This document shows, piece by piece, positions 1-64,000 of a stretch of 64,000 nt of DNA. The stretch's first letter is position 1. Every line of letters starts with the position of its first letter. The notes under the pieces are model-generated. The model was not told the DNA's origin, searched no databases, and saw only the letters and a program-made list of their open reading frames with translations. Location of the stretch: the NCBI RefSeq assembly GCF_006352025.1, contig NZ_CP040936.1, positions 3,040,001 to 3,104,000 of the forward strand, read 5' to 3'. Origin of the DNA: Hymenobacter sp. DG01. Lineage in GTDB: Bacteria > Bacteroidota > Bacteroidia > Cytophagales > Hymenobacteraceae. Made by a program: the position numbers and the translations under genes.

Positions 1-377
1 ACCCATTAGTTGGCTTTTGCAAGGAAAAGTGAAAAGTTTTTTTGCTGCTCTCGCCCGCTTCCGGCTGAATCGGGGTGCAAAGGTAACACCACCCGTTTCA
101 CTTTCGCAAGCCTGAATCGAAAAAAACTTTTTGCGTGTTTTCTTCGAGAAAAGGGCCTGGGCCAGATGCCATCGGCTTGATCGGGCAAGAAGCGCACCGC
201 GTCTTCTTCCGCCGCCCCTACCGCGTTTCGGTTTGGGAGTGCAAAAGTGCAGGGTCTGCTTCGGATTTCCAAACCCAGTCCCGCCTTTTTTCGTTCAAGG
301 CCGTTGTTGTAAGGTCTGTTGGCACGGCTATTACCTGATAATCAGATTTCTACTTACCTGAGTGTTTTGATACTTTT
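1..377. other. Left-edge spacer without a supported gene
   Basis: No reading frame here has a convincing protein; the short open frames are arginine/proline-rich and look like chance products of GC-rich DNA. The stretch holds one leftward promoter (78-109), listed separately, which would serve a gene lying beyond the left edge. Nothing else is recognisable. Confidence 0.5.
78..109 (-). promoter_or_regulatory. Bacteroidota-type promoter for a leftward gene outside the window
   Basis: Read on the minus strand this is TTG (109-107), a 21-nt spacer, then TACCTTTG (85-78), which matches the Bacteroidota -33/-7 pattern TTTG...TAnnTTTG. No start codon follows before the edge with a supported gene. 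Confidence 0.5.
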
Positions 378-1679
378 TCACCTTACCGTTGCGGGTGAGA
401 ATACATCAGATAAAATAGGGAGGGTAGTACGTGGCCTTTGGGACTCGTAGCGGGCTATTGTTTCGCCTAGAGCAGCGAGAAAAGGCAGACCGATGGACTC
501 GTACTCATAGACTCCATCATTAATAACACCATCTTTATTAACGTATAGGACCGCACTAAGGAAAAACTCTGTGCGGCGCGTGGAATCGGCAAAGTAGGCC
601 ACATCGGCGAGATAGCCGTGGGACATGCCCACTACATTATATATATGTACATCCGATTGGGCCGGGTTGGTGCGCTGGCGGCCGTAGTAGAGATATTTCT
701 TGTAGGCATCGAAATAGCTTGATGATTTATACAGACTGTAGCCTGAGCTATGAGGAGTTTGGTGCAGGTAGTAGCGCAGAAACGCGTAATCGGTGGGGGT
801 TAGCTGGAAACGCTGGTGCTCAGGTACGCTTGCCGGAAACAGAATAGACTTCAGTATATCTGTAACGTCTTGCAGAGGTAAGTAATTGGCGGTGGTAAAG
901 TCATACGCGCGCTGGATTATACGGCCGCCGGCTTGGTGGGCGCGTCCTTTAGCAATAGGGCCTATGGGGTAGGTATAAGGAAGAGGATTCAGGGTAGCAG
1001 CCTGCCGGTAACTTATCTGACCGGTATGGGGGTCCTGGAACTCAATAGGGTTTGTGTGGCGGTTAGCAGTTGTATCACAGGGAGCGAAACGGCGAACAAT
1101 GCGAGCATTTGAGTACCCGAGCTGGCTTAGACGAGCATTAATAGCTCCTTGGCCGAGAAATTCATAGAGCCGATTATAAGCCTGGTTGTCGCTGACCAGC
1201 AACATGCGCTTGATATAATTTCCGACGGTGTTGATTCGGTCTGAATCGGAGGAGGCAATGAATGGGGCCGCCGTCTGGCATCGGAAGCCTACCCCGGTGG
1301 CCATGGGTGAACGACGCGTAAGCCCGGGCCGGCGCAGCTGGTCAAGCTTTTCCAAGGCTAAGGCCGCGGTAGGGAGTTTGACCAGACTAGCTGGGTTGAA
1401 ATACTGACGGGCATCGAGGCGGAAATCGTGCTGTACGAAATGAGGCTGTTGGTTGGCGTCGCGGTTAATTTGGGTATAGATGATTTGCAGCTCGTATTGG
1501 CTGGCGCGACTTACCACAGAGGTCAAGCGTGAATCAGTGTGCAGCAGACTATCCAGCAGGGAGCTGTTAGGGACCCGCACGGGAATACTGGCAGGGGTAA
1601 CCCGGGCGGCGGGATACTGGCTACTGCACACAAAAGCGCACCACAGGAGCAGGATAGTAGAAGTGAACCGAGAGTACAT
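378..1679 (-). CDS. Class A beta-lactamase-related serine hydrolase, exported
   Basis: This 433-residue protein begins with a hydrophobic signal-like segment (residues 1-20). It carries an SxxK motif, S98-L-V-K101, and an SDN motif at 163-165, the spacing expected of class A beta-lactamases and related penicillin-recognising hydrolases. The third motif is not canonical: where KTG is expected there is V-V-G followed by MSHGYLAD near residue 350. It therefore may act on peptidoglycan-like or other amides rather than be a resistance enzyme; the substrate cannot be read from sequence. It is about 130 residues longer than a classical class A enzyme. It stands alone, separated from the next gene by a perfect 18-bp hairpin. 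Confidence 0.75.
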   Translation of the reverse strand: MYSRFTSTILLLWCAFVCSSQYPAARVTPASIPVRVPNSSLLDSLLHTDSRLTSVVSRASQYELQIIYTQINRDANQQPHFVQHDFRLDARQYFNPASLVKLPTAALALEKLDQLRRPGLTRRSPMATGVGFRCQTAAPFIASSDSDRINTVGNYIKRMLLVSDNQAYNRLYEFLGQGAINARLSQLGYSNARIVRRFAPCDTTANRHTNPIEFQDPHTGQISYRQAATLNPLPYTYPIGPIAKGRAHQAGGRIIQRAYDFTTANYLPLQDVTDILKSILFPASVPEHQRFQLTPTDYAFLRYYLHQTPHSSGYSLYKSSSYFDAYKKYLYYGRQRTNPAQSDVHIYNVVGMSHGYLADVAYFADSTRRTEFFLSAVLYVNKDGVINDGVYEYESIGLPFLAALGETIARYESQRPRTTLPILSDVFSPATVR

Positions 1680-1723
1680 ACTATATAAGGTAGGTAAAGG
1701 TGGTCAGTCCGTTTCTATACCCC

Positions 1724-1778
1724 CTTCTAAAAGAATAAGAGCTGCTCCGGGAAGAAGCAACTCTTATTCTTTTAGAAG
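1724..1778 (-). terminator. 18-bp perfect hairpin
   Basis: Arms 1724-1741 and 1761-1778 are perfectly complementary around a 19-nt loop. It lies 15 bp beyond the stop of the leftward lipoprotein gene, so it probably ends that transcript. There is no T-tract, so intrinsic termination is uncertain. Confidence 0.55.
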
Positions 1779-1792
1779 CAGGACCGATTCTG

Positions 1793-3013
1793 CTACTGCA
1801 CGGGGGTAGTACGATGCGCCAGGAGAAGGTTTGACTCGTTGGGGCGCCAGTTGTAGCCGGTGCCGAAGGGTAGTAGCCGGGCCGGGTTGGCGGTGTCGGC
1901 GTAGGCTGTGGTTAGCTCCGGCTGGTAGTGCTTGGCAAAGAGGTTGATGGGGCGTTTATAGGTTCCGTAGAAGGTAAACTGCCAATCGGCAGCCGGCCGG
2001 AAGTACTTCATGGCAATACCCGAATCGTCCTGCAAAACATAGTTGCTACGCTCCAATACCAGATTCCGGACTTTGCTGAAATAGGTTTTATGCATGAGGT
2101 AGGTGGCCGATTTTACATAGGTAGTCAATGGACCTAAGGAACGGACATACTTCAGGGCAGCCTCCTGGGTAGTACCCAGTTTCCAGTCGCTGAGGTCAGC
2201 AGAGAAATACAGAACGGTCTTTTTCTGGCCGGCCGGGGTGCGCAGGATCATTTCAACCCCAGGTACCATTTTAGGTCCCGGGCGCTGAATGGCCGCCGTA
2301 TCGGCCGCAGCTAGTTCTCCTTCGGGGGTAAGCTGGATGTAGCGCACGGCCTCTACCTGATGATTGGTGCGGGCAGCAAACAGCATCATCAGAGGTAGGG
2401 CCCCATCCAGCTCTACTGATTTCAGATCCACCGCCATGTCATTGGTGCGGAAAAAGCTGAAGTTGAGCACTGACCACAACGAGGCTTTTAGGGCCGTGAA
2501 CAAACGGGGGTTCGCCAGAGTAGCCTGGCGCGGAACACTCCCTACCGGCTCCAGTCCCATAAGCACATACGTGGAGCTGGTGGGGAACATGGTGGTTACG
2601 TTCAGGAAATCGGGGCCACTAAAGGGGTAGAAGATGGTAGGACTGGCCGCGCGGGCAGAATCAAGCTCCTGCCGAGCCCAGGCTTCTATCTTAGTGGTGC
2701 GGGTAGCATGATAGTTGGTCCAGCTTTTGGCGGCATCGGCGGCGTAGGACTGCCAGCCCGGCTGGGCGGTCAGCGGCCGCAGGCCACTGGCCTTGCTGAC
2801 GGGTAGCCCGGCCAGGTAGGCTGCTACGTTGTGGGTCGCCGATGTATCGGGGGCGGCGGGCTTGGCGGCCGGCACCGGCGAAGTGGTGGCTGAATCGGGC
2901 GGCGTGGCCGGGGATGCGGCGGGCTGCTCAGTACGAGCTGACTTTTGATCGGAGCAGGCGGCCAGCACCGCTACCATAACCGGCAATAGCAGCCGGGTGA
3001 CGAAAGAACGCAT
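1793..3013 (-). CDS. Lipoprotein of unknown function
   Basis: The product is 406 residues from the ATG at 3013. That start is chosen because it gives a clean lipoprotein signal with lipobox L-A-A-C and lipidated Cys20; a longer in-frame extension upstream would bury the signal. Residues about 22-60 form an Ala/Pro/Ser/Thr-rich linker, followed by a globular part of about 330 residues with no motif I recognise (landmarks: TTMFPTSSTYVLMGLEP and LYFSADLSDWKLG). It is probably tethered in the periplasm or to the outer membrane. It lies 61 bp downstream of the ion channel gene and may be cotranscribed with it. Confidence 0.75.
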   Translation of the reverse strand: MRSFVTRLLLPVMVAVLAACSDQKSARTEQPAASPATPPDSATTSPVPAAKPAAPDTSATHNVAAYLAGLPVSKASGLRPLTAQPGWQSYAADAAKSWTNYHATRTTKIEAWARQELDSARAASPTIFYPFSGPDFLNVTTMFPTSSTYVLMGLEPVGSVPRQATLANPRLFTALKASLWSVLNFSFFRTNDMAVDLKSVELDGALPLMMLFAARTNHQVEAVRYIQLTPEGELAAADTAAIQRPGPKMVPGVEMILRTPAGQKKTVLYFSADLSDWKLGTTQEAALKYVRSLGPLTTYVKSATYLMHKTYFSKVRNLVLERSNYVLQDDSGIAMKYFRPAADWQFTFYGTYKRPINLFAKHYQPELTTAYADTANPARLLPFGTGYNWRPNESNLLLAHRTTPVQ

Positions 3014-3074
3014 ACAAACTATACAGTGGAGAGAGGGCCGAAAGGTAAATAATATAGCGCTGAGCTTATGCGGC

Positions 3075-3905
3075 TCAGAGCTTCTCGCCGCAGCGCCAGC
3101 AAAATTCGGCTTCCGGCCGGTGCTCAGTGGCCTGGCAAACGTGGCAGATAACCTGTTTATAAGGAGCAGGTGTGTTTTGCGGTGAGGCCATCTGGGCGGA
3201 AACAATGCCGGTAGGCACGGCAATGATGGCATAGCCCAGAATCATGAGCACCGAGGCCAGTGTCTGACCCAGAACCGTAACCGGCGATATATCTCCGTAG
3301 CCTACCGTAGTTAGGGTAACGATGGCCCAGTAAATACTTTTCGGAATACTGGTAAAGCCGTTTTCGCCACCTTCTACTACGTACATCAAAGTCCCAATAA
3401 CCACTACCAGCGTCAGTACGGCCGTCAGGAAGACCAGTATTTTGAAGCGGCTGGCTTTGAGGGCCCGCACAATAAACTCGCCTTCCCCAACGAAGTGGCC
3501 CAGCTTGAAAATGCGGAATACGCGCAGCAGGCGGAGCGTGCGAATGACGAGCAGGTACTGACTACCGGCAACCAGTAAACTTATCAGGGTAGGCGCCAGG
3601 GCCAGAAAATCGATGATACCCAGCAGGCTTAATGCGTAAGTGAGCGGGCGCCGCACCACAATCAGGCGGGCCAGATACTCCAGCATGAAAGCGCCAGTGA
3701 ATATCCACTCCACTACCCGCAGGTAGGGCCCGTACTGCGCATTAATGCTTCTGACGCTTTCCAGCATCACTACTACCACACTCAGCAAAATAGCCCACAG
3801 CAAGGCAATGTCGAAGGAACGCCCGGCGGGCGTATCCGATTCGAAAATGATGCTGTAAGCCTTCTGTTTCCAGGAAGGCAGCGGGTGGGCGTCGGGGGTT
3901 TCCAT
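3075..3905 (-). CDS. Voltage-gated-type potassium channel with C-terminal zinc ribbon
   Basis: This 276-residue inner-membrane protein has the six-helix Kv layout. The S4-like segment has arginines every third residue (R122, R125, R128, R131), and the selectivity filter TVGYGD lies at residues 200-205, which indicates K+ selectivity. Unusually, the cytoplasmic tail ends in a small zinc-ribbon-like module with cysteines 254, 257, 269 and 272. Its start lies 18 bp from the stop of the APC permease gene, so the two form a likely operon. Gating by voltage is inferred from the S4 charges; a regulatory role for the zinc module is speculative. Confidence 0.9.
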   Translation of the reverse strand: METPDAHPLPSWKQKAYSIIFESDTPAGRSFDIALLWAILLSVVVVMLESVRSINAQYGPYLRVVEWIFTGAFMLEYLARLIVVRRPLTYALSLLGIIDFLALAPTLISLLVAGSQYLLVIRTLRLLRVFRIFKLGHFVGEGEFIVRALKASRFKILVFLTAVLTLVVVIGTLMYVVEGGENGFTSIPKSIYWAIVTLTTVGYGDISPVTVLGQTLASVLMILGYAIIAVPTGIVSAQMASPQNTPAPYKQVICHVCQATEHRPEAEFCWRCGEKL

Positions 3906-3923
3906 ACCGTAGAGAAAGTCTGA

Positions 3924-5258
3924 TTACGACTGGGAGCTGGCCTGGGGTTGATGCCCCAGCCGCTGTCCCACGAAATAAACCAGCAGCCCAACGGCGAGCG
4001 TACCCAGCCCATACAGCGTTTCCCAGGGTTTGCTGCCGGCAATAAACCAGAGCGTCCAGCCATTGAGCAGCAGGAAAAGCAGCGGAGTAACCGGATACCC
4101 CCACGCCCGGTACGGCCGCGGAAGCCTGGGCTGCCGAAAACGCAGCACAAACAAGCCCAGAACCGTCAGGAACGTGAACAGGCTCAGTACAAAGCCAGCA
4201 TAGAGCAGCACCTGCTCGAACGTAGCAGTCAGGATGAAAAGCAAGGTAAGCGCGGTTTGAAACAGGGTTGCCCGCACCGGAATACCTTTCGGGCTTACGC
4301 GGGCCAGGGGCCGCAGGGCCGGCAGGTCCTCCCCCATTACTTGCACAATACGCGGCCCAGCGAAAATCATGGAGCTAACCGTGGACACCAGCAAAACGGC
4401 AATGGCGCCGCCCATCACCCGTCCGGCCGTAGGCCCGAACAGCGTAGTTGCTACCACAAAGCCTACCTCCAACTGTCCTTTCAAGGCGCTGATAGGGGTT
4501 GAGTAGAGGAAAACGAAGTTCAGACCAACATAAAGCAGCAGAACGATAATTGTTCCGACGAGCAGAATCCGGGGCAGGTTCCGCTGGGGCTGGTGCACTT
4601 CGCCCGTCAGGTAAACGGCCGCGTTCCAGCCCGAGTAGGCATACGAAACATAAATCAGCGAAACGGCAAAGGCGGGGCTAAGCAGCTGGCCCCAATCGGC
4701 TGAGGTACGGGGCGCGAAGTGCATGGCCTGCGGACTAGCCACGGCCAGCCCTACCCCAATAAAACTCACCAATACCAGCACTTTCAGGGCTGTAATCAGT
4801 ACCTGCAGGCGGCTGCCAGCCTGCCGACTGCTCATGTGCACGGCTGCCAGGGCCAGCACTACCCCTATCGACATGCCGACGGGTGACACCGCAGGCCATA
4901 CACTCTGGGCGTAGCGCCCCAGAGCCATAGCAGCCAAGGCGGTGGGGGCCGCAAACCCTACCGTAGAGGATACCCACCCCGAGAGAAACCCCACCGCAGG
5001 ATGATAAATGCGGGATAAATAGTGGTACTCGCCACCTGAGCGGGGCATGGCAGCGGCCAGCTCACCGTAGCTCAGCGCGCCGCACAGCGCAATAATCCCC
5101 CCTACCCCCCACAACATCAGCAAGGCAAATCCGCTCTGGATATCGGCTACCTGAAACCCCAAGCTGGTAAAAACCCCTGTGCCCACCATGTTGGCTACCA
5201 CAATGGCAATACCCGTCAGGACGCTGATTTTGTAAGTAGAAGGAGCTGATGAAGGCAT
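3924..5258 (-). CDS. APC-superfamily amino acid permease
   Basis: This 444-residue protein has about 12 hydrophobic segments. Its first helix carries the APC signature GIAIVVANMVGTGVF (unwound G-rich TM1 substrate site), and TM6-TM8 resemble the LAT/SteT amino acid exchanger branch. It should move amino acids across the inner membrane; which ones is not evident. It is the first gene of a probable operon with the potassium channel downstream. A strong bidirectional hairpin (5326-5395) isolates it from the DUF2480 gene upstream. Confidence 0.88.
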   Translation of the reverse strand: MPSSAPSTYKISVLTGIAIVVANMVGTGVFTSLGFQVADIQSGFALLMLWGVGGIIALCGALSYGELAAAMPRSGGEYHYLSRIYHPAVGFLSGWVSSTVGFAAPTALAAMALGRYAQSVWPAVSPVGMSIGVVLALAAVHMSSRQAGSRLQVLITALKVLVLVSFIGVGLAVASPQAMHFAPRTSADWGQLLSPAFAVSLIYVSYAYSGWNAAVYLTGEVHQPQRNLPRILLVGTIIVLLLYVGLNFVFLYSTPISALKGQLEVGFVVATTLFGPTAGRVMGGAIAVLLVSTVSSMIFAGPRIVQVMGEDLPALRPLARVSPKGIPVRATLFQTALTLLFILTATFEQVLLYAGFVLSLFTFLTVLGLFVLRFRQPRLPRPYRAWGYPVTPLLFLLLNGWTLWFIAGSKPWETLYGLGTLAVGLLVYFVGQRLGHQPQASSQS

Positions 5259-5325
5259 GCAATGGTTAGGTTAGAGGAAACCAAAGATGCGGAGGTTCAG
5301 GATAACGCTCTCGTGCAAACCCCAT

Positions 5326-5395
5326 AAAAAGGCCTTCGGGTGAAGAGGCACCGGCCGGAAAACCAGCCAACGCCTCTTCACTCGAAGGCCTTTTT
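5326..5395. terminator. Bidirectional hairpin terminator
   Basis: Arms 5326-5349 and 5372-5395 pair over 24 bp with one mismatch. The outer ends are AAAAA on the left and TTTTT on the right, giving U-tracts in both directions. It terminates the leftward DUF2480 gene and shields the permease gene. Confidence 0.85.
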
Positions 5396-5420
5396 GTATT
5401 TCGCTTCAGTTGGAAACGTC

Positions 5421-5939
5421 CTACTGCTGTACTGCTTTCGGGCGCTTATACAGCGGAACCGTGCTGCAGGGCTCGCCATACATAATGCTGCTGGTTACCG
5501 GCAGCAGCTTCTGCATGATGGCTACATAGGCGTAAGTAGGCACAGGTTTGTCGCCGCAGCCTTTTACTACCACTTTCGCATCGTGGTACTGCGCTACATC
5601 AATGGCAGCAATAGCCTCATGGAACAACTCCTGCTCCAGAGCTTCCAGGCTCCCGAACACGTAGCGGTGCGCATGATTCTGAAGCTTGGTGGCCAGCAGC
5701 ATGTAGGCCCAGGTTGGCACAATGGCATCGGCCGAGCAGATGATGGCCACGTTTTTGCCGTCGTACTGGCTCCAGTCGTGGGTTTTGATAAACTCGCGGA
5801 AGTCTTTCTCACGCAGCATCAGCCCGTGAAACAAATTATCCTTGATGTCATACTCTACCCGCTCGCCCGGATGAATAAACTCTTCGAGGTTGAGGGTAGT
5901 AAGGGCGCTTTGCGCCACGCGGTTGATGAATTCGTCCAT
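5421..5939 (-). CDS. DUF2480 family protein
   Basis: This 172-residue protein starts at the ATG at 5939; an in-frame TTG at 5951 is the only upstream alternative. The sequence matches what I know of the DUF2480 family, a small cytoplasmic protein conserved in Bacteroidota (landmarks: VAIICSADAIVPTWAYMLL and KGCGDKPVPTYAYV). Function is unknown. It is the last gene of the leftward run that begins at rpmH and is followed by a strong terminator. Confidence 0.8.
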   Translation of the reverse strand: MDEFINRVAQSALTTLNLEEFIHPGERVEYDIKDNLFHGLMLREKDFREFIKTHDWSQYDGKNVAIICSADAIVPTWAYMLLATKLQNHAHRYVFGSLEALEQELFHEAIAAIDVAQYHDAKVVVKGCGDKPVPTYAYVAIMQKLLPVTSSIMYGEPCSTVPLYKRPKAVQQ

Positions 5940-6016
5940 GATATACGCCAACTTAAGGTTAGCTATTGACTGAAACGGTCATTGCCTTTTGAAACTACCG
6001 GGCCTGGGGGAGCAGC

Positions 6017-6724
6017 CTACTGGCCCGGCTTATTTTTGGGAGTGGTAGTGTGCACTTCCTTTAAGTAAAAAGGCTCGTAGTAGGCTACGCTCTGAAATTC
6101 CTGCTGCTGGTAAGCGGCTACGCCCAGCGCGCCCACTGCTACCGCCGAAGGCTCTACCCCTGACAGAAACTCAGCGCGGGTGTTAGACCCTACCAGCGGC
6201 TGGAACTTCTGCGCCCCACCACCAAAGAATAACAAGGAGTGGTGGGCTAAATGTTCGGCCAGTGTGGCCTGGTCCAGCACCAGGGGGGTAGGCGCCAGCA
6301 CTTCCGTTGCGTCGGAGCGGTAGATGGCCGCGTATACTTCCATCCGGCGGGCGTCCAGCATGGGGCAGTACAGGTACTGCTCAGAGCGGGCCGTGCGGCT
6401 AGCTACCTGGTAGGCCATACTGCGTAGGGTGCTCACGGCCAGCAACGGAATATCCAGGGCGTAGCACAGTCCTTTGGCGGCAGCAGCCCCAATGCGCAGC
6501 CCCGTGTACGACCCCGGCCCATCCGATACAGCTACCGCCGCCAGGTTGGGTAGGGTATGCAGGGTATTCTCCAGCAGCTGATGGATGAGTACGCTCAGGT
6601 GCGAGGAGTGCGACTTTTCCAGCCGCAACTCCGATTGGCCTATCAGCTTCCCATCATCAATTTGATGCAGAGCAACAGAGCAAACCGGCGAGGAGGTTTC
6701 AAGGGAAAGCAGCAACTTAGACAT
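6017..6724 (-). CDS. tsaB: tRNA threonylcarbamoyladenosine biosynthesis protein TsaB
   Basis: TsaB (235 residues) is the inactive-paralogue partner of TsaD in the complex that installs t6A at position 37 of ANN-decoding tRNAs in the cytoplasm. The family signature GPGSYTGLRIG is at residues 69-79, and the N-terminal ASKHA fold starts with LLSLETSSPVCSVAL. It has its own -7 box, TACCTTTG, only 4 bp upstream of the ATG, so its mRNA is probably leaderless. A terminator of the upstream protease gene lies immediately before that promoter. Confidence 0.93.
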   Translation of the reverse strand: MSKLLLSLETSSPVCSVALHQIDDGKLIGQSELRLEKSHSSHLSVLIHQLLENTLHTLPNLAAVAVSDGPGSYTGLRIGAAAAKGLCYALDIPLLAVSTLRSMAYQVASRTARSEQYLYCPMLDARRMEVYAAIYRSDATEVLAPTPLVLDQATLAEHLAHHSLLFFGGGAQKFQPLVGSNTRAEFLSGVEPSAVAVGALGVAAYQQQEFQSVAYYEPFYLKEVHTTTPKNKPGQ

Positions 6725-6728
6725 GATG

Positions 6729-6736
6729 CAAAGGTA
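6729..6736 (-). promoter_or_regulatory. -7 box of tsaB
   Basis: TACCTTTG on the minus strand ends 4 bp before the tsaB ATG. Transcription would start at or beside the start codon. The nearest -33-like TTG (6763-6761) is 24 nt away, longer than usual. Confidence 0.6.
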
Positions 6737-6764
6737 AGGCAGCTACCGGGAAGACGGTTGCAAA

Positions 6765-6799
6765 AGCAAAAAGCAGCTCGTTCTGAGCTGCTTTTTGCT
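6765..6799 (-). terminator. Intrinsic terminator of the S41 protease gene
   Basis: A 15-bp perfect stem (6765-6779 with 6785-6799) with a 5-nt loop carries internal T5 runs. It lies 28 bp beyond the protease stop codon. Confidence 0.8.
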
Positions 6800-6826
6800 T
6801 TCTGGAGTTCTTAGTTTCCTGCTGTG

Positions 6827-8536
6827 CTACTTCCCTCCTGCCGTGCTACGCTTGGCTTCGGGGCGGGTTTTGGCCTCCAGGGTGCCGGGCTTGAGCAGGG
6901 CGGTGTAGCGGGGCTGGTCGTTGAGCACGTTCAGAGCCATCAGGATGTTGGGGTCGTCGTCGAAGCTGGCCTCCACGCTGCCCTTCTGGAAGTAATAGCG
7001 CGACACAATTTCCTGCTCCAGCAGCTCCCGGATTTCAGGCTTGAAACGCATGAGGTCGTTGGCCTTGTTGGTAGTTACCTTTTTGCGCATGCCCTCCAGC
7101 TCCGTTTTCACGTCGTCGTAGTGCTTTTCCTCCTTCACTTTTTTAGTAAGCTCGGCCAGCGCTTTTTCCGCGTCGGTGCTGTAGCTGATGTCCTTGCCCT
7201 TCAGGTAATCAACAAACTTCTGGTAGTCGGCATCCGAGAGCTTGAACTGCCGGGCGGGGGCAATGCTGGCGTGCTCAGACCGGTAGCGGGTGGCGTAGTC
7301 GAACAGGTAGCTTTTCTGGAGCAGCACACGGGTGATGTCGGCAATTTCGCGGTCCTGCACTTCCACATCAGGAGCTACCCCGCCACCATCATACACCGTG
7401 CGGCCAGCCACGGTCCGGAAGGACGTACGCAGCGAGTCGGGCACTTTGCCCAGCGTCCCGTCTTCGGCCCGGTGCGTGTAGTCGATTTCCTGAATGCAAC
7501 GGCCACTGGGGATATAGTATTTGGCCGTCGTCACTTTGAGCTGGGAGTTGTAGCTCAAGGGGCGGGTAGCCTGCACCAGACCTTTACCAAACGTACGCTC
7601 CCCTACCAGCACGGCGCGGTCGTAATCCTGCAGTACGCCGGATACAATCTCGGAGGCCGAAGCCGAGCGGTTGCTGGTAATAACCACCATCGGAATCTGG
7701 GTGTCCAGCGGGGCATCGAGGGCCTTGTAGGTTTTATTCCAGTCGGAAACTTTGCCTTTGGTGCTCACGATGTCGCGGCCCTTGTCCACGAACAGGTTGG
7801 AGATATTCACGGCCTCGTTAAGCAGGCCGCCCGGGTTGTCCCGAATATCAAAGATGAGCTTTTTAGCGCCCTGCTCCTTAAGCTTGGCCACGGCCAGCCG
7901 CACTTCCTTGCCCGCGTCCACGGTAAAGCCCGACAGCTGGAAATAGCCGACTTCCGAAGTGAGCATGCCGTAGTACGGCACATTATCCACCTGAATCTTG
8001 TCGCGGGTGATGTTGATTTCTACGGGCGCATCCTGGCCGTAGCGCGTCACCATCAGCTTCACCAGGGAGTTGGCCTGGCCCTTCAGCAGCTTGCTGATGT
8101 CGGAGTTGGTTTTCTTATCAACGCTGACCCCGTTAATGCTCAGAATTTCGTCGCCGGGCAGCAAACCAGCTTTTTGGGCGGGGTAGCCTTCGTAGGCTGC
8201 CTGCACAACCGTTCGTCCGCTTCGCTTCACGACTACTGCCCCGATACCCCCGTACTGCCCGGTGGTCATGGTCCGGAAGTCCTCGATATCGTCCTCGGGA
8301 ATGTAGTTAGTGTAGGGGTCCAGCGACTTGAGCATCGCATCGATACCCGTTTTCACCAGCTTGGCCGGCGGCACCTCGTCCACGTAATAGGTATTCACTT
8401 CCTTGAACAGGGTAGCGAAAATGTCGAGGTTCTTGGCTATTTCGAAATACCGCTCATTATCAGAAGCCGAGCGGAAGGATACGAGCAGCGCCGCTCCACC
8501 AAGCAGGGCAACGGCGGCCAGGGATTTTTTGCGCAT
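6827..8536 (-). CDS. S41 family C-terminal processing protease
   Basis: This 569-residue protein starts at the ATG at 8536, giving MRKK plus a hydrophobic export segment; six residues upstream also remain open. An N-terminal helical region is followed by a PDZ domain (landmark GLLPGDEILSINGVSV) and the S41 tail-specific protease domain. The catalytic serine is in NRSASASEI and the catalytic lysine in ERTFGKGLVQ. It degrades or processes exported proteins from their C-termini in the periplasm. The gene follows rnpA in the rpmH-rnpA cluster, an arrangement common in Bacteroidota. A full-length open frame on the opposite strand (6824-8548) is a GC artefact. Confidence 0.92.
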   Translation of the reverse strand: MRKKSLAAVALLGGAALLVSFRSASDNERYFEIAKNLDIFATLFKEVNTYYVDEVPPAKLVKTGIDAMLKSLDPYTNYIPEDDIEDFRTMTTGQYGGIGAVVVKRSGRTVVQAAYEGYPAQKAGLLPGDEILSINGVSVDKKTNSDISKLLKGQANSLVKLMVTRYGQDAPVEINITRDKIQVDNVPYYGMLTSEVGYFQLSGFTVDAGKEVRLAVAKLKEQGAKKLIFDIRDNPGGLLNEAVNISNLFVDKGRDIVSTKGKVSDWNKTYKALDAPLDTQIPMVVITSNRSASASEIVSGVLQDYDRAVLVGERTFGKGLVQATRPLSYNSQLKVTTAKYYIPSGRCIQEIDYTHRAEDGTLGKVPDSLRTSFRTVAGRTVYDGGGVAPDVEVQDREIADITRVLLQKSYLFDYATRYRSEHASIAPARQFKLSDADYQKFVDYLKGKDISYSTDAEKALAELTKKVKEEKHYDDVKTELEGMRKKVTTNKANDLMRFKPEIRELLEQEIVSRYYFQKGSVEASFDDDPNILMALNVLNDQPRYTALLKPGTLEAKTRPEAKRSTAGGK

Positions 8537-8630
8537 AAACGGGGCTGAAAGCAACTAAACGACCCTACGGTATGCCTTGCTTCCGTTCTTCACGCTCAGG
8601 GTGAACAGCCGGATAGCCAGGCATCTGTAC

Positions 8631-9056
8631 CTAAGAACCGGCTCCTCCCGCAGGAGTTGCACGGGCTTCATTGAGCAAACGCTCTAGCCCTGAAATTAAT
8701 TTTTTTTCAACCAGCGCGAAAGGCTTTTTTTCCTTGCCCGTGTAGATAATTGCCAGGCGGCCGAGGCAATGCCCCCCCTCGGCTTCCAGGAGCCGATATT
8801 TGTTGAGGCGGTAGGCTTCGCGCATCAGGCGCTTAAGGTAATTGCGGTCCACGGCGCGCTTAAAGCTGCGCTTGCTAACGCTTACCAGCACCTGGGGCGG
8901 CTCGGCGGTAGGCACTTCCGTAGGCAGCCACACGAGCCGCAGGGGGTATAAACCAAAAGAAGAACCCCGGCCGAAAAGCTCTTCGATAAGCTTTTTACGG
9001 CACAGATGTTCTTCTTTCGGAAACGAAAAGGAGCGCACGTCGGGTGTAGAGTTCAT
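8631..9056 (-). CDS. rnpA: Ribonuclease P protein component
   Basis: RnpA (141 residues from the ATG at 9056; a GTG at 9077 would add 7) binds the RNase P RNA and helps it remove 5' leaders from tRNA precursors. The family motif is present as VDRNYLKRLMREAYR, and the usual basic, compact character is clear. It follows rpmH by 37 bp, the near-universal rpmH-rnpA pairing, and shares the rpmH promoter. The RNase P RNA gene is not in this window. Confidence 0.93.
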   Translation of the reverse strand: MNSTPDVRSFSFPKEEHLCRKKLIEELFGRGSSFGLYPLRLVWLPTEVPTAEPPQVLVSVSKRSFKRAVDRNYLKRLMREAYRLNKYRLLEAEGGHCLGRLAIIYTGKEKKPFALVEKKLISGLERLLNEARATPAGGAGS

Positions 9057-9093
9057 CGGCCCCGAGAGTGGCTGCACAGAAGCCGGCAGCGGC

Positions 9094-9252
9094 TTAGCGC
9101 TTATGACGGCCTTCGTCGGATACGGTCAGGCGCTTGCGGCCTTTGGCACGACGACGGGCGATTACGCTGCGGCCGTTAGCGGTTTCCATGCGCGAGCGGA
9201 AACCGTGCTTGTTGCGGCGCTTGCGCTGCGAGGGCTGAAAAGTACGTTTCAT
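9094..9252 (-). CDS. rpmH: 50S ribosomal protein L34
   Basis: L34 is 52 residues, strongly basic, and matches the family along its length ([21 protein letters not shown] start). The ATG at 9252 is chosen because upstream residues do not belong to the family. It sits in the large ribosomal subunit. It heads the leftward operon with rnpA and has the best promoter of this region 37 bp upstream. dnaA, dnaN and gyrase genes are not adjacent, so this is not a classical oriC neighbourhood. Confidence 0.97.
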
Positions 9253-9288
9253 GGTATGGTTAAGTGACTCAGTGACAGGTAAGGCCGG

Positions 9289-9319
9289 CAAAGGTAACGG
9301 TATGAATTGGAAAAGGCAA
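9289..9319 (-). promoter_or_regulatory. Promoter of rpmH-rnpA
   Basis: Minus strand: TTG (9319-9317), 20-nt spacer, TACCTTTG (9296-9289). Both elements and the spacing fit the Bacteroidota primary sigma consensus. The predicted 5' leader is about 30 nt. Confidence 0.75.
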
Positions 9320-9487
9320 TGCCCCGGGCGGGTTTTTCACCTCTGATTCTTTGCCTTTTCCCAGAAATGTTCCTGCCGCCGGCTGGTTCTTTTCCGGGCG
9401 GAGCCGTATGAAACCCGGCGGCATCCGACCCGCAAATTCGTAGCTTTACGTCCAGGTATCCCGGCCTTTGCCGCCGCTTGCGCTTCC

Positions 9488-11221
9488 ATGATTCACTACC
9501 ACGTCTCGTTCGAGAACCCGCTGACTTTCTACGTTCAACTCCAGATGACCTTTGAGGTGCCGGCAACGGCTACCGAGGCCCTGGAACTACAGCTTCCGGC
9601 CTGGCGACCGGGTCGCTATGAGCTACAGAATTTTGCTCAGAAGCTGCAGCACGTGGTGATTGAAGACGCGGCTTCGGGCGAGGCCCTCACAACGCGGAAA
9701 ACCACGAAGGACCGGTGGCAGGTGACGGGCGCGGCCGGCCGCACGGTGCGAGTACGCTACAACTTTTACGCCCACCAGATGGACGCGGGTGGCTCCTGGC
9801 TCGATGAAAGCCAGCTGTACCTGAACCCAGTGCAGGGCTTTATGTACGTGGAAGGGCGCCAGCAGGAAACCTGCCAGCTGCTGCTGGAGCTGCCGGAAGG
9901 CTGGCAGATTGCCTGCGGCCTACCCCAGAGCGGCCCCAATACCCTACAGGCCCAGAGCTTCGACCACCTGGCCGATTCGCCGCTGATTGCTAGTCCTACC
10001 CTGCAGTACCGTAACTACGAGGTGGGCGGGCTGCCCTTCTACATCTGGATTCAGGGAGAGTGCCCGGTTGACTGGACCCGACTGGTGGAGGACTTTCGAG
10101 CCTTCAGCCAAGAGCAGCTAGCCTTATTCGGCTCTTTTCCGGCCCAGGATTACCACTTCCTGAACCAAATTCTGCCCTACAAGCACTACCACGGGGTAGA
10201 GCACCTCAACTCCACCGTAATTACCCTGGGGCCGGCCGAGCTGCTTATGACGGAGGGTCTGTACAAAGAGCTGCTGGGCATTAGCTGCCACGAGCTGTTC
10301 CATGCCTGGAACATCAAGAGCATCCGGCCGGCTGAAATGCAGCCCTACGATTACGCGCGGGAAAACTACTTCCGCACCTGCTTTATTGCCGAGGGCATTA
10401 CTACCTACTACGGCGAGTACCTGCTGGCCCGGTCAGGCGTGCGGAGCACAGAGCAATATTTCCAGGAGCTGAATACCGTGCTGCGCAAGCACTACGACGA
10501 TTACGGCCGCTACCACCTCTCCGTGGCTGATGCCAGCATGGACCTGTGGCTGGATGGCTACAAGCCCGGCATTCCGGACCGCAAGGTTTCAGTGTACCAC
10601 AAAGGGGCTTTGGTGGCGCTGCTGCTCGACCTTACGCTCCGGCAGCTTTCGGGGCACAAGCGCAGCCTCGATGATGTAATGCGCCGTCTGTGGGAAGAGT
10701 TTGGCAAAACCGGGGTGGGCTACACCGAGGAAGACTACCTCCGCATCGTGAACGAAACGGCTGGGCGCGATATGCAGGCCTATTTTGATAAGTTTATTTA
10801 CGGTACTGCCCCGCTGGAAGAACCCCTGAACCGGGTGCTGGGTTTTGTGGGCTGCCGGCTGCAGCTCGACGAGAACCTATCCGTTTCGGAGGGCACTTAC
10901 GGCTTCCGGACGGTAGTCAAGAATGGCCGCACCGAAGTAACCGACATCCTGCCCGACTCGCCGGCGGCGCTGAGTTTGACCGTGGATGATGAGGTAGTAG
11001 CCGTGAACGGCCGCCGGGTGGATATGAACCTGCAGAGCCTGCTCAGCGACGGCGCCGACCACCATGAGCTGACGGTTTTCCGCCAGAATCGGCTGGTTAC
11101 CGTAGCACTGCTAGCCGATCCGGCCCACCGCTTCTGGCATAAGGTTACGGTAGAGAAACTGGCCGTCCCTACCCCGGAGCAGCAGGCCAGCTTCCGCCAG
11201 TGGATGAAGCAGGATTTTTAG
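9488..11221 (+). CDS. M61 family metallopeptidase with PDZ domain
   Basis: This 577-residue protein has the M61 (glycyl aminopeptidase-like) architecture: an N-terminal beta domain beginning at residue 1, the zinc motif HELFH at residues 268-272, the downstream glutamate in FIAEGITTYYGEY, and a C-terminal PDZ domain (landmark ALSLTVDDEVVAVNGRRV). There is no signal peptide, so it is likely cytoplasmic. It is transcribed divergently from rpmH. It probably trims peptides with N-terminal glycine, but specificity is inferred from the family only. Confidence 0.9.
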   Translation: MIHYHVSFENPLTFYVQLQMTFEVPATATEALELQLPAWRPGRYELQNFAQKLQHVVIEDAASGEALTTRKTTKDRWQVTGAAGRTVRVRYNFYAHQMDAGGSWLDESQLYLNPVQGFMYVEGRQQETCQLLLELPEGWQIACGLPQSGPNTLQAQSFDHLADSPLIASPTLQYRNYEVGGLPFYIWIQGECPVDWTRLVEDFRAFSQEQLALFGSFPAQDYHFLNQILPYKHYHGVEHLNSTVITLGPAELLMTEGLYKELLGISCHELFHAWNIKSIRPAEMQPYDYARENYFRTCFIAEGITTYYGEYLLARSGVRSTEQYFQELNTVLRKHYDDYGRYHLSVADASMDLWLDGYKPGIPDRKVSVYHKGALVALLLDLTLRQLSGHKRSLDDVMRRLWEEFGKTGVGYTEEDYLRIVNETAGRDMQAYFDKFIYGTAPLEEPLNRVLGFVGCRLQLDENLSVSEGTYGFRTVVKNGRTEVTDILPDSPAALSLTVDDEVVAVNGRRVDMNLQSLLSDGADHHELTVFRQNRLVTVALLADPAHRFWHKVTVEKLAVPTPEQQASFRQWMKQDF

Positions 11222-11452
11222 CCAGTCAGCTGCCCTGCTCGCCACGGACAGGCTGTATAAGTCCTGGCCTTCTTTCTTCGTACTGCCCCTCCGGGTCCGG
11301 ATCAACCACATTCGCTTATCAACGCTTCATTTTTATCCCCCTCGACTAAAAATTCTGCGTATTTTCTGATGCGCCGAACTTTCTGCCGGCATTTTTCTTT
11401 TCGCTCCCTGTCCACCAGACGTCGCGCATCTCGAATCAACTCTACCCCTATC

Positions 11453-12259
11453 ATGTTTCGGTTTCGAACCGTGGCGGCCGTACTGCCGCTGGCTGTGGCT
11501 TTGCCGGCATGCTCGCTGCGGATGCAGCCGGCCGAAAAGCCTCGGCCAGGCGTTGCAGTGTATCCGGTGCCGGCCCCTAAGCCGCCGCGCATCTACCGCC
11601 TGGAACACCTCGATACCCTGGTGCAGGTACCGGGCCGCGTACTACGCATTTACCCCGCGGCCCGCCCCGTGTATGAGCGGCTGCCCAGTCCCGAGTGGGT
11701 AGCCAGCAAGCCCGCTTCGGCGGCCGAGGAGGAGTCCTTTCTGGATTTTGCTGCCCAGGAAAAGCGGCGCTTAACTCAGGCTGGCCCCCGAGTAGTGCGC
11801 ACCGGCCGCATTCTGCGCCTGCGCCCTACGGCAGGCTCCGAAGTGCGCCTCGTGAACAACCCGGTAGAGGATGAGCGCAACATCGCCTACGAATACCTGG
11901 CCACACTCCCTGAAATCAGGCAGTGGCTGCTTTCAGTGCACCTCTATGAGGGCGGTTACTACATGCTGGTAGATCAGCGCACGGGCCACCGTACTCAGTT
12001 GATGGCCCCACCGGTTATTTCGCCCGATGGGCAGCACTTCGTGTGCGGCAACTCTGATGTGCTGGCCCGCTTTGAGCCCAGCGGCTTGCAACTTTGGACC
12101 ATGGATGGGGGTAAGCCCCGGTTGCTTTGGGAGCGGCAGACAGAGTGGGGCTGCACTCAACCGCGCTGGCTCGACAACAAAACCATCCTGTTCGAGCAGG
12201 ACTTCTTTGATAAGGGCGACGTGGACACCCGAGTAGTGCGCCTGAAGGTGGTGCCATAG
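11453..12259 (+). CDS. Lipoprotein of unknown function
   Basis: This 268-residue protein starts at the ATG at 11453, which gives a lipoprotein signal with lipobox L-P-A-C and Cys20; the frame stays open 28 codons upstream but without a sensible N-terminus. Proline-rich residues 25-50 form a linker. The C-terminal half contains short stretches reminiscent of beta-propeller or WD/TolB-type strands (PVISPDGQHFVCGNSDVLARFEP, GKPRLLW), so a beta-sheet domain is possible. I do not recognise a family. A strong terminator follows 21 bp after the stop. Confidence 0.7.
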   Translation: MFRFRTVAAVLPLAVALPACSLRMQPAEKPRPGVAVYPVPAPKPPRIYRLEHLDTLVQVPGRVLRIYPAARPVYERLPSPEWVASKPASAAEEESFLDFAAQEKRRLTQAGPRVVRTGRILRLRPTAGSEVRLVNNPVEDERNIAYEYLATLPEIRQWLLSVHLYEGGYYMLVDQRTGHRTQLMAPPVISPDGQHFVCGNSDVLARFEPSGLQLWTMDGGKPRLLWERQTEWGCTQPRWLDNKTILFEQDFFDKGDVDTRVVRLKVVP

Positions 12260-12280
12260 CTTTTTCCAGTGACCTATATT

Positions 12281-12324
12281 GCCAAAAAAGCCCCTCCGAC
12301 GAAAATCAGAGGGGCTTTTTTGGC
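12281..12324 (+). terminator. Intrinsic terminator, bidirectional
   Basis: A 16-bp perfect stem (12281-12296 with 12309-12324) contains A6 and T6 runs, so it can act on both the rightward lipoprotein gene and the leftward small gene at 12335-12604. Confidence 0.85.
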
Positions 12325-12334
12325 GATATGCGCA

Positions 12335-12604
12335 CTACTTAAGGTTCTGCTGACTTGGGTTTGGATTGTGCCGGGGCTTATTGGCTTGCGAAGTCCGCTG
12401 TTGTTCACTGTCGCCACCACCGGGGGCGTTATTTCGGGTATGATTACCGGCTTCGTTCAGGCCGTTTTGATTGTCGTTCTGTACGTGCGTGCCGCTACCC
12501 CGCATATCGGGGTCAACCGAAGATGCGTGTTGCAAGGCATCGGGGCCCATAGCTGAGTCGCTTTTTTGATTCGAAACCGGGGAATCTTTTTTATGCTTAG
12601 ACAT
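12335..12604 (-). CDS. Small hydrophilic hypothetical protein
   Basis: The 89-residue product is almost free of hydrophobic residues and rich in Asn, Gln, Ser, Gly and Asp (start MSKHKKDSPVSNQKS), suggesting an intrinsically disordered protein. Coding is supported by its position between two terminators and by A+T-rich third positions near the start; the opposing frame is hydrophobic and looks like a shadow. No family or function is evident, and it could still be non-coding. Confidence 0.5.
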   Translation of the reverse strand: MSKHKKDSPVSNQKSDSAMGPDALQHASSVDPDMRGSGTHVQNDNQNGLNEAGNHTRNNAPGGGDSEQQRTSQANKPRHNPNPSQQNLK

Positions 12605-12675
12605 GGCAGTAGAGGCTTAAGGATGAGAAATGTATTCTCTTTTACCCCCTAGCTTTCTACAAGGTTGCCAAAAAG

Positions 12676-12720
12676 AAAGGGCCTTTGCCTCTGAGAAAGC
12701 TCAGAAGCAAAGGCCCTTTT
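12676..12720 (-). terminator. Intrinsic terminator of the PfkB kinase gene
   Basis: Stem arms 12676-12695 and 12700-12719 pair with one mismatch. It lies 19 bp beyond the stop of the leftward kinase gene, with A3-4/T4 flanks. Confidence 0.75.
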
Positions 12721-12738
12721 CGCAGAAGACCGGAAAAC

Positions 12739-13674
12739 CTACACGTTTTGCACGGCCGTAGCGGGAATTACCGCTACCAGGTCGGCAAACTGCTGCTCGC
12801 GAGCTTCAATTTCTTCCTGAGTCAGGTTCAGCAGACGTTCCGTACCGAACTTTTCCACGCAGAACGAAGCCATGGCCGACCCGTGAATAACGGCGCGCTT
12901 CATGTTGTCGAAGCTGATGTCGTCGGTGGCGGCCAGGTGGCCGATGAAGCCGCCCGCGAAGGTGTCGCCGGCTCCGGTGGGGTCAAATACTTCTTCCAGC
13001 GGCAGGGCCGGGGCATAGAACACCTTATTCTTGTGGAACAGCAGCGCGCCGTGCTCACCCTTTTTGATGATGAGGTATTTGGGGCCCATCGCCATGATGA
13101 TTTTGGCCGCTTTCACCAGGGAGTGCACCCCCGACAGCTGCCGCGCTTCTTCGTCGTTGATGCTGAGCACATCCACCATTTCGATGGTGGTTTTCAGCTC
13201 ATCCAGGGCCACATCCATCCAGAAATTCATCGTATCCATTACGATGAGCTTGGGGCGGTTCACGAGGCGCTGAATCACCAGCCGCTGAATCTGGGGTGTG
13301 AGGTTGCCCAGCATCAGATACTTGCAATCCTGGTACGAGTCGGGAATGATGGGGTCGAAATCAGCCAGCACGTTGAGCTCCGTTACCAGCGTTTCGCGCG
13401 AGTTCAGGTCGTTGGAGTATTTACCCGACCAGAAGAACGATTTCTCTCCCTGCTTGATCTGCAAGCCCTCCGTATCGACGCCGTGCTCCTGCAGCGACAG
13501 AATATCGGACTGCGGAAAATCGTCGCCGACTACCGCTACTACCTTCACGGGTTTCACGGAGTAGGAGGCCGACAGGCCGATGTAGGTGGCGGCACCGCCT
13601 ACAATTTTGTCGGTTTTGCCGAAGGGCGTTTCCAGGGCGTCGAAGGCCACTGTGCCGATAACAACCAGACTCAT
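12739..13674 (-). CDS. PfkB family carbohydrate/nucleoside kinase
   Basis: This 311-residue cytoplasmic kinase carries the PfkB signature 2, DPTGAGDTFAGG, with the catalytic aspartate, and an N-terminal glycine pair region GGAATYIGL. The family transfers the gamma-phosphate of ATP to a sugar or nucleoside hydroxyl. The overall sequence resembles the ribokinase/adenosine kinase branch, but substrate cannot be assigned. It is monocistronic, between a terminator downstream and the tRNA-His unit upstream. A 400-codon opposite-strand frame (12685-13887) is spurious. Confidence 0.85.
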   Translation of the reverse strand: MSLVVIGTVAFDALETPFGKTDKIVGGAATYIGLSASYSVKPVKVVAVVGDDFPQSDILSLQEHGVDTEGLQIKQGEKSFFWSGKYSNDLNSRETLVTELNVLADFDPIIPDSYQDCKYLMLGNLTPQIQRLVIQRLVNRPKLIVMDTMNFWMDVALDELKTTIEMVDVLSINDEEARQLSGVHSLVKAAKIIMAMGPKYLIIKKGEHGALLFHKNKVFYAPALPLEEVFDPTGAGDTFAGGFIGHLAATDDISFDNMKRAVIHGSAMASFCVEKFGTERLLNLTQEEIEAREQQFADLVAVIPATAVQNV

Positions 13675-13791
13675 AGATCAGAGGGGGAAAAGTGGTTCAT
13701 GTTCTACTATTACTGCCCCGCAACACAGCGGTGTTCCAAATCCTTCCGGACTAAGCCAAAAAAGAATAAAAATGGACCGGCAGGGGCAAAG

Positions 13792-13825
13792 AAAAAGGCC
13801 TCATACGTTACGTTTGAGGCCTTTT
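13792..13825 (-). terminator. Terminator after tRNA-His
   Basis: Perfect 11-bp stem (13793-13803 with 13815-13825) with an A-run that becomes a U-tract on the leftward transcript. It lies 8 bp past the tRNA 3' end. Confidence 0.8.
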
Positions 13826-13832
13826 CGGGGTG

Positions 13833-13907
<75 letters not shown>

Positions 13908-13926
13908 GTGTTGGGTATTGGAGCCA

Positions 13927-13957
13927 CAAAAGTAGCGGGCGGCAGGTTATTTGCAAA
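13927..13957 (-). promoter_or_regulatory. Promoter of tRNA-His
   Basis: Minus strand: TTTG (13957-13954), 19-nt spacer, TACTTTTG (13934-13927). Both hexamer-like elements match the Bacteroidota consensus fully. Confidence 0.85.
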
Positions 13958-14098
13958 TGTTTGACCGAGTTTTTTTCTAATCACGAGTCTAACTAGCTGG
14001 TAGGCTGAAGGCAAGGCTTAGGGCTCAACCCCTGCAGTTGCTACCCCATGCTGAGGGCCAAGCCTTGGCCGGGCACCGCGCACTGCCCGTATTACCCG

Positions 14099-14106
14099 TA
14101 CCTTTG
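14099..14106 (+). promoter_or_regulatory. -7 box of the DEAD-box helicase gene
   Basis: TACCTTTG ends 22 bp before the helicase ATG, predicting a leader of roughly 15 nt. No good -33 TTG is seen at the right distance. Confidence 0.55.
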
Positions 14107-14128
14107 TGGTTTACAATACGCTTTTACC

Positions 14129-15559
14129 ATGTCTGAGACGCCCCAGCCGCTGTCCTTCGCCGATTTCAAGCTCAACAAGCAACTCCTCATGGCCGTGGAG
14201 GAGGCCGGTTTCGAGCAGCCTACCCCCGTGCAGGAGCAGACGATTCCGCTGCTGCTGGCCGGCCACGACGTGCTGGGCATTGCCCAGACCGGGACAGGTA
14301 AAACCGCAGCCTTCGGCCTACCTCTGCTGATGAAGGTAAAGTATGCCCAGGGCATACACCCGCGGGCGTTGGTGCTGGCCCCGACCCGGGAGCTGGCTAT
14401 GCAGCTGGAGGCCCACCTCAAGAAGCTGGCAACCTACACTGACCTGCGCATTTTCGCTATATATGGCGGTTTAGGCCCCAAAACGCAGATTGAAACCATT
14501 GCTAAGGGGGTAGATATTCTGATTGCTACCCCCGGTCGCCTCATGGAGCTATACCTGAAGGGCGACCTGGTGCTGAAAGAGCTGAAGACGCTGGTGCTGG
14601 ATGAGGCCGACAAGATGATGGACATGGGCTTTATGCCCCAAATCCGGCGCATCCTGGAGGTGATTCCGCGCAAGCGCCAAAACGTGCTGTTCTCGGCCAC
14701 CATGCCCGAGAAAGTAACCACCTTGAGCGAGGAATTCCTGGAGTTTCCGGTGCGGGTAGAGGTTACGCCGGCCGCTACCTCAGCCCAGAATGTAAGCCAA
14801 AGCCTCTACGAAGTACCGAACCTGGTCACGAAAATCAACCTGCTGGAGTATCTGTTCCTGGACTGGGATACGTTCCACCGGGTCATGATTTTTACCCGTA
14901 CCAAGGAGCACGCCGAAAATGTAGCCAGCTTTCTGCAGCGCAAGGCCCACGGCGAGGTGCGGGCCATACACGGCAACAAGGGCCAGAACGTGCGCATCAA
15001 CGCCATGGAAGCCTTCAAGGCTGGGGACGTGCGGTTTCTGGTAGCTACCGACGTAGCGGCCCGCGGCATTGATGTGCCCCAGGTTTCGCACGTTGTAAAC
15101 TTCGATGTGCCGCTGGTGTACGACGACTACGTGCACCGCATTGGCCGCACGGGCCGGGCCCAACACACCGGCGCAGCCATCACCTTCGCCAATGAAGCCG
15201 AAATGCACCATATGCACCGCATTGAGGAGCTGATTCGGCAGCAGATTCCGGTGCTACCCCTCCCCCCCGAGGTAGAAATTGCCAAGACCAGCTTCGATGA
15301 GCAGCAGAGCATGGACCGCGAGAAAGATGAGCGCCGCAAGCGTGAAGACCCCACCTTCCAGGGAGCTTTCCACGAGCGCAAAGAGTGGATCAAGCCCGGC
15401 GTAACCATCGACAAGCGTACCGGCCGCGAGTTTGTGGCCGGGCCCAACCGCAGCCAGAAGGGTAAAAAAGCTAACCCCTCAAAAGGTAAGTCTTCGTCGC
15501 CCGCCGCTAAAGCCGCCAAGGCCGCCAAAGGCCGCGCCGAGCACCGGAGGAAGCGGTAA
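14129..15559 (+). CDS. DEAD-box ATP-dependent RNA helicase
   Basis: This 476-residue RNA helicase shows all core motifs in order: Q motif (FEQPTPVQEQTIP), motif I AQTGTGKT, Ia PTREL, TPGR, motif II DEAD, motif III SAT, and motif VI HRIGRTGRA. A basic Lys/Ala/Ser-rich tail of about 60 residues should bind RNA. It resembles the RhlE/CsdA-type group that remodels rRNA, mRNA or cold-stabilised structures. The start at 14129 is chosen because it directly precedes the Q-motif region and follows a -7 box; the frame is open 27 codons further up. Confidence 0.93.
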   Translation: MSETPQPLSFADFKLNKQLLMAVEEAGFEQPTPVQEQTIPLLLAGHDVLGIAQTGTGKTAAFGLPLLMKVKYAQGIHPRALVLAPTRELAMQLEAHLKKLATYTDLRIFAIYGGLGPKTQIETIAKGVDILIATPGRLMELYLKGDLVLKELKTLVLDEADKMMDMGFMPQIRRILEVIPRKRQNVLFSATMPEKVTTLSEEFLEFPVRVEVTPAATSAQNVSQSLYEVPNLVTKINLLEYLFLDWDTFHRVMIFTRTKEHAENVASFLQRKAHGEVRAIHGNKGQNVRINAMEAFKAGDVRFLVATDVAARGIDVPQVSHVVNFDVPLVYDDYVHRIGRTGRAQHTGAAITFANEAEMHHMHRIEELIRQQIPVLPLPPEVEIAKTSFDEQQSMDREKDERRKREDPTFQGAFHERKEWIKPGVTIDKRTGREFVAGPNRSQKGKKANPSKGKSSSPAAKAAKAAKGRAEHRRKR

Positions 15560-15561
15560 AC

Positions 15562-15716
15562 TGTCATGGCGAGGACACCGAGGCCGCCCTTCCTCTGCAT
15601 GTGCGAAGCCTGATAAACAGACAAGCCCCTGACGTATGGTATCGTCAGGGGCTTGTCACGTTTCAAGGGGGTAGGGAATTGTCAGGAAGGATGGCTTGGG
15701 TGCCCTCGCCATGACA
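15562..15716. repeat. MITE-like palindromic repeat, copy A
   Basis: The 155-bp unit has imperfect terminal inverted repeats of about 33 bp (15562-15594 with 15684-15716, starting TGTCATGGCGAGG) and an inner perfect 15-bp palindrome (15620-15634 with 15643-15657). A diverged copy in opposite orientation lies at about 25410-25541. It fills the gap between two convergent genes and may double as a terminator. It encodes nothing. Confidence 0.8.
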
Positions 15717-15735
15717 CACTTCAATCATTTACTCG

Positions 15736-16194
15736 CTACCTATAATGGTCGAAGATGGGGAGGTGGCTGAATTTAACGGCCAGCAGCGTGAAGGTGATGC
15801 CCCAGAGGGCGGCGCTCCAGAGCATGTGCAGCATAATGCGCCAGCGCGGTACGTGCAGTTGGGTGGCAATAACAGTTCCGCCCACCGGGCTAAACAGGAT
15901 AGGCGTCAGGAAGGCAATGCCCACCATGCCGAAGCGCCGATAAATACTGACCACGGTCCGGCTGCGGCGGCTAAACAGGGGCTTGCCTTTCTCCTCGCGC
16001 TTGCGCCGCTGGTGCAGCGCCCAGCTCCGGCCCAGGCCCGAAATGAGAACCACCGTCGTCATCATGCCGGCCACCGATAACCCCCAGATCAGCATTACGG
16101 GCAAGCCTGCGGCTACCCCGGCAATGGGCGCGGCCACAAACTTGAACATGCCAATGGCAAAAACGGAGGCGTATTTGAGCAGGGCAGGTAACAC
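15736..16194 (-). CDS. Small integral membrane protein
   Basis: The 152-residue protein has about four hydrophobic segments, with a basic cytoplasmic-looking loop (RRKREEKGKPLFSRRSR) in the middle. The stretch FGMVGIAFLTPILFSPVGGTVIA resembles the re-entrant, glycine/proline-containing segment of SNARE-associated (DedA/VTT) or small multidrug-export families, but the match is too weak to assign. The start is a GTG at 16194. It lies 117 bp downstream of upp on the same strand. Confidence 0.7.
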   Translation of the reverse strand: MLPALLKYASVFAIGMFKFVAAPIAGVAAGLPVMLIWGLSVAGMMTTVVLISGLGRSWALHQRRKREEKGKPLFSRRSRTVVSIYRRFGMVGIAFLTPILFSPVGGTVIATQLHVPRWRIMLHMLWSAALWGITFTLLAVKFSHLPIFDHYR

Positions 16195-16311
16195 GATACG
16201 ATGAAATAGGCGGAAGAAATACAGCAGGCCGCATCTGTGAAGATAACAGGTTTGGGCTACCGCAAGGTTGTGGCGGTGTTACAGATTCGCTACGAAAAAC
16301 CGCTGGCGTTG

Positions 16312-17031
16312 CTACAATTTACTGCCGTACGACAGGTCGCCGGCGTCGCCGAGGCCGGGGATGATGTAGGCCTGCTCGTTGAGGCCCTGGTCGATGGCGG
16401 CCACCCAGAGGGTAGCCTCGGGCACTTCGCGGGTTACGTACTCCACGCCCTGCGGCGAGGCAATAACGGCGGCAATGTGTACCTGCCGGGGCGTGCCGAA
16501 GCGCAGCATGGCCCGGTACGTTTGCACCAGCGACTTGCCGGAGGCCAGCATGGGGTCGGCCAAAATCAGGACCCGCTCATCGAGGCTGGGGGCCGAAAGG
16601 TAATCGACCTGCACCTGCACCTGGGCCGTGCCCTCGATGCGGTACGCGGCGGCAAAGGCCGAGGGCGACTGGTCGAAGTAATTCAGGAAGCCCTGGTGAA
16701 ACGGCAGGCCCGCCCGTAGCACGGTGGCCAGCACCGGGAAGTCGTGGAGGAGCTTGCCGCTGGACTCGCCAAGCGGAGTGCGCACGCTTTGGTCGGTGTA
16801 GCTGAGGTGGGAGCTGATGCGGTAGGCAATGATTTCGCCGAGGCGCTGCAGGTTACGGCGGAAGCGCAGAGAATCCTGCTGCACCGTCACGTCGCGCAGC
16901 TCAGCCAGGAAGTGGTTGGCAATGGAGGGCTCGGCACACACCTCATGCACGCGGCTGCGGTCGGGAGCAGGGGTAGCGGCCGAGGCAGCAGGGGCAGAAG
17001 AATCGGCGGAAGGGGGCGTCAGCGCATCCAT
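16312..17031 (-). CDS. upp: Uracil phosphoribosyltransferase
   Basis: Upp makes UMP from uracil and PRPP for pyrimidine salvage in the cytoplasm. The PRPP-binding loop is DPMLASGKSLV, and the uracil-site tail is PGLGDAGDLSYGSK close to the C-terminus. At 239 residues it is longer than the usual ~210 because of an Ala/Ser/Pro-rich N-terminal extension of about 25 residues. Its start overlaps the end of the FemAB-like gene by 13 bp, so the two are translationally coupled. Confidence 0.93.
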   Translation of the reverse strand: MDALTPPSADSSAPAASAATPAPDRSRVHEVCAEPSIANHFLAELRDVTVQQDSLRFRRNLQRLGEIIAYRISSHLSYTDQSVRTPLGESSGKLLHDFPVLATVLRAGLPFHQGFLNYFDQSPSAFAAAYRIEGTAQVQVQVDYLSAPSLDERVLILADPMLASGKSLVQTYRAMLRFGTPRQVHIAAVIASPQGVEYVTREVPEATLWVAAIDQGLNEQAYIIPGLGDAGDLSYGSKL

Positions 17032-17981
17032 TTCAGATACCAGGGGCGTTGGGTGAACGATAGGGCCGCGTAGGGTACGGGCTCGGCCCCGAAATTGGCG
17101 AAAAAACGAGCAATTGACGGTATCGTGCCGCCTTCAAAATCCAGAACCAGCCCGGGCGTACCCGCGTGCCGCTGAATTACATCATCGAGCAAGACCAGCG
17201 GAGCCCCCGCCTTTTTTCCTTCCAAGGAAGCCGCCGCGAAAAAATAGATCAGCCGCGTCCGGTAACGCACAAATAAGGCCCCAGCCAACAGCTCCCCTGT
17301 TTCGAGCTGGCGCACTTCCAGGGTTTCCAGCATCTGGCGCTCCTGCAGGGCTTTTATCAGTCGGCGCAGCTTAGCGTAATGCCGAGCCTTCAAGCCAGCC
17401 TCGGGGCCTTTGGTTTCCTGGAATAGCTGAAGCAGAGGTTCCGCCGTACCAGCCTTCCGAGCTACCAGGGGGGTAGGGGCCGCTTGGTTGAGGCGCAGGC
17501 GGCGGCGGTAGTCGGGGGCGTAAGCGGCCAGGAGTTGCTCGTAGGGCTTAGTCAGGGGCAGGTGGTAGGTCTGGCGCTGATTTACCACCAAACCCTGGTT
17601 TAGCGCTGGTGTGAAGGCAGCGGACTCTCCCTCATTACCATCATTGAGTTGGGTGTAGAAACGGGGGTAGCGCGGCAGCTTCCCGGCTGTCAGCATTTGC
17701 CGAAGGGTTGGGCTGTGCTCATGGCACGTCAGCAAGCCCAGCTGCTGGGTAAAGGGCGGCTGATACACTTCTTGGCCCCAGGGGCGCCACTTTACGGGCA
17801 GAGGCCACACGGCCAGGTAGCGGCCGGTGGCTTCCTCCACCTCCACCAGCGCGTCCCAGCGGCCGGCTGTAGCCTGCAGCCACCATGCGCAGGCGTAAGG
17901 CACCACCTGCCGGGCCGAATTAACGCAGGCGTCCCAGGCAGCAAGGTCGATTTCGGGGTAGCGGAGCAGGCGCGTGGGCAT
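17019..17981 (-). CDS. FemAB/GNAT-like acyltransferase domain protein
   Basis: The product is 320 residues from the ATG at 17981, which lies 5 bp from a TACCTTTG -7 box. Landmarks (FQETKGPEAGLKARHYAKLRRLI, GELLAGALFVRYRTRLIYFFAAAS, DFEGGTIPSIARFFANFGAEP) fit the GNAT fold of FemAB/peptidoglycan-bridge-type or BioF2-like acetyltransferase domains. Substrate is unknown; it may add an aminoacyl or acyl group to an envelope polymer. It overlaps upp, which is a curious pairing with no clear functional link. Confidence 0.72.
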   Translation of the reverse strand: MPTRLLRYPEIDLAAWDACVNSARQVVPYACAWWLQATAGRWDALVEVEEATGRYLAVWPLPVKWRPWGQEVYQPPFTQQLGLLTCHEHSPTLRQMLTAGKLPRYPRFYTQLNDGNEGESAAFTPALNQGLVVNQRQTYHLPLTKPYEQLLAAYAPDYRRRLRLNQAAPTPLVARKAGTAEPLLQLFQETKGPEAGLKARHYAKLRRLIKALQERQMLETLEVRQLETGELLAGALFVRYRTRLIYFFAAASLEGKKAGAPLVLLDDVIQRHAGTPGLVLDFEGGTIPSIARFFANFGAEPVPYAALSFTQRPWYLKWMR

Positions 17982-17985
17982 GGGG

Positions 17986-17993
17986 CAAAGGTA
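17986..17993 (-). promoter_or_regulatory. -7 box of the FemAB-like gene
   Basis: TACCTTTG on the minus strand, 4 bp upstream of the ATG at 17981, predicts a leaderless transcript. A matching -33 element is not obvious. Confidence 0.6.
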
Positions 17994-18054
17994 CTGCCGC
18001 GTAACTTGCGACGTTATACCCCGTGCTTCCCCGTCCAATACTGCGCAAACTCCG

Positions 18055-18062
18055 TAGGTTTG
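18055..18062 (+). promoter_or_regulatory. -7 box of the Wzi/RemB-like gene
   Basis: TAGGTTTG matches TAnnTTTG and lies 39 bp upstream of the ATG. It is divergent from the FemAB-like promoter, about 60 bp away. Confidence 0.5.
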
Positions 18063-18101
18063 CCCACCCGAGCGCCCGCCCCGGCGTAAACGGCTCTGCT
18101 T

Positions 18102-19985
18102 ATGAGAAAATCCTACCTTCTACCCCTGGCTTTTACCAGCCTGCTGGCTACCTCGGCGGGGGCCCAGGACACCCCTACCCGCCCCACCGACGGCAAAGGC
18201 ACCTGGCTTGATTACTCGGGGGCGCCCAAGCCCTACCGGCCCGCCGCCTGGAACCTGGACTCCGATGAGCCGTCTAGGTCCACGATGGGCTCTACCTACG
18301 TGCCCCTGGATGCCGACGTGTATCGCCTCATTGACCGGTATGCTATTCTGCACGGCTCCGATTCGCTGGTGCGCCTGCACACCGGTATCCGGCCCTACAC
18401 CCGCGCCGATGTAGCCCGGCTGGCCGAGCGCATGCTGCTGGATTCCACGGCCGGCTTCTCGCGCCAGGACCGCTTCAACCTTCGCTACCTGCTGCGCGAC
18501 AACTGGCACGATGCCCGCCTGGACTCGGCCACGAATCTGCGCGAGCAACCCATTCTGAAGCATTTCTACGAGCGGCGCTCGGACCTGTACAGCATCGAAA
18601 CGCCCGATTTCTCGCTGCGCGTAAACCCCGTGCTGGCCCTGAGCCTGGGCAACTCCGATGGCTCCAAAAGCTACAGCTTCCTGAACACGCGCGGTGTGCA
18701 GGTAGAAGGCACCATTGATAAGCGCCTGGGCTTCTACACTTTTCTGGCCGATAACCAGATGGCGGTGCCGCTCTACGTGCAGGAGCGCATAGCCCGCGAC
18801 AGTGCCGTGGCCCACGAAGGGTTCTGGAAACCATTCAAGAACACGCCCGGCCAGTATGATTTTCTTTCGGCCCGCGGCTACCTCTCGTACGCGGCCGGCA
18901 AGCACGTCAGCCTGCAGCTGGGCCACGACCGGAACCAGATTGGCAACGGGTACCGCAGCCTGATTCTGTCGGATTACGCGGCGCCCTACCTCTTCCTGAA
19001 GATCAATACCCGCATCTGGAAGTTTCATTACCAGAACCTGTTTGCCCAGTTGGTGGCCGATAACCCGGCTCTTGACCGGGACTACCAGCGCAAGTATCTG
19101 GCCTTCCACCACCTGAGCTTCGACATCAAGCCCAACCTGAACGTGGGTGTGTTTGAAAGCGTGATGTACAGCGGCTACCAAACGGTGACTGACTATATAG
19201 GGCCCAACAAAACTCCGGTAAACCGCCAGCGCCGCCGCGGGTTGGAGCTGCAGTACCTGAATCCCATCATCTTTTACCGGGCTGTGGAGCAGAGTGCGGG
19301 CTCCGAGGATAACGCCCTGCTGGGGGCCGATTTTAAGTGGAACATCCGCAACCGGGTGCAGCTCTACGGTCAGCTGATTCTGGATGAGTTTGTACTGAGC
19401 GAAATCCGGAGCGGCAATGGCTGGTGGGCCAATAAGCAGGCCGTGCAGTTGGGGGCCAAATACCTCAATGTGGCCGGCATCCGCAATTTCGACCTGCAGG
19501 GCGAGTTCAACTTTATCCGCCCCTTCACCTACCAGCACGAAGACCGATTCCGGGCCTACCAGCACGCGGCTCAGCCCTTGGCCCACCCCATGGGCGCCAA
19601 CCTCTGGGAACTGATTGGCATTGCCAGCTACCAGCCCCTACCCCGCCTGAATGTGGTAGCTAAGGGCTTCCTGGTAAAGCAGGGCCTCGACCCAGCCGGG
19701 GCTGATCCGGCACTCACCAACTACGGCAACAACGTGCTGCGCTCCTACAACACCCGGCCCACCGAGTACGGCTATAAAGTAGGCGCGGGCCTCACCTCCT
19801 ACCTCTTCCACGGCGACCTGACCGGTACCTGGCAGGCCGCTCACAACCTCTGGCTCGATGGCAAACTGGTGTACCGCCACCGCTCCTTCGATGGCCCCGT
19901 AGCTCCCAACTTCACCGCCGATGGCGGGGTACTGGCCTCGGTAGCCCTGCGCTGGAACATCGCCCAACGCCTGCACGAGTTTTAA
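18102..19985 (+). CDS. Wzi/RemB-like outer membrane beta-barrel protein
   Basis: This 627-residue protein has a signal peptide (residues 1-20, ending SAGA-QD) and a long series of alternating aromatic/hydrophobic strands, typical of an outer membrane barrel. The N-terminal segment YVPLDADVYRLIDRYAILHG and the phrase QLGHDRNQIGNGYRSL resemble Bacteroidota proteins annotated as Wzi-like capsule assembly or gliding motility RemB. A role in surface polysaccharide attachment or gliding is inferred, in keeping with gldB elsewhere in the window. An opposite-strand frame of 488 codons is a shadow. Confidence 0.7.
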   Translation: MRKSYLLPLAFTSLLATSAGAQDTPTRPTDGKGTWLDYSGAPKPYRPAAWNLDSDEPSRSTMGSTYVPLDADVYRLIDRYAILHGSDSLVRLHTGIRPYTRADVARLAERMLLDSTAGFSRQDRFNLRYLLRDNWHDARLDSATNLREQPILKHFYERRSDLYSIETPDFSLRVNPVLALSLGNSDGSKSYSFLNTRGVQVEGTIDKRLGFYTFLADNQMAVPLYVQERIARDSAVAHEGFWKPFKNTPGQYDFLSARGYLSYAAGKHVSLQLGHDRNQIGNGYRSLILSDYAAPYLFLKINTRIWKFHYQNLFAQLVADNPALDRDYQRKYLAFHHLSFDIKPNLNVGVFESVMYSGYQTVTDYIGPNKTPVNRQRRRGLELQYLNPIIFYRAVEQSAGSEDNALLGADFKWNIRNRVQLYGQLILDEFVLSEIRSGNGWWANKQAVQLGAKYLNVAGIRNFDLQGEFNFIRPFTYQHEDRFRAYQHAAQPLAHPMGANLWELIGIASYQPLPRLNVVAKGFLVKQGLDPAGADPALTNYGNNVLRSYNTRPTEYGYKVGAGLTSYLFHGDLTGTWQAAHNLWLDGKLVYRHRSFDGPVAPNFTADGGVLASVALRWNIAQRLHEF

Positions 19986-19992
19986 TTTTTGG

Positions 19993-20080
19993 GTGATGGG
20001 GTAATAAGGTCAATAGAGAATGGGCAGGAATGCCCAGCCGGGCCAGACAGCGAAAACTCTCCACCTCATTACCCCATCAC
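19993..20080. repeat. Imperfect inverted repeat around GTGATGGGGTAAT
   Basis: A 17-bp arm (19993-20009) pairs with 20064-20080 with one mismatch across a 54-nt loop. The purine-rich GTGAGG/CCTCAC character recurs in other spacers (25555-25610, 42645-42730). Its role is unclear; it could act as a weak terminator after the barrel gene. Confidence 0.45.
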
Positions 20081-20100
20081 CTCATCACTCTATCACCAAA

Positions 20101-20460
20101 ATGCGCCACGAGTCTGCCACGACGCTGCTGTACCGCCCCGTAAATCAGGCGGAGCTGGATTTGATTGCGGCATCGGGGTGGCTGGCGTTTCCGCCGCGCC
20201 TGCCGGAGCAGCCTATTTTTTACCCGGTCCTGAATGAACAGTATGCGGCCCAGATTGCCCGCGACTGGAACGTGCCTTATTACGGCGTAGGCTACGTACT
20301 CCGCTTCGCGGTGGAGGCGGATTATGCCGACCAGTTTCCGGTGCAGAACGTAGGCGGGCCGGAGCATGATGAGTTGTGGATACCGGCCGAAGAGCTGGCG
20401 GAGTTCAACCTTCATATCATTGGTCAGATTGAAGTGGTAAGCGTGTTTAAGGCCGAGTAA
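20101..20460 (+). CDS. Small conserved protein (often named ADP-ribosylation/crystallin J1)
   Basis: The 119-residue product starts at the ATG at 20101. Its sequence (TLLYRPVNQAELDLIAASG, FPPRLPEQPIFYPVLNEQYAAQ, LWIPAEELAEFN) belongs to a small family frequently labelled ADP-ribosylation/crystallin J1, a name not backed by the catalytic motifs of true ADP-ribosylglycohydrolases. It has no signal peptide and is probably cytoplasmic. Function is unknown. Confidence 0.8.
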   Translation: MRHESATTLLYRPVNQAELDLIAASGWLAFPPRLPEQPIFYPVLNEQYAAQIARDWNVPYYGVGYVLRFAVEADYADQFPVQNVGGPEHDELWIPAEELAEFNLHIIGQIEVVSVFKAE

Positions 20461-20550
20461 GCAGCCCGAGGCCCTACCCCCTCAGGCTCGTGAAGCCCTG
20501 CGCCCGATCCGGCGCGGGGCTTTGCTCTTATGGCAGCTTCCAGAATGCCC

Positions 20551-20558
20551 TACCTTTG
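20551..20558 (+). promoter_or_regulatory. -7 box of the ABC exporter gene
   Basis: TACCTTTG lies 8 bp upstream of the ATG at 20567, which predicts a leader of only a few nucleotides. It supports that ATG over the longer in-frame start at 20522. Confidence 0.6.
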
Positions 20559-20566
20559 CCTTTCCG

Positions 20567-22414
20567 ATGAAGACCTACCTCCGCATTCTGCAGTACGCCC
20601 GGCCGTGGGCCGTATTTCTGCCCCAATACCTGCTGTTCACCGTGCTGACCATCTTTTTCAGCATTGCCAACTTCACCCTCATCATTCCGCTGCTGAAGGT
20701 GCTGTTCGACAAAACCGGCACCGTGGAAATGCAGGCTCCTGACCATATTCCGGCGTTTCGGCCTTCCATTCAGTGGGTGACGGACACGTTCAATTACTTC
20801 TTCGCCGATGTGCTGGCCGACCGCGGCAAGCTTGGGGCTCTGGCCTTTGTGTGCCTGGTAGTGGTAGGCTCGGTGCTGCTCAGCAACGTGTTTCGCTACC
20901 TGAGTTTGCGGCTGCTGGCCAAGGTGCGGGCCCGCGTGATTCGGAACCTGCGCCGCGACCTGTACCACCGCATCGTGGGGTTGCAACTGGGCTTTTTCAG
21001 TGGGGAGCGGAAAGGTGATTTGATGTCGCGCTTTACTTCTGATGTGCAGGAGGTGGAAACATCCGTGGTGAACACCATGACGGCCGTTATCAAGGAGCCC
21101 CTGACCATCATTGCCTACTTCGCGGTGCTGTTTCATATTTCGATGCCCCTGACCCTGTTCACGCTGATTCTGCTACCGATTTCGGGCGGCATTATTGCCA
21201 CGGTAGCCAAGCGCCTGCGCACTCAGGCCAAACAGAGCCAGAGCACGCTAGGCACTATGCTGTCGGTGATTGACGAAACGCTGGGCGGCATCCGGGTTAT
21301 CAAGGCATTCAACGCTCAGGACTACATCAAAGGCAAATTCGAGGACCAGAACGACCAGTACGCCCGCACGTCCCGCGCCATCGACAACACCCGCGACCTG
21401 GCCTCGCCTTTCTCGGAGTTTGCCGGCGTTTCGGTGGTAGCGGGCCTGTTGTACTTCGGCGGCACCCTTATTCTGGGCGGACAGTCGGAGCTGAACGGGG
21501 AAACGTTTATCGGCTATGTGATTCTGTTTTCGCAGGTGCTCACACCGGCCAAGGCTTTGTCGTCGTCGTTTGGTAACATTCAGCGCGGGCTGGTGGCCGG
21601 CGAGCGGGTGTTGAGCATTATTGACACCGAGCCCGTCATTCGGGACAAGCCCGAGGCGCGGGTCCTACCCCCCTTCGAGCAACAAATCGAGCTGCGGAAT
21701 CTGCAGTTTGGCTACGGCGATACGCCCGTGCTCCAGGACATCAACCTGACGATTCCGAAGGGCAAGACGGTGGCGCTAGTGGGTCCCAGCGGCGGCGGTA
21801 AAAGCACCCTGGCCGATCTGCTACCCCGCTTCTACGACCCAACCGGCGGGCAGCTCCTCATCGACGGTCACGACGTGCGCGACTGCACCATTCATTCCGT
21901 GCGCGACCAGATGGGCATCGTTACCCAGGAAAGTATCCTGTTCAACGACACCATTTTCAACAACATCCGCTTCAATACCCAGGCCACCGAGCAGGAGGTG
22001 ATGGAAGCCGCCCGCATTGCCAACGCCCACGATTTCATCATGGCCTCGCCGGAAGGCTACCAGACGGTTATCGGTGACCGGGGCTCGCGGCTTTCCGGGG
22101 GACAGCGGCAGCGCCTGAGCATTGCCCGCGCCATTCTGCGCAACCCGCCCATCCTGATTCTGGATGAAGCCACCTCCGCCCTCGACACCGAAAGCGAAAA
22201 GCTGGTGCAGGAAGCCCTGACGCGCCTCATGCAAAACCGCACTTCCCTGGTTATTGCCCACCGCCTAAGCACCGTGCAGCACGCCGATGAAATTGTGGTG
22301 CTCCAGCACGGCCGCATTGTGGAGCGCGGCACCCATGAGCAACTCCAACGCCGCGAAGGTGGCCTTTATCAGCGCCTGAGCCTGATGCAAACCAGCAACG
22401 CGGCCCTGGTATAA
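20567..22414 (+). CDS. ABC exporter, fused permease and ATPase (MsbA-like)
   Basis: This 615-residue half-transporter should act as a homodimer in the inner membrane. The N-terminal half carries six transmembrane helices, and the C-terminal ABC domain has Walker A GPSGGGKST, signature LSGGQRQR, and Walker B ILILDEATSALD followed by the switch histidine in VIAHRLSTV. The layout and sequence style are those of MsbA-type lipid flippases or drug exporters; lipid A export is plausible but not proven. A strong terminator follows. Confidence 0.9.
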   Translation: MKTYLRILQYARPWAVFLPQYLLFTVLTIFFSIANFTLIIPLLKVLFDKTGTVEMQAPDHIPAFRPSIQWVTDTFNYFFADVLADRGKLGALAFVCLVVVGSVLLSNVFRYLSLRLLAKVRARVIRNLRRDLYHRIVGLQLGFFSGERKGDLMSRFTSDVQEVETSVVNTMTAVIKEPLTIIAYFAVLFHISMPLTLFTLILLPISGGIIATVAKRLRTQAKQSQSTLGTMLSVIDETLGGIRVIKAFNAQDYIKGKFEDQNDQYARTSRAIDNTRDLASPFSEFAGVSVVAGLLYFGGTLILGGQSELNGETFIGYVILFSQVLTPAKALSSSFGNIQRGLVAGERVLSIIDTEPVIRDKPEARVLPPFEQQIELRNLQFGYGDTPVLQDINLTIPKGKTVALVGPSGGGKSTLADLLPRFYDPTGGQLLIDGHDVRDCTIHSVRDQMGIVTQESILFNDTIFNNIRFNTQATEQEVMEAARIANAHDFIMASPEGYQTVIGDRGSRLSGGQRQRLSIARAILRNPPILILDEATSALDTESEKLVQEALTRLMQNRTSLVIAHRLSTVQHADEIVVLQHGRIVERGTHEQLQRREGGLYQRLSLMQTSNAALV

Positions 22415-22435
22415 CACCGGCGGTTGTAAAGTAAC

Positions 22436-22478
22436 CCCTGTCATCCTGCGCTGGTAACGCAGGATGACAGGGTTTTTT
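22436..22478 (+). terminator. Intrinsic terminator with TGTCATCCTG core
   Basis: A 15-bp perfect stem (22436-22450 with 22458-22472), 7-nt loop and T6 tail. The arm contains TGTCATCCTG, the same core as the dispersed palindromes at 33528 and 41705. Confidence 0.9.
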
Positions 22479-22628
22479 GTCGATTAGCCAGCGGAGCTCC
22501 TACCCCCTTCCAGGCAAGAAGCCACACATAAAAGGACACACGCAAGCGGCCACTACAGCGAGCTGAACCATAGAGCCTATTCCCATTGTGAAAAGCCTAT
22601 ATTTAGTCCGCGAATTGGGCTGCTCCGT

Positions 22629-23111
22629 ATGAGGGCTAGTTCTGTACTCCACCACAACCTGCTACTGCTCATGCTTGCTCTCAAACGACTGGTTACGATT
22701 CTGGTGATGGTATTCCTGCTGCTGGCGCTGCTGGTACTGCTGTTGCCCTCCGTGCGCGCCAGTTTTGTGGGCATGGCTGGCACCCCAGAAGCTTTGTACT
22801 TCGGGATGCTGGTAGCGGCCGTGGTGCTGCTAGGTCTGCAGCTCATCACCGAAAACCTGGATAGCGTGCTGCTACGCCGCGAAGTAACGGCCCGCGACGC
22901 GAAAATTAACGAGCTTAAGGCCCGCCTCTACGACTACCAGATGGAGCAGCGAACCACCGCCGAGCGGGCTCCCGGCGCCCCCCGGACTGGCACCACCACT
23001 TACCCCGATGGCGAGCCCCGGTCGGGCTATTCCGCCGCCGACCCGGGCCTGAGCAACGCCCCGCGCCCTACCCCCCTCTCGCCGCCCGATGCTCCGAACC
23101 GGCCGCTCTAG
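22629..23111 (+). CDS. Two-helix membrane protein with coiled coil (LapA-like topology)
   Basis: The 160-residue product has two hydrophobic helices (about residues 10-42 and 55-75) joined by a short loop, then a charged coiled-coil-like stretch (LLRREVTARDAKINELKARLYDYQM) and a Pro/Gly-rich disordered tail. This topology recalls LapA (DUF1049) but sequence identity is not convincing. An internal ATG at 22671 is an alternative start that trims 14 residues. Its stop lies 12 bp before gmhA, though gmhA has its own promoter inside this gene's end. Confidence 0.65.
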   Translation: MRASSVLHHNLLLLMLALKRLVTILVMVFLLLALLVLLLPSVRASFVGMAGTPEALYFGMLVAAVVLLGLQLITENLDSVLLRREVTARDAKINELKARLYDYQMEQRTTAERAPGAPRTGTTTYPDGEPRSGYSAADPGLSNAPRPTPLSPPDAPNRPL

Positions 23112-23119
23112 TATCTTTG
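23112..23119 (+). promoter_or_regulatory. -7 box of gmhA, overlapping the upstream stop
   Basis: TATCTTTG lies 4 bp before the GTG start at 23124 and immediately follows the stop codon of the upstream gene. It fixes the GTG as start and predicts a leaderless mRNA. Confidence 0.6.
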
Positions 23120-23123
23120 GGGC

Positions 23124-23711
23124 GTGACTCAACTCCCGCTTTCTGACCTCATTCGGGCCGAGCTGACCGAAGCGCAGTCGGTGCTCGACCGTTTTCTGCA
23201 AGATCCCGCCAACCTGCAGGCCATTGAACAGGCGGCCCGCCTGATGGCCGCTTCCCTGGACCAGGGCGGCAAAATCCTGACCTGCGGCAACGGCGGCTCC
23301 CTCTGCGACGCCCAGCATTTTGCCGAGGAACTAACCGGCCGCTACCGCCAAGACCGCCGCGCCTTGGCCGCCATTGCCCTCACCGAAGCCTCGCACATGA
23401 GCTGCGTAGCCAACGACTTCGGCTACGACCGGGTGTTCAGTCGCTTCGTGGAAGCCCTGGGCCGCCCCAACGATGTACTGCTGGCCATCAGCACCAGCGG
23501 CAACTCGCCCAATGTGTTGCTGGCCGCCGAAGCCGCCCGGGCGGCTGGTATGCAGGTGGTAAGCCTGACGGGCAAGGACGGCGGCAAGCTGGCCGGCCTG
23601 AGCGATGTAGAAATTCGGGCTCCGCACTCCGGCTACGCCGACCGGATTCAGGAAATCCACATCAAGGCCATTCACATCATGATCATGCTTATTGAGCAGC
23701 TGGTGAAGTAA
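23124..23711 (+). CDS. gmhA: SIS-domain phosphoheptose isomerase
   Basis: This 195-residue enzyme matches GmhA, which converts sedoheptulose 7-phosphate to D-glycero-D-manno-heptose 7-phosphate for LPS core or S-layer glycans. The SIS domain shows [20 protein letters not shown] (a phosphate-binding loop) and [13 protein letters not shown], with the C-terminal [13 protein letters not shown] helix. The start is GTG, indicated by the promoter position and by the family N-terminus. It follows an MsbA-like exporter, which suits an envelope glycolipid theme. The other heptose genes are not in the window. Confidence 0.88.
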
Positions 23712-23713
23712 CG

Positions 23714-23792
23714 TAGCACGGGCTTCAGCCCGTAGCCGGAGTTTCGGAAGAATATATTTCCAAACTCCGGCTACGGGCTGAAGCCCGTGCTA
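23714..23792. repeat. REP-like 31-bp perfect inverted repeat
   Basis: Arms 23714-23744 and 23762-23792 are perfectly complementary around a 17-nt A+T-rich loop. The arm begins TAGCACGGGCTTCAGCCCG, itself containing an inner palindrome, the style of REP/RAYT-mobilised elements. It starts 3 bp after the gmhA stop and would also end its transcript. Confidence 0.8.
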
Positions 23793-23845
23793 TATTTCCT
23801 GTATTTTCGCTATCCGTTACCTTCTATCATTTTCTTAGTTACAGT

Positions 23846-25384
23846 ATGCTTACCAAGACCTACGGCTCCGCCGTTCAGGGAGTTAACGCCAATACCATCA
23901 CCATTGAAGTTGTAGTATCACAGGGCACGGGGTTCTTCGTGGTGGGCCTGCCTGATAATGCCATCAAGGAAAGCCAGCAGCGGGTGGAAGCGGCCCTGAA
24001 GTTTCGGGGGTACCGCATGCCGCGCACCAAAGTGGTGGTGAACATGGCGCCCGCCGATATCCGCAAGGAAGGCTCGGCCTACGATTTGCCCATTGCCCTG
24101 GGTATTTTACACGCCTCTCAGCAGCTCACCACAGAACGCTTGAACGAGTACGTCATCATGGGGGAACTGGCGCTGGATGGGGAGCTGCGCCCGATTCGAG
24201 GTGTACTGCCCATTGCCATTCAGGCCCGCAAGGAGGGATTCAAAGGGTTTATCCTACCCCGCGGCAACGCTCAGGAGGCGGCCATTGTGAACAACCTCGA
24301 CGTAATTCCGGTGGACACCATGCAGGAGGCCGTCGATTTTCTGGAAGGCCGGCTGGAAATTGTGCCCGTAACGGTGGACACGCGCAACGTATTCCAATAC
24401 ACCGCCAACCAATACGCCGCCGACTTTGCCGATGTGCAGGGCCAGGAAAACATCAAGCGGGCCCTGGAAATTGCGGCGGCCGGCGGCCACAACGTTATCA
24501 TGATCGGCCCGCCCGGCGCAGGCAAAACCATGCTGGCTAAGCGCCTGCCCAGCATCTTGCCCCCGCTGAACATGCAGGAGGCCCTGGAAACCACCAAAAT
24601 CCATTCGGTGGCGGGCAAGCTCGGCGCTGATGCTTCCCTGCTGAACACCCGTCCGTTCCGCAGTCCGCACCATACTATTTCCGATGTGGCGCTGGTAGGC
24701 GGTGGGGGCAACCCGCAGCCCGGCGAAATCTCGCTGGCCCATAATGGTGTGCTGTTCCTGGACGAGCTGCCCGAGTTTAAGCGCACGGTGCTGGAAGTGA
24801 TGCGCCAGCCGCTGGAAGAGCGGCGCGTGACTATCTCAAGGGCCAAAGTCAGCATAGATTTCCCGGCGAATTTTATGTTGATAGCCTCGATGAACCCGTG
24901 CCCATGCGGGTATTATAACCATCCGGAAAAAGAGTGCGTGTGCGGGCCAGGGGTAGTGCAGCGCTACCTCAACAAAGTGAGCGGCCCCTTGCTGGACCGC
25001 ATCGACCTGCATGTGGAGGTGACGCCTGTTACGTTCGATCAGATGACGGAAATGCGCCGCGCCGAAGACAGCCGCTCGATTCAGGAGCGGGTGGAGCAGG
25101 CCCGGCAGCGCCAGGCGGAGCGGTTTCGGGAGTTTCCGGATATCCACTCTAACGCCATGATGCCCTCCCAAATGGTAAAGGACATTTGCCGGGTTGACGC
25201 GGCGGGACTGGCCCTGCTCAAAACCGCCATGGAGCGTCTCGGCCTCTCGGCCCGCGCCTACGACCGGATTCTGAAGGTAGCCCGCACCATCGCCGACCTG
25301 GCCGCCACCGACGACATCCAACTCCCCCACCTGGCCGAAGCCATTCAGTACCGCAGCCTCGATCGGGAAGGCTGGGCGGGGTAG
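23846..25384 (+). CDS. YifB/ComM family Mg-chelatase-like AAA+ ATPase
   Basis: The 512-residue protein has the N-terminal Lon-substrate-like fold of the family (GLPDNAIKESQQRVEAAL), then an AAA+ core with Walker A GPPGAGKTMLAKRLPS, and Walker B LFLDELPEF, and a C-terminal Mg_chelatase_C region with SARAYDRILKVARTIADL. A cysteine cluster (MNPCPCGYYNHPEKECVC) is typical. In Vibrio and Haemophilus the homologue ComM is a hexameric helicase that promotes branch migration during natural transformation. Transformation in this host is an inference only. Confidence 0.93.
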   Translation: MLTKTYGSAVQGVNANTITIEVVVSQGTGFFVVGLPDNAIKESQQRVEAALKFRGYRMPRTKVVVNMAPADIRKEGSAYDLPIALGILHASQQLTTERLNEYVIMGELALDGELRPIRGVLPIAIQARKEGFKGFILPRGNAQEAAIVNNLDVIPVDTMQEAVDFLEGRLEIVPVTVDTRNVFQYTANQYAADFADVQGQENIKRALEIAAAGGHNVIMIGPPGAGKTMLAKRLPSILPPLNMQEALETTKIHSVAGKLGADASLLNTRPFRSPHHTISDVALVGGGGNPQPGEISLAHNGVLFLDELPEFKRTVLEVMRQPLEERRVTISRAKVSIDFPANFMLIASMNPCPCGYYNHPEKECVCGPGVVQRYLNKVSGPLLDRIDLHVEVTPVTFDQMTEMRRAEDSRSIQERVEQARQRQAERFREFPDIHSNAMMPSQMVKDICRVDAAGLALLKTAMERLGLSARAYDRILKVARTIADLAATDDIQLPHLAEAIQYRSLDREGWAG

Positions 25385-25409
25385 CAGTGAGATAGAGATG
25401 GTGAACTAG

Positions 25410-25541
25410 TGAGTTGGCGAGGGCACCGAAACCGTCTGTCCTGACCAATTCCCTACCCCCTTGAGACGTAATAAGCCCTTGACGACTGTGCGAGCGTCAA
25501 GGGCTTGTCTGTTTATCAGGCTTGTCACACGGAGAGAAAGC
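25410..25541. repeat. MITE-like palindromic repeat, copy B (diverged)
   Basis: Aligned to the reverse complement of 15562-15716: shared left end (GGCGAGGGCACC), the run AATTCCCTACCCCCTTGA, the inner palindrome (CCCTTGACG...CGTCAAGGG) and the tail GGGCTTGTCTGTTTATCAGG. The right terminal repeat is eroded, so boundaries are approximate. Confidence 0.7.
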
Positions 25542-25608
25542 ATGGGTTCACACCGCTCACCATTTCACAATTTCACCACCTCACCACCTCACTCTCTCAC
25601 CATTTCGC

Positions 25609-25616
25609 CACCTTTG
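25609..25616 (+). promoter_or_regulatory. -7 box of pyrD
   Basis: CACCTTTG (one change from TAnnTTTG) ends 7 bp before the ATG at 25624, predicting a leaderless transcript. It supports that ATG. Confidence 0.5.
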
Positions 25617-25623
25617 CGGTGCC

Positions 25624-26658
25624 ATGTACAAAGCGCTGCTTAAACCGCTCTTCTTCCGGCTCGATGCGGAGGATGCTCACCATCTGGTGTTTAACAACCT
25701 AAAACGGGCCCACCGCCTGCCGGGCGCGGCCGCCCTGCTGCGCGGGCTTTATGACTACCAGCACCCGAGCCTGGAGCGGGAAGTGTTTGGGTTGCCCTTC
25801 CGCAATCCGGTGGGCATAGCGGCAGGGTTCGACAAAAATGCGGAGCTGACTGATGAGCTGGCGGCCCTGGGTTTTGGCTTTGTGGAAATAGGCACCGTGA
25901 CGCCCCGCCCCCAGCCCGGCAACCCCCAACCGCGCCTATTCCGCCTACCCCAGGATGAGGCCCTGGTGAACCGCATGGGTTTCAATAACCAGGGCGCCGA
26001 AGCCGCCGCCGACCGCCTGCGCCAGCGTCGCAACCGAAACCTGATTATCGGGGGCAACATCGGCAAGAACAAGGACACCCCCAATGAGCTGGCCGCCCAG
26101 GACTACGTGGCTTGCGTGGAGGCCCTGCACGAGGTGGTGGACTACTTCGTGGTGAACGTATCGTCGCCGAACACACCGAACCTGCGGCAGCTGCAGGAGC
26201 GGGAACCCCTGATTGCCTTGCTCCAGCAGGTGCAGGAGCGCAATCAGGCCCTGCCCACCCCGCGCCCCCTGCTGCTCAAAATTGCCCCCGACCTCACCGA
26301 CTCCCAGCTTGACGACATTCTGCTGATTGCCCGGGAAGCCGAGCTGAGCGGACTGGTAGCTACCAACACCACCATCAGCCGCACCGGGCTTACTACCCCC
26401 GAAGCCCAGGTGAATGCCCTGGGCGCGGGCGGCCTGAGCGGCCGTCCCCTGCGCCAGCGGGCCACGGAGGTTATCCGCTACCTCAGCCGCCAGAGCCGGG
26501 GCAAAATGCCCATTATTGGGGTTGGAGGTATTCACTCAGCCCAGGATGCCCAGGAGAAGCTGGCCGCCGGTGCGGCGCTGGTGCAGCTGTACTCGGGCTT
26601 CATCTACGAAGGGCCTTCCCTGGTGAAGCAAATCAACCAGGCCCTGACGGTTTCCTGA
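25624..26658 (+). CDS. pyrD: Dihydroorotate dehydrogenase (quinone)
   Basis: This 344-residue class 2 enzyme oxidises dihydroorotate to orotate with FMN and passes electrons to quinone at the inner membrane, step four of pyrimidine synthesis. The amphipathic N-terminal helix (YKALLKPLFFRLDAEDAHHL) that binds the membrane is present. The FMN region has GTVTPRPQPGNPQPR, and the catalytic serine lies in NVSSPNTPNLRQLQ. The start at 25624 fits the family and the -7 box; the frame is open 34 codons upstream through a repeat-like spacer. Confidence 0.94.
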   Translation: MYKALLKPLFFRLDAEDAHHLVFNNLKRAHRLPGAAALLRGLYDYQHPSLEREVFGLPFRNPVGIAAGFDKNAELTDELAALGFGFVEIGTVTPRPQPGNPQPRLFRLPQDEALVNRMGFNNQGAEAAADRLRQRRNRNLIIGGNIGKNKDTPNELAAQDYVACVEALHEVVDYFVVNVSSPNTPNLRQLQEREPLIALLQQVQERNQALPTPRPLLLKIAPDLTDSQLDDILLIAREAELSGLVATNTTISRTGLTTPEAQVNALGAGGLSGRPLRQRATEVIRYLSRQSRGKMPIIGVGGIHSAQDAQEKLAAGAALVQLYSGFIYEGPSLVKQINQALTVS

Positions 26659-26725
26659 GCCAAACCTGCCGGCTGGCGCCGCGTAAAATCCGGGTAGTTT
26701 TCACCTTCTAACCGTACGTAGCACC

Positions 26726-26842
26726 ATGGGCAAAGGCGACATCAAAACCAAACGCGGCAAGCGTAACAACGGCAGCTTCGGCGTGCATCGTAAAAAGAAG
26801 CAAGCCGCGAAAAGCACCGTTAAACCGGCCGAGAAAAAGTAA
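26726..26842 (+). CDS. 30S ribosomal protein bTHX
   Basis: This gene encodes only 38 residues: MGKGDIKTKRGKRNNGSFGV, then a basic tail ending PAEKK. It matches the THX (bTHX) family, a tiny, strongly basic protein that sits in the head of the 30S subunit and is common in Bacteroidota and Thermus. It has a solid ATG, a separate spacer and its own intrinsic terminator 7 bp after the stop. The -7-like TAGTTTTC at 26695 is a weak promoter candidate. Confidence 0.9.
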   Translation: MGKGDIKTKRGKRNNGSFGVHRKKKQAAKSTVKPAEKK

Positions 26843-26849
26843 CTCTTTG

Positions 26850-26877
26850 GCCCCAAGCTACGGCTTGGGGCTTTTTT
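26850..26877 (+). terminator. Intrinsic terminator of the bTHX gene
   Basis: 9-bp GC-rich stem (26850-26858 with 26863-26871), 4-nt loop, T6 tail. Confidence 0.9.
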
Positions 26878-26901
26878 ATGGGCTACGCCCGAGCACCGGG
26901 C

Positions 26902-28005
26902 CTACAGCTTCACCCCCAGCCGGCACTCAATTACATCGGCGGCGCCGCGGTGCACTTTTAGGTCCACGTTGCCGAACAGGTGCTCGGTGAAGTGGTATTT
27001 CAGCCCCAGCCGCTCGTAGTAGAACTTATTGGATTTGTACGGATTGTAGAGGTAAAAGCCCAGGTGCGACACAAATGCCAGCCGGCCGAACAGCAGCTCG
27101 TGGCCTACATACACACCGGCTTTTTTAACGTCGGGCAGGTTGGTGTCGGTGCGGGCAGTGTCCCGAAGCTGGGCCCGCAGGCTCCGGTCGTAGAAGCCTT
27201 CCAGCCCCGTTACCAGGTTGCTTTTGCGGTTGAGGCGCCACCCGGCGGCCAGGGTTACCGAGTTGACAAGGTAGCGGCGGGGGTCGGTTTCGTTACGCTG
27301 CTTCCAGCCCACGGAGGAGCTCAGGTTCAGGAAGGTGCGGCCTACATCGGCCGGCATTGGCTCGGGCGGGGTATCGAGCGGGCGCGCCGGGCGCTGCTGG
27401 TGGTAGTTAAGGCCCAGCAGCAGGGTAGGCAGGTTAATGCCAAAGTTGGGCTTGGTAGTAGCGCCGTTGGAATAGTGGTTGAGCCCTACCCCCACCAGCA
27501 GCCCCAGGTGCTCGGTCAGGGCCCTGTCGTACTCCAGCCGGGTTTGAATGGTGGCGTTCAGCCGCGAGCTGACGATGGTGTTCTTGTGGTTGCTGAGTTG
27601 GTCGTAGCGCACGGGAAAGTACCCTACCCCCGTGCCAATCCGGAAGCTGATTTCCTGTCCCTGACGCCGCCAGAAGGCCTTATTGATATAGATACTGGCC
27701 GCGTACGACTTGCCCAGCACCGGGTTGTGGTAGTCGTAATACACCAGGGCCAGGCCCACTTTGGGGTAGCGGTACCACGCATGCCAGGGTTCAGAGCCGT
27801 TGGTTTGCCGCTGCAGATTCAGCTCGAAGCCGGTGGGGTGCGAAACGGCCAGGTGCTTCACTGCCGGCGTATGGGCAATGATGAAACTGCCTTGGGCGTA
27901 CGCTCCTACCACCACAGGAGCAGGAGCTACGGCCGGGGCCTGCCCGTAGCCCAAGGCCGCGCTACTGAGCAGAACAGCTACCAGCAGTCCGTTCCGAATT
28001 GTCAT
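26902..28005 (-). CDS. PagL-like lipid A deacylase / acyloxyacyl hydrolase
   Basis: The 367-residue product has a signal peptide (residues 1-22) and beta-barrel-like alternation. The motif VGVGLNHYSNGATTKPNFGINLP matches the PagL active-site strand, with the His-Ser pair of the catalytic triad. PagL removes the 3-O-acyl chain of lipid A in the outer membrane. It is about twice the length of the enterobacterial enzyme, as is usual in Bacteroidota, with an added C-terminal barrel-like region (GWKQRNETDPRRYLVNSVTLAAGW). It is convergent with bTHX and divergent from the first PorT-like gene. Confidence 0.82.
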   Translation of the reverse strand: MTIRNGLLVAVLLSSAALGYGQAPAVAPAPVVVGAYAQGSFIIAHTPAVKHLAVSHPTGFELNLQRQTNGSEPWHAWYRYPKVGLALVYYDYHNPVLGKSYAASIYINKAFWRRQGQEISFRIGTGVGYFPVRYDQLSNHKNTIVSSRLNATIQTRLEYDRALTEHLGLLVGVGLNHYSNGATTKPNFGINLPTLLLGLNYHQQRPARPLDTPPEPMPADVGRTFLNLSSSVGWKQRNETDPRRYLVNSVTLAAGWRLNRKSNLVTGLEGFYDRSLRAQLRDTARTDTNLPDVKKAGVYVGHELLFGRLAFVSHLGFYLYNPYKSNKFYYERLGLKYHFTEHLFGNVDLKVHRGAADVIECRLGVKL

Positions 28006-28283
28006 AGAAGGCCGATTGCAAAAGGTACCAAAGTACGAAAACCTGCCTGTGTTGCCACGGAAACCAGCCGGGTATAGGGCGCCGGTAAGATGCTTCTACT
28101 GTTGATGTTTACTGGAAACGAACAAGTTATCCTTTCTTTATTCTTAAAGAAAAAGCCTGCTCATCCGCAACCTTGTACACCAAATTTGCGCTAATAGGCC
28201 CAGAAATCCACACTGCGCGTGGTAGTTGTGCGTCTGACATTGTGTTGTTGACCGCGTCCCCTAACTCCTTCTCCTCTTTTGTT

Positions 28284-29039
28284 ATGAAAAAACTTGCAGC
28301 CCTCTCGCTTGCACTCGTATCAGCCGCTTCTATTGCTCAGGCTCAGGACGCCGGCGGCTTCCGCATCGGCCTGAAAGTTGGCGGAACCTACTCTAACATT
28401 TCTGGCGACAACGTAAGCCAGATTACCGGCTCGGGCTACAGCACGGACCTCGGCGACTACAAGCTGGGCTACAACGCCGGCATTGGGCTGAGCATTCCGC
28501 TGAGCAGCGACGGGTTCTTCTCCTTCGCGCCGGAACTGCTTTACAACCGCAAAGGCTACGAAATCCAGTCGAAGCAAACGGGTAACCTGGGCACCGAAAA
28601 CGGCAAGACCGTGGAAAGCCGCGAAATTGAGCAGAAGCGCGTGCTGCACTACCTGGATGTGCCGCTGCTGGCCAAAATCAACGCGGGCGGCTTGTTTTTC
28701 GAGCTAGGCCCGCAGGTAAGCTACCTGTTCGGCTCGAAAAACAAGCAGCAGACGACCACCAAATACACGGACGGCACCAAAAACAAAACCGATAACGACG
28801 GCGGCTTCCTGGATTACAGCGGCATTAAGCGCGGCGAATCGTCGAAGTCGGACCTGGCCCAGTTTGATATCAGTGGGGTGGCCGGCGTAGGCTACATGAC
28901 CGATGGCGGCATCAGCCTGGGGCTGCGCTACGCCCGCGGCTTCAACTCCCTGATTGACACCAAGGACCAGGACAACGAGCCCAAGGCCTTCAACAACGCC
29001 TTTACCTTGCAGCTGGGCTATCTGATTCCGACCAAGTAA
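28284..29039 (+). CDS. PorT-like outer membrane beta-barrel protein, paralogue 1
   Basis: The 251-residue product starts at the ATG at 28284, giving a clean signal peptide (MKKLAALSLALVSAASIAQA-QD). The rest fits the Bacteroidota PorT/OMP_b-brl_2 fold: FRIGLKVGGTYSNISGDN at the start, FAPELLYNRKGYE, YLDVPLLAKINAGGLFFELGPQVSYL, and a terminal strand FTLQLGYLIPTK. These small barrels sit in the outer membrane; most have no assigned function. It heads a tandem set of three with separate terminators. Confidence 0.85.
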   Translation: MKKLAALSLALVSAASIAQAQDAGGFRIGLKVGGTYSNISGDNVSQITGSGYSTDLGDYKLGYNAGIGLSIPLSSDGFFSFAPELLYNRKGYEIQSKQTGNLGTENGKTVESREIEQKRVLHYLDVPLLAKINAGGLFFELGPQVSYLFGSKNKQQTTTKYTDGTKNKTDNDGGFLDYSGIKRGESSKSDLAQFDISGVAGVGYMTDGGISLGLRYARGFNSLIDTKDQDNEPKAFNNAFTLQLGYLIPTK

Positions 29040-29060
29040 GCTGCCCTGCACACATTATAC

Positions 29061-29093
29061 AAAGGCTGCTCTCCACGCGGGGGCAGCCTTTTG
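29061..29093 (+). terminator. Terminator of PorT-like paralogue 1
   Basis: Stem AAAGGCTGC (29061-29069) with GCAGCCTTT (29083-29091), followed by T/G-rich sequence. Confidence 0.7.
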
Positions 29094-29253
29094 TTTTGGC
29101 CCTGTCTGTAAGCTACCTCATACCCTACTGAGCAAGAGAAACTTCAGCGCAAACGCAGCCAAGCGTGGAACTTTTTCGGGATAAAACTGCAAGGCTGGCA
29201 CACTTTTCGAAGTTAGCTCAAGCGTGCATCTTTCACTCAACCTTCTTTGCACC

Positions 29254-29958
29254 ATGAAAAAGACCGTCTTTTTTGCCGCTGCCCTGCTGGGTGTAGCCGC
29301 TGTTTCCTCTTCTTCCTACGCCCAGGGCGTGCGCCTGGGTCTGCGCGCCGGCGCCAACTACTCTAACCTGGCCGGCAACATCCGCAACGAAAATACCTTC
29401 AACAACAAGTTTGGCTTTCTGGGCGGCGTGATGCTAAACGCCGACGTTACCGGCGACGGGTTCTTCTCCATCCAGCCGGAAATTCTCTACTCTCAGAAAG
29501 GCTTCGAAAACAAGCCCACCGAGTACACCAACACCGTGCTGGGGGTAGGATACACCGAGAAGCGCGAGGGCAAGGTAAACTACAATTACCTCGATGTGCC
29601 CGTGTTGCTGAAGGTAAACGCCGGCGGCCTGATTGTAGAGGCCGGGCCGCAGTACTCCTACCTGCTCAGTGCCAACGATGAAACCCAGATAACCCGCACG
29701 CGTCAGCCCAACGGCACGCCCCAGGTAACGGAAGTGCAGAACAAGAAAGACGTGAGCGGCTTTAAGCGCAGCGAGTTGGGCTATGTGGCGGGGGTAGGCT
29801 ACCAGGCCGATAACGGCCTCAGCCTGAACCTGCGCTACACCGGCGCGTTCAGCGACTTCGTGAAGAGCGACAATGGCAGCTACTTCAACGGCGACCTGGC
29901 CAACGCCCGTCACTCGGCGTTTCAGCTTTCTTTGGGCTACCTCTTCCCGAGCAAGTAA
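29254..29958 (+). CDS. PorT-like outer membrane beta-barrel protein, paralogue 2
   Basis: The 234-residue protein from the ATG at 29254 has a signal peptide ending SSYA-QG and the same block order as its neighbour: VRLGLRAGANYSNLAGN, FSIQPEILYSQKGFE, YLDVPVLLKVNAGGLIVEAGPQYSYLL, and terminal FQLSLGYLFPSK. The similarity across all blocks shows recent family expansion by tandem duplication. The sequence CTTCTTTG directly before the start may be a -7 box giving a very short leader. Confidence 0.85.
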   Translation: MKKTVFFAAALLGVAAVSSSSYAQGVRLGLRAGANYSNLAGNIRNENTFNNKFGFLGGVMLNADVTGDGFFSIQPEILYSQKGFENKPTEYTNTVLGVGYTEKREGKVNYNYLDVPVLLKVNAGGLIVEAGPQYSYLLSANDETQITRTRQPNGTPQVTEVQNKKDVSGFKRSELGYVAGVGYQADNGLSLNLRYTGAFSDFVKSDNGSYFNGDLANARHSAFQLSLGYLFPSK

Positions 29959-29981
29959 GCTCCGGCCCGACCCCACATCCC

Positions 29982-30021
29982 AGCCCCGACTGCCCTGCCC
30001 GGACCGTCGGGGCTTATTTTT
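29982..30021 (+). terminator. Terminator of PorT-like paralogue 2
   Basis: Stem AGCCCCGAC (29982-29990) with GTCGGGGCT (30006-30014) followed by TATTTTT. Confidence 0.85.
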
Positions 30022-30033
30022 GCTGATTCCGGC

Positions 30034-30041
30034 TACTTTTG
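30034..30041 (+). promoter_or_regulatory. -7 box of PorT-like paralogue 3
   Basis: TACTTTTG, a full TAnnTTTG match, 23 bp upstream of the ATG and directly after the preceding terminator. Confidence 0.55.
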
Positions 30042-30064
30042 CCCGGCTTTCACATTTCATCCTC

Positions 30065-30667
30065 ATGAAAAAAATCACCCTTTCCCTGTTGCTGGTCGCT
30101 GGTGCGGCTGGTCTGGCCCGGGCACAGTCGGTGCAGGTAGGCATCAAGGCCGGTGCTACGCTGGCTACCATCACCGGCGACGACGCCAATGATGCCAACA
30201 AGTACAAGGCCGGCCTCAATGCCGGGGTAGCCCTGCAGTTTGGGCTGGCGCCTAAGAATTTCATTGCTCTGCAGCCTGAAATCCTGTACTCCATGAAGGG
30301 CGCCCGCACCGAAAACGGAGCGGTAGAATCGAAATCGACCCTACACTACATTGACGTACCGGTGCTGCTGCGCATCAATGCCGATGGCCCCTTCTTTGAG
30401 CTGGGCCCGCAGGTAGGCTTTCTGGTAGGCGTGAAAAACGAGTTGAAAAGTGGTACAGGCTCCATTTCGGGCACTGATAAAAGCCTTTACAACACGGTGG
30501 ATATTGGGGGTATAGCTGGGGTAGGCTACCAGTTCGGCAGCGGCCCCAGCCTGGGTATCCGCTACAACATGGGCTTCACCCCGATTTACAAGGACGTGCT
30601 CGGCAACCGGATAAAGCAGTTTAACTCGGCTTTTCAGTTGCAGCTGGGCTACCGTATTGGGGGATAA
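30065..30667 (+). CDS. PorT-like outer membrane beta-barrel protein, paralogue 3
   Basis: This is the shortest of the set (200 residues). It has a signal peptide (MKKITLSLLLVAGAAGLARA-QS) and the same blocks: VQVGIKAGATLATITGDD, ALQPEILYSMKGA, YIDVPVLLRINADGPFFELGPQVGFL, terminal FQLQLGYRIGG. Central loops are shorter than in paralogues 1 and 2, consistent with divergence of surface loops. It has its own -7 box and a strong terminator, so all three genes are probably expressed separately. Confidence 0.85.
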   Translation: MKKITLSLLLVAGAAGLARAQSVQVGIKAGATLATITGDDANDANKYKAGLNAGVALQFGLAPKNFIALQPEILYSMKGARTENGAVESKSTLHYIDVPVLLRINADGPFFELGPQVGFLVGVKNELKSGTGSISGTDKSLYNTVDIGGIAGVGYQFGSGPSLGIRYNMGFTPIYKDVLGNRIKQFNSAFQLQLGYRIGG

Positions 30668-30711
30668 GCCGCCGGGGCAAGTAGCTCTTGCGGCTAAGCG
30701 CACCGCTGTAT

Positions 30712-30746
30712 AAAAAAGGCCTGCCCGGTTCCCCGGGCAGGCCTTT
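30712..30746. terminator. Bidirectional hairpin terminator
   Basis: A 14-bp stem (30715-30728 with 30733-30746) lies between convergent genes. The A6 run on the left supplies a U-tract for the leftward dipeptidase transcript. Confidence 0.85.
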
Positions 30747-30768
30747 GTGCGCGAAACAAACCGTACGG

Positions 30769-32130
30769 CTACTGCATGCGGGCCGCGTAATTGCGGTAGA
30801 AGTGCGGAATGGTTTCGATGCCCTTCAGGAAGTTGAACACGCCGTAGTGCTCGTTGGGCGAGTGGATGGCATCGGAGTCGAGCCCAAAGCCGAGCAGCAC
30901 GGAATCCAGGCCCAGCTCCGTCTTGAACATGGCCACAATCGGGATGGAGCCGCCACCGCGCGTTGGGATGGGGCGTTTGCCGAAGGTGGTTTCCATAGCA
31001 TCGGCAGCGGCCTGGTAAGCCACCGAGTCGGTGGGGGTTACTACCGGCTCGCCACCGTGGTGGGGCTTTACTACTACCGTTACGCCGGCGGGCGCAATGC
31101 TCTCGAAGTGCTTCTGGAATATTTCCGTGATTTCCTCGGAGGTCTGGTGGGGCACCAGGCGCATAGAAATCTTGGCGTAGGCCTTGGAGGCAATAACGGT
31201 TTTGGCGCCCTCGCCGGTGTAGCCGCCCCAGATGCCGTTCACGTCCAGCGTAGGCCGGATGCCGATGCGTTCCACGGTGGTATAGCCTTCCTCGCCGTAG
31301 GTAGCGGGCAGGCCGATGCTCTGCTTAAACTCCTCATCGGAGTGAGGCACACGGTTTAGCTCGGCGCGCTCGTCTTCGCTCAGTACGGCTACCTTGTCGT
31401 AGAAGCCGGGGATGGTGATGTGGTTGTTTTCGTCGTGCAGGGAGGCAATCATCTTGCAGAGCACGTTGATGGGGTTGGCCACGGCGCCGCCGTAGAGGCC
31501 GGAGTGCAGGTCGCGGTTGGGGCCGGTTACTTCCACCTCGTGGTAGCTCAGGCCACGCAAGCCTACCTCAATGCTGGGCTGGTCGTTGCTCAGGATGCCG
31601 GTGTCGGAAATCAGGATAACATCGGCCTTGAGCTTCTCGCGGTTGTTGCGGACGAAGATGGCCAGGTTGTTGGAGCCGATTTCTTCCTCGCCCTCAATCA
31701 TCACCTTCACGTTGCAGGGCACGCCGCCTTCCTGGTTCATCAGCTCCAGAGCTTTTACGTGCATGTACACCTGGCCTTTGTCGTCGCAGGCGCCGCGGGC
31801 GTAAATCTTGCCGTCCTTGATAACGGGCTCGAACGGACCCGAATCCCACAGCTCGTAGGGGTCAGCGGGCTGCACGTCGTAGTGGCCGTACACGAGTACC
31901 GTGGGCAGCGCGGGGTCAATGATTTTTTCGCCGTACACGATGGGGTTGCCGGCCGTGGGGCACAGCTCCACGTTTTGCAGGCCCACTTCTTCAAAGCGGG
32001 TTTTCAGGTACTCGGCGGCGCGCAACACGTCGCCATGAAACTTGGGGTCGGCGGATACGGAGGGGATGCGGAGCCAGTCAATCAGCTCACTCAGGAAACG
32101 TTCCTGGTTCTGCTCGAGGTAGGAAGCCAT
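30769..32130 (-). CDS. M20 family dipeptidase
   Basis: This 453-residue di-zinc peptidase has the M20 metal motifs YGHYDVQP (first His-Asp), GACDDKGQ (bridging Asp) and IEGEEEIGS (catalytic Glu pair). A typical lid/dimerisation domain lies between (DLHSGLYGGAVANPINVL). There is no signal peptide, so it should cleave short peptides in the cytoplasm. It is a single gene; a weak -7-like TACCTTTA lies about 30 bp upstream. Confidence 0.93.
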   Translation of the reverse strand: MASYLEQNQERFLSELIDWLRIPSVSADPKFHGDVLRAAEYLKTRFEEVGLQNVELCPTAGNPIVYGEKIIDPALPTVLVYGHYDVQPADPYELWDSGPFEPVIKDGKIYARGACDDKGQVYMHVKALELMNQEGGVPCNVKVMIEGEEEIGSNNLAIFVRNNREKLKADVILISDTGILSNDQPSIEVGLRGLSYHEVEVTGPNRDLHSGLYGGAVANPINVLCKMIASLHDENNHITIPGFYDKVAVLSEDERAELNRVPHSDEEFKQSIGLPATYGEEGYTTVERIGIRPTLDVNGIWGGYTGEGAKTVIASKAYAKISMRLVPHQTSEEITEIFQKHFESIAPAGVTVVVKPHHGGEPVVTPTDSVAYQAAADAMETTFGKRPIPTRGGGSIPIVAMFKTELGLDSVLLGFGLDSDAIHSPNEHYGVFNFLKGIETIPHFYRNYAARMQ

Positions 32131-32228
32131 GCGGCGGTGGGGTTGGTTGGAAATGCGGGGGTAAAGGTAGTAGGCCTTACACGAACACTATAATTCAGCT
32201 AAACTGTTTTCTATACACTGACTGCGTC

Positions 32229-32768
32229 TTACTCAAAACGCATTGTCAGTAGATTGTAGAACAAGATTTTTTTTGTAGCGGCTACCTCAGGATTTAGTTC
32301 GGGTGTAACACAAATTCTTACCCTTTTAGAATTAACGTACTCTACACCGCAAGCCCACACAGTAGAAGAGGCACTTCGGGGAAAAGATGAAATGGGAAAA
32401 GGGCTAAAGTCTTTGAGCGAATAGCTTCGGCCTAGCATCCCTTTAGGTCCATAAGCAACAAACACATTAGCCCCGCGCCCCACAGAACCCCAATTATCAA
32501 GTGCTATAATGGAACTACCGTCGGGAGCTACAACTGCACTTGCAGGCGCTTCTTTATTCAGAAGATTTCGCTGCCATTTTAGCGCTACACCTTTTGCTCT
32601 GTTTTCATATACTTTTACATAGCAAGCAGTGGCACGGTTTGCTGGAATGACATCGGCAAAATATGCACGATTAGATGAATAATAGCGCTTCTTCTGTAGT
32701 TCCGGCCACTCGTCGGCGAAGCTGTATGATGATAAACAACACCAGAATAGTAGTAGGTTAATTTTCAT
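32229..32768 (-). CDS. Exported hypothetical protein, A+T-rich
   Basis: The 179-residue product starts with a signal-like segment (MKINLLLFWCCLSSYSFADE). No domain is recognised; the middle (SAVVAPDGSSIIALDNWGS) suggests beta-propeller-like strands. Its base composition is visibly richer in A and T, with A/T-ending codons, than all neighbours, which suggests recent acquisition. It starts 12 bp after the stop of plsY and could be read from the plsY promoter. I cannot assign a function. Confidence 0.65.
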   Translation of the reverse strand: MKINLLLFWCCLSSYSFADEWPELQKKRYYSSNRAYFADVIPANRATACYVKVYENRAKGVALKWQRNLLNKEAPASAVVAPDGSSIIALDNWGSVGRGANVFVAYGPKGMLGRSYSLKDFSPFPISSFPRSASSTVWACGVEYVNSKRVRICVTPELNPEVAATKKILFYNLLTMRFE

Positions 32769-32779
32769 ATTAATGGCTT

Positions 32780-33421
32780 TTACTTCTTATCCCACGGCAT
32801 GGGCACGCGGCTTTCGGTGCCGGCACGCAGGCGGCCAATGTTAGCGCGGTGGGTGTACACGAGCAGGGCGGCTAGCACGAAGCCAAACCAGAGCAGCAGC
32901 GAGTTATCGGGCCGGAACTGGGGTAGCAGCTGCAGCAGGGCAAATACCACCCCGGCCGTCATGGAGGACAGGGACACGTAGCGCGAAATCAGCAGCACCG
33001 TGATGAACACCAGAATGCACACGCCTACCGTGGCGGGGGCAATGGCCAGCATCATGCCCAGCACAGTTGCTACCCCCTTGCCACCCCGGAACCCTGCCCA
33101 GATAGGGTAAATGTGCCCTACCACCGCCAGTACCCCACAAGCCAGCTGATAATACAGTAGCTGCTCGGGCAGAATGGCGCCCTGGTTAAGCATGACCTGA
33201 GCCAGAGAGGTAGCAGCCCAGCCCTTGAGCACGTCCACGGCCATCACGAAGGAGCCCGGCTTCTTGCCCAGCACCCGGAAGGTGTTGGTGGCTCCGGAGT
33301 TGCCCGACCCATGCTCCCGAATATCCAACCCGAAAAACATGCGGCCTACCCACAGAGCCGTCGGGATAGAGCCAATGAGGTAAGCGGCCACCAGCAGGCC
33401 AAGCACTAAGGGGAGATTCAT
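32780..33421 (-). CDS. plsY: Glycerol-3-phosphate acyltransferase PlsY
   Basis: PlsY (213 residues) uses acyl-phosphate to acylate glycerol 3-phosphate in the inner membrane, the first step of phospholipid synthesis. It has about five to six helices and the conserved loops GSGNSGATNTFRVLG and FRGGKGVAT. The ATG at 33421 is chosen because it precedes the first helix (LGLLVAAYLIGSIPTALW); the frame is open 38 codons upstream without family similarity. TATCTTTA at 33461-33454 is a candidate -7 box. The plsX partner is not in the window. Confidence 0.93.
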   Translation of the reverse strand: MNLPLVLGLLVAAYLIGSIPTALWVGRMFFGLDIREHGSGNSGATNTFRVLGKKPGSFVMAVDVLKGWAATSLAQVMLNQGAILPEQLLYYQLACGVLAVVGHIYPIWAGFRGGKGVATVLGMMLAIAPATVGVCILVFITVLLISRYVSLSSMTAGVVFALLQLLPQFRPDNSLLLWFGFVLAALLVYTHRANIGRLRAGTESRVPMPWDKK

Positions 33422-33527
33422 GGAAAGGGTGGGTAGCAGTTCAATCAATGAGGTAAAGATACGAGCCGAGTGGGGTGATGGTAGAGGAAGAAGGCAATGG
33501 AATAGCATGATGAAGCTATTCACCTCA

Positions 33528-33622
33528 CTTGTCATCCTGAGCTAAGCAAAGGACCCTTACCGTTAGTAGTCACTACCCCCAACGAAGCGGGAGAGGTCCT
33601 TTGCTTAGCTCAGGATGACAAG
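33528..33622. repeat. 28-bp perfect palindrome, TGTCATCCTGAG family, copy 1
   Basis: Arms 33528-33555 and 33595-33622 are perfectly complementary; the loop is 39 nt. It shares CTTGTCATCCTGAG, CGTTAGTAG and CGAAGCGGGAGAGGTCCTT with the element at 41705-41801. Confidence 0.85.
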
Positions 33623-33634
33623 CGGCGTGGCTCC

Positions 33635-33662
33635 TACCCTACCCTACCCTACCCTACCCTAC
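33635..33662. repeat. TACCC pentanucleotide tandem repeat
   Basis: Five uninterrupted TACCC units plus TAC. The minus strand reads (GGGTA)n with five GGG runs separated by TA, a textbook G-quadruplex pattern. It lies between the palindrome and the terminator of the giant gene. Confidence 0.9.
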
Positions 33663-33670
33663 TGGCCAGC

Positions 33671-33705
33671 AAAAAGCCCCGGCAGATTTTCTGCCGGGGC
33701 TTTTT
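33671..33705 (-). terminator. Intrinsic terminator of the giant secreted protein gene
   Basis: A perfect 16-bp stem (33671-33686 with 33690-33705), 3-nt loop, and a T5 tail. It starts 3 bp after the stop codon. Confidence 0.9.
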
Positions 33706-33708
33706 AAG

Positions 33709-36700
33709 TTACTCGTCGCCGAAGGGGTCGTTGGCGTCTTTCTTCTTTTTCTTTTTCGACTCCTTCTTCGGGTCTTCAGCGGGAGGCGTGTCGGTAGGCG
33801 GGGTAGCCTCTATTGCCTCTTTCTTCTTTTTCTTGCCAGTGTCCTCGGCGGGAGCGGCCGTAGGAGCGGCCTCTACGGGCTCGTCTTTTTTCTTCTTTTT
33901 CTTGGAAGTAGGCTCTTCCTCAGCCGGGGGGGTAGCGTTGGGGTCGGCCTGCAGGGCCTCCTCTACCGGATCTTTCTTCTTCTTTTTCTTTTTAGAGTCA
34001 GCCTCCATGAAGTCGAAGTTGCCGGTGCTCTGGGGCTGGGTGGTGTTTACTTTCCGCTTGCCGGTTTCCTTGAGGTAGTCTTTGCGGAAGTGGTTGAGGA
34101 AGGTTTGCACCTCTTGGTCGTCGCCGAGGTAGAAGCCGTATTCCGTGGCCGTGTTGTAGTCGCCTTTGGCTTTCAGGCCGATGATTTCGTCGAAGGAGCC
34201 GTGCTGAGCTTTCGCCAGAACCACGTTGTTGGAGTACTTGATGTAGTACCAGGTCTGGGGCTCGGCTTCCAGGTACAGCTCCACGGCGTCGCCGGTGCTT
34301 TCCTTCTTGATTTCGATGTAGCCGTCAATCAGGGCGTTGATGTCCTTCTTGCCCACGCTCACCAGGCCTATTTTGCCGACTGAGTACCAGGCCTTGAACT
34401 TCTCATTCCAGCGCAGATTCACCTGGCTCAGGACCACCGTGTGCAGGAACTTAGCCGATACCTTCTGGAGCGGCACGTAGCCTCCCTTGCGGGTGCTGTA
34501 GTCCTGTACCACCTTGCTGCCTACAAACTCGCCCATCTTGTAGAGCTGAGCCGCCGAGCCATCGAGGGCCTCGGGGGCGCCTTTGGCGTTGGTGGCCAGG
34601 TCAGCGGCCATGGCCTCCACTGCCTTCTCCGGCAGGTTAATGTCGAAGGTCAGGAAGGAGTTCAGGTCGTAGATGGCGCTGTCGGGCTTGGCGTAGCCCA
34701 GACCGGCGGCCGTGAGGGTGTAATCTTTGTTGGAGTTGATGAGGTTGAACTTGCCCCGGAAGTCGAGGGCGCCCGTCGAGTCGGTGAGGGTCAGCACGGA
34801 GCCCTCGTACACGTCGGGGTTAGCGGGGTCGTGGCGGCTGATGGTGTACTGCCCGCGCTTTTGGTTGAAGCGCAGGTCACCGTCCACCTCAAACAGGTTC
34901 ATATCCGTTACGCCGGGCTTGGTAGCCACGAACAGCGGGTACACCTTGCCGGTACCTTCCGAGAGGAACAGGCCCGACAGCATCGGCGTCCCATCCTGCG
35001 ACTTGGGCTCATTCAGTTTGATGCGGATGCCTTTGGGGTCAATAGTATCCTGCACAGCAAACCAGTCAGAAGCCGCCGTCGATTTCACGAAGTTCAGCTT
35101 GGCTTGCCCATCGAAGGTAAAGCCCTTCTTCTGGGAGTTCATAGTTACGCCGCCCCGGTAGGCAATGCGCGGAGCCAGGTGAAACTTGTCGGTGGCCTGC
35201 AGGGTAGCTACGGCAATAGTGGGCGGCGAAGCCGGCTGGTCCTCGTCGGACGGGCCCCGCTTGAGCAGGCCTTTCACGCCGCCTTTGCTGCCGTTCTTGC
35301 CCAGTGAGGCTGTCATGGTCGCCATCGAATCGACGTGGAAGTTGGCGAACTTAATGGCGAACGAGTCGGCGGAGGCGTTTTTGTAGTTGTACAGGGCGTT
35401 GCCCGAGAAGGCCAGGCGCGAAAGCACCCGGATTTCGCCCTTGTACAGCTGGTGGTAGCGGTGCAGCGTATCCATCACCACGCCGGCATTCTGGAAGGCG
35501 CGCATCTCGGCGTTGGGCAGGATGTACACCTTGCTGGAGTCGGGCGTAACCCAGGCATCGGCCGTGGAAATGCGGGGCACGCCGCCGGCCACCAGCCGGT
35601 AGCGGCTCAGGTCGTACTGGCCGGTAGCGGCCTGGAACTTGAGGCCCTTCTGCTCGGGCTTGGTGCTGTAGAAGAAAGAGCGCGAAGAGTCGGCGCCGGG
35701 TGCCACGCGCAGCTGCACCAGCTTCTTCTTGAAGTCCCACTTACCACCCGAAAGCGTAGTGCGGTACTGCGAATACGGCAGCTCGATGCTCGATTTGTTG
35801 TCGCCTTCTTCACGGGCAAACTCGGTGTTGCCGGCTTTCAGGTCGTAGGTGAAGTTTACGTTGTTGGCCGTCAGGGCCGGCTTGTTCACCTCCGCCGACT
35901 TAATGTTCAGGGTAGCCTTTTTGCCGGTATAGCGGGTAGGCTTGAAGGCAAACTGCGTAGAGCGGATAAATGACTGGGGGCCATCCATGCGGCCGTCGCC
36001 GTAGAGGCCGCCGGGCGTGTAGGTGAGCGTGCCCTTGAAGCCGTTGAGGTTGTCGTAGAGCTTGAAGGACTCGCCCTGCTGCTGGGAGGTCAGGTACATC
36101 GAGTCCTGCTTCACGGCCCATTTCATCTGGTAGCCGGGCAGCAGGGTTACTTTGGCAAACTCCGTCCCGTTGAGGGGCCCCGGCAGAATAGTACCGGTTT
36201 TGCCCACCGTCACCACCGAGTCGCGGTAGAACACGAACTGCTCGCTGTTAAAGTCGCCGGTCAGGTACTTGATGTTGCCTACCCCCTGCAGGCCCTGGTT
36301 GTTCATGCGCACCTTGTTATAGAGGCGGCCCTTACCCCCATAAAGCGGGAAACCGTCTTTGGGCAGGTTGTACACAAAGCCCAGAGAACCGTCTTCCTGC
36401 ATGCTGAGCTTGGTCTGGAAGTCGGGCATGATGCCGCCCGACACGAACGTGCCCTTGAAGCCCACGGCAACCCGGTTTTTGTTATTGAGCGAATCCAGCT
36501 TAAAGGGCGGAATGTCAAAGTACATGGTGGTATCGTAGGCCCCGCCCAGCACTTCGGGCTTATCGAAGTACACGTAGGCCCCGGTACTGGCATCAAAGGT
36601 GGGGTAGGCACCCAGCTTCTTGCGGCCCGATTTGTTGTTGGGCGCATTGATGTAGAGGCGGCCGGCCGAGGTTTTCTTTTTATTGGTCAGGGTCCAGTCC

Positions 36701-38919
36701 ACGTCCTTGCGGGCCTTCATCACCGAGCCCTTCGAGCCCTTGCCCTTCACGATGATGGAGTCAATCTTCACCAGATCGATATAGAACCCGTCGTAGTCGA
36801 ACTTAAACTCCTTGCCCTTAAACACGAAGGCCGAGGCCACCACGGTACCGTTGAACTGCACGCCCCGGTTTTTCTGGATGCGAATCACGCTGGAGTCGGG
36901 CTTCACGAACACCGTCACGGAGTCATCGGAGAAGTTGAAGCGGTCCACGCCCCGCACAATCAGGTCGTTGGAGTTCAGGTCGAGGGTAGCGTTTTTGCCC
37001 GAGGGCGAGAGGCTCTTAATGGCAATGTGGTCGTAGTCCTTTTTGCCCCGCGAGGAATTTACGTAGTGCATGGCTTTGGGCAGCAGCACTATCTGGTCGG
37101 TTTGGGGGTACCAGGCCACGTAGCCGTCACGCGCCAGGCCGGCCACCGCCGTGCGCACGTTGTCGGGCTTCAGCTGGCGGAAGGTGGCGATATCCTGCAC
37201 CGTAAACACCTTTTTGTTGCCGTTTTCCAGGCTGTAGCCCACCACCATCTGCAGGGGGTGGAGCTTATTGATGGCCTTGATCTGCTGGTAGCGGGTGTTG
37301 GTATAGAATTCCTTGGACTCGAAGTTGGCCGTTACCTGGTTCTTGGCCGTCAGAATGGAAAAGTCGATGTAGGGCGTGCGCACGGGCCAAGTCAGCAGCT
37401 CGGCCGTCACTTCCATCTGGTGGTAAGAGTCGTAGAAGGGCGTGGTTTTGTAGAGGCCACTTTCGCGGGCCAGCTGCAGCACCTGGTTGTTTTTGCTGTA
37501 CTTAAGCTTTACGCCGGGGTGAGTCAGCGAGTCCTGCTTGTCTTGGTAAATGGTTACGGAAGCGTGGGCAGCCGTAATTACGGAGTCGCCCAGCTCATAC
37601 ACCCGCGAGGCAGCCCGGAACTTGGGCTTACCGTCCACATCCACGATAATGCGCGACAAGGCCCCGTCCAGCGACGAGGACAACGCCCGGTTACCCGAAA
37701 GCGAAAAGCCCCCGAAGTAGCGGATGTTCTCCCCGATGTTTTTCACCTGGGCATCGTTGGTGTTGGAGATAAAGCGGGGGTAGCCCGTATCAGTAGTGGG
37801 CGTTTTGCGCTTGAGGCTGCGGTAGGCCAGCCAGCCCTGTACGGGTTGGGCCAGCACGGCAGGGTAGGTAAGCGTAACGGGCTGGGCCGTAAACTCGGGC
37901 CGGCTGATGTCGAAGTCGTAGGTGGTCAGGTCGGCCGTAACGGGGCTGGTGTTTACCTGCCAGCCAAACTGCCCCCCGTAGCCCACAAAGCGGCTGCGCG
38001 TAGCCACTACCGCCCCGCTGGTTTTGCGGATATACACCGAGTCGCCGGAGGAGGTCAGAAACAGGTCCGCGTCCTTCAGCAGCAGCACCGGGCCGCGGGT
38101 AGAAGGTGCCATGTAAGTGTTATAGCTAGGCGCCTGATCGGCCCAGCCATTGTCGGCGGCCGGCTTGGCCGCCGTGCCGCTGCCCTTCTTGGGCGTATCC
38201 CAGCCATTGTCGGAGCCCCAGGGGTCTTCGTCGCCCCAGCCGTTGTTTTTCTTGGCGGCTTTGGTGTCAAGCTTCTTGGTAGAAACCGTGGCGGGGGCCG
38301 GCGTTACCGGGGCCGCCGGAGCGGGCGGCGCCATGGAGGGCATGTCGGTTTCGTTGTAGGCGAAGCTGAACGTGCCGCCTACCACCCGCAGGGTGCTATA
38401 ACGCGAGCGGTAGAGAAACTTGCCGTCGAGGAACTGGGCGGCACTGGCCAGAAACTTCTCGGCGTCGGTAGGCTGCTCCTTTTCCAAGGTTTTGCCGGCC
38501 ACGCTCAGAAACTCGGTCATCTGCTGATCCGAGAAATTCTGCACCAGGTTACCGGCCGCAATAGCCGTAAAAAAATGCTCGAAGTGCGGTTTGGGCCGGA
38601 ACTTACGGGCCAGCATGTACTGGCTCAGGGACACGATGTAGCGTTGCTGGGTGGCGGTAAGGCGGTTGCTGGCCCAGACCTGCAACAGCCGGTTGCCGGT
38701 GGCCCGGGCCGTACCGCTGTTGGTGCTGGCCATCATGGCCTGCACATCCAGCATAAACTGCTGGGGGTCTGAGCTGAGTTTACCCGACCATTTCAGGGGG
38801 GTAGCGGGCCCCGCCGTACCAGCGGGCTGCTTGGCTGGCTCTGGCTTTTGCTGGGCCCAGGCCGGAGCGCTCAATCCCAACAGCAGCGTGCAAACCAACC
38901 CAAAAAGAGTACGCTTCAT
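33709..38919 (-). CDS. 1736-residue exported protein with lysine-cluster tail, function unknown
   Basis: The protein has a cleavable signal peptide (MKRTLFGLVCTLLLGLSAPAWA-QQ). A helical region (about 45-190) precedes a low-complexity linker rich in Pro, Ala and repeated GW (about 195-270). More than 1,200 residues of beta-rich, Asp-Ser-Val-containing segments follow, with no motif I recognise. The last ~110 residues alternate acidic/proline spacers with four blocks of five or more lysines and end in NDPFGDE. There is no C-terminal type IX sorting domain that I can see. It is likely a periplasmic or surface structural protein. It is monocistronic with a strong terminator. A 581-codon opposite frame (37027-38772) is spurious. 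Confidence 0.8.
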   Translation of the reverse strand: MKRTLFGLVCTLLLGLSAPAWAQQKPEPAKQPAGTAGPATPLKWSGKLSSDPQQFMLDVQAMMASTNSGTARATGNRLLQVWASNRLTATQQRYIVSLSQYMLARKFRPKPHFEHFFTAIAAGNLVQNFSDQQMTEFLSVAGKTLEKEQPTDAEKFLASAAQFLDGKFLYRSRYSTLRVVGGTFSFAYNETDMPSMAPPAPAAPVTPAPATVSTKKLDTKAAKKNNGWGDEDPWGSDNGWDTPKKGSGTAAKPAADNGWADQAPSYNTYMAPSTRGPVLLLKDADLFLTSSGDSVYIRKTSGAVVATRSRFVGYGGQFGWQVNTSPVTADLTTYDFDISRPEFTAQPVTLTYPAVLAQPVQGWLAYRSLKRKTPTTDTGYPRFISNTNDAQVKNIGENIRYFGGFSLSGNRALSSSLDGALSRIIVDVDGKPKFRAASRVYELGDSVITAAHASVTIYQDKQDSLTHPGVKLKYSKNNQVLQLARESGLYKTTPFYDSYHQMEVTAELLTWPVRTPYIDFSILTAKNQVTANFESKEFYTNTRYQQIKAINKLHPLQMVVGYSLENGNKKVFTVQDIATFRQLKPDNVRTAVAGLARDGYVAWYPQTDQIVLLPKAMHYVNSSRGKKDYDHIAIKSLSPSGKNATLDLNSNDLIVRGVDRFNFSDDSVTVFVKPDSSVIRIQKNRGVQFNGTVVASAFVFKGKEFKFDYDGFYIDLVKIDSIIVKGKGSKGSVMKARKDVDWTLTNKKKTSAGRLYINAPNNKSGRKKLGAYPTFDASTGAYVYFDKPEVLGGAYDTTMYFDIPPFKLDSLNNKNRVAVGFKGTFVSGGIMPDFQTKLSMQEDGSLGFVYNLPKDGFPLYGGKGRLYNKVRMNNQGLQGVGNIKYLTGDFNSEQFVFYRDSVVTVGKTGTILPGPLNGTEFAKVTLLPGYQMKWAVKQDSMYLTSQQQGESFKLYDNLNGFKGTLTYTPGGLYGDGRMDGPQSFIRSTQFAFKPTRYTGKKATLNIKSAEVNKPALTANNVNFTYDLKAGNTEFAREEGDNKSSIELPYSQYRTTLSGGKWDFKKKLVQLRVAPGADSSRSFFYSTKPEQKGLKFQAATGQYDLSRYRLVAGGVPRISTADAWVTPDSSKVYILPNAEMRAFQNAGVVMDTLHRYHQLYKGEIRVLSRLAFSGNALYNYKNASADSFAIKFANFHVDSMATMTASLGKNGSKGGVKGLLKRGPSDEDQPASPPTIAVATLQATDKFHLAPRIAYRGGVTMNSQKKGFTFDGQAKLNFVKSTAASDWFAVQDTIDPKGIRIKLNEPKSQDGTPMLSGLFLSEGTGKVYPLFVATKPGVTDMNLFEVDGDLRFNQKRGQYTISRHDPANPDVYEGSVLTLTDSTGALDFRGKFNLINSNKDYTLTAAGLGYAKPDSAIYDLNSFLTFDINLPEKAVEAMAADLATNAKGAPEALDGSAAQLYKMGEFVGSKVVQDYSTRKGGYVPLQKVSAKFLHTVVLSQVNLRWNEKFKAWYSVGKIGLVSVGKKDINALIDGYIEIKKESTGDAVELYLEAEPQTWYYIKYSNNVVLAKAQHGSFDEIIGLKAKGDYNTATEYGFYLGDDQEVQTFLNHFRKDYLKETGKRKVNTTQPQSTGNFDFMEADSKKKKKKKDPVEEALQADPNATPPAEEEPTSKKKKKKDEPVEAAPTAAPAEDTGKKKKKEAIEATPPTDTPPAEDPKKESKKKKKKDANDPFGDE

Positions 38920-39162
38920 ATCAAATTCGTCAAAGCCTGGTTAATCGCCTACAATTTCAGCAAAACCCGGCACTTTTCGCGCCCAATTGGCGCGTCCCTC
39001 GTCACAATCATAAGGCACCCTTTTTTTGTACCATTCTGAGGCTCAGCCTGGTTCCTTATTGGGTTGACCGGGTTGAACCGCCCATTGGGAAAGCTCCCAA
39101 AACGACGCCGCCCAAGCAAAATTGTTGCTCGGGCGGCGGGACCAAGTGGGCGCGGCGGCTGC

Positions 39163-39999
39163 TTAGGCTGGCTGCCGGAACACAGCCGATACCCAGTGGT
39201 TTTGGGTGCGGTGGCCTTCGTACTGGAAACCGGCTTTCTCAGCGGCCTCCCGAATCAGGGGCAGGTCATCTTCATAAAAGCCCGAAAACAGGATAGGGCC
39301 GCTGGGCTTGAGGTAGCGGGCGTAGGCGTCCATATCTTCCAGCAGCACGTTGCGGTTGATGTTGGCCAGAATAATATCGAAAGGCTCCTCTCCTTCCAGA
39401 GCAGTTACGTCGCCGAGGCGGGCTTCTACTTTGTCCTGCACGTTGTTCTCGGCGGCGTTATCGGCTGCGTTTTCCGCGGTCCAGGGTTCCACGTCCACGG
39501 CCAGCACGTAGCTGGCGCCCAAGTGCACGGCCATTACGGCCAGAATACCAGTGCCGCAGCCCATATCCAGCACGCGCTTGCCCTGGTGGTCGATGCCGAG
39601 CTGGTTGGTAATCATGAGGGCGGTAGTATCGTGGTGGCCGGTGCCGAAGGACATGCGCGGCATAATCACGATTTCGTACTGCAGGTCGGGGCGCGCCTCG
39701 TGGAAAGGAGCCCGCACCGACACTTTATCGGCAATAACCAGGGGCTGGAAGTTCTTTTCCCACTCGGCATTCCAGTTTTGGCGGGTAATTACGCGGTGCG
39801 AAAATTCCAGCTCACCCAGGGCCTCGTAGCGGCTCATTACCTCGGCTACGGCATCGGGGTTGAACTGGTCTTCGTCGATGTAAGCACAGAAGCCTTCTTC
39901 ATTGTCCTCGAAGGTATTATAGCCTACCTCGGCTAGTTCGGCCACTAAAATATCCGCCAACTCGCGGGGCGCTTGCACGCGCAGTTCAACGTAATCCAT
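39163..39999 (-). CDS. prmA: Ribosomal protein L11 methyltransferase
   Basis: PrmA (278 residues from the ATG at 39999) methylates several amino groups of ribosomal protein L11 using S-adenosylmethionine. The SAM-binding motif I is VLDMGCGTGILAV, and the substrate motif IILANINRNVL (NPPF-like NIN) is present. The N-terminal domain that docks on L11 (MDYVELRVQAPRELADIL) starts at the chosen ATG; the open frame 18 codons upstream is not part of the family. It is divergent from the OmpA lipoprotein gene. Confidence 0.93.
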   Translation of the reverse strand: MDYVELRVQAPRELADILVAELAEVGYNTFEDNEEGFCAYIDEDQFNPDAVAEVMSRYEALGELEFSHRVITRQNWNAEWEKNFQPLVIADKVSVRAPFHEARPDLQYEIVIMPRMSFGTGHHDTTALMITNQLGIDHQGKRVLDMGCGTGILAVMAVHLGASYVLAVDVEPWTAENAADNAAENNVQDKVEARLGDVTALEGEEPFDIILANINRNVLLEDMDAYARYLKPSGPILFSGFYEDDLPLIREAAEKAGFQYEGHRTQNHWVSAVFRQPA

Positions 40000-40171
40000 C
40001 TGGAGAGTTCGGTAAGAAAACGAATTAGACAACCGGCCAGGCCGGGCCTGCAAAGGTCGGCCAAAAAACCGGCTTGCTCCTAGTTGGCATATGCTGGTGC
40101 GTGTAGCCGTAGAATATATTACTATAAATACGTTTTTCTTTGACCATCCAAGTTCACTCCTCTCTTATCCT

Positions 40172-41214
40172 ATGAAAAGGACACTTCGCTCCCTCACGCT
40201 TGCTCTTGTTGTTGCTACCACGTTTTCTGCCTGCGGCAGCAAAGACACAGCGGCCGAAACCACCACTGAGACTCCATCAGTAGCCACCACAACAACGGAG
40301 CCAGCCACCACAACGCCAACCGCAGAGGAAACACCTACTGCTTCGGCCGCAAGTTTTGATATCAATACTGTCCCGGTTTCCAGCGCCAACCTGGGCCAGT
40401 TCCCGTACCTGAGCGCCTTGAAAGGCTACGAAGAAAACACCAGCAACAGCGAGGACTACGACTTCGAGCGGGCCTACGTGTTCGATGGCAAAAGCCTGAT
40501 ACCAGTAGAGGGCAAAGTGTCGCAGCGGCTGTTCGACGAGCAGAATGGCGAGAAAAAAGCCTCTGAGCTGATGATTCAGCGGAACTATGAAACTTTACTT
40601 AAGGAGCTGGGCGCTGTAAAAGTGTTTTCCGGTGAGATTCCTCAGGAAGCCATTGATAAGGTTGGATCGGGAGAAGTGTATAAGCACAACAAGTGGAGCC
40701 TGAGCCCTGACCACGAAACATCTATCTATGTTATCCGCCAGAAGGACAAAGAAGTGTGGGCGCTGGTAACTGCGCTGGGCGGCGACGGTAACTACAACAT
40801 CACCATGATTGAGCGCGCCGCTATGCCCCAGCAGGCCACCATCATCAAAGCCGACGAGTTAAAAAAAAACTAGATACGGATGGGCGCGTGGCCCTCTACG
40901 TGAACTTCGACACCGACAAGGCCACCATCCGGCCTGAGTCGGAGCCGACGGTGGCCGAGGTACTCACGCTGCTGCAGCAGAACCCGAAGCTGCGCCTGGC
41001 CGTGCAGGGTCACACCGATAACGCCGGTACCAGCCAGCACAACCAGCAGCTTTCCGAAGCGCGGGCAGCGGCCGTGGTGGCCTCCCTCAGCCAAGCCGGT
41101 ATTGCCGCTGCTCGTCTGCAAGCCGCCGGATTCGGCCAAACCAAACCGCTGGCCGATAACTCTACTGAAGAAGGCAAAGCCAAAAACCGCCGCGTGGAGC
41201 TCGTGAAGCTATAA
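40172..41214 (+). pseudogene. OmpA-family lipoprotein gene with frameshift at an A9 run
   Basis: Two adjoining frames make one protein. The first (40172-40873) has a lipoprotein signal with Cys21-like F-S-A-C-G, a Thr-rich linker and a periplasmic domain ending ADELKKN-stop. The second (open from before 40888 to 41214) gives the OmpA peptidoglycan-binding domain (LYVNFDTDKATIRPES, QGHTDNAGTSQHNQQLSEARA, KNRRVELVKL). They are joined at 40861-40869, nine A residues. A tenth A, or a -1 slip, restores ADELKKKLDTDGRVALYVNFD, the continuous sequence seen in homologues, as a 347-residue protein. It is either a true mutation, a phase-variable or slippage site, or a sequencing error. Confidence 0.85.
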
Positions 41215-41235
41215 GCCTCCTACCCATCCAATAAC

Positions 41236-41272
41236 AAAAAGCCCTTCTGCTTCATAGCAGAAGGGCTTTTTT
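41236..41272. terminator. Bidirectional intrinsic terminator
   Basis: 16-bp perfect stem (41236-41251 with 41256-41271) between convergent genes, A5 on the left and T6 on the right. Confidence 0.9.
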
Positions 41273-41290
41273 GTGCTATAATCGTTCACA

Positions 41291-41671
41291 CTACTGTTTC
41301 CGACAGCCGGCAAAGGAGCGCACCTTGGTGTAGTGAAAGGAGAAGTCGGCCAGGTTGCGGTTGTCCGTCACTAATAGCACGTAATCGGCAAAGTCGCGGG
41401 AGTCGGTCAGGTACCACAGGCCAGCCTTATCGGCGAAGAGCTTGTTGGTTTCCCGATATACCAGCACATCGGCAAAGGCTTCGTCAGGCTCCTGATACAC
41501 TACCCCGAATGCCTGGCTGCGGCGCCGCGGGTCGGTTTCCAGATACACCGAGCCGTAGAGGCGGCACGGGTCCACGGAGCCGAGGGGGGTAGGCGCGGCC
41601 AGCGGAACAGCCGGCGCAGACCGAAACGGGTTCAGAGCTAGCAGTCCGGAAAGAAGCAGGGTAGTGAGCAT
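41291..41671 (-). CDS. DUF6150-like small exported protein
   Basis: The 126-residue product has a short signal-like N-terminus and then repeated blocks of about 22 residues sharing a (F/A)-A-D core: DEAFADVLVYRE, NKLFADKAGLWYL, DFADYVLLVTD, NLADFSFHYTK. This repeat pattern fits the family I know as DUF6150. Function is unknown. It faces the OmpA-like gene across a shared terminator, with the palindromic repeat at 41705 just upstream. Confidence 0.7.
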   Translation of the reverse strand: MLTTLLLSGLLALNPFRSAPAVPLAAPTPLGSVDPCRLYGSVYLETDPRRRSQAFGVVYQEPDEAFADVLVYRETNKLFADKAGLWYLTDSRDFADYVLLVTDNRNLADFSFHYTKVRSFAGCRKQ

Positions 41672-41704
41672 GGCAGGCGTAATGCAGACAGATCAGAAAA
41701 CGCA

Positions 41705-41801
41705 TGTCATCCTGAGTTCTGGCGAAGGACCTCTCCCGCTTCGCTGTAACACTACTTGGCTACTAACGGGAGAGGCCCTTCGCCAAACGCTCAGGATGAC
41801 A
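41705..41801. repeat. Palindromic repeat, TGTCATCCTGAG family, copy 2
   Basis: Outer arms TGTCATCCTGAG (41705-41716) and its complement (41790-41801), and inner arms 41721-41738 with 41767-41784 (one mismatch), separated by short bulges. The sequence is related to 33528-33622 throughout. It separates the DUF6150-like gene from tpiA. Confidence 0.85.
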
Positions 41802-41824
41802 AGAGCAAACTTGCTGCCGGATAC

Positions 41825-42589
41825 TTAGAACGACTTAATAATCTCGGTGAAGTCGCGCGACTTGAGAGAGGCACCACCGATGAGGCCGCCATCTACGTCG
41901 GGCTGGCTGAACAGCTCGCGGGCGTTCTGAGCATTGGCCGAGCCGCCGTACAGGATAGTCGTATTCTCAGCGGCTTCGGCGTCGTAGGCGCGGGCAATCT
42001 GTTCCCGGATGAAGGCGTGTACTTCCTGAGCCTGGGCACTGGTGGCCGTTTTGCCGGTCCCGATGGCCCAAATGGGCTCATAGGCTATTACTACCTGGTC
42101 GAACCCCTCATTGGAGAGGTGGAACAAGCCGTCTTTCAGCTGCTTGCTGATGAAGTTGAAAGTCTCGTCGGCTTCGCGGGTTTCCAGGCTTTCACCTACA
42201 CAAAAAATGGGCTTTAGGCCGGCAGCCAGGGCAGCTTTCAGCTTCTGGCTCAGCAGCTCATCGTCCTCCCGGAAATACTGGCGGCGCTCCGAGTGGCCCA
42301 GAATCACGTACTCAGCGCCTACTGACCGTAGCATCTGCGCCGATACTTCGCCCGTGAAAGCGCCGGTTTCCTTCTGGTGGCAGTTTTGGGCGCCGAGGTG
42401 GAAACGGCCGCCTTCGGGCAGCTGCTTGCCAATGGCCGACAAGAACGGGAAGGGCGGGCACACGACTACCTCTACCTGGGAGCCGGTTACTTCGTCCTGC
42501 ACCATGTTCACAATTTCGGAAATCAGCGCCTGGCCATCTTGGAGGGTGGTGTTCATCTTCCAGTTACCGGCCACAATATTCTTACGCAT
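41825..42589 (-). CDS. tpiA: Triosephosphate isomerase
   Basis: TpiA (254 residues) interconverts glyceraldehyde 3-phosphate and dihydroxyacetone phosphate in glycolysis. The N-terminal AGNWKMN carries the active-site lysine, GHSERRQYF the electrophilic histidine loop, and YEPIWAIGTGKTAT the catalytic glutamate and phosphate loop 6. Length and start fit the family. It is a single gene, bounded by a palindromic repeat downstream. Confidence 0.96.
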   Translation of the reverse strand: MRKNIVAGNWKMNTTLQDGQALISEIVNMVQDEVTGSQVEVVVCPPFPFLSAIGKQLPEGGRFHLGAQNCHQKETGAFTGEVSAQMLRSVGAEYVILGHSERRQYFREDDELLSQKLKAALAAGLKPIFCVGESLETREADETFNFISKQLKDGLFHLSNEGFDQVVIAYEPIWAIGTGKTATSAQAQEVHAFIREQIARAYDAEAAENTTILYGGSANAQNARELFSQPDVDGGLIGGASLKSRDFTEIIKSF

Positions 42590-42720
42590 AGCGGAAAGGA
42601 TTGAGGTTGGGAGTTGGGCCGCAAGTTAGGGAAGAAGTAATGGGGTGAGGAGGTGAGGAGGTGACAGGTAGTAGGTAACAAACGGAATGACGTTCTTTTA
42701 CCCTTTACCTCATTACCCAC

Positions 42721-43533
42721 TTACCTCATCACTTCCTTACCCCTACCCCACCACGCCAGCCCAAGCCCGGCCACTGCTACCAGCCCGGCGGCGGCCAGAG
42801 CCATCCAGGCCAGCACCTCGGTATCCGTCTCAAATCGGCGGGCGGCCCAGATGCCGGCCAGGCCCCAGGCCACGGCAGCAGGGTAGGCCAGCTCCCGGAA
42901 CCGACGGGTCACATTCAGGGCCAGGCCGGCGATGATGCCCACCAGCACAATGGCTATTTCGATGCTTTCCTCGGGGCCGGGTTGCCATTGGGTACCCAAG
43001 GTAAGCGTGGTGTTGACCACCGTCGCCACCGAAATCCAGCCCAGATACAAGCCAAAGGGTACGCTGCTGTACCAGGGTGCCTCCTGGCGCCGCACGAAGT
43101 GGCGGGCCCGGCCGTACACTACCGCCAGGCTGGCCAGTATCAACAGCATGACTACCGCACTCGGCACCAGCAGCTCGTAAGCAAACACCACCAGCCACAA
43201 GCCGGTCAGTAAGTTAGTGAACACCAAGGGGCGCGCCACCGCGTCGGGCAGAGGGTTGCGGCGCTGGGCCGGTAGCAGCTGCCACACGGCATAGAACAAC
43301 AGACTCAGGAAAATCAGCCCCCAGATGCTGAAGGCATAGCCCGCCGGCGTCAGTATCGTTGGGTATTTATAAGATACCTGAGCGTTGGTCTGCCCATTGA
43401 AGGGGTAGCGCTGCGACACATAGTTTAGGGCAATGTTGCCGACGATAGCCGCCGAAGCAGCCCAGCGCCACGCGCGGCTCTCGGTGGGAGCCGTCAGGGC
43501 GTTGAAGGTTTCTTGAGTGGTAGCAGAGTTCAT
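42721..43533 (-). CDS. TspO/MBR-related tryptophan-rich membrane protein
   Basis: The 270-residue protein has about eight hydrophobic segments. The phrase YPTILTPAGYAFSIWGLIFLSLLFYAVWQ matches the conserved first loop of TspO/MBR-family sensory proteins and their longer bacterial relatives, and tryptophans recur in the helices. It is longer than the five-helix TspO (about 160 residues), so it belongs to the extended branch. Ligand and role are unknown. It ends about 130 bp from tpiA on the same strand, with a low-complexity spacer between. Confidence 0.75.
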   Translation of the reverse strand: MNSATTQETFNALTAPTESRAWRWAASAAIVGNIALNYVSQRYPFNGQTNAQVSYKYPTILTPAGYAFSIWGLIFLSLLFYAVWQLLPAQRRNPLPDAVARPLVFTNLLTGLWLVVFAYELLVPSAVVMLLILASLAVVYGRARHFVRRQEAPWYSSVPFGLYLGWISVATVVNTTLTLGTQWQPGPEESIEIAIVLVGIIAGLALNVTRRFRELAYPAAVAWGLAGIWAARRFETDTEVLAWMALAAAGLVAVAGLGLAWWGRGKEVMR

Positions 43534-43632
43534 AGAGCGAATAACTGGGAAATACTCGATTCTTCTCTTTACGAACCTGCAACAGTTCTGAAGGTTGAGC
43601 TTATCCCTCTTCCCTACCCCCTTTCACAACGC

Positions 43633-43668
43633 AAAGCCCGATTACGCTTCCCAGCATAATCGGGCTTT
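43633..43668 (-). terminator. Terminator of uvrA
   Basis: 12-bp stem (43633-43644 with 43657-43668), 12-nt loop, about 20 bp beyond the uvrA stop. The T-tail is short. Confidence 0.65.
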
Positions 43669-43687
43669 ATAAGTGGTTAGGCCGCGC

Positions 43688-46522
43688 TTACAGCTTTTCG
43701 GCCAGGAAGCGGGCGGTGTGGTTGCTGTCCTTGAGCTTCACCATTTCTTCGGGGGTTCCCTCGAACAGCAGGTGGCCGCCGTTGATGCCGCCCTCGGGGC
43801 CAAGGTCGATAATCCAGTCAGCGCACTTGATGATGTCCATGTTGTGCTCGATGATGAGCACTGAGTTGCCTTGTTCCACCAGCGCATTCAGGGCCGTCAT
43901 CAGCTTATTGATGTCGTGGAAGTGCAGGCCGGTGCTGGGCTCATCGAAAATGAACAGGATTTTATCGTTCTGCAGGGTGTTGCCCTTGGTCAGGAAGGAG
44001 GCCAGCTTCACGCGCTGGGCCTCGCCGCCCGACAGCGTGTTGGCCGACTGCCCCAGACGGATATAACCCAGCCCTACGTCGTCGAGAGGCTTCAACCGTT
44101 CCACTATTTTGGGCTGATCCTTGAAGAACTCGATACTGTCCTCGATGGTCATTTCCAGCACCTCGTTGATGCTTTTCTCCTTGTAGAGCACGTCCAAGAT
44201 ATCCTGCTTGAACTTGCGGCCTTCACAGGCTTCGCAGGTCAGGTAGATATCGGCCATGAACTGCATTTCAATCTTTACCTGGCCTTCGCCCTGGCACACC
44301 TCGCAGCGGCCCCCATCAATATTGAAGGAGAAATGCGAGGGTTTGAAGCCACGGGCCTTAGCCAGCTGCTGATCGGCAAACAGGCTTCGGATGGCATCGT
44401 AGGCCTTCACGTAGGTCACTGGGTTCGAGCGGCTGCTCTTGCCGATAGGGTTCTGATCCACGAACTCAACGTGGGTTACCTGCCCGTTCACGCCCATGAG
44501 GCGGTCAAACTTGCCGGTAGCTTCGCCGGCGCCACCGCCAAGCTGCTTGAGCAGGGCTGGCGCCAGAATCCGCCGAATCAGGGTGGACTTGCCCGAGCCC
44601 GAAACGCCCGTTACCACCGTCATCACGTTCAGCGGAAACTTGACGCTCACGTTTTTGAGGTTGTTCTCGCGGGCGCCGGTTAGCTCCAGGGCATTGCGCC
44701 AGGGGCGGCGCGTTTTGGGCACTTCTACCGCCATGCGGCCGCTCAGGTACTGGCCGGTGTAGGTGTCGGAAGCCAGGACCTCGGCATAAGTGCCCTGAAA
44801 CTGCAGGGTACCGCCGCCGCTGCCAGCCTCGGGCCCGATGTCGATGATCTGGTCGGCCTGCTCCATCATTTTGTCCTCGTGCTCTACCACAATTACGGTG
44901 TTGCCGAGCTGCTGCAAGGAGCGTAGCACGCCAATGAGCTGCTCGGCATCCTTGGGGTGCAGGCCAATGCTGGGCTCATCGAGAATATACATGGAGCCCA
45001 CCAGGGCCGAACCCAGGGAGGTAGCCAACGAAATCCGCTGGCTTTCCCCGCCCGAGAGCGTGCTGCTCAGGCGGTTCAGGGTGAGGTAGCCCAGCCCTAC
45101 CCGGTTCAGGTACTCCAAACGGTTAGTTACTTCCGTCACAAGGCGCTCGGCTACTTTAGCTTCGTGCTCGGGCAAATCAAGGTTCTGGAAAAACTCCAGA
45201 GCCCGGCTCACGGGCAGCAGCACCAGGTCAGTGATGCTTTGGCCCTGAATCTTGACGTACTGGGCGTCTTTGCGCAGGCGCGTGCCGCGGCAATCGGGGC
45301 AGGTGGTGCGACCCCGGTAGCGGCTCTGCAACACTCGATACTGAATCTTGTGCGTCTGCGTCGATACCCAGTTGAAGTAGGCATCGAGGCCCTGGAAATA
45401 CTTATTGCCTTTCCAAAGCAACGTCCGCTCAGCTTCGCTGAGCTCGTTGTAGGGCCGGTGAATGGGGAAATCGAAGCGGATGCCATTCTTAAGCAGGGGC
45501 TTCAGCCACTCGCTCTGTTTGTCGGTGCGCCAGGGAGCAATAGCGCCCTCATACACCGTCAGACTCTTATCCGGAATAACCAGATCCTCGTCGATGCCCA
45601 GCACCGAGCCGAACCCTTCGCAGGTCTGGCAGGCGCCGTAGGGATTATTAAAGGAGAAAAAGTTGACGCTGGGCTCCTCAAACACCATATCGTCCAGCTC
45701 AAACCGGTCGGAGAAGGTGCGGGTTTCCTCGTCCAGCTTCACCAGGCAGGTGCCATGGCCCTCGAAAAAGGACGTTTGCACCGAGTCGGAGAGGCGGAAC
45801 ACCAGGTCTTCGTCGCCGGGCTGAATCACGGCGCGGTCAATCATGATGTACACGTCGCCCTGCACTTCGGGCTGGCCTTCGGCAATCAGCTCTTCAATAA
45901 AAGCCGTTTCGCCGTTTACTACCACCCGGCTGTAGCCTTTCTGTAGCAATAGATCCAGCTCCTTGCTCATGGGCCGGCCATCTTCGGCAGGCAGCAGCGG
46001 CGAGAGCAGCATCACGCGGGTGCCTTCGGGCAGCTTCATGAGGTAGTCCACCACATCGGCCACGTTGTCCTTGCGCACCTGCTCCCCACTCACGGGCGAG
46101 TACGTGCGACCTACCCGCGCGAAGAGCAGCTTGAGGTAGTCGTAAATCTCGGTGCTGGTGCCAACGGTGGAGCGGTTGTTCTTGATGCTGACCTTTTGCT
46201 CAATGGCAATGGCCGGCGAAATGCCCCGGATGTAGTCCACATCGGGCTTGTCCATACGGCCCAGGAACTGGCGGGCGTAGGAGCTCAGGCTCTCCACGTA
46301 CATGCGCTGCCCCTCAGCGTACAGCGTGTCAAACGCCAACGACGACTTGCCCGAGCCCGAAAGGCCCGTGACAACGATAAACTTATTGCGCGGCAGCGCC
46401 ACGCTCAGGTTCTTGAGGTTATGAACCCGGGCGTTTTTTATCAGGATAAACTCGCGCGGGTCGAGCTGGTCAATGGGGTCGGCCGCGGGGGCGGCTACTT
46501 GCAAAGCGGAGTTATCGGCCAT
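43688..46522 (-). CDS. uvrA: Excinuclease ABC subunit UvrA
   Basis: UvrA (944 residues) finds bulky DNA lesions and loads UvrB in nucleotide excision repair. It holds two ABC ATPase modules: Walker [17 protein letters not shown] near the N-terminus and [11 protein letters not shown] in the second half. The two signature motifs are [12 protein letters not shown] and [12 protein letters not shown], and zinc-binding cysteine pairs are visible ([16 protein letters not shown]). Length is normal. It is a single transcription unit, with TACCTTCG about 60 bp upstream as a weak -7 candidate. Confidence 0.97.
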
Positions 46523-46761
46523 AGGTCGGGTAACAACTGCGGCCGGGGGTTTGGTTTCCGGCAGCTGCGGTTTGAATTAGCGAAGGTAAGGTGGGAGCAG
46601 TTGGGTTGCCTTATGCGCAACAGCCAAGCATACTGACTGCAGTATGTATATAACTATTAAAATATTTTACTTTATTATAGTAGGTTATAGAGACAAGCCG
46701 CCGTACGGAGCCCGACATAGCTCTGGGGGGCGCCGGCAACCTTAAGCAGCGGACAAGTGGC

Positions 46762-47271
46762 ATGAAAACGACGAACCAACACTGGCTAAAGCAGCTACAG
46801 GCCTTTTTCGTTGCTCTTAGCATGCTGTGCGCAGTAAGCGTGCACGCCCAACTTCCGCCCGCAAACAAATACAACACGTCGTCTTATCCGGAAGACCGGA
46901 AAGCAATAGAGCTACTCAGCCGGAAAAACGACAGCACCCGCTTCCATAACGACGACTACATTGCAGTGGGGCCGGAAGGCAGAATATCGTATGGGTTTGC
47001 GGAATGGGAAAAGGGTTTCAAGGAAGCCGGAGCAACTTTCAAATCAGCTAGGCCGGTGCCGGGCAGCACAGTTCTGCGCATTTACAACGGAGACGCAGCT
47101 GTGAAAACCTTTATGCTGGATGTGGTATTCGCGACTACCAAAGGAGATTTTCCCTTAAGAGTAGTCCGGACGGAAACCTACATCAAGCAAAACGGCAAAT
47201 GGTATTTCGTGGCCGGGCAAGGCACCAGAGTCCTATCAAAAGAGGAGTACGACGAGCACATGAAGCCCTAG
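46762..47271 (+). CDS. Exported NTF2-like protein 1
   Basis: The 169-residue product has an N-terminal hydrophobic export segment (LQAFFVALSMLCAVSVHA-QL) followed by a compact domain with the pattern of NTF2/SnoaL-like folds (DYIAVGPEGRISYGFAEWEKGF, VVRTETYIKQNGKWYFVAGQGTRV). Such domains bind small molecules or act as accessory domains; no catalytic residues stand out. The region upstream (46630-46690) is very A+T-rich. It is followed 66 bp later by a second gene of the same fold. Confidence 0.7.
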   Translation: MKTTNQHWLKQLQAFFVALSMLCAVSVHAQLPPANKYNTSSYPEDRKAIELLSRKNDSTRFHNDDYIAVGPEGRISYGFAEWEKGFKEAGATFKSARPVPGSTVLRIYNGDAAVKTFMLDVVFATTKGDFPLRVVRTETYIKQNGKWYFVAGQGTRVLSKEEYDEHMKP

Positions 47272-47337
47272 GGACGGTGCAGCAACCTCACACCGCTAAA
47301 CTCCAAAGCTGAACACTGTCTCTTCGCTTGATGCCTT

Positions 47338-47799
47338 ATGAAAGCCCTACCTCCCGGCGTACTGCTGTTTCTGGCCACTGGTGTTGCATTTGGACAGCAG
47401 GGTCCTGCTAATGCTGCTCTACAGGAACAAATCAGGAAGCTGGACATGGCGCACGCCCGGGCCATATTCAGGAGTGATGCCGCCGCTCTGGACAGCCTGA
47501 TGGATGACGACGTAACAGTTAATCATCCTACCAACCGCATAGTAAAGGAGAAAAAAGAGCTGCTGCAGCTTATGAAACAGGGTGTGATTCGCTACACCTC
47601 GTTTGAGCGCAGCCCCGAAACATTCCTGTTTTTCAAGGATATGGTAGTAGTGATGGGTAGCGAAGTGGTGGTACCGGCCGCAGGCGCTCCTAACGCCGGT
47701 AAAAAGCTACAGCGCCGATACGCTAACGTGTGGATGCTGCAGGGAAGTAAATGGCGCCTTACAGTTCGCCACGCCAATAACATCTGTGCTGGTATTTAG
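47338..47799 (+). CDS. Exported NTF2-like (DUF4440-type) protein 2
   Basis: The 153-residue protein has a signal peptide (MKALPPGVLLFLATGVAFG-QQ). The mature part, with the helix LDMAHARAIFRSDAAALDSLMDDDVTVNHPTNRI and the final strand RRYANVWMLQGSKWRLTVRHANNI, is a clear DUF4440/NTF2-like domain. Its neighbour has the same fold, so this is a tandem, diverged pair. Function is unknown. Confidence 0.8.
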   Translation: MKALPPGVLLFLATGVAFGQQGPANAALQEQIRKLDMAHARAIFRSDAAALDSLMDDDVTVNHPTNRIVKEKKELLQLMKQGVIRYTSFERSPETFLFFKDMVVVMGSEVVVPAAGAPNAGKKLQRRYANVWMLQGSKWRLTVRHANNICAGI

Positions 47800-48078
47800 G
47801 CACCCGAACCGCGCAACAAGATTGATGGCCCCTACCCCCTCCCGTACCGGCTAATCTGGGGGTGTCATGTGCTGGATGTCGGGCACGCCTCTCTGTGGGT
47901 GAGGCTTGCTATTTGGACTAAGCATAAAGGGGTAGCATCGTCCCCACATAACGCAGGCATCTAGGAAGCTGCAGTTTAGATAAGGACGAATAGGCGGGGG
48001 AGAGAACAGCATCCTCCAGTGCTACTGGTTGCTGCCTACAAATTCATAACATTGTATTGCCGCCTATTCATTAGCTCA

Positions 48079-49056
48079 ATGTCTTTTTCAAGTCCACTAG
48101 CTTCGCTCTATACAACTCTGCAATCCGTTCGTTTGAGTGCGGAAAACAACGCAACCTTGCTTCGCAAAAACGAAGCTGCTACCCGCGCTGCCCTCATTGA
48201 CCCTATCCTACGAGCCTTGGGCTGGGATACTGCCAATGTGCAGATGGTGGAGCCGGAAAGAACTATAGGCGGCGAACTGCGAGTAGATTACCTGCTACAT
48301 AATGCCGCTGGCAAGCCTCAGGTGGTCGTAGAAGCCAAATGCCTGGGGGCTAGTCTTGACAAGCACGGCTACGTGAGCAAGGTGCTGGGCTATGCGCTCG
48401 GATTCAAAGTGCAAACCGTTTTCATTACTGATGGCATGCAGTGGCATTGCTACTCCAACCTTCATAAAGGCAACACCGAGGCAACTATATTTTCTTTGGC
48501 TGAAGATGATCTGCTCACGGCTGCGCTGCAACTGATTCAGTGGCTGGATGCCGCCCAGAGCGGACATGGAATTGTAGAAGCTCCTACCCCTGATCTGGCG
48601 GCAAACCCAGTAGCGACGGAGCCTGCCAAGGCCCCAAAAAAAGCTATTGCTAAGACCTCAAAGTCTGTCACGGCTTCCGCGGACAGTTTCGTAGAGTTAA
48701 ACCATATCAACACGCTACAGCTGGAGCCGAATCAGAAGCCGAAGCGGCTGCGGCTGCCAGACGGCTCCATGAGAGATATAAAATCCTGGAAGGATATTCT
48801 ATTGGAGGCATGTGAACTGCTCCTTCAGAAAAATACGACCCTCTCGTTTCCTTTCCCTGATAAGTCAGGAAAGAAAACTGCTTTATTTTCTCGTCAGAAA
48901 CCACTCAAAGGCAGCAGTTACGCTACTGTGTACCAGGGGCAGCCTCTTTACGTTTACACCAACTACAGCGCGCCATCTTGTCTGGCCAATGCGCTGTATG
49001 TATTTGGTAAGTTGTCAGACCAAGATAAGCAACAAGCCGCGGCAGTAGCTTTTTAG
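48079..49056 (+). CDS. Orphan HsdR_N-type nuclease-like protein
   Basis: The 325-residue product starts at the ATG at 48079. Residues about 25-165 resemble the N-terminal nuclease domain of type I restriction subunit HsdR: E32, D70 in LRVDYLL, and E85-A-K87 in VVVEAKCLG form a PD-(D/E)xK site, followed by YALGFKVQTVFITDGMQWHCY. After an Ala/Lys-rich linker (190-225) a small C-terminal domain (RLPDGSMRDIKSWKDILLEACELLL ... YVYTNYSAPSCLANALYVFGKL) resembles RAMA-type DNA-binding modules. No helicase, hsdM or hsdS is nearby, so it is a stand-alone protein. Composition is slightly A+T-rich, suggesting acquisition. Confidence 0.72.
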   Translation: MSFSSPLASLYTTLQSVRLSAENNATLLRKNEAATRAALIDPILRALGWDTANVQMVEPERTIGGELRVDYLLHNAAGKPQVVVEAKCLGASLDKHGYVSKVLGYALGFKVQTVFITDGMQWHCYSNLHKGNTEATIFSLAEDDLLTAALQLIQWLDAAQSGHGIVEAPTPDLAANPVATEPAKAPKKAIAKTSKSVTASADSFVELNHINTLQLEPNQKPKRLRLPDGSMRDIKSWKDILLEACELLLQKNTTLSFPFPDKSGKKTALFSRQKPLKGSSYATVYQGQPLYVYTNYSAPSCLANALYVFGKLSDQDKQQAAAVAF

Positions 49057-49743
49057 TTACTTCTTCAACGCCTTTTCCACTACCCCCTTCCACACAGCAT
49101 ACCCTGCCGGAGTCATGTGCAGGCTATCCGAAACGTAGAATTGTGGCTGCGGCTTACCGTTTGGCCCTAGCAGAGGGGTAGCCGTATCCGCGTAGCGCAG
49201 GCGTTTGGGGTGCTGCCGAATGTACTCCTGGATCAGGCGGTTGGCTTCCTGCACTTTAGGGTACAGCGCCCAGCGCGACGGACTGGGCTTGATGGCTAAG
49301 AACACCACCGGCACCTTGGGCAACTTCTGCTGCATCAGCTTCTCGAAGGCTAGGAACGATTGGAACACTTCCTGGGGGGTAGCACCCGAGCCGATATCAT
49401 TGTCGCCCTCATAGAGCACCACCTGCCGGGGCTGGTAGGTCACCACCAGCTGGTCGAAGAGGGCAAGGGCATCGGGGAAGCGGGAGCCGCCGAAGCCGCG
49501 GTTGAGCACGGCCCGGCCTGGAAAGGCCTGGGGTAGCGCCGGCCACAGGCGCACCGATGAGCTGCCATAAAACAGAATGGGCCGCCGGGGCGGAGGCGTG
49601 AGACTATCCTGGCGGGCAAAAGCCCGTAGCTCCGTACCCCACGTTGTTGCCGGAGAAGCCGGCACCGTCTGGGCCAAAGCCGCGCCGGTGAGCAGCCACA
49701 GCAGCCCTAACTGTAGTCCGGTGAGAAGATGATGTTTCATCAT
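49057..49743 (-). CDS. Exported SGNH/GDSL-type hydrolase
   Basis: The product is 228 residues from the ATG at 49743 (an ATG at 49740 and a TTG at 49752 are alternatives), with a signal peptide ending GAALA-QT. SGNH blocks are visible: ILFYGSSSVRLW (block I serine), NRGFGGSRF (block II glycine), YEGDNDIGSG (block III Asn), and SDSLHMTPAGY (block V Asp-His). It should be a periplasmic or secreted esterase or acetylhydrolase. Its stop codon abuts the stop codon of the convergent nuclease-like gene with no gap. Confidence 0.85.
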   Translation of the reverse strand: MMKHHLLTGLQLGLLWLLTGAALAQTVPASPATTWGTELRAFARQDSLTPPPRRPILFYGSSSVRLWPALPQAFPGRAVLNRGFGGSRFPDALALFDQLVVTYQPRQVVLYEGDNDIGSGATPQEVFQSFLAFEKLMQQKLPKVPVVFLAIKPSPSRWALYPKVQEANRLIQEYIRQHPKRLRYADTATPLLGPNGKPQPQFYVSDSLHMTPAGYAVWKGVVEKALKK

Positions 49744-50099
49744 GGGAGGCAAAAATATGGGCCGCAGCTCCCGGCAAACGGCTGCTCTGCAGTATAGTCA
49801 TCTTTGAGGAGCCCGCATAAATTATCCAATAAGATCATTCGGCCGGAAGCAGCGACGTGCCTACCGCAGGCCACCGGAATTTGGGTCCAAAGCAATATTT
49901 ATATAATATAAGCTACTTTATATGTTTGAAAGCTCGACTGTAACGCAGAGCAGCTAAAAAAAATTAGCCCTTTTAGCAGCCTCAACTCCTATTCTACCGT
50001 AACGGGCCAAGTACAGGATGGCAGATATGCCACAAGTTTGATATTTTCATTCCAAGTCTGCACCCCAAGCGGTAAAATACCCTTGTTGACTTTCACTTT
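49744..50099. other. A+T-rich spacer before the alpha/beta hydrolase gene
   Basis: This 356-bp divergent spacer includes a strongly A+T-rich core (about 49895-49930, TTTATATAATATAAG) and an A8 run near 49958. No gene, tRNA or good -33/-7 pair is recognised; TACCCTTG near 50084 is a poor -7 candidate. Confidence 0.5.
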
Positions 50100-51593
50100 A
50101 TGAAGAAAACCCTACCCACGCTTTTTCTTTCCTGGCTGCTTTTTTGCCTTCCTCTACTGGCGCTGGCGGGCATTGAGCAGCCCCCTGCTCTCAACGGCCA
50201 GTGGAAGGGTCCGCTCAAGGTGCCGGGCGGTCAGCTCACCCTCATTATTACGCTGGTCCCACTCTCCAACGGCACGTACTACGCGGCCCTGGATGCCCCC
50301 CAGCAGCGCATCAACCGCATGCCGGCGGAGGTTACGCTCAAGGGCACCGATATTGTCATCAGCATTGAGCAGGCCGGCAGCAAGTTCGTGGGTAAGGTGA
50401 AGGATGCAGGGGCCACGTTCCAAGGAACCTGGACGCAGCCCGGCCTAACGGCTCCTCTCACGCTTACCCGCATGAAAGCTACGCCCCAACCCGTAGCCAC
50501 CGGCAAGCCCCGCCTCACCCCGCCCTACCGCGAGGAGGAAATCAAGTTTCTGAATACCCAGGCGAACATTGCCTTGGCCGGTACGCTCACCATTCCGGCC
50601 GGGCCGGGCCCGTTTCCGGCCGTAGTGCTGCTCTCCGACAACGGCCCCCAGAACCGCGACGTGGAGCAACAGGATTACCGCATGTTCGGGTCGTTGGCCG
50701 ACCACCTTACGCGCCGGGGCATTGCGGTGCTGCGCTTCGATGACCGGGGCGTGGGTAAGTCGCAGGGCAACAACCTGTCGGCTACCACCGCCGAGCTGGT
50801 GGGTGACGCCCAGGCCGCCATGGTATTTCTGCGGGCCAAGCCCCTCATCGACCAGCGCTACATTGGCCTGGTTGGTCACGGCGAAGGCGCCAACGTGGCC
50901 CTGCTGGCTGCCGCCGAGCAGCAGCCCGCGACTCCGGCCTTCGTGGTTTCGCTTTCGGGCTACGGCATTCTGGGGCGCGACGTGATTCTGCGCCAGCAGC
51001 TGGAAATTATGCGCCTGATCGGCTCTAACCCCGCTCAGGTGAAGGCGGCGCTGGAGCTGCACAAGGAAATGGTGGAAATCATCCGCCAAACCCCCAACGA
51101 CAACCAGGCCCGCGGCAAGGTGGCCGCTACCCTGCGCTTCAACAACACCGACCTGGACCCCCACATGGCCCGCGCCCGCGCCGTGCAGCTTACTTCGCCC
51201 TGGTCGCGCTACTTCCTCGACTTCGATCCAACCCGCACGCTGGCCGCCGTGAAATGCCCAGTGCTGCTGCTGGGCGGCGGCAACGACCTGCAGGTGGACC
51301 CGTCCCAGAACATTTCCCCCCTGAAAAAAGCGCTGAAAAGTGCTTCCGTCGAGTCGCAGAAGCTGGCCGGAGTCAACCACTGGTACCAGCCCGAAATGAA
51401 GGACTGGCCCCTCGTGAACGGGGAGCAGCAGCCCGTTTTCTCGCCCAAGGCCCTGACCACCATCCGGGAATGGATTTTCGACAACACCGAGCGGCCCCGC
51501 CCCCTGCCTGCTTCCGCCACCGATGTGAAGGCTGCGACTTCCTCGGCCAAGGGCCCCCGCAAAGCCCCCAAAACTGCCCAGGCCAGCCGTTAG
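50100..51593 (+). CDS. Exported alpha/beta hydrolase-fold protein lacking the nucleophile serine
   Basis: The 497-residue protein has a signal peptide (ending LLALA-GI), an N-terminal beta domain (30-125, common in Bacteroidota hydrolases) and an alpha/beta hydrolase domain (about 150-470) with oxyanion region LLSDNGPQNRD and RFDDRGVGKS. At the nucleophile elbow, where G-H-S-E-G is expected, it reads G259-H-G261-E-G263. The acid (GGGNDLQVDP) and histidine (GVNHWYQP) regions remain. Classic esterase activity is therefore doubtful. A Lys/Ala/Ser-rich tail of about 25 residues ends the protein. Confidence 0.85.
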   Translation: MKKTLPTLFLSWLLFCLPLLALAGIEQPPALNGQWKGPLKVPGGQLTLIITLVPLSNGTYYAALDAPQQRINRMPAEVTLKGTDIVISIEQAGSKFVGKVKDAGATFQGTWTQPGLTAPLTLTRMKATPQPVATGKPRLTPPYREEEIKFLNTQANIALAGTLTIPAGPGPFPAVVLLSDNGPQNRDVEQQDYRMFGSLADHLTRRGIAVLRFDDRGVGKSQGNNLSATTAELVGDAQAAMVFLRAKPLIDQRYIGLVGHGEGANVALLAAAEQQPATPAFVVSLSGYGILGRDVILRQQLEIMRLIGSNPAQVKAALELHKEMVEIIRQTPNDNQARGKVAATLRFNNTDLDPHMARARAVQLTSPWSRYFLDFDPTRTLAAVKCPVLLLGGGNDLQVDPSQNISPLKKALKSASVESQKLAGVNHWYQPEMKDWPLVNGEQQPVFSPKALTTIREWIFDNTERPRPLPASATDVKAATSSAKGPRKAPKTAQASR

Positions 51594-51612
51594 CCCTTTT
51601 GTTTTTACCTGG

Positions 51613-51643
51613 AAGCGCCGAAGCATAGCTTGGGCGCTTTTTG
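51613..51643 (+). terminator. Terminator of the alpha/beta hydrolase gene
   Basis: 7-bp stem AAGCGCC (51613-51619) with GGCGCTT (51633-51639), followed by T-rich sequence. Confidence 0.65.
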
Positions 51644-51676
51644 TTTTTGCCTACCCCGGAACCTCGCCCCAACGTT

Positions 51677-51684
51677 TAGGTTTG
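51677..51684 (+). promoter_or_regulatory. -7 box of the interrupted zinc-finger gene
   Basis: TAGGTTTG lies 8 bp before the ATG at 51693, a near-leaderless arrangement. Confidence 0.45.
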
Positions 51685-52145
51685 TACCCTATATGCTGGC
51701 CCTGCGCACTGATATACACGACATCCTCTCATTTGGTATGCTGAGCCGGCATACCCTCGAGATTCTGCGCCACAAGCATGGGGCCAGTGAGGGCGAGCTG
51801 TTTTCGGCTCTCATGCAGGCCCTGCGGGAACAGCGTATGGGTCAGGCCGACAAACCACTAGCGGGACCCCGTTTGGTCTGCGGGCCGGAAGAGCATATCT
51901 GTCGGCACTGTGGCGAAATCCTGCGGAAGAAAGATGCCATGAAGCACTTGTGGCAGGCCCACGACCTAGTAGTGCGGCATGCTCCTGAAGCACACTACAG
52001 CACCGACGTGCGACTGGCCGCGCTTTACCGGGAGGCCCGGGCCGCCGGAGCCGACCCGCAGGCGCTGGTAGCAGCCTGGGCCGCGGCGGAACAGTTCGGG
52101 GAGCAGTTTGCCGGCATCCGGGGGACGGGCGTGCGGCGCTACTTA

Positions 52146-52936
52146 GGAAGTGTTAACAGTGAATATCTTGCGGTATGGAGCAGATGTTAACCGAGGCACA
52201 ATGGGCGCGGCTAGCGCCGCTGCTGCCGGGCCGGCCGGGCACGAGCGGGGGGCGAGGGCGCGACAACCGGCAGTTCGTGGAGGCCGTGCTGTGGCTGGCG
52301 CGCAACGGGGCCCGGTGGCGGGCGCTGCCGAAAGAGCGCGGCAATTGGCACACGACGTACACGCGCTTCCAGCGCTGGGCCGCCTCGGGCGTGTGGCAAC
52401 GCGTGTTCGAAGCCGTACAGGACGAGGCCGCCCTGCACACGCTGCTGGTGGACTCGACCACCGTGCGGGCGCACCAGCACGCGAGCGGCGCGCGCAAAAA
52501 AACGGGCCGCAAGCCCTCGGCCGTTCGCGCGGCGGGCTGACATGCAAGCTGCACCTGGCCGCCGATGCGCGCGGCCGGCCGCGGCGCTGCCGCCTGACGG
52601 CGGGCCACAGCCACGACGCCCCGCAGGCCTTGCCCTTGCTGGAGGGCCTGGCGCCGGCTTATGTGGTGGCCGACCGCGGCTACGACTCGGACCCGCTGGT
52701 GGCCGCGCTAGCCGCCCGCGGCACGCAGGCCGTGATTCCGCCCCGGCGAAACCGCCGCCAGCCGCGGGCCTACGACGCGGCCCGCTACGCCCAGCGCCAC
52801 GCCGTGGAGCGGCTCTTCAGCCGCCTCAAGCAGTTTCGCCGCGTCGCCACGCGCTACGATAAGCTCGATGCCCATTTCTTGGCCTTCATCCATCTCGCGG
52901 CAACCGTCGTCTGGTTACGTGATTGTTAACACTTCC
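52146..52936 (+). mobile_element. IS5 family insertion sequence (IS427/IS1031-like)
   Basis: The element is 791 bp with 13-bp perfect terminal inverted repeats, GGAAGTGTTAACA at 52146-52158 and its complement at 52924-52936. It is flanked by TA at 52144-52145 and 52937-52938, the 2-bp target duplication typical of this group. It carries one transposase gene split over two frames. Everything looks intact, so it may still be mobile. Confidence 0.93.
52175..52929 (+). CDS. IS5 family transposase, two frames joined by -1 frameshift
   Basis: The first frame (52175-52540) encodes 121 residues: the DUF4096-type N-terminal domain (LTEAQWARLAPLLPG, NGARWRALP) and the first catalytic Asp in LLVDSTTVRAH. 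The second frame, ending at 52929, carries the rest: QALGRSRGGLTCKLHL, the second Asp in VVADRGYDSD and the Glu in AVERLFSRLK. They overlap at a run of seven A residues (52496-52502), read as AAA-AAA in the first frame, where a -1 slip continues into the second. This is the known expression mode of the IS427 group and yields a DDE transposase of about 250 residues. Confidence 0.9.
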
Positions 52937-53113
52937 TAGTAAAGCGCCGCGGCTACACCATGCTGATAGTAGGCAGTACTTCTCTCAATGGAACCTATCA
53001 GCGCCAGGACCTGAACCGCGACAGTCAGCGCAACGGCTTTACCCGGTGCTTGCGAGGTACTTTTCTGGTGGTACCTATGCGCACGTAGCGGGCAGTTTGA
53101 AATAAGCAGAAAA

Positions 53114-53151
53114 TGTGTATAAGCTTATGGTTATCCACACACTTATCCACA
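53114..53151. promoter_or_regulatory. Cluster of three perfect DnaA boxes
   Basis: TTATACACA on the minus strand (53122-53114), then TTATCCACA at 53131-53139 and TTATCCACA at 53143-53151 on the plus strand. All fit TTATNCACA exactly, within 38 bp of an A+T-rich spacer between the split zinc-finger gene and the NlpE-like gene. It may be a replication origin, a DnaA-titration site or a DnaA-regulated promoter. Confidence 0.7.
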
Positions 53152-53240
53152 TTCAACAGAATACTCTGGGTTAGGTCCTGTTTTCTGTATCTAATAAGGC
53201 AATGGCTGCGTAGGCAATTCACCTCTCATAGCTGCTCCTT

Positions 53241-53987
53241 ATGACTTTTTTTCGCTCATTTCTGTGTGCTGCATCCGGTTTGTATCTGCTGACGGCCTGC
53301 CAGGGCCGGGAGCAGGCCTACGGCACCGGCCCCGAAAATCCGGCGGCTGACAAAGATGCCGGGGCGGCCACCCTACCCCTTGCCGGCGTGTACGCCGATA
53401 CCGTGCCGTGCAACGACTGCCAAGGCATTGCCACCCGCCTGACACTTAAGCCCGACAGCCTTTATGAGCTGCAGGAAACGTACCTGGGGCGCCCCTCACC
53501 CACCAACTACCGGCGAGGCCCATGGCGGGTACGGGGGCAGGTAGTAACCCTGGAGCCTAGCGGCAACGACCCCGTGCGCCGCTACCGTGTGGAGGCCGGA
53601 CAAGCGCTGCTTTTGCTGGATGCCACCGGCAAGCCTATGCAGGATGACGGCCAAGACTACACGCTTAACCGTACCTCCGACGGCAACCTGAGTGAGGCCG
53701 GCGTCCGGCGCGAGTTTACCGGCAAATACATCTTTCAGCCCAACGCGGCCACCTTTGTGGAGTGTGGTACCGACAAGCGCTACCAGCTGGCTGCCTCCGG
53801 CGCTAATACGGAGCTGGAGCGCCGCTACGCTACCACCCGCAAAGACGCCGGCCAGCCGGTATTCGTGCGGGTGCAGGCCACCCTACAGGGCGGAAGCGGC
53901 GCGGAAGCGCTGGCAGTGGAGAAAATTCTGGAAATGAAGCCCGACGCCATTTGCCCGCAGGCCCAGAAGCAGGCCTTCCAGCAGTAG
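53241..53987 (+). CDS. NlpE-like copper-response lipoprotein
   Basis: The 248-residue protein has a lipoprotein signal with L-T-A-C and Cys20. The NlpE N-terminal domain follows: LAGVYADTVPCNDCQGIATRLTL, with the C57-x2-C60 pair of the family, and DSLYELQETYLG. A second domain (FTGKYIFQPNAATFVECGTDKRYQLA...) is the C-terminal beta module often paired with it in Bacteroidota. In enterobacteria NlpE senses surface contact and copper via Cpx; here no Cpx genes are nearby, so only envelope localisation is safe. The DnaA-box cluster lies 90 bp upstream. Confidence 0.85.
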   Translation: MTFFRSFLCAASGLYLLTACQGREQAYGTGPENPAADKDAGAATLPLAGVYADTVPCNDCQGIATRLTLKPDSLYELQETYLGRPSPTNYRRGPWRVRGQVVTLEPSGNDPVRRYRVEAGQALLLLDATGKPMQDDGQDYTLNRTSDGNLSEAGVRREFTGKYIFQPNAATFVECGTDKRYQLAASGANTELERRYATTRKDAGQPVFVRVQATLQGGSGAEALAVEKILEMKPDAICPQAQKQAFQQ

Positions 53988-54018
53988 CTCTTCATTACTT
54001 CCTATTTTGGCCCCTTAC

Positions 54019-54050
54019 CGGCCCGCGGAACTACCGTTCTGCGGGCCGTT
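54019..54050 (+). terminator. Hairpin after the NlpE-like gene
   Basis: 13-bp arms (54019-54031 with 54036-54048) with one mismatch and a 4-nt loop, followed by TTGTCGTTT. Confidence 0.65.
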
Positions 54051-54077
54051 GTCGTTTGCGGGGCCGTGCCGGGTGGA

Positions 54078-55355
54078 TCAGGCCTGCTGCTTTTCCGGGG
54101 TCATGTCCAGCTTGCGCAGCTTGTCGGCCAGCACGGCCGTGGCTCCAACCACGCCCAGGGTCATGAAGCCCCCAAATACCACCGAGTTGACCACGCCCAG
54201 CAGCCGCGCCGCCACCCCCGACTCAAAGGAGCCGATTTCGTTGGATGACCCGATAAAGATGTTGTTCACGGCAGACACCCGGCCTTTCATGTGCTCCGGC
54301 GTAAAGGTGTGCAGCAGCGTAGAGCGCACAATCACCGATACCGAATCGAAGGCCCCCGTCAGGAACAGCAGAAACAACGACAGCTCGTAGCTATCAGACA
54401 GGGCAAACAGAATGGTGGCTACCCCAAAGCCAGCTACGGCCCAGAGCAGCTTGCGGCCCGCATGCCGCCGCAGCGGGAAATACGTCAGCAGCGCGGCCAT
54501 CAGCACCGACCCAATAGCCGGCGCCGACTCCAGGTGGCCCAGCCCCGCGGCACCTACGTGCAGGATGTCCACGGCAAATACGGGTAGCAAGGCCACCGCC
54601 CCCCCGAACAGCACCGCAAACAGGTCGAGGGAAAGCGCGGCCAGCACCAGCTGGTTGCCCCAGATAAAGCGCAGCCCGCTCAGAATGCTTTCCTGCAAGC
54701 CAGGCTTTTCACCTTCCAGCGCGGGTAGGGGCCGCGAGGCAATAGCGGCAAACTGCACCAGCGCCACCAGCAGCAACACGCCCGCCACCATGTAGGAGTT
54801 AGCTACCCCCCAGGTAATGAGGTAGCCGCCAATGGCTGGCCCCAGCACCGCCGCGGCCTGGTAGGTGGTGCTGTTCCAGGTAACGGCATTGGCCAGCCGC
54901 TCCCGGTCGGGCAGCAGCTGGGGCATAAAAGAGAACAAGGCGGGCCCCAGGAAACCGCGCGCAATGCCGCTCACGAAAATCACGAGGTAGAGCGGCCATG
55001 TGTAGAAGGCCTGGCGGGAAAGCAGGGGTAGGCCGGCGGGCGAGGCCAGCAGCGCCAGCGCCAGGGCGCACAGCCCCAGCACCGCTACCGTAACCACAAT
55101 AATATTCTTGCGCCGCACCGAGTCGGCAACGTGCCCGGCGTAGAGCGATACGCCAATGCTGGGAATGGCCTCGGCCAGGCCAATCAGCCCCAGGGCCAGC
55201 GGGTCGTCCGTGAGGCGGAAAATCTGCCAGCCCACCACCAAGCCCTGTATTCGGGTGGCAATGGTCAGGCAAACGCGGGCCGACACCAGCCGGCGGAAAT
55301 CAGGAATCCGTAGGGCCGCGTAGGGGTCATGGGAGGAAGTAGAGGAAGCAGACAT
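54078..55355 (-). CDS. MFS transporter
   Basis: The 425-residue protein has 12 hydrophobic segments and the MFS loop motif between TM2 and TM3 (GHVADSVRRKN). The sequence resembles the EntS/macrolide-efflux-type (DHA3) branch of exporters, with an N-terminal soluble start FRRLVSARVCLTIATRIQGLVVGWQIF. Substrate is not evident. A -7 box TACCTTTG is 30 bp upstream of the ATG. It is convergent with the NlpE-like gene. Confidence 0.88.
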   Translation of the reverse strand: MSASSTSSHDPYAALRIPDFRRLVSARVCLTIATRIQGLVVGWQIFRLTDDPLALGLIGLAEAIPSIGVSLYAGHVADSVRRKNIIVVTVAVLGLCALALALLASPAGLPLLSRQAFYTWPLYLVIFVSGIARGFLGPALFSFMPQLLPDRERLANAVTWNSTTYQAAAVLGPAIGGYLITWGVANSYMVAGVLLLVALVQFAAIASRPLPALEGEKPGLQESILSGLRFIWGNQLVLAALSLDLFAVLFGGAVALLPVFAVDILHVGAAGLGHLESAPAIGSVLMAALLTYFPLRRHAGRKLLWAVAGFGVATILFALSDSYELSLFLLFLTGAFDSVSVIVRSTLLHTFTPEHMKGRVSAVNNIFIGSSNEIGSFESGVAARLLGVVNSVVFGGFMTLGVVGATAVLADKLRKLDMTPEKQQA

Positions 55356-55385
55356 AGAGGGGAGTGCCTAAAACGCGCGGCCCGG

Positions 55386-55393
55386 CAAAGGTA
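55386..55393 (-). promoter_or_regulatory. -7 box of the MFS transporter gene
   Basis: TACCTTTG on the minus strand, 30 bp before the ATG at 55355. On the plus strand a divergent TACTTTTG lies at 55428-55435. Confidence 0.55.
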
Positions 55394-55600
55394 GCCGCTA
55401 CCAGCGGGTTGGGTGGCCCAGCCGCCGTACTTTTGCCGCTATGCCGGGCCCTGCCTACGCAAGCCCTTTTGCCTTCGTTACCGTATGCGGATAAAAGCGG
55501 GGCATCCGACCGGCACTTTACGTACCCGCGGCGCGGAGGTAGTTGCCCACACCTGGGCCCCAACGCCTCCGCCGCGGCTTTCAGCGTTTTCCCTACCCCC

Positions 55601-56023
55601 ATGCCAGCTTCCGCTTCTGCCCCCGATTTTGTTGAGTTTCACCGCCGCGACGAGCTGGGGGTACTGGTAGTGCGCTGGACTCAGCCAGTTTCACCTCTGG
55701 CCCTGCAGCAGAGCTACACAGCCGCCCTGGCAGCTGCCCGCCCTACTCGTACGCGCTTTTGGCTGGTTGACCTGCGCCACCGTGGCCCGGCCAGCGAAGA
55801 CGACACGCAGTGGGTGCTGTCGGAGTTTGTACCGCAGGCCTTTAAGCAGCTGAAAGGGCGCGTGTACTGGGCTTTTCTGGTGCCGGCCGCCCAGCTCAGC
55901 CCCGAGGAGCAGCAGGCGGGCTCCCCCATGGTTATGCATGATATGGCCCATGTGCGGCTATTCGGAACGGAAGAGGGCGCCCTGCACTGGCTGGCCGGCC
56001 GCCAGCACCACGACAGCGCCTGA
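55601..56023 (+). CDS. Hypothetical protein, STAS/DUF-like
   Basis: The 140-residue product starts at the ATG at 55601, chosen because the frame upstream is Pro/Arg-rich and unlike coding sequence. Pattern FVEFHRRDELGVLVVRWTQPVS, then FWLVDLRHRGPASEDDTQWVLSEFVPQAF, then AHVRLFGTEEGALHWLAG resembles small alpha/beta STAS-like proteins often seen as cytoplasmic regulators in this group. No active site is visible. A possible promoter (TACTTTTG, 55428) lies 165 bp upstream. Confidence 0.65.
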   Translation: MPASASAPDFVEFHRRDELGVLVVRWTQPVSPLALQQSYTAALAAARPTRTRFWLVDLRHRGPASEDDTQWVLSEFVPQAFKQLKGRVYWAFLVPAAQLSPEEQQAGSPMVMHDMAHVRLFGTEEGALHWLAGRQHHDSA

Positions 56024-56115
56024 CCCCGCCGGAACCGGAGCGCCGTAGCCACAACAAACACTCATACGTATGTGCCTATACGTTCTGCGTTCTACCCTTT
56101 CCCAGCTGCTTTTCT

Positions 56116-56697
56116 ATGTCTTTCCCCCTGATGCTTATTCGTTCTTTGGCGGTTGTAGCTTTCCTGGGCACAACCGGCGCCGAGGCCGTAGCCCAGACTA
56201 AACCCAAAGCTGCCACCGCCGCTACGGCGGCCCCGCTGAAAGATGGTGCCTTCCGGCGCAATGGCAAGGTGTACCGGCTACAGGCCGGCAAAGCCTCGCC
56301 GCTTACTGCCTCCCTGCGGTTCAGCAACGGCTCTACGCTGCTGACCAATGGCACACTGGTAACCAAAAACGGCGCTAGGCAGCTTCTCGGCGAAGGTAAA
56401 GCCGTGAACATGCAGGGCGACGTGGTCATTTACCGCGACGATATGATGAGTGCCCGGGCCATTGAGCGCCACGACGAGGCCACGACCGGGGCCAAGCCTA
56501 CCGTGGTTGAAATTCCGGTAAGCACTAACCTGGCTGCTCTCGGGGCGGAGCTGCAGCGTACCAGCCAGCGCCTGGAGCAGCTGCGGCAACTGACTGACCT
56601 GCTGGCCGAGCGAGCGGCGGCGTCAGCGGCCGGCACTACCCCTACCCCCGCTTCCGAGCAAAAGCTTCAGGCTCTGAGTCAGCAACTCAAGCCCTGA
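56116..56697 (+). CDS. DUF6799-domain exported protein
   Basis: The 193-residue product has a signal peptide ending AEAVA-QT. It then has a duplicated beta motif typical of DUF6799 (LKDGAFRRNGKVYRLQAGKASPLTASLRFSNGSTLLTNGTLVTKNGARQLLGEGKAVNMQG) and a coiled-coil-like C-terminus (GAELQRTSQRLEQLRQLTDLLAERAAA). Function is unknown; a periplasmic location is likely. It ends 318 bp before the sigma-factor gene. Confidence 0.75.
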   Translation: MSFPLMLIRSLAVVAFLGTTGAEAVAQTKPKAATAATAAPLKDGAFRRNGKVYRLQAGKASPLTASLRFSNGSTLLTNGTLVTKNGARQLLGEGKAVNMQGDVVIYRDDMMSARAIERHDEATTGAKPTVVEIPVSTNLAALGAELQRTSQRLEQLRQLTDLLAERAAASAAGTTPTPASEQKLQALSQQLKP

Positions 56698-56884
56698 CCC
56701 ATAATTCTGCGCTACCCCTGCCCCGGAAACCGAAGTTCTTCTTAACTTAAGAGAGCTTCGGTTTTCTGCTGTTATGGGGGCACTCAATCAGTTGTGGCAT
56801 ACTTATCCATACCTAATTCCAGATATTATATATTTTGGTTTCGAATTAGTTATAAAAAATTTTGGCTTCAAGCTGTATCGGGCA

Positions 56885-56915
56885 TTGTGTTTGGGCTGGC
56901 GGTTTTCTACATTTG
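56885..56915 (+). promoter_or_regulatory. Promoter of the ECF sigma factor operon
   Basis: TTG (56885-56887), 20-nt spacer, TACATTTG (56908-56915). The 70 bp upstream is A+T-rich and could act as an UP-like element. The expected leader is about 95 nt, unusually long for this genome. Confidence 0.65.
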
Positions 56916-57015
56916 ATTTCACTGGGTTCTTCACCTCCCCTTCACCTTCTAGGTTTTCACCGGCAACTGCACTCTATGGCCTAAAGCTCTACGTCCCCTA
57001 ACTCTCGTAGTCTTT

Positions 57016-57651
57016 ATGGAAACCATGCAGCCGAGCGACTCCGCTCTTATTTCGCTCTACATTGCCGGCCAGGAAGAGGCCTTTGCTCAGTTGCTTGAGC
57101 GGCATAAAGCCCGTGTATTCACCACTATCATGCTGATTGTGCGCGACGAAGACGTGGCCGAAGACCTTTTACAGGACACGTTCATCAAGGCCATTCACAC
57201 CATGAAGAGTGGCCGCTATAATGAAGAAGGCAAATTCTCGTCCTGGATTTGCCGGATTGCGCATAATCTGGCCATTGACTGCTTCCGCCGCGAAAAACGC
57301 AGTCCTTTATTGAACCTTGATACAACAAGTCATGCGTTCAACTCGTTGTCGTTGGCAGAAGAAGGTGCTGAAGCTGCGCTAACGCGGGAAGAAACCCACG
57401 CGCGGCTTCGGGAGCTGATTCAGGAGCTGCCCGCGGCGCAGAAAGAAGTCCTGATCATGCGCCACTACGGCGACATGAGCTTTCAGGAAATTGCCGATGC
57501 AACGGGGGTCAGCATTAATACAGCGCTAGGGCGGATGCGCTACGCGTTGATTAACCTGCGGAAAAAGATGGCCGCGCAACCCGTTTTCTATGATCAAAAC
57601 CTTTACCCACGAGAAACTGCTCCGGTACGTGTACAACGAGTTGCCGGCTGA
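57016..57651 (+). CDS. ECF-type RNA polymerase sigma factor
   Basis: The 211-residue protein has sigma region 2 (LLERHKARVFTTIMLIVRDEDVAEDLLQDTFIKAI, then WICRIAHNLAIDCFRREKR) and region 4 (ELPAAQKEVLIMRHYGDMSFQEIADATGVSINTALGRMRYALINLRKKM), without regions 1.1 and 3, as in extracytoplasmic-function sigma factors. Its last 62 bp overlap a small downstream gene in another frame, a coupling typical of sigma/anti-sigma pairs. Target genes are unknown. Confidence 0.93.
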   Translation: METMQPSDSALISLYIAGQEEAFAQLLERHKARVFTTIMLIVRDEDVAEDLLQDTFIKAIHTMKSGRYNEEGKFSSWICRIAHNLAIDCFRREKRSPLLNLDTTSHAFNSLSLAEEGAEAALTREETHARLRELIQELPAAQKEVLIMRHYGDMSFQEIADATGVSINTALGRMRYALINLRKKMAAQPVFYDQNLYPRETAPVRVQRVAG

Positions 57652-57820
57652 TGAACAGCAGGAAATAGAGCAGGCTCTGGTGCACGACGCCGACCTGGCC
57701 GCTACCTGCGCCGATTTGCTCCTGGCCCAGCGGGCCCTCGATGGAGCCCGGCGCACACCCGGTAAGCGTACCACCGATGCTATTCTGCAGTACTCCCGCA
57801 CCTTTCTCAAGGCCGGGTAA
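57590..57820 (+). CDS. Small partner of the ECF sigma factor (candidate anti-sigma)
   Basis: The 76-residue protein (MIKTFTHEKLLRYVYNELPADEQQEIEQAL...) overlaps the sigma gene by 62 bp. Its opening resembles the helical start of zinc-finger anti-sigma proteins (zf-HC2), in the pattern of a YNEL-P-E-E-x-x-x-I-E-x-AL module. The zinc-binding His-x3-Cys-x2-Cys site is absent, and no membrane segment follows. It may bind the sigma factor directly in the cytoplasm; this is inferred from position. A terminator follows 25 bp after the stop. Confidence 0.75.
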   Translation: MIKTFTHEKLLRYVYNELPADEQQEIEQALVHDADLAATCADLLLAQRALDGARRTPGKRTTDAILQYSRTFLKAG

Positions 57821-57845
57821 GTAGTTTCCCAGGGGAAAGAAATAC

Positions 57846-57897
57846 GTCCTTGTGCGGGCCAGCTGATAACAGCTTACCCGCGCAAGGACATTTTTTT
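57846..57897 (+). terminator. Terminator of the sigma factor operon
   Basis: 13-bp stem (57846-57858 with 57877-57889, one G-T pair), 18-nt loop and a T7 tail (57891-57897). The tail doubles as part of the -33 element of nth. Confidence 0.85.
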
Positions 57898-57927
57898 GCC
57901 TGTACTTTGCAGCGCACTTCACCTTTG
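57895..57927 (+). promoter_or_regulatory. Promoter of nth, overlapping the upstream terminator tail
   Basis: TTTG (57895-57898), 21-nt spacer, CACCTTTG (57920-57927), ending 4 bp before the ATG. Transcription would begin at or near the start codon. Confidence 0.6.
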
Positions 57928-57931
57928 CCGT

Positions 57932-58651
57932 ATGCGTAAGCCCGAGCGGTTCCGCCTCTTTCTTGACTATTTCACCACCAACTTCCCTGAGCCGAAGACG
58001 GAGCTGGTGTATTCCAACCCCTACGAGCTGATTGTGGCCGTGGTGCTCAGCGCCCAGTGCACCGATAAGCGCGTCAACCAGATTATGCCGGCCCTGCTGG
58101 AGCAGTTCCCAACTCCCGCGCACTTGGCCGCCGCGTCCGCCGAGGAGATATTCCCCTTCATCCGCAGCGTTTCCTACCCCAACAACAAAGCCAAGCACCT
58201 TGCAGGCCTGGGCCGCCTGCTGGTGCAGGAGTTTGGGGGCGAAGTGCCCAGCACCATTGAGGAGTTGCAGCGCCTGCCGGGGGTAGGCCGCAAAACAGCT
58301 AACGTGTTAGTATCCGTGATTTATAACCAGCCCGCCATGGCCGTGGATACCCACGTCTTTCGGGTATCGCACCGGCTCGGGCTGGTGCCGCGCACGGCTA
58401 CTACCCCCCTGGCCGTGGAAAAGGAGCTGGTCCGCTATATCCCGCAGGAACTGGTGCCCAAGGCCCACCACTGGCTGATTTTGCATGGGCGTTACATCTG
58501 TGTAGCGCGCCAGCCCAAATGCAGCATTTGCCCCCTGAAAAGCTGGTGCAAGTACTACACTGATGTAGTGGCTAAACAGGCACTTACGCCCGATAAAAAG
58601 CCCGTAAAACGCGCAGTACGCCCCAAATCATTCGGCGAAGGCACAACTTAG
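57932..58651 (+). CDS. nth: Endonuclease III
   Basis: Nth (239 residues) is a DNA glycosylase/AP lyase that removes oxidised pyrimidines. The helix-hairpin-helix motif is LQRLPGVGRKTANVLVS, with the catalytic aspartate in AVDTHVFRVSHRLGL, and the active lysine region in VLSAQCTDKRVN. The [4Fe-4S] cluster cysteines follow the C-x6-C-x2-C-x5-C pattern near the C-terminus. The tail (about 20 residues, Lys/Arg-rich) is slightly longer than in E. coli. The start at 57932 fits both the family and the promoter. Confidence 0.95.
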   Translation: MRKPERFRLFLDYFTTNFPEPKTELVYSNPYELIVAVVLSAQCTDKRVNQIMPALLEQFPTPAHLAAASAEEIFPFIRSVSYPNNKAKHLAGLGRLLVQEFGGEVPSTIEELQRLPGVGRKTANVLVSVIYNQPAMAVDTHVFRVSHRLGLVPRTATTPLAVEKELVRYIPQELVPKAHHWLILHGRYICVARQPKCSICPLKSWCKYYTDVVAKQALTPDKKPVKRAVRPKSFGEGTT

Positions 58652-58690
58652 TATATAAGTGGTACTAGGTAGTTTATAGTAAGACAGAGC

Positions 58691-59896
58691 TCAGGGCTTT
58701 TGCGCGGCCTGCTCCAGAACCTGCAGGATTGTGGCTCCAATTTGCTGCCGGTCGAACTGAGTTCTGGCTACCTGCTGGCCGGCCGCTCCGGCAGCGCGTA
58801 GCTGCTCCGGGTTGCTTAGTACATTGGCCAGCAGCTCTGCTAGAGCTTTGGGCTCACCAGCCGGGGTAACCCAGCCACAACGGTGCCTTTCCACTAGCTC
58901 TTTGGTCCAGCCTTGGTTGGTAACAATCACCGGGGTTCCTACGGCCAGGCTGTCGTAGAGCTTGGCCGGTGAGTTGGCATCCAGCACCGGCAGCCCCAGA
59001 AAGGAAACTACCGCTACGTCGGCCAGCCGGAACCACGCAAACACCGCGTGGCGCGGCTGGGGCGGCACCAGCCGGATGGCCGGACAACGGGCCGCGGCGG
59101 CTTGCAGCAGAGGCTCATCGTAGCCGTGGCCCATAAACAGCCAGGTAACGGCGGGGTGCCGCGCAGCCAGCAGCTCGGCGGCAGCTACCAGGGTAGGCAT
59201 ATCATTGGCCCGCCCGAAGGTACCGGCATACAGAATTACCTGGCGGCCTGCCAGGCCCTGCTGCTGGCGGAGGGCCGCCACGGCCGCATCGGTAGCGGCG
59301 GCGGCTAAGTCCAGGTCGGTGCCGTTGAGGGAGGTAGTCAGCTTTTCGGGCGGTATGCCCAGGCCCTGTACATAGGCCGTCATATCCGGTGAGAGGGGCA
59401 GAATATGGCGGGCCGACTGGTAAAGGTTCTTTTCCAGGGCATACAGCCTGCGTTGCGCCAGTTTGTTGGGCACCGCACCCATGGCAACAGGAAAAGCCGG
59501 CCACAAATCCTGCACCTCAAACACCCACGGCACCCGCCGCAGGCGGGCTACCTGGGCCGCTGCCCAGGCGGCCGTGAGGGGCGTGCTGATTCCCCAGATA
59601 ACATCGGGCTTTTCTATGCGCAAGCCTTCGCGCAGGGCGTAGGCGGCGTATTGCCCAAAGGCGAGGGCCCGGCGGGCTACCCCCATTTTGTTTTCGTAAG
59701 GCACTGCCGCCGCGCGCATTTCTACCCCTTCGGGCAGCCACGGAAACGCCTGGGTCAGGCGTTGCGGCTCCCAGGTGCGGGTAGTAAGCAGAGTAACGCG
59801 GTGCCGGCGGGCCATCTGCGCCAGCAACGAGTAGTGCCGACTAGTGGCGGGGCAGTCGGGGTTGGTGTGGTACTGGCTGAAGACGGCAATGTGCAT
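58691..59896 (-). CDS. Glycosyltransferase family 4 protein
   Basis: The 401-residue enzyme has the GT-B fold: N-terminal domain HIAVFSQYHTNPDCPATSRHY and C-terminal nucleotide-sugar site LYAGTFGRANDMPTLVAAAELLA, then LPVLDANSPAKLYDSLAVGTPVIVTNQGW with the E-x7-E-type region. It resembles the WbuB-type transferases of O-antigen and capsule loci. Donor and acceptor are unknown. It starts 6 bp after the stop of gldB on the same strand, so they are cotranscribed. Confidence 0.88.
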   Translation of the reverse strand: MHIAVFSQYHTNPDCPATSRHYSLLAQMARRHRVTLLTTRTWEPQRLTQAFPWLPEGVEMRAAAVPYENKMGVARRALAFGQYAAYALREGLRIEKPDVIWGISTPLTAAWAAAQVARLRRVPWVFEVQDLWPAFPVAMGAVPNKLAQRRLYALEKNLYQSARHILPLSPDMTAYVQGLGIPPEKLTTSLNGTDLDLAAAATDAAVAALRQQQGLAGRQVILYAGTFGRANDMPTLVAAAELLAARHPAVTWLFMGHGYDEPLLQAAAARCPAIRLVPPQPRHAVFAWFRLADVAVVSFLGLPVLDANSPAKLYDSLAVGTPVIVTNQGWTKELVERHRCGWVTPAGEPKALAELLANVLSNPEQLRAAGAAGQQVARTQFDRQQIGATILQVLEQAAQKP

Positions 59897-59902
59897 GGAT
59901 GG

Positions 59903-60931
59903 CTAACTGAGGCGGCCCCGGTTCTGCTTGGGCCGATAGCGCGACTCGTTGAGAATGCGCTGGGCATTTTTCTCGGCCATCAGCTGCTTAAGCGTTACGT
60001 TGGGGTGCTCGGCCATGTACTTGCGCACAATCTGCCAGCCAATCCAGGCCCCTACCCTGCCGGGACAGGTCTTGTCAATTTCCGGGATGTTGGGCCGCTC
60101 CCCGATGTACTTCTGAATCGTGAAAGGAGCCGTGTTATACAGCAGATTCTTATCGAGGAAGTGGGCCCAGATCTTGCCTTCATTAAAGTTTACTCCGGCC
60201 ATTTCTTTACTGGTGTAGCCCATTATCAGCGAGTCAGCGGTGCAGGGCAGCACTTTCTCGGCGAAGTACAGCGCCTTGCCAAACTGCACCATCTCGCCCA
60301 GCATGGTTTGGTTGGCAAGCTGCTTCTGGTTGTACTTGCTGCTGATGGCCAGCGCCAGGGCGGGCAGCAGATGCTCTTTGGTGTAGCGGCGCTGAATATA
60401 GGAGGGCACGTTGGGCAGATAGGCCGCCTTAGGACCCACGAAGAAATCGGTGCTGATGACCAGCAGGCTGTCATTTACGAACAAATCCTGGCTGAGCCCG
60501 CTCACGAAAGTTTTTACCGGCGGCACCCGAAAATCGGGGAAGTAGTAGCGGATGTGCTGGAACAGGGGCTGCAGCTGTTGCTTCAGCTGCTCGGCCCGGA
60601 AAGTGGTATCGGCCTGGGCACCCAGTTTTTGCAGGCCGGGGTTGGTGGCCAGGCGCGCCAGCGTAGTGCTCAGCACCTCACCCGGATACTGACCGCTCTG
60701 TAAAAACTGCCGCGCAAATAAACCGTGCGCCTTTATGAACTGAGCGGCATCAGCGGGGCTCTTGATTTGAAAAAACGGCTTTTCCAGGCGTTCCAGCGCC
60801 ACCGGCGCCGACACCTTGGCTACCGCCGGGTCTAGTTCACAGCTTTCTTGGCCGCGACTACAGGCGACCAGACCCAGCCCGGCCACCACTACGGCCGCCA
60901 GCCAGGCCCGCATACGGGTAGGAATGTGCAT
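59903..60931 (-). CDS. gldB: Gliding motility lipoprotein GldB
   Basis: The product is 342 residues from the ATG at 60931 (a GTG one codon upstream is possible). It has a lipoprotein signal, GLGLVAC, with lipidated Cys. The sequence matches GldB: YYFPDFRVPPVKTFVSGLSQDLFVNDS, STDFFVGPKAAYLPNVPSYIQRRYT, and PGRVGAWIGWQIVRKYM with KNAQRILNESRYRPKQ at the end. GldB is needed for gliding in Flavobacterium and is widely kept in Bacteroidota, including non-gliders. It probably faces the periplasm. The glycosyltransferase gene follows directly. Confidence 0.9.
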   Translation of the reverse strand: MHIPTRMRAWLAAVVVAGLGLVACSRGQESCELDPAVAKVSAPVALERLEKPFFQIKSPADAAQFIKAHGLFARQFLQSGQYPGEVLSTTLARLATNPGLQKLGAQADTTFRAEQLKQQLQPLFQHIRYYFPDFRVPPVKTFVSGLSQDLFVNDSLLVISTDFFVGPKAAYLPNVPSYIQRRYTKEHLLPALALAISSKYNQKQLANQTMLGEMVQFGKALYFAEKVLPCTADSLIMGYTSKEMAGVNFNEGKIWAHFLDKNLLYNTAPFTIQKYIGERPNIPEIDKTCPGRVGAWIGWQIVRKYMAEHPNVTLKQLMAEKNAQRILNESRYRPKQNRGRLS

Positions 60932-61022
60932 CACGCTTCTATCTTTAAGGCGAAATTAGCCAAAACGGAACGGCCAACCGCCGTGGCTTCGTGTTTCCCC
61001 TACCTGTTATTCCGTCCTTGCC

Positions 61023-61691
61023 ATGAAAAAAGTTCTGCTTTCCCTGCTGCTCAGCGGCGCTACCCTGGGCGTAGCCTCCGCTCAGGTTGAAATTGGGCTA
61101 AAGGTTTCGCCCTCTATTACCCACCTGCGGGCTGGCTCCCTGGAAAACGGGCTGCAAAATGAGAAGGCCAAGCTGGGCATTGGCGGCGGCATCATCGTCG
61201 ATTACTTCTTCGGTGAAAACTATGCCTTCGGCACGGGCCTGGAGCTTACGGGCAAGGGTGGCACCATCAGCTACTTCGACCCCGCCCTGAATCGGCGTGA
61301 GCAGCAGAAAATCGGGTTGCAGTACCTACAGGTTCCCGTCACGGTGAAGCTGTTCACCAACGACATTGCCACCGATACCAAGCTGTACTTCCAGCTGGGC
61401 GGCTCGCTGAACGCGGCCATTGCCGGGCGCCTCGGCGGCGAGAAATACTATACGGACCCCGCCACACAGGAAAAAACCAAAGCTGCCAAGCACGTCATCA
61501 TCCCCGATGTAGGGCTGCGGGCTGGTTTCGGTGTGGAGCGCCAGCTGGGCAAGAGCACCCGCGTGCTGGCCGGCCTGAGCTACCACCGCGGCCTGCTCAA
61601 CATCGACAATTACTTCGAAGACGAGCGGGGTTTCAGGGAGGTAGAGCTGAAGAACAGTGAGTTTGCTCTCGATTTGGGCATGAAGTTCTAA
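61023..61691 (+). CDS. PorT-like outer membrane beta-barrel protein, paralogue 4
   Basis: The 222-residue protein has a signal peptide (MKKVLLSLLLSGATLGVASA-QV) and PorT-family blocks: VEIGLKVSPSITHLRAGS, YAFGTGLELTGKGGTISYF, YLQVPVTVKLFTNDI, LYFQLGGSLNAAI, and terminal FALDLGMKF. It is the same broad family as the three tandem genes at 28-31 kb but more diverged. TATCTTTA at 60940-60947 is a possible -7 box. Confidence 0.82.
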   Translation: MKKVLLSLLLSGATLGVASAQVEIGLKVSPSITHLRAGSLENGLQNEKAKLGIGGGIIVDYFFGENYAFGTGLELTGKGGTISYFDPALNRREQQKIGLQYLQVPVTVKLFTNDIATDTKLYFQLGGSLNAAIAGRLGGEKYYTDPATQEKTKAAKHVIIPDVGLRAGFGVERQLGKSTRVLAGLSYHRGLLNIDNYFEDERGFREVELKNSEFALDLGMKF

Positions 61692-61705
61692 CCCAGTTAT
61701 TCTGT

Positions 61706-61752
61706 TAAGCAACAGGGCCCGCGCACCTATGGTGCGCGGGCCCTGTTGCTTA
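61706..61752. terminator. 22-bp hairpin between convergent genes
   Basis: Perfect stem 61706-61727 with 61731-61752 and a 3-nt loop; the stem is very GC-rich. There is no T-tract, yet its position between two convergent genes implies bidirectional termination. It overlaps the kinase stop codon by 3 bp. Confidence 0.75.
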
Positions 61753-64000
61753 GCTTAACCCCGAATCGGAGGGTAGCTCTCGGGGGAGTTCGTGCAGGGC
61801 CTGCCGGAGCTTTGCTGCTACCTGCGCTACGGCAGCCTGGGCCGTAGCACTAGCCGACTCACTGGCTGGCAGTGGCTGCTCCAGTGCCTGCACGGCCGCC
61901 CCTACCCCCCGTATGCCCAGCGACTCTACCCCTGGCCTGATATGATGGATGATGGCCGCCACCTGAGCCCAATTCTGGGTAGCTGCGGCCGTTTCCAGCT
62001 GAGCCAGACTAGTGGGCATGCTCCCCAAAAACGACCGGATGATCTTGGCTACGAAAGCGTCGCGGCCGTGCGCCAGTCCCCGTAGGCGGGTCAGGTCGTA
62101 GCTGGCTTGGGCCGCCGGGGTAGGGGTAGCATCAGGCTGCAGCAAGGCTTCCAGGTTTCGGTACAGGTCAGCCTCCTCAAAGGGCTTGGTCAGGCAGGCA
62201 TTCATGCCGGCGGCCAGGTAGCGGGCATTATCCGAGCGGAAAGCGTTGGCCGTCAGAGCCAGAATGGGCACGTTGGCGCGGACCGGGTCGGGCAGCTGCC
62301 GGATAACTGCCGTAGCTTCCAGCCCACTCATACCAGGCATCTGAATGTCCATCAGTACCGCATCGTAAAGACGGTGCCGGACCATTTCCAGCCCTACCTG
62401 CCCGTTTTCGGCCTCATCTACCTCCACGCCCCATTCTTCCAGCAGCATGCGGGCTACGTCGCGGTTTACCTCGTTGTCTTCTACCAGCAACACCCGGCGG
62501 CCGCGCAGCAAGCCGGTATCAAAGGCAGAAGGCGTTGGCTCAGGCGCCACGGCCGGAGTGCGCGGCAGCGTCAGGACAAACCGGAACGTGCTACCCTTGC
62601 CGACCTCACTTTCTACCGTCAGCACGCCGCCCAGCTGCTCTACGATGGCCCGCGAAATACTCAGGCCCAGCCCAGTACCGCCAAACCGCCGCGTGGTGTC
62701 GGCGTAGGCCTGCGTAAAACCCTCGAAAATGCGCTCCTGCTGCTCCGCCGGAACCCCTATGCCCGTATCCGCTACCACAAACTCCACCGTAAGCGTGTCG
62801 GCGTCAGAGCTTAGCTGGCGGCTGGCAACGGTAACGTGGCCACCGGGCTCGGTAAACTTGATGGCATTGGCCACCAGATTAATCATCACCTGATTGATGC
62901 GGTGCGGGTCGCCGATAACCCAAGGCAGCGGGCAGGAGTCGCGGAGTGGGGTGCCGGCCACGGTCAGGCCCTTCTCTACGGCCTGCAGCACCAGGGGCTG
63001 CAGGGCCTCGCTCAGCGAGGTACAGAGGTTAAAGGAAGTTTGCTCGAACTCCAGTTTGCCGGAGGTAATCTTGGCCATGTCCAGCACATCGTTGATGATG
63101 CTGAGCAGGTGCTGCCCAGAGCTGCGAATGATGCCCACCAACTCCTGTTGCCGGGCATCGAGGCGGGTTTTGGCGAGCTGCCCGGCCATGCCCAGCACCC
63201 CGTTCATGGGCGTCCGGATTTCGTGACTCATATTGGCCAAGAAATTTTCCCGGGCCCGCAGAGCCGCCTCGGCCTCATCCTTCGCCTGGTTCAACTCCTG
63301 CTCTACCAGAATGCGCTTGGTGATGTTGATCAGGTAAAGGTTCGCGTATCCCTCCGTGGCAAAGGGCGCCACAAAAGCCGCGTAGAAATTGTCGCCTACC
63401 GGAATATCTACCTGCCAGGGCTGGCTATGGGTCAGGGCGGTAGCGGCCAGCCGCTGGGTTTTAGTCAGTAGCCGGCTCTGGTCGGCCTCGGCTAGGGACT
63501 GAAACAGGGCGTTAGCGGCCGGGTTGGTATACAGCAGCTGTCCGCTTGCATCCAGCCGGAAAATAGGGTTGGGATTCTGGCCCGGAATACTAGCCACGGC
63601 CCTCAGTTGCACTGTGGCCCGGTGGTACTCCGTTATGTCGCGCAGCCGGATCAAAACGTTTACCGCGGTATCATCGTCGCCCTGAATCGGCATAAAATCC
63701 CGTTCCAGTACCCGGCCATCCAGCAGTTCCACTGGGTCGTTAAACACTGGCGTCCCCTTCTGGCGCTTGCTACGCACCTGCTGCTCAAAAGCAGCCGGGT
63801 CAACAGTCAGCTGCATCAACACGGCCGCCAGCTCCTGCCACGCCCGGCCTACCCAGTATGCGGCCGGCTCCTCTATGTCCCACAGCGCACAGAACCGCTC
63901 ATTCACCAGGGCGATGCGGCCGGCTGCATCCGTGAGCAGAATTCCTTCCTGCAAATGACTCAACAGCTGATCCAGCCGGCTGGCAACACTACTCGCTCGG
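61750..64000 (-). CDS. Hybrid sensor histidine kinase, 5' end outside the window
   Basis: The frame is open to the right edge, so at least the N-terminus is missing; a TTG at 63963 is not a credible start. In order: PAS-like domain ([17 protein letters not shown]), second PAS ([26 protein letters not shown]), HisKA with phosphorylatable His in [11 protein letters not shown] (codon 63223-63225), HATPase_c ([28 protein letters not shown]), a receiver domain with Asp in [11 protein letters not shown] (codon 62347-62349), and a C-terminal HPt-like domain ([16 protein letters not shown]). It is a BarA/ArcB-type phosphorelay kinase whose final partner is unknown. Confidence 0.9.

Follow-up and report, generated by a model that had tools for sequence, protein, structure and literature searches.

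How does the cell read a gene in which a putative lipoprotein ends at a stop codon directly behind nine adenines, while a peptidoglycan-binding domain lies open beyond it in the -1 frame? The 5.04 Mb genome of Hymenobacter sp. DG01, in two contigs, carries such a split lipoprotein/OmpA gene at positions 40172-41214 of the window, by which we mean the whole 64,000-nt stretch that was analysed (positions 3,040,001 to 3,104,000 of NZ_CP040936.1). An earlier note had read the A9 run as a candidate site of programmed slippage yielding a short and an OmpA-anchored form, or of phase variation, with sequencing error as the main rival. Here we compare the junction across related genomes and conclude, with high confidence, that the run is a conserved site of predicted programmed recoding, through either polymerase slippage or a -1 ribosomal shift. 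The gene very probably makes both proteins.

Results

Layout of the split gene

All features lie on the forward strand. The zero-frame ORF (40172-40873) starts at an ATG at 40172, encodes a 233-aa putative lipoprotein ending in ..ELKKN and is closed by a TAG at 40871-40873, directly 3' of the A9 candidate recoding site at 40861-40869. The letters at 40856-40873 are GAG TTA AAA AAA AAC TAG, preceded by a GAC codon. Read in the zero frame, the run and the next base contain two overlapping -1 heptamers, A_AAA_AAA and A_AAA_AAC, so the site is also a perfect ribosomal slip site, a point absent from the earlier note. The coordinates and arithmetic of that note were correct: the run is nine A long, and adding one nucleotide there gives 347 codons plus a stop. 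The OmpA domain (PF00691) occupies 40870-41214 in the -1 frame, with 114 codons and a stop at 41212-41214. Beyond the OmpA stop, 41238-41278 can form a hairpin with a T-rich tail, a likely intrinsic terminator; it was found by a dedicated hairpin script and was missing from the generic terminator scan. Both strands of the genome together hold 10 distinct runs of at least nine A (seven A9 and three A10).

The 233-aa half begins with a signal-peptide-like stretch and a lipobox-like ..TTFSAC-G; a linker rich in Thr and Ala leads from there to a folded domain. Cys-21 is nearly invariant in the orthologue alignment, and we class the protein as a putative lipoprotein. Profile-model and fold matches suggest that the folded domain is PsbP/DcrB-like. 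Named short database entries carry the labels hypothetical protein, lipoprotein or uncharacterized protein, with one DUF1795, and all are without the OmpA half.

The match to PF00691 in the -1 frame is strong (E 1e-23; 84 bits against a cut-off of 27.2). In all 33 frame-shifted orthologues with an A9 run, this frame is open for at least 113 codons and the TD and LS..RA residues are invariant; we take the Asp of TD and the Arg of LS..RA to be the peptidoglycan-binding residues of the OmpA-like domain. In each of the seven pairs computed, dN/dS was below 0.3 for the OmpA half, which indicates purifying selection on it. Under a strict rule, 19 of 35 loci have a T-tailed hairpin 3' of the OmpA domain, and none of the 35 has one within 200 nt after the A9 site, as would fit a single transcript across both halves.

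Conservation of the junction

A search with the 233-aa half returned 44 matches in 120 genomes of the genus and 54 in 204 genomes of the family. We read 39 orthologous junctions, comprising 38 matches at 48% identity or more and one 53-residue fragment. In 33 of these the run is exactly A9 and leads directly into CTAG (32) or TTAG (1), and OmpA lies in the -1 frame; two of the 33 come from a sister genus, one being Solirubrum puertoriconensis (L166). Three others (G092, G075 and G035) have A8 and then CTAG, so that the 36 frame-shifted orthologues comprise 33 with A9, three with A8 and none with A10. Two copies from MAGs (G094, whose contig ends inside OmpA, and G093) continue in frame yet retain A8 or A9, and these are the only two of the 39 in which the letters TAG, present in the other 37, are absent. 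The remaining orthologue, in G018, is decayed and carries other stops. Within short flanks, prmA lies beside 33 and tpiA beside 24 of the 39. The earlier note had held that orthologues lacking the homopolymer would speak against its reading. Such junctions were found only in a paralogue clade and in the decayed G018 copy; as regards the frame, the two in-frame MAG copies also depart from its reading. A9 with the TAG behind it is kept by 33 of 39 orthologues.

The same end recurs in a separate protein database, where 103 of the 120 relatives listed, out of 138, terminate in ..[LIM]KKN. The rest of those listed comprise four that run on as KKT.. (A8-like), four that are OmpA-fused, four that end in KAN or KSN and five other or partial entries, among which P0076 also ends in KKN. 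The KAN or KSN entries (P0032, P0034, P0038 and P0085) stop at the same place without an A-run and are perhaps short-only lineages.

A search of the 204 family genomes for the pattern TA-A9-[CT]TAG gave 46 places, of which 33 are the lipoprotein/OmpA gene as matched by coordinates; six of the other 13 were inspected and seven were set apart by position only. Since a reversed control pattern gave about 39 matches in the same genomes, the evidence against a chance occurrence lies in the orthologous position and not in the raw pattern count.

Selection on the run and the stop

Substitutions were counted on a tree (length 8.2) that took in all 39 loci, without choosing rows by their state at the site. 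The Leu/Ile codon that precedes the run changed 12 times at its first base, which is T in 15, C in 16 and A in two of the 33 A9 orthologues. The third base of this codon, which is the first A of the run, changed once, in the in-frame copy L019. The codon that follows the run shows one third-base change, in the in-frame copy L024; the G of TAG likewise changed once, in L019. Because these changes are confined to L019 and L024, the loss of run and stop is limited to copies with a restored frame. For comparison, 95 conserved degenerate codons elsewhere showed a mean of 7.4 third-base changes, with one change or none in only three, and 64 of 851 Leu codons elsewhere end in A. A version on the 33 A9 rows gave 11 first-base against no third-base changes, a count that is partly circular. 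Together with the constraint on the OmpA half, this pattern of substitution indicates that the run, the stop and the OmpA domain are kept by selection, and the short and the anchored product are probably both used.

Ancestry

The genus also contains a paralogue clade of 14 loci, about 29-40% identical, in which OmpA is fused in frame. The paralogue junctions contain at most six consecutive A, and in 14 of 14 there is no A-ending codon before the junction. Other in-frame fusions occur in four loci of another genus and in three Cytophagales loci (L231, L232 and L234). The tree places the frame-shifted clade as derived, with a branch support of 0.83; both in-frame copies fall within it, as do the two A8 orthologues that were on the tree. 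Two further Cytophagales loci, L235 and L236, encode the N domain as stand-alone proteins of 213 and 229 aa, and no OmpA motif was found in the listed frames surrounding them. As both the short and the long form are ordinary genes in relatives, the frame-shifted clade appears to encode at one locus what others encode separately.

The dnaX gene of the genus

The dnaX gene of the same strain (L078, L114), which lies outside the window, carries A10 at codon 421 out of 721 (G000:C1:2876000-2876009) with early stops in both shifted frames, and looks like a case of Thermus-type slippage giving tau and gamma. Among 30 dnaX loci read across the genus, 28 have A10 and two have A11. The -1 frame meets a stop within 3-4 codons in all 30 and the +1 frame within 4-6 codons in 24. 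The same double-stop layout is described for Thermus dnaX in PMC5009743. Such an arrangement points to slippage, since a -1 shift of the ribosome would have no use for the second stop.

Discussion

Polymerase slippage or ribosomal shifting

We consider RNA-polymerase slippage on A9 the probable mechanism, with confidence well short of firm. The polymerase would slip on the nine A:T pairs, and some mRNAs would gain one A or lose two. Unslipped mRNA would be translated into the 233-aa lipoprotein ended at the TAG; slipped mRNA would give a 347-aa lipoprotein with a peptidoglycan-binding OmpA domain. A single gene would thus supply free and wall-anchored lipoprotein in proportions set by the run. 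Of the proposal in the earlier note, programmed slippage that yields the two products has good support from conservation.

The main rival is programmed -1 ribosomal frameshifting on A_AAA_AAA or A_AAA_AAC, with the mRNA remaining A9, which we regard as possible but rather doubtful. The heptamers are perfect and in the correct frame, and 32 of the 33 A9 runs are followed by C. Ribosomal shifting usually, although not always, relies on a stimulator, and none was detected in the orthologue alignments. There was no conserved RNA structure (alignment-fold z between -0.25 and -1.27 on the downstream side of the site and close to 0 on its upstream side), no suppression at synonymous sites, and no conserved Shine-Dalgarno-like element upstream, where codon columns -9 to -5 are variable. 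The absence of a conserved RNA stimulator, the constraint on the whole run and the slippage-type A10 of dnaX each favour slippage. According to part of PMC9976891, ribosomes of Bacteroidia do not recognise SD sequences, which makes SD stimulation unlikely here and likewise favours slippage. Against this, a proven A_AAA_AAC cluster is without an established stimulator, a statement that the relevant part of PMC4066793 cites to work on IS1.

Codon usage at the site bears on the same choice. In E. coli, shifting is far more frequent on A_AAA_AAG than on A_AAA_AAC or A_AAA_AAA (PMC5009743), and AAG, the shiftier codon there, is used at the site in none of the 36 frame-shifted orthologues. Only a UUU tRNA-Lys was found, as two copies among 42 tRNA genes read in a list that is incomplete, since it is without tRNA-Ile; E. 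coli is likewise a one-isoacceptor organism, and this similarity supports the ribosomal reading. The first A of the run is conserved although A_AAA_AAC has no need of it, which favours slippage. However, A_AAA_AAA starts at that first A, so the ribosomal reading also accounts for its conservation.

The direction of the shift gives a further comparison. As stated in part of PMC3711429, orthologues that shift in either direction are a sign of transcriptional realignment, whereas a single direction is a sign of ribosomal shifting. The needed direction is identical in 33 of 36 frame-shifted orthologues, as the ribosomal reading would have it, and the three A8 orthologues need the other direction. 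These three may be recent changes or assembly errors. The A8 in G092 in particular may be an assembly error, since the dnaX of G092 is also broken; prmA and tpiA next door are intact. Additionally, the frame entered on losing one A, which is also that of an A8 mRNA, has no conserved early stop, unlike dnaX; this counts against slippage and for the ribosome. The four of 120 listed relatives that end without an A-run also weigh against slippage.

Other explanations

In phase variation by replication slippage, cells with A9 would make the short form and cells that had switched to A10 or A7 the long one. Surface lipoproteins are known targets of such switching, and the length of the run can change, as the three A8 runs among the 39 orthologues and the four KKT.. 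ends among the 120 listed relatives illustrate. A random switch should nevertheless leave ON alleles common among species. Instead, A9 is almost the only length seen in the 36 frame-shifted orthologues, none of which has A10, and the adjacent TAG is kept. We therefore disfavour this part of the earlier note and consider phase variation improbable.

Homopolymers are error-prone and the G018 orthologue is degraded, so that a sequencing error or a decaying pseudogene had to be weighed. Because 33 separate genomes carry the same A9, and their OmpA frame is open and constrained by purifying selection, this is very improbable, and sequencing error, which the earlier note had ranked as its main rival, is ruled out as a general explanation. 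Least credible of all is that the OmpA part is a second gene translated by re-initiation or coupling: there is an in-frame GTG at 40888, but the first 25 OmpA-frame codons hold no ATG in any of the 33 A9 orthologues and no ATG, GTG or TTG in 18 of them, a separate piece would be without a signal peptide, and relatives outside the clade are mostly in-frame fusions.

Comparison with known systems

A close parallel to the predicted slippage is dnaX of Thermus thermophilus, also a cellular gene with A9 in its sense strand and two products that differ at the C terminus (PMC1088944 and PMC5009743). In Thermus it is the long product that unslipped mRNA yields, whereas in the Hymenobacter gene it would be the short one; the alternative segment is a polymerase tail instead of an OmpA anchor, and slippage in the Hymenobacter gene is a prediction. 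In Shigella mxiE, as in our gene, one inserted nucleotide joins a short zero-frame ORF to a second ORF (PMC1088944, in part), but the run is of U and the product is a transcription activator, not a lipoprotein. IS1 shares the A_AAA_AAC heptamer, the direction and the want of an established stimulator (the same part of PMC4066793); it is a mobile element, and the Hymenobacter run is extended to nine A. The GeneTack programmed-frameshift clusters, such as magnesium chelatase, similarly consist of two ORFs joined over poly-A, and in E. coli 40% shifting was obtained with a 9-A cassette, as reported in PMC3711429. The long product itself resembles Pal and other OmpA-like lipoproteins (PF00691) in combining a lipid anchor with a peptidoglycan-binding domain, which in Hymenobacter would be added only after recoding.

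Bacterial programmed frameshifting is known mostly from mobile genes, according to part of PMC3711429, the main text of which makes no mention of OmpA, the outer membrane or Cytophaga. Our literature search, which left most subscription papers outside its scope, returned no report of frameshifting that decides the cell-wall anchor of a lipoprotein. Searches combining slippage, programmed frameshift and OmpA, or Hymenobacter, frameshift and OmpA, found nothing, and a broader search had no Hymenobacter among the matches listed. The A9 run with its adjacent stop offers a compact site to tell transcriptional from ribosomal slippage in Bacteroidota.

More speculatively, Hymenobacter and its sister genus might use polymerase slippage as a standing expression device, an idea that we put forward tentatively and consider unlikely on balance. 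If it held, the A9 of the lipoprotein gene would set the ratio of free to anchored lipoprotein and the A10 of dnaX that of tau to gamma, and envelope anchoring could be tuned through the polymerase's state or the ATP pool.

Two smaller observations concern the junction. The in-frame G094 copy (L019) keeps A9 and has CTAA after the run; the loss of one A would give it the same ..KKN stop, which is a reversed, Thermus-like layout. Finally, all 33 A9 orthologues have GCC for the Ala codon at 40850-40852, which precedes the junction by four codons; this may be chance.
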